DNA of 7,075 bases, taken from a bacterium (GTDB taxonomy: Bacteria > Krumholzibacteriota > Krumholzibacteriia > LZORAL124-64-63). Below, in pieces: positions 1-7,075 of the stretch. The notes below the pieces were generated by a model, which was not told the DNA's origin, did not search any database, and saw only the letters and a list, made by a program, of their open reading frames with translations. The stretch is taken from NCBI GenBank assembly GCA_018652925.1, contig JABIBH010000053.1, forward strand, positions 1 to 7,075, given 5' to 3'. The translations under genes were made by a program, and so were the position numbers. Every line of letters begins with the position of its first letter. Position 1 is the first letter of the stretch.

Positions 1-8
1 GGGCTGCT

Positions 9-926
9 TTGAAAATATCGATAGTAGTGCTGACCTGGAATCGGCGTGACTGCCTGATTGAAACCCTGAGCAATCTTTCCTCACTCGAGGCCGAAATTGT
101 AGTTGTGGATAATGGCAGCGAAGATGGCACAAGCGAAGCAGTTGAAAAATATTTCCCGGACTGCCAACTGGTATCACTTTCAGAAAACCTGGGCACTGTT
201 GCTCGTAACGACGGCATCTCCAAAGCCTCAGGTGACATAATTATTACACTTGATGACGATGTCAGATCGCTCACTCAAGACGGAATCCAGCAAGTCATAA
301 AATCCTTTGAAAACCCGAAACTGGGTGCGCTGACTTTCAAAGTTATCAACCCTGGAACAGGTAAAACCAGAGACTGGGTTCATCGACAAAGAATCTCCTG
401 TGCAGATGACACCTTCCCGACCTACGAAATCACAGAAGGCGCAGTAGCTTTCCGGGCAAGGGCTCTAAAAGATTCCGGACTTTATCGAAATGACTATTTC
501 ATCAGCCATGAAGGGTTGGATTTAGCATATCGACTGCTCAACTCAGGCTGGGAGATCTATCACAACGGCTCCATAACTGTTGAACACTACCATGATCCAG
601 GTGGTAGGACAGATTGGCGTCGATACTATTACGATACACGTAATTTATTCTGGATTTCAGCTCGTTTCCATCCACTAAGTTACGCTGTGCCATATCTTTT
701 TCGCGGAATTCTGGCTATGACATTCTATGCCATTCGTGACATGCATATTCTAGCGTTTACACGCGGGTTTGTTGATGGCTTAGGTGGAATAAATAAAGCT
801 GCAAGATGTCGCACTCCATGGACAGATTTTACTACAGAATGGTGTAAAAAAGTCGATAGCTATAGTCCAGGGTTCTTTTACCTTGTGAAGCGTCGTATTT
901 TTAGTAAAAACTTCAACCTTGATTGA
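9..926 (+). CDS. Family-2 glycosyltransferase (GT-A fold, rhamnosyltransferase-like)
   Basis: Transfers a sugar from a nucleotide-activated donor to a growing glycan, probably at the cytoplasmic face of the membrane. The 305-residue product opens with the GT2 first strand (KISIVVLTWNR, residues 2-12), followed by VVDNGSEDGT (32-41), the metal/nucleotide-binding motif LDDDV with DDD at 82-84, and HEGLDLAYRL (167-176), whose acidic residues match the usual catalytic-base region. YYDTRNLFWI (207-216) resembles the C-terminal part of rhamnosyltransferase-like GT2 enzymes. A hydrophobic stretch near 225-241 may associate with the membrane. The first codon available is TTG at 9; with only eight bases upstream no ribosome binding site can be judged, so the true start could lie outside the window, although the domain begins immediately. 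It ends in TGA, five bases before the ATG of the next glycosyltransferase, which suggests an operon. Donor and acceptor cannot be told from the sequence. Confidence 0.85.
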   Translation: MKISIVVLTWNRRDCLIETLSNLSSLEAEIVVVDNGSEDGTSEAVEKYFPDCQLVSLSENLGTVARNDGISKASGDIIITLDDDVRSLTQDGIQQVIKSFENPKLGALTFKVINPGTGKTRDWVHRQRISCADDTFPTYEITEGAVAFRARALKDSGLYRNDYFISHEGLDLAYRLLNSGWEIYHNGSITVEHYHDPGGRTDWRRYYYDTRNLFWISARFHPLSYAVPYLFRGILAMTFYAIRDMHILAFTRGFVDGLGGINKAARCRTPWTDFTTEWCKKVDSYSPGFFYLVKRRIFSKNFNLD

Positions 927-931
927 TTGAA

Positions 932-1912
932 ATGAACCAGCCAGAGTTAACTGTCATCATACCAATACGCAATGAGCAAGACCACATCGGTAATCTGCTC
1001 GATGATTTGGTACGTCAGACTCTGGACCACTCCAGATTTGAAATTATTATTGTCGATGGAATGAGTGAAGACAACACCCTGCAAGTCATTGAAAGCTATA
1101 TGACACAGCTTCCCAATATACGTATCGAAACAAATCCCAAATACAGATCCGGGCCTGCCCGAAATATTGGTGCAAACGCTGCAATCGGCAAATGGCTGCT
1201 GTTTGTAGACGGCCACTGCCATATCCCATCTAAAAATATGCTTGAATCTGTATGGAAAACATTCTCCCAGGGCGCAAAATGTATCTCAAGACCACAACCA
1301 CTTATAAACACTGAAAAAGGGCGTGCAACAGCAATTGCCAGAACCTCATTTTTGGGCCACCACAAAGGCTCCATGATCTATTCTTATGAGAATACAGAGT
1401 GTGATCCCTCCAGTGCAGGCTGCGGTTATGATAAAGAACTCTATTTATCTCTTGGCGGTATAGATGAAAAATTCGATGCTGCTGAAGACCTGGAATTCAA
1501 CATCCGAGTCTCGGACAAAGGTATCAAGGCTCATCACCACCGCGATTTCACTTTGGAATATATTCCGAGAGAGCTCCACAAATCCCTTTTCAGGCAGCTA
1601 TACAGATACGGCTTTGGACGAGGTTTAATTGCCAGGAAAAACCCAAAGCATTTCTCACTTCTATCGTTCACGCTGGCTATTTTTTCAATAACACTGGTTG
1701 TACTTCCGTTCATCAATTTAACCATCTGGGGATTTATCACTGGTGGATGGATTTTAACTTGTGGTGTTGATGCAATTATCGCAGCTAAAAGCAAAATTTG
1801 GCCGTCGGTAATGATTACATTGATGATTATTCACCTTGCTGCTGGAGTTGGATATATCAGTGGCCTGGTTGGCGGACCAGGTTGGAGCCACACTCCTTCA
1901 AAAGCTTCTTAA
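932..1912 (+). CDS. ExoA-like family-2 glycosyltransferase with C-terminal membrane helices
   Basis: Predicted membrane-bound glycosyltransferase for polysaccharide or glycoconjugate assembly, most like the succinoglycan ExoA branch of GT2. In the 326-residue product, ELTVIIPIRNEQ lies near the N-terminus, IIIVDGMSEDNT contains D42, SGPARNIGANAA precedes the FVDGHCH motif (D93, H95; ExoA-type enzymes have DGH here rather than a plain DxD), AEDLEF supplies E185-D186, and QLYRYG (Q222, R225) resembles the QxxRW motif of processive enzymes. Three hydrophobic segments at about 241-261, 264-284 and 292-312 are probable membrane helices. ATG 932 is preferred over the in-frame TTG at 923, which would overlap the preceding stop codon; neither has a good Shine-Dalgarno sequence, so translational coupling to the upstream gene is likely. 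Family assignment is firm; the sugar and acceptor are unknown. Confidence 0.85.
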   Translation: MNQPELTVIIPIRNEQDHIGNLLDDLVRQTLDHSRFEIIIVDGMSEDNTLQVIESYMTQLPNIRIETNPKYRSGPARNIGANAAIGKWLLFVDGHCHIPSKNMLESVWKTFSQGAKCISRPQPLINTEKGRATAIARTSFLGHHKGSMIYSYENTECDPSSAGCGYDKELYLSLGGIDEKFDAAEDLEFNIRVSDKGIKAHHHRDFTLEYIPRELHKSLFRQLYRYGFGRGLIARKNPKHFSLLSFTLAIFSITLVVLPFINLTIWGFITGGWILTCGVDAIIAAKSKIWPSVMITLMIIHLAAGVGYISGLVGGPGWSHTPSKAS

Positions 1913-1931
1913 AAACTGTTTATTTTTTATT

Positions 1932-1960
1932 TTGGAGATTATGAGCTTATGGGTTATTAT
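1932..1960 (+). promoter_or_regulatory. Putative sigma-70 promoter for the RRM gene
   Basis: TTGGAG at 1932-1937 (3 of 6 to TTGACA) and TATTAT at 1955-1960 (5 of 6 to TATAAT) are separated by 17 bp. The pair starts 20 bp after the second glycosyltransferase ends. Transcription would begin near 1967, giving a leader of roughly 100 nt. This is a consensus match only. Confidence 0.4.
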
Positions 1961-1966
1961 CTGCTC

Positions 1967-2064
1967 ACGGGCCCACTAGTATGTTCGGGGTCCATTTGTA
2001 TGTTAAAGAGTATAGCTGAGACCGATTTACGGCCAGTATATGCTCACGAATGAGGAAGTGTCTC
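1967..2064 (+). promoter_or_regulatory. Long 5' leader of the RRM gene, with a possible hairpin and the ribosome binding site
   Basis: No gene is visible between 1913 and 2064. If the promoter at 1932-1960 is right, about 98 nt of untranslated RNA precede the TTG start. GGGCCC (1969-1974) can pair with GGGTCC (1988-1993, one G-U pair) around a 13-nt loop. TGCTCACG occurs at 1962-1969 and 2041-2048, and GTATGTT at 1979-1985 and 1998-2004; such short repeats could be chance. GAGGAAG at 2052-2058 is a good Shine-Dalgarno sequence ending six bases before TTG 2065, and it decides the start. Long leaders are common on genes for cold-induced RNA-binding proteins, but no known cold box or riboswitch was recognised. 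Confidence 0.35.
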
Positions 2065-2337
2065 TTGAAGATTTACGTAGGTAACCTGAATTTCCGTTCA
2101 ACTGAAGAAACCGTAACTGAATTATTTTCAGCTTTCGGTGCAGTTGAAGAAGTCGCATTAATCACTGACCGTGATACTGGCCGCCCTCGTGGCTTCGGTT
2201 TTGTCACTATGACAAACGATGACGAAGCTAAGAAGGCAATCGAAGAGCTTAACGGCAAAGACTTCGAAGGTCGCGATTTGAACATTAACGAGGCTCGTCC
2301 TCGTGCTCCACGTCAACAACGTGAGCCACGCTGGTAA
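2065..2337 (+). CDS. Small single-RRM RNA-binding protein, TTG start
   Basis: A 90-residue single RNA recognition motif protein of the type found in cyanobacteria and many other bacteria, where members bind RNA and are often induced by cold. RNP2 is KIYVGNL (residues 2-8) and RNP1 is RGFGFVTM (42-49), with the RNA-stacking aromatics present at Y4, F44 and F46. ALITDRDTGRPRGFGFV matches the classic loop before RNP1. After the domain comes a short basic tail rich in Arg, Pro and Gln. TTG 2065 is chosen as start because GAGGAAG lies six bases upstream and because family members begin MKIYVGNL; the in-frame ATG at 2050 would add five residues and overlaps that ribosome binding site. It is probably transcribed alone, between its own promoter and a terminator. 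The RNA targets are unknown. Confidence 0.92.
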   Translation: MKIYVGNLNFRSTEETVTELFSAFGAVEEVALITDRDTGRPRGFGFVTMTNDDEAKKAIEELNGKDFEGRDLNINEARPRAPRQQREPRW

Positions 2338-2358
2338 TTCAGTTACTGGTTTGATTAT

Positions 2359-2387
2359 GGCCCGGTCTTCTGACCGGGCCTTTTTTT
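2359..2387 (+). terminator. Intrinsic terminator of the RRM gene
   Basis: GGCCCGGTC (2359-2367) pairs perfectly with GACCGGGCC (2372-2380) around a TTCT loop and is followed by seven T (2381-2387). It starts 21 bp after the RRM stop codon. On the opposite strand there is no T run after the stem, so it mainly serves the + strand; the convergent ettA ends right beside it. Confidence 0.93.
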
Positions 2388-2388
2388 G

Positions 2389-4065
2389 TCATCGAGTGAG
2401 TTTTTTGTATTGGATTCTGTGAGGCGTATCTGCGTCCTGGCCCAACCGTTCTCTGCGATCCCGCTCATAGTCACTATAGTTACCTTCAAACCATTGGACT
2501 TTGCTATCGCCCTCAAAGCTGATAATGTGTGTTGATATCCTGTCCAGGAACCAGCGATCGTGACTGACTACAACAACACATCCGCCAAATTGCAGCAGTG
2601 CATCTTCCAAAGCACGAAGCGTATCAACATCAAGATCATTTGTAGGCTCATCCAGGATAATCAGATTGGCTCCACTTTTAAGCAGCTTGGCAAGGTGAAC
2701 TCTATTACGCTCGCCACCACTTAAAACTCCAAGTTTCTTCTGCTGATCAGCACCTCGGAAATTGAACCCTGAACAATAAGCTCTGGACTTTACTTTCCTA
2801 CCACCCAAGTCCAGCTCTTCTGCCCCACCTGAAATTTCTTCCCAAACAGTTCTTTCATCAGACAGGTCGTCGCGGAACTGGTCGACATAAGCCATATCAA
2901 CTGTTGAACCAATCTGCAGATTACCTGAGTCGGTCTGCTCTGCACCGGTAATCAGTTTCATCAAAGTAGTTTTACCTGCACCGTTGGGGCCAACAACTCC
3001 AACAATGCCACCTTTCGGCAGATCGAATGAAAAGTTTTCAAATAACAATTTGTCGCCATACTGTTTTTTAACATTTTCAGCTCGAACAACCACATCACCA
3101 AGACGCGGCCCGGCAGGCAGAATAATCTGAGATTTACTCTGCTGCATCAACCTGTCTTTAGTGACCATGTCTTCGTATTGTGAAATTCTGGCTTTACTCT
3201 TTTTATGACGAGCTTTGGGTGCTGTGTTGATCCACTCCAACTCCCGTTCAATAGTTTTGCTTCTGGCATCATCCTGTTTCTGCTCCAGCAACATCTTTTC
3301 CTGTTTCTGCTGCAGCCATGAAGAATAGTTGCCCTCCCATGGCACACCATATCCTCGATCAAGTTCAAGCACCCAGCCAGTTACATTGTCCAGGAAGTAG
3401 CGATCGTGAGTTACAATGACAACTGTTCCTTCATATTCTCTGAGATGCCTCTCCAACCAGGACACCGATGCAGCATCCAGGTGGTTTGTTGGCTCATCAA
3501 GCAAAAGCATATCCGGTTTCTCAAGTAGCAGTTTACACAATGCAACTCGTCTGACTTCACCACCGGAGAGTGTTTCCACTACAGAATCTCCTGGTGGGCA
3601 GCGTAAAGCATCCATAGCGATATCAAGCTGGCGCTCAATTTCCCAGCCATTGCATGCATCAATCTTGTCTTGTACTGCTGCCATCTGTGCCATCACTTTT
3701 TCCATGGCATCCGGTTCCATCGGCTCACACATTTTTGTTGAAAGTGCATTAAACTCATCGAGCATTTTTACAGTCTCGCCAAGACCTTCTTTTACATTCC
3801 CAAGCACATCTTTCGATTGGTCAAGCACAGGCTCCTGAGGCAGAAAACCTACTGAAATACCATCTGCGGCATATGCTTTGCCTTCAAACTCTTCATCCAG
3901 CCCTGCCATAATTTTAAGCAGTGAACTTTTTCCAGAGCCGTTCAGGCCAACAACACCAATTTTGGCGCCCGGCAAAAAGCTCAACCAGATTTCGCGTAGA
4001 ATCTCTCTATTTGGCGGGACTACTTTACGAATCCCCTGAAGTGTGAATACATACTGTTGTGACAT
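2389..4065 (-). CDS. ettA: Energy-dependent translational throttle protein EttA (ABC-F ATPase)
   Basis: EttA binds the ribosomal E site and, depending on the ATP/ADP state, gates entry into the elongation cycle. The 558-residue product is close to E. coli EttA in length (about 555) and order of parts. First ATPase domain: Walker A GLNGSGKS (40-47), signature LSGGE (166-170), Walker B LLLDEP (187-192), H-switch H220. The insertion around 90-135 corresponds to the arm domain. The linker around 240-320, with WEGNYSSWLQQK and a basic KARHKKSKAR stretch, corresponds to the P-site tRNA-interaction motif. Second ATPase domain: Walker A GPNGAGKTT (359-367), LSGGE (448-452), Walker B LIILDEP (468-474), then SHDRWFLDR. 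Both sites look catalytically intact. ATG 4065 is preferred over the in-frame ATG at 4077 because GGAG (4075-4072) lies six bases upstream and overlaps the longer start. The gene ends in TGA. It has no membrane domain, as expected for ABC-F. Confidence 0.96.
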   Translation of the reverse strand: MSQQYVFTLQGIRKVVPPNREILREIWLSFLPGAKIGVVGLNGSGKSSLLKIMAGLDEEFEGKAYAADGISVGFLPQEPVLDQSKDVLGNVKEGLGETVKMLDEFNALSTKMCEPMEPDAMEKVMAQMAAVQDKIDACNGWEIERQLDIAMDALRCPPGDSVVETLSGGEVRRVALCKLLLEKPDMLLLDEPTNHLDAASVSWLERHLREYEGTVVIVTHDRYFLDNVTGWVLELDRGYGVPWEGNYSSWLQQKQEKMLLEQKQDDARSKTIERELEWINTAPKARHKKSKARISQYEDMVTKDRLMQQSKSQIILPAGPRLGDVVVRAENVKKQYGDKLLFENFSFDLPKGGIVGVVGPNGAGKTTLMKLITGAEQTDSGNLQIGSTVDMAYVDQFRDDLSDERTVWEEISGGAEELDLGGRKVKSRAYCSGFNFRGADQQKKLGVLSGGERNRVHLAKLLKSGANLIILDEPTNDLDVDTLRALEDALLQFGGCVVVVSHDRWFLDRISTHIISFEGDSKVQWFEGNYSDYERDRRERLGQDADTPHRIQYKKLTR

Positions 4066-4095
4066 TTTATTCTCCATTGTTTAAGGTCGGCGCAC

Positions 4096-4124
4096 ATAGT
4101 AGCACTTCAAAGCGAAAATGGCAC
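4096..4124 (-). promoter_or_regulatory. Putative promoter of ettA
   Basis: Read on the - strand, GTGCCA (4124-4119, 4 of 6 to TTGACA) and TACTAT (4101-4096, 4 of 6 to TATAAT) are 17 bp apart, with a TG one base upstream of the -10 element (extended -10, TGCTACTAT). It lies between the terminator of the upstream gene and the ettA ribosome binding site, where a promoter is needed. The match is modest. Confidence 0.35.
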
Positions 4125-4155
4125 AAAAAAAGGCGCCCTAATTAAAGGACGCCTT
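4125..4155 (-). terminator. Intrinsic terminator of the VCBS-repeat selenoprotein gene
   Basis: On the - strand AAGGCGTCC (4155-4147) pairs with GGGCGCCTT (4138-4130), with one G-U pair, around an 8-nt AT loop, followed by a run of T to 4125. It starts 18 bp after the stop codon of the upstream gene and separates that gene from ettA. Confidence 0.9.
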
Positions 4156-4173
4156 CAAAAACCAGTCAGTTTT

Positions 4174-6774
4174 TTATTTTACCATAACCATTCTGACTGT
4201 GGCCTCGTGGCTACCAGACTTCAGATTACAGAAATAAACACCAGCAGAGACAGTTTTTCCACTATCATCGGTGCCGTTCCAAACAACAGAATTCAGACCA
4301 GCTGCTTCAACTACACCATTCTTGAGAGTGGTGATCAAGCTACCGGAAACATCATACAACTTCAGAGTTACTTCGCCAGCCTGTGGCAGTTCATAACTGA
4401 TTGTTGTTGATGGGTTGAATGGATTTGGATAGCACTGATGCAACGCAAATCTCGATGGTGCCGGATCAACAGCACTTGGTCCGCCACCCTGATTCACATT
4501 TATCAACTGATCAACTGCAGCAACAGTTACATCAGTAGTTCCTTCGCCTGGCCAGTAAACAGTCATAGCATCAACTGTTGTAGCAGCTCCCAATCCAAAG
4601 TGAAGCATAAGTGGAGCCTGTGACAAGTAACCTGTGCTTGTGGTGACTTCACGAACCATTGTGCGGCCACCGGCTGTAACAGTAACTCTGGCACCAACAG
4701 CTGATTTATTAACAGTATCGCCAGTCAAACTAACTTTGAGCCAGTGATTACCATTATCAACACCATTAACAAGCAGTACATTCTGACCGTTGTCATTTGC
4801 TACATAGGCATCCAGCTTACCATCGTCATTGAAATCAGCCCAAGCCATACCGTTGGCATTGCCACCAGTTTCATTCACGCCAAGAGCCACTTCAACAAAA
4901 GTACCGGCATCGTTACGCAAAATTCTGTCGTACTGACCATGCTTGGCCAGATACAGATCCAAATCACCATCGTTGTCAAAGTCACCCCATGCAACACCTT
5001 TGGTGTTACCGGTATCACCTAATGGTGCGCCAATTTGCTGGTTGAATGAACCACCGTGATATTCACAGAATATATCGGCAGCTCCATCATTGGCAAAATA
5101 GAGATCCATATCACCGTCATTGTCGTAGTCGCCCCATGCAGCACCAGTTCCGCGGCCAATATTTGGCAGGGCACCACTACCGGTTGCATCGAAGAATCCA
5201 TATTGAGGATCATTGTCAAAGAGGAGATTTGCACCGAGGTAATTAACAACAAACAGATCATGATCGCCCTCATTATCATAATCCGACCATACACCAGTCA
5301 TTCCTGGTCCGGAGTCAGCAACAGTTGCACTACCAGCAAGGAATATCCATTGGCCGATGCCAGGATCACCATAAGCGTGGAAAAGTTTATTGTCGGTACC
5401 ATTGTTGACAAGATAGAGATCAAGCAGTCCATCGTGGTCATAATCGACCCATGAAGCGCCCATACCTGCGTCAACATTATTCAAGCCGTATGAAGTTACA
5501 CTTGAGAAAACGCCACCATCGTTTGTCAGCAGAACATTTGCCAAGCCGTCTTTGGACAAGTATGCATCCATGTCGCCATCGTTATCATAGTCAGCCCATG
5601 TAACAGCACGACCGGCACCTGTGTCACCCAACAACGTTCCACCAGCTATATTCGTAAATGAGCCACCGTTATTCTCGAGTAGCATGTCAGCAACGCCATC
5701 GCGTATGACATGGATATCGATGTCACCATCAAGATCATAGTCAATTGCAGCAACACCTTGAGCTGAACCGGCATCGCCAAGTTCACCAGTTGTATCAGCA
5801 GCGAATAATCCACCAGTGTAGTAACCGGCAAAATCGATTTCGCCATCTTCAACAAGAGTTTGAATAGTTGAAACTGGTGTTGGTGTTTCCCAATATTCAA
5901 CATCCAACCATGTCAATGTGTAGTCGCCGGCTGTGAATACAAACATAGAAGCATCGCCAGTACCATTCATATCAAACCCTTCAGGGCCTGAAAGATGCCA
6001 GGGAGCAGACAAACCGTTCGGGTCTGTATCGACATTCACGACTCCAGCGTAATCTGCTACAGAATATGTAGCCTGTAGAACATCATGAGGATTTGTTTGG
6101 TCTTGAACAAACACTACAACTCTAACATTTTCTGTAACCCATCCAGCATCCAGTGTAAAGTCTCGAGTAACTACCTGCGATTCACCTGGTCCGCTAATAG
6201 TTAATGGTTCAGATGCCAAAACTACTCTAGCCATATTAATCTGATCATGGGCGTAGTTTTCAATTACAACAAACTCAATGTCATAATTTCCTGAAGGAAT
6301 TGCTTCAGTTGATTGAATGTTCACTGATACTGAGCCTTGATTCCCAATATTCGTATATGCTGCCATTATTTCCACAGGGCTTGGAACGGCAACCCTGCCT
6401 TGAACCATCGGGTCATATGTATCAAACATAGAACCACTTGGATAGCCACCAACAGATCCTTCTAGACCATCAAACATAGCACTTGGAGTTCCACTGAAGC
6501 CGTACCAACTAAACCTTTGGCTCGATTCAGGAATGTCATATCCCCCGTTGAGATACCAGCTGATGCAAACAAAATCATCGCCATAAAGTTCATAAAGATC
6601 TTTCATACCGCGAACTGCGGATGGGCAGTAAGGTCAGCCATCTTCAGTGAATAATTCGCCCAATACAGCGCGAGGTGAAGCATCGGCAATTGTTGGAAAT
6701 GATACAGCTCCAACAATCAGCGCAAGCAAAAACAGCACAAAACTTGTGCGTGCGAAACTAGAGATGCCCTGCAT
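4174..6774 (-). CDS. Secreted selenoprotein: Sec-containing thioredoxin-fold (Omp28-like) head, VCBS repeats, ASPIC/UnbV, sorting-type tail
   Basis: Read from ATG 6774 through one in-frame TGA (6636-6634) taken as selenocysteine, the product has 866 residues. Residues 1-32 are a signal peptide (hydrophobic core about 12-24, probable cleavage after ADA). Residues 35-105 form a thioredoxin-like domain resembling Omp28 family proteins: RAVLGELFTEDG, then U47-P-Y-C50, then the cis-proline motif SGTPSAMFDG (P97). A beta-rich region (about 132-240) and a PEGA-like region (about 243-319) follow. Seven VCBS/FG-GAP repeats of about 50 residues carry acidic loops starting at 345, 395, 444, 498, 549, 598 and 647. 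ASPIC/UnbV spans about 675-761, and the last 90 residues contain CYPNPFNPSTTISYELP, a FlgD-like or type-9-sorting-like tail. AAGGAG lies seven bases before ATG 6774; the downstream ATG 6606 has no ribosome binding site and would delete signal peptide and active site. The likely role is an exported thiol/selenol redox protein; the substrate is unknown. A TGC-to-TGA mutation or read error is the main alternative to Sec. Confidence 0.82.
4771..5757 (-). repeat. Seven in-gene VCBS/FG-GAP repeat units of about 150 bp
   Basis: The DNA repeats imperfectly with a period near 150 bp because the protein repeats every 49-54 residues. Each unit contains an aspartate-rich loop of the form DYDNDGDMD, a pattern likely to bind calcium in a beta-propeller-like or beta-integrin-like fold. 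The sixth and seventh loops have F in place of Y, the seventh also has N in place of the second D (DFNDDGKLD), and the third loses one acidic residue (DYDHDGLLD). These are coding repeats, not a mobile or CRISPR structure. Confidence 0.9.
6604..6636 (-). promoter_or_regulatory. Candidate bacterial SECIS element and its UGA codon
   Basis: The TGA is at 6636-6634. Downstream on the mRNA, CATCCGC (6623-6617) pairs with GCGG (6611-6608) and, after one bulged U (6607), with ATG (6606-6604), giving seven base pairs and a five-base loop AGTTC (6616-6612). There are 17 nt between UGA and the loop, and G is the second loop base; both fit the known bacterial SECIS rules (16-37 nt, G in the first two loop positions), and the spacing is that of E. 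coli fdhF as I recall it. UGA is followed by C, a weak termination context. A competing hairpin, ACTGC (6629-6625) with GCAGT (6618-6614), is possible. Confidence 0.6.
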
Positions 6775-6781
6775 AAAAAAG

Positions 6782-6787
6782 CTCCTT
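6782..6787 (-). promoter_or_regulatory. Ribosome binding site that sets the selenoprotein start at 6774
   Basis: AAGGAG on the - strand, seven bases before ATG 6774. It is one of the best Shine-Dalgarno matches in the window and places translation initiation 46 codons upstream of the in-frame TGA. Confidence 0.88.
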
Positions 6788-6808
6788 AGGAAACAAATTG
6801 AGTTATTC

Positions 6809-6837
6809 TTGGCGGGTTCGAACTATTATTATATCAT
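6809..6837 (+). promoter_or_regulatory. Putative promoter of the flavoprotein gene
   Basis: TTGGCG (6809-6814, 4 of 6) and TATCAT (6832-6837, 5 of 6) are 17 bp apart. Its -10 overlaps the -10 of the divergent selenoprotein promoter, so the two could compete for polymerase. Consensus match only. Confidence 0.4.
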
Positions 6838-6856
6838 ATTCAACGGATAATTGAAA
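6828..6856 (-). promoter_or_regulatory. Strong extended -10 promoter for the selenoprotein gene
   Basis: On the - strand the -10 is a perfect TATAAT (6833-6828) preceded by TGA, giving TGATATAAT, an extended -10. A weak -35, TTTCAA (6856-6851), lies 17 bp upstream. Transcription would begin near 6821, leaving a leader of about 47 nt. Confidence 0.65.
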
Positions 6857-6884
6857 CAGTTTGCAACCCAAGGATTGGAAATAA

Positions 6885-7075
6885 ATGCTTCCTGAACAAA
6901 TAAATACGGTAATAATTGGTGGTGGAGCGTCTGGATTGATGTGTGCGGCAACAATTGGTTCCGATGCCTTACTTTTGGAACACAATGATCAAACCGGTAA
7001 GAAAATCAAAATTTCCGGTGGAGGACACTGTAATTTCACCAATCTGGAAACAGGTCCGGATAATTATATCTCCCA
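6885..7075 (+). CDS. BaiN/HI0933-family flavoprotein, N-terminal fragment cut by the window end
   Basis: Start of an NAD(P)/FAD-dependent oxidoreductase-like flavoprotein of the HI0933/YhiN/BaiN family; 63 codons are visible and the frame stays open to the end of the window. The dinucleotide-binding motif VIIGGGASGLMCAA is at residues 9-22, an acidic residue ends the second strand (LLLEH), and GKKIKISGGGHCNFTN matches the family hallmark, usually GrKilisGgGRCNxTN, with His in place of the common Arg. The start is ATG 6885 with AAGGA ten bases and GGA five bases upstream. It is transcribed divergently from the selenoprotein gene with 110 bp between the starts. The physiological reaction of most family members is unknown; a bile-acid role is known for only a few gut bacteria and should not be assumed here. 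Confidence 0.9.
   Translation, partial: MLPEQINTVIIGGGASGLMCAATIGSDALLLEHNDQTGKKIKISGGGHCNFTNLETGPDNYIS

Follow-up and report, generated by a model that had tools for sequence, protein, structure and literature searches.

A conserved in-frame UGA, predicted to be read as selenocysteine, in an Omp28-type protein of Krumholzibacteriia with FG-GAP, ASPIC and T9SS-type parts

The interrupted frame and its domains

A long frame on the minus strand of the window (the whole stretch of 7,075 nucleotides that was analysed) is interrupted by one TGA, which raises the question of whether this codon ends a broken gene or is decoded, and if so as which amino acid. The original prediction placed the interruption at 6634..6636 and proposed selenocysteine (Sec), and reading of the frame (4174-6774, minus strand) confirms a single TGA, at codon 47 of 866 codons followed by a TAA stop. 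The codon is very probably read as Sec, in a predicted secreted protein which joins an Omp28-type domain bearing the motif U-P-Y-C to FG-GAP repeats, an ASPIC domain and a predicted T9SS tail, and the comparative evidence set out below makes Sec decoding in itself close to certain. The features of the locus are as follows.

4174..6774, minus strand: predicted selenoprotein gene including the UGA; 866 residues plus a TAA stop, UGA read through
6782..6787, minus strand: Shine-Dalgarno-like AAGGAG ahead of the ATG at 6774 (sequence)
6676..6774, minus strand: hydrophobic, signal-peptide-like leader, residues 1-33 (by eye; similar leaders in orthologs)
6634..6636, minus strand: in-frame TGA, codon 47, the U of U-P-Y-C (frame reading, orthologs, thioredoxin alignment)
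6625..6627, minus strand: Cys50, second residue of the U-x-x-C pair (invariant in 24/24 of the alignment)
6608..6620, minus strand: bSECIS-like hairpin CCGC-[AGUUC]-GCGG; loop starts 17 nt past the UGA, with G as its second position
6484..6486, minus strand: Pro97, predicted cis-Pro of the thioredoxin fold (invariant in 24/24 of the alignment; structure alignment)
6010..6684, minus strand: Omp28-type thioredoxin-like domain (NF045500 positions 35-280 of 377, below cut-off)
4951..5130, minus strand: FG-GAP repeat, best of six stretches; predicted beta-propeller (PF13517, 112.4 bits)
4501..4701, minus strand: UnbV/ASPIC domain (PF07593, 65.5 bits)
4186..4431, minus strand: C-terminal T9SS type A sorting domain, overlapping FlgD_ig (TIGR04183; Por_Secre_tail)

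In the window translation, the hydrophobic leader and RAVLGELFTEDG lie upstream of the UGA, and PYCPSAVRGMKDLYELYG downstream. P97 lies within SGTPSAMFDG, 50 residues past Sec47, which bears out the proposed cis-Pro motif at about that distance. The Pfam scan placed FG-GAP (six stretches), UnbV/ASPIC and FlgD_ig above their cut-offs and Por_Secre_tail at 27.3 against 27, while the T9SS type A sorting domain of NCBIfam (TIGR04183) scored 35.3 bits against a cut-off of 23. The Pfam Omp28 model (PF11551) gave the window protein 28.5 bits, below the gathering score of 34.9.

Conservation of the UGA and of its column

Orthologs were sought with a profile built on residues 1-330 in 80 genomes of the phylum, a match above 400 bits being taken as an ortholog. 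The gene was found in 29 of the 80, all within one family and 11 genera; these are 29 of the 38 genomes examined in that family, and the profile search of the remaining nine assemblies gave no match above 400 bits. Every ortholog has exactly one TGA in frame and none has the Cys form, the TGA column being identical across 29 distinct sequences within a motif that is always U-[PT]-[YF]-C. The copy in a genome of the same genus (G001) is 82% identical and likewise has one TGA, and a whole-protein search of 58 genomes recovered near-full-length orthologs with one TGA apiece. The frames of the 29 orthologs are otherwise open, so that the breaks at other positions expected of a decaying pseudogene, which had been named as grounds for rejecting Sec, are absent. 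A chance TGA, already judged unlikely in the original prediction, is ruled out by this conservation, every one of the 29 orthologs from 11 genera having it in one column.

The residues ahead of the UGA are also conserved in frame: R35, V37 and L41 are identical in 29/29 orthologs while their third bases vary, indicating that the region before the UGA is translated in frame and under selection. A comparison of the same region in the closest ortholog pair covers too few codons to be strong.

If the UGA were a true stop, the locus would be either a broken gene or two adjoining proteins, the second starting from an internal ATG at 6606. The protein databases appear to support this, as a search of 5.8 billion proteins returned 22 matches to the window protein, none of which extends back to the UGA or reaches the Sec column, and CPYC is absent from the first 80 residues of each; the database copy of the window protein (P0002) begins at ATG 6606. 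Headless copies are nevertheless the expected outcome where a UGA is taken for a stop, and their starts are scattered, with 21 of the 22 aligning from residue 57 to 277 onward and one aligning only at 777-866. A Shine-Dalgarno-like sequence stands ahead of the ATG at 6774 and none stands ahead of 6606. Taken with the single TGA in one column of 29 otherwise open frames, and with the conserved residues in front of it, this makes a true stop very improbable.

The column itself corresponds to a redox position. Sec47 falls on the leading Cys of the CPYCP motif of 1nho (E 1.6e-5) and of CPHCP in 1fo5 (E 1e-4), and SGTPSAMFDG aligns with the corresponding proline region of both, in agreement with the earlier assignment of the TGA to the first Cys of a CxxC motif. 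The proposed check for homologs with C or UGA in this column found both, UGA in all 29 orthologs and Cys in distant relatives. A scan of named genomes yielded 31 loci, with TGA in the column at 26 (22 of which are the same sequences as the phylum-genome orthologs and so are not independent evidence) and Cys at five (L099, Cloacimonadota; L100, 'Euryarchaeota'; L101, Rikenellaceae; L104, Bacteroidales; L105, Alienimonas). A genome of the same class, G037, encodes a related protein with Cys (CGYCP, 148.4 bits). A profile search from a mixed alignment of nine sequences matched four proteins, one already known and none named, while tblastn of phage sequences with the window protein gave no match.

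The contigs of the named-genome scan carry a variety of titles. Many are titled Candidatus Krumholzibacteriia or Krumholzibacteriota and others 'bacterium' or 'uncultured bacterium', while three that carry the same gene as genomes of the window's family are titled Latescibacterota (L081), Fibrobacter sp. (L083) and Gemmatimonas sp. (L084), titles which may be outdated or wrong.

Other Omp28-like frames with Sec-type motifs were also seen. A Candidatus Stahlbacteria contig (L102, position 1050) has an Omp28-like frame with U-P-F-C, and L097 has two Sec-Omp28 frames (3112 and 5124) with U-A-F-C and U-V-F-C, each followed by a hairpin with a loop of 5 nt. Krumholzibacteriia also contain a second class of Omp28-type proteins of about 660-710 aa (L163 in G013, L164 in G021, L112 in G028 and L144 in G037), their Sec lying in motifs like TWU-V-Y-C and TGU-T-Y-C, with Cys instead (CGYC) in G037. 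Proteins of this class have a FlgD/T9SS tail, FG-GAP and ASPIC being absent in the four scanned, and G013 contains two such genes near each other.

The hairpin after the UGA and the decoding machinery

The retrieved text of PMC13188914 describes a bSECIS model with an apical loop of 3-9 nt, a G in its first two positions, an upper stem of 4-16 bp, a loop lying 16-37 nt past the UGA and a minimum free energy no higher than -7.5 kcal/mol. In the window the distance from UGA to loop, measured in its sequence, is 17 nt. All 29 orthologs form a stem of 4 or more uninterrupted base pairs closing a loop that begins 17 nt past the UGA and has a G as its first or second base, in agreement with the loop, stem and spacing values of that text. 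The energy term gives a mixed result, as three of the seven isolated hairpin forms pass -7.5 kcal/mol (-7.8, -8.6 and -9.0) and four miss it (-5.6, -6.4, -6.9 and -7.3), the window form being the weakest (4 bp, -5.6 kcal/mol). Minimum-energy folding of nt 10-40 past the UGA gives this hairpin in 28/29 orthologs, and folding of nt 10-45 gives it in 17/29, the window included in both. With the UGA and 45 nt folded together it forms part of the minimum-energy fold in 13/29, the window not among them, its own UGA plus 45 nt reaching -8.3 kcal/mol through a different fold.

The loop has 4 nt (GGUC) in 24 of the 29 orthologs and 5 nt in the other five, the window included. In the latter the Ala55 codon GCG is replaced by CGC (Arg) or AGC (Ser), and a one-base shift preserves the same CCGC/GCGG stem. 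These two stem registers, which keep the hairpin despite the residue change, amount to a small experiment of nature on the requirements of SelB. Across the 24 rows with a loop of 4, 98.6% of cells are paired and six are doubly changed, with changes on both sides at two pairs, the outermost (U-A, C-G, G-C) and one further in (C-G, U-A). The covariation score of these rows was matched by 0/500 shuffles, while 10/500 matched their number of doubly changed pairs and 322/500 their number of pair types. The other row set, the 24-row alignment that includes the five loop-5 rows and lacks the five added rows, is 87.5% paired with one doubly changed pair, a number reached in 282/500 shuffles; the loop-5 rows, including the window, break the loop-4 pairing there. 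A gene-wide control weighs more than the shuffles, because related sequences can beat shuffles through kinship alone, without structure. Among 847 codon columns, at least 90% of rows had such a hairpin only at the Sec codon and at the six codons preceding it, all of which detect this one hairpin, the loop lengths of 4 and 5 having been chosen post hoc for this control. Third-base entropy shows only a modest drop over residues 48-56, too slight to carry weight, with a mean of 0.78 (8 columns) against 1.12 (sd 0.46, 177 columns) elsewhere. The hairpin is absent from the more distant Sec-type relatives L102 and L103, and an Rfam scan of 5800-7075 returned a single weak snoRNA match (E 4.1), away from the hairpin.

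A search for selA, selB, selC and selD in the same genome, which had been proposed as a check, was borne out for three of the four. The window's genome encodes SelA (371.9 bits), SelB (367.2 bits) and SelD (347.1 bits), all above cut-off, and the SelD gene (L152:878-1939, plus strand) has an in-frame TGA at GUAAK, so that SelD itself is likely a selenoprotein. For the fourth, no tRNA-Sec above the gathering score was found in the assembly, which is 75.7% complete. Three matches to the tRNA-Sec model in this genome were rejected, being tRNA-Trp (the best), tRNA-Tyr and tRNA-Leu by ARAGORN. In the same-genus G001 there are two tRNA-Sec matches of 64.3 bits, called tRNA-SeC by ARAGORN, which made the same call for three others tried. 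Scores above the tRNA-Sec gathering score occur in 52 of 58 genomes, G001 included, and those near the limit are not specific, because the Rfam model also passes that limit in 5 of 14 control genomes. SelB is above cut-off in 54/58 genomes (and in 2/14 controls) and SelD in 58/58.

These genes also bear on a changed code, under which UGA would specify an ordinary amino acid in the window's genome, and for which the open frame speaks and nothing more. Two further window genes end in TGA (924-926 and 2389-2391), as the original prediction had argued, the genome encodes SelA, SelB and a Sec-type SelD, and TGA is confined to the redox column in the 29 orthologs. A reassigned UGA is thus extremely improbable, and Sec decoding, supported by the homologs, the sel genes and the intact frames, is the reading retained here.

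Relatives, export and a possible function

The original prediction knew of no described family with Sec in this setting, a claim that holds in part. Sec in an Omp28-type domain is already known from NF045500/GOS_C, while searches of open-licence literature turned up no account of the Krumholzibacteriia subfamily or of its FG-GAP/ASPIC/T9SS-tail architecture. GOS_C is described in the retrieved text of PMC2398784 with 74 Sec sequences, 312 Cys homologs, a Trx-like fold, a UxxC motif and a bSECIS-like element, and Table 1 of PMC13188914, in the portion retrieved, equates GOS_C with NF045500, likewise with UxxC, among 119 families and subfamilies. As far as these texts go, the protein described here shares with that family a fold of the thioredoxin type, a UxxC motif led by Sec, homologs with Cys and a bSECIS-like element. 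The domains are homologous, the NF045500 model matching 24/24 N-terminal domains, and one might regard the window protein as an ordinary member of the family, new in sequence alone, with the UxxC motif agreeing with the PMC13188914 entry. This is rather unlikely, as the score is 69.5 bits for the whole protein or 72 bits for the domain against a cut-off of 200, the match is limited to model positions 35-280 of 377, and none of 58 genomes has an NF045500 match above that cut-off. Relative to the NF045500 model and the retrieved text on GOS_C, FG-GAP and ASPIC parts and a T9SS tail appear to be added, and the host is Krumholzibacteriia.

The literature searched (open-licence) contained no paper on a selenoprotein with Omp28, and papers apparently on other subjects only for a selenoprotein with VCBS, FG-GAP or type IX secretion. 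Among the papers listed by broader literature searches, none beyond those cited here dealt with this family. Krumholzibacteri together with selenocysteine or selenoprotein retrieved only PMC8674449, which in its retrieved portion names the phylum solely in the reference list and selenoprotein genes for other bacteria only, while the sought terms gave no match in the deep-Sep paper PMC12013277.

Three other groups share parts of the protein. The Omp28 outer membrane (lipo)proteins (PF11551/NF033782) have a related domain but carry Cys where Sec is found here, and the window protein scores 26.4 against 150 for NF033782. The window's genome has two adjacent Omp28-like Cys genes of its own on contig C120 (L151:3-902 and L151:899-2386, both minus strand), with the pairs SCGPC and NCLGC and no TGA. 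The MJ0307-type small thioredoxins (1fo5, 1nho) align in the CPxCP active site and the SGTPSAMFDG region, but are 85-residue Cys proteins without further domains. Surface proteins with ASPIC/UnbV and FG-GAP, which we take to be CRTAC1-like, share the FG-GAP repeats and ASPIC domain and have many paralogs across the 58 genomes; among the matches listed, however, their alignment starts after about residue 200 of the window protein and they have no internal stop.

That one protein combines a hydrophobic leader with a UxxC domain of the thioredoxin type and a T9SS tail suggests an exported selenol/thiol oxidoreductase, although both the surface location and the chemistry of the Krumholzibacteriia selenoprotein are predictions inferred from sequence. 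SprA is above cut-off in 36/38 genomes (471.1 bits in G001, together with its neighbours in the frame) and a DsbD-type membrane domain is present in 37/38 (156.8 bits in the window's genome), so that members of the group have a route for export and a possible donor of electrons. We know of no test of export by T9SS-type tails in the phylum Krumholzibacteriota.

With Sec inserted as proposed, the tail might still not be used by the type IX system, and the protein would then be an ordinary thiol-disulfide oxidoreductase of the periplasm. The tail also matches FlgD_ig, and SprA in the window's genome is represented by a 32.8-bit fragment only, which are points in favour of a periplasmic protein; the TIGR04183 score above its cut-off and the occurrence of SprA in nearly all genomes of the set, G001 included, count against it. 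We regard a periplasmic location as somewhat doubtful, if conceivable.

For a surface-exposed selenoenzyme, the ribosome would pause at the UGA, and the hairpin would be bound by SelB with Sec-tRNA for Sec to be inserted. After leaving through the general export route, the protein would be carried across the outer membrane by the type IX system, remaining at the surface. The selenolate of Sec47 might there attack a disulfide or peroxide substrate (the substrate is a guess), with Cys50 resolving the intermediate, electrons coming from a DsbD-type membrane protein or an outside thiol, and the propeller part holding the enzyme to its substrate or to the cell surface. We tentatively propose, as a possibility held at somewhat less than even confidence, that Krumholzibacteriia display on the cell exterior a selenoenzyme in which a Sec thioredoxin head (never Cys, in 29/29 genomes) sits on an FG-GAP/ASPIC propeller anchored by the type IX route, this being one among several Sec-Omp28 lines of the class. 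The protein adds a large, predicted surface-exposed architecture to the bacterial selenoproteins, and the retention of Sec in all orthologs across 11 genera, against Cys in related domains, recommends it for studying the role of Sec outside the cell.

The gene neighbourhood, compared at 18 loci from 16 genomes, has no neighbour conserved throughout. Within the window, 2050-2337 (plus strand) presumably encodes an RRM-type RNA-binding protein and 2389-4077 (minus strand) what we take, by sequence, to be an ABC-F-like ATPase, and an ABC-F-like gene adjoins the selenoprotein gene in three loci (the window, L006 and L158). A flavoprotein-like frame at 6885-7073 (plus strand), named by eye and with GGGASGL near its start, is divergent from the selenoprotein gene, as it is in the same-genus locus L006.
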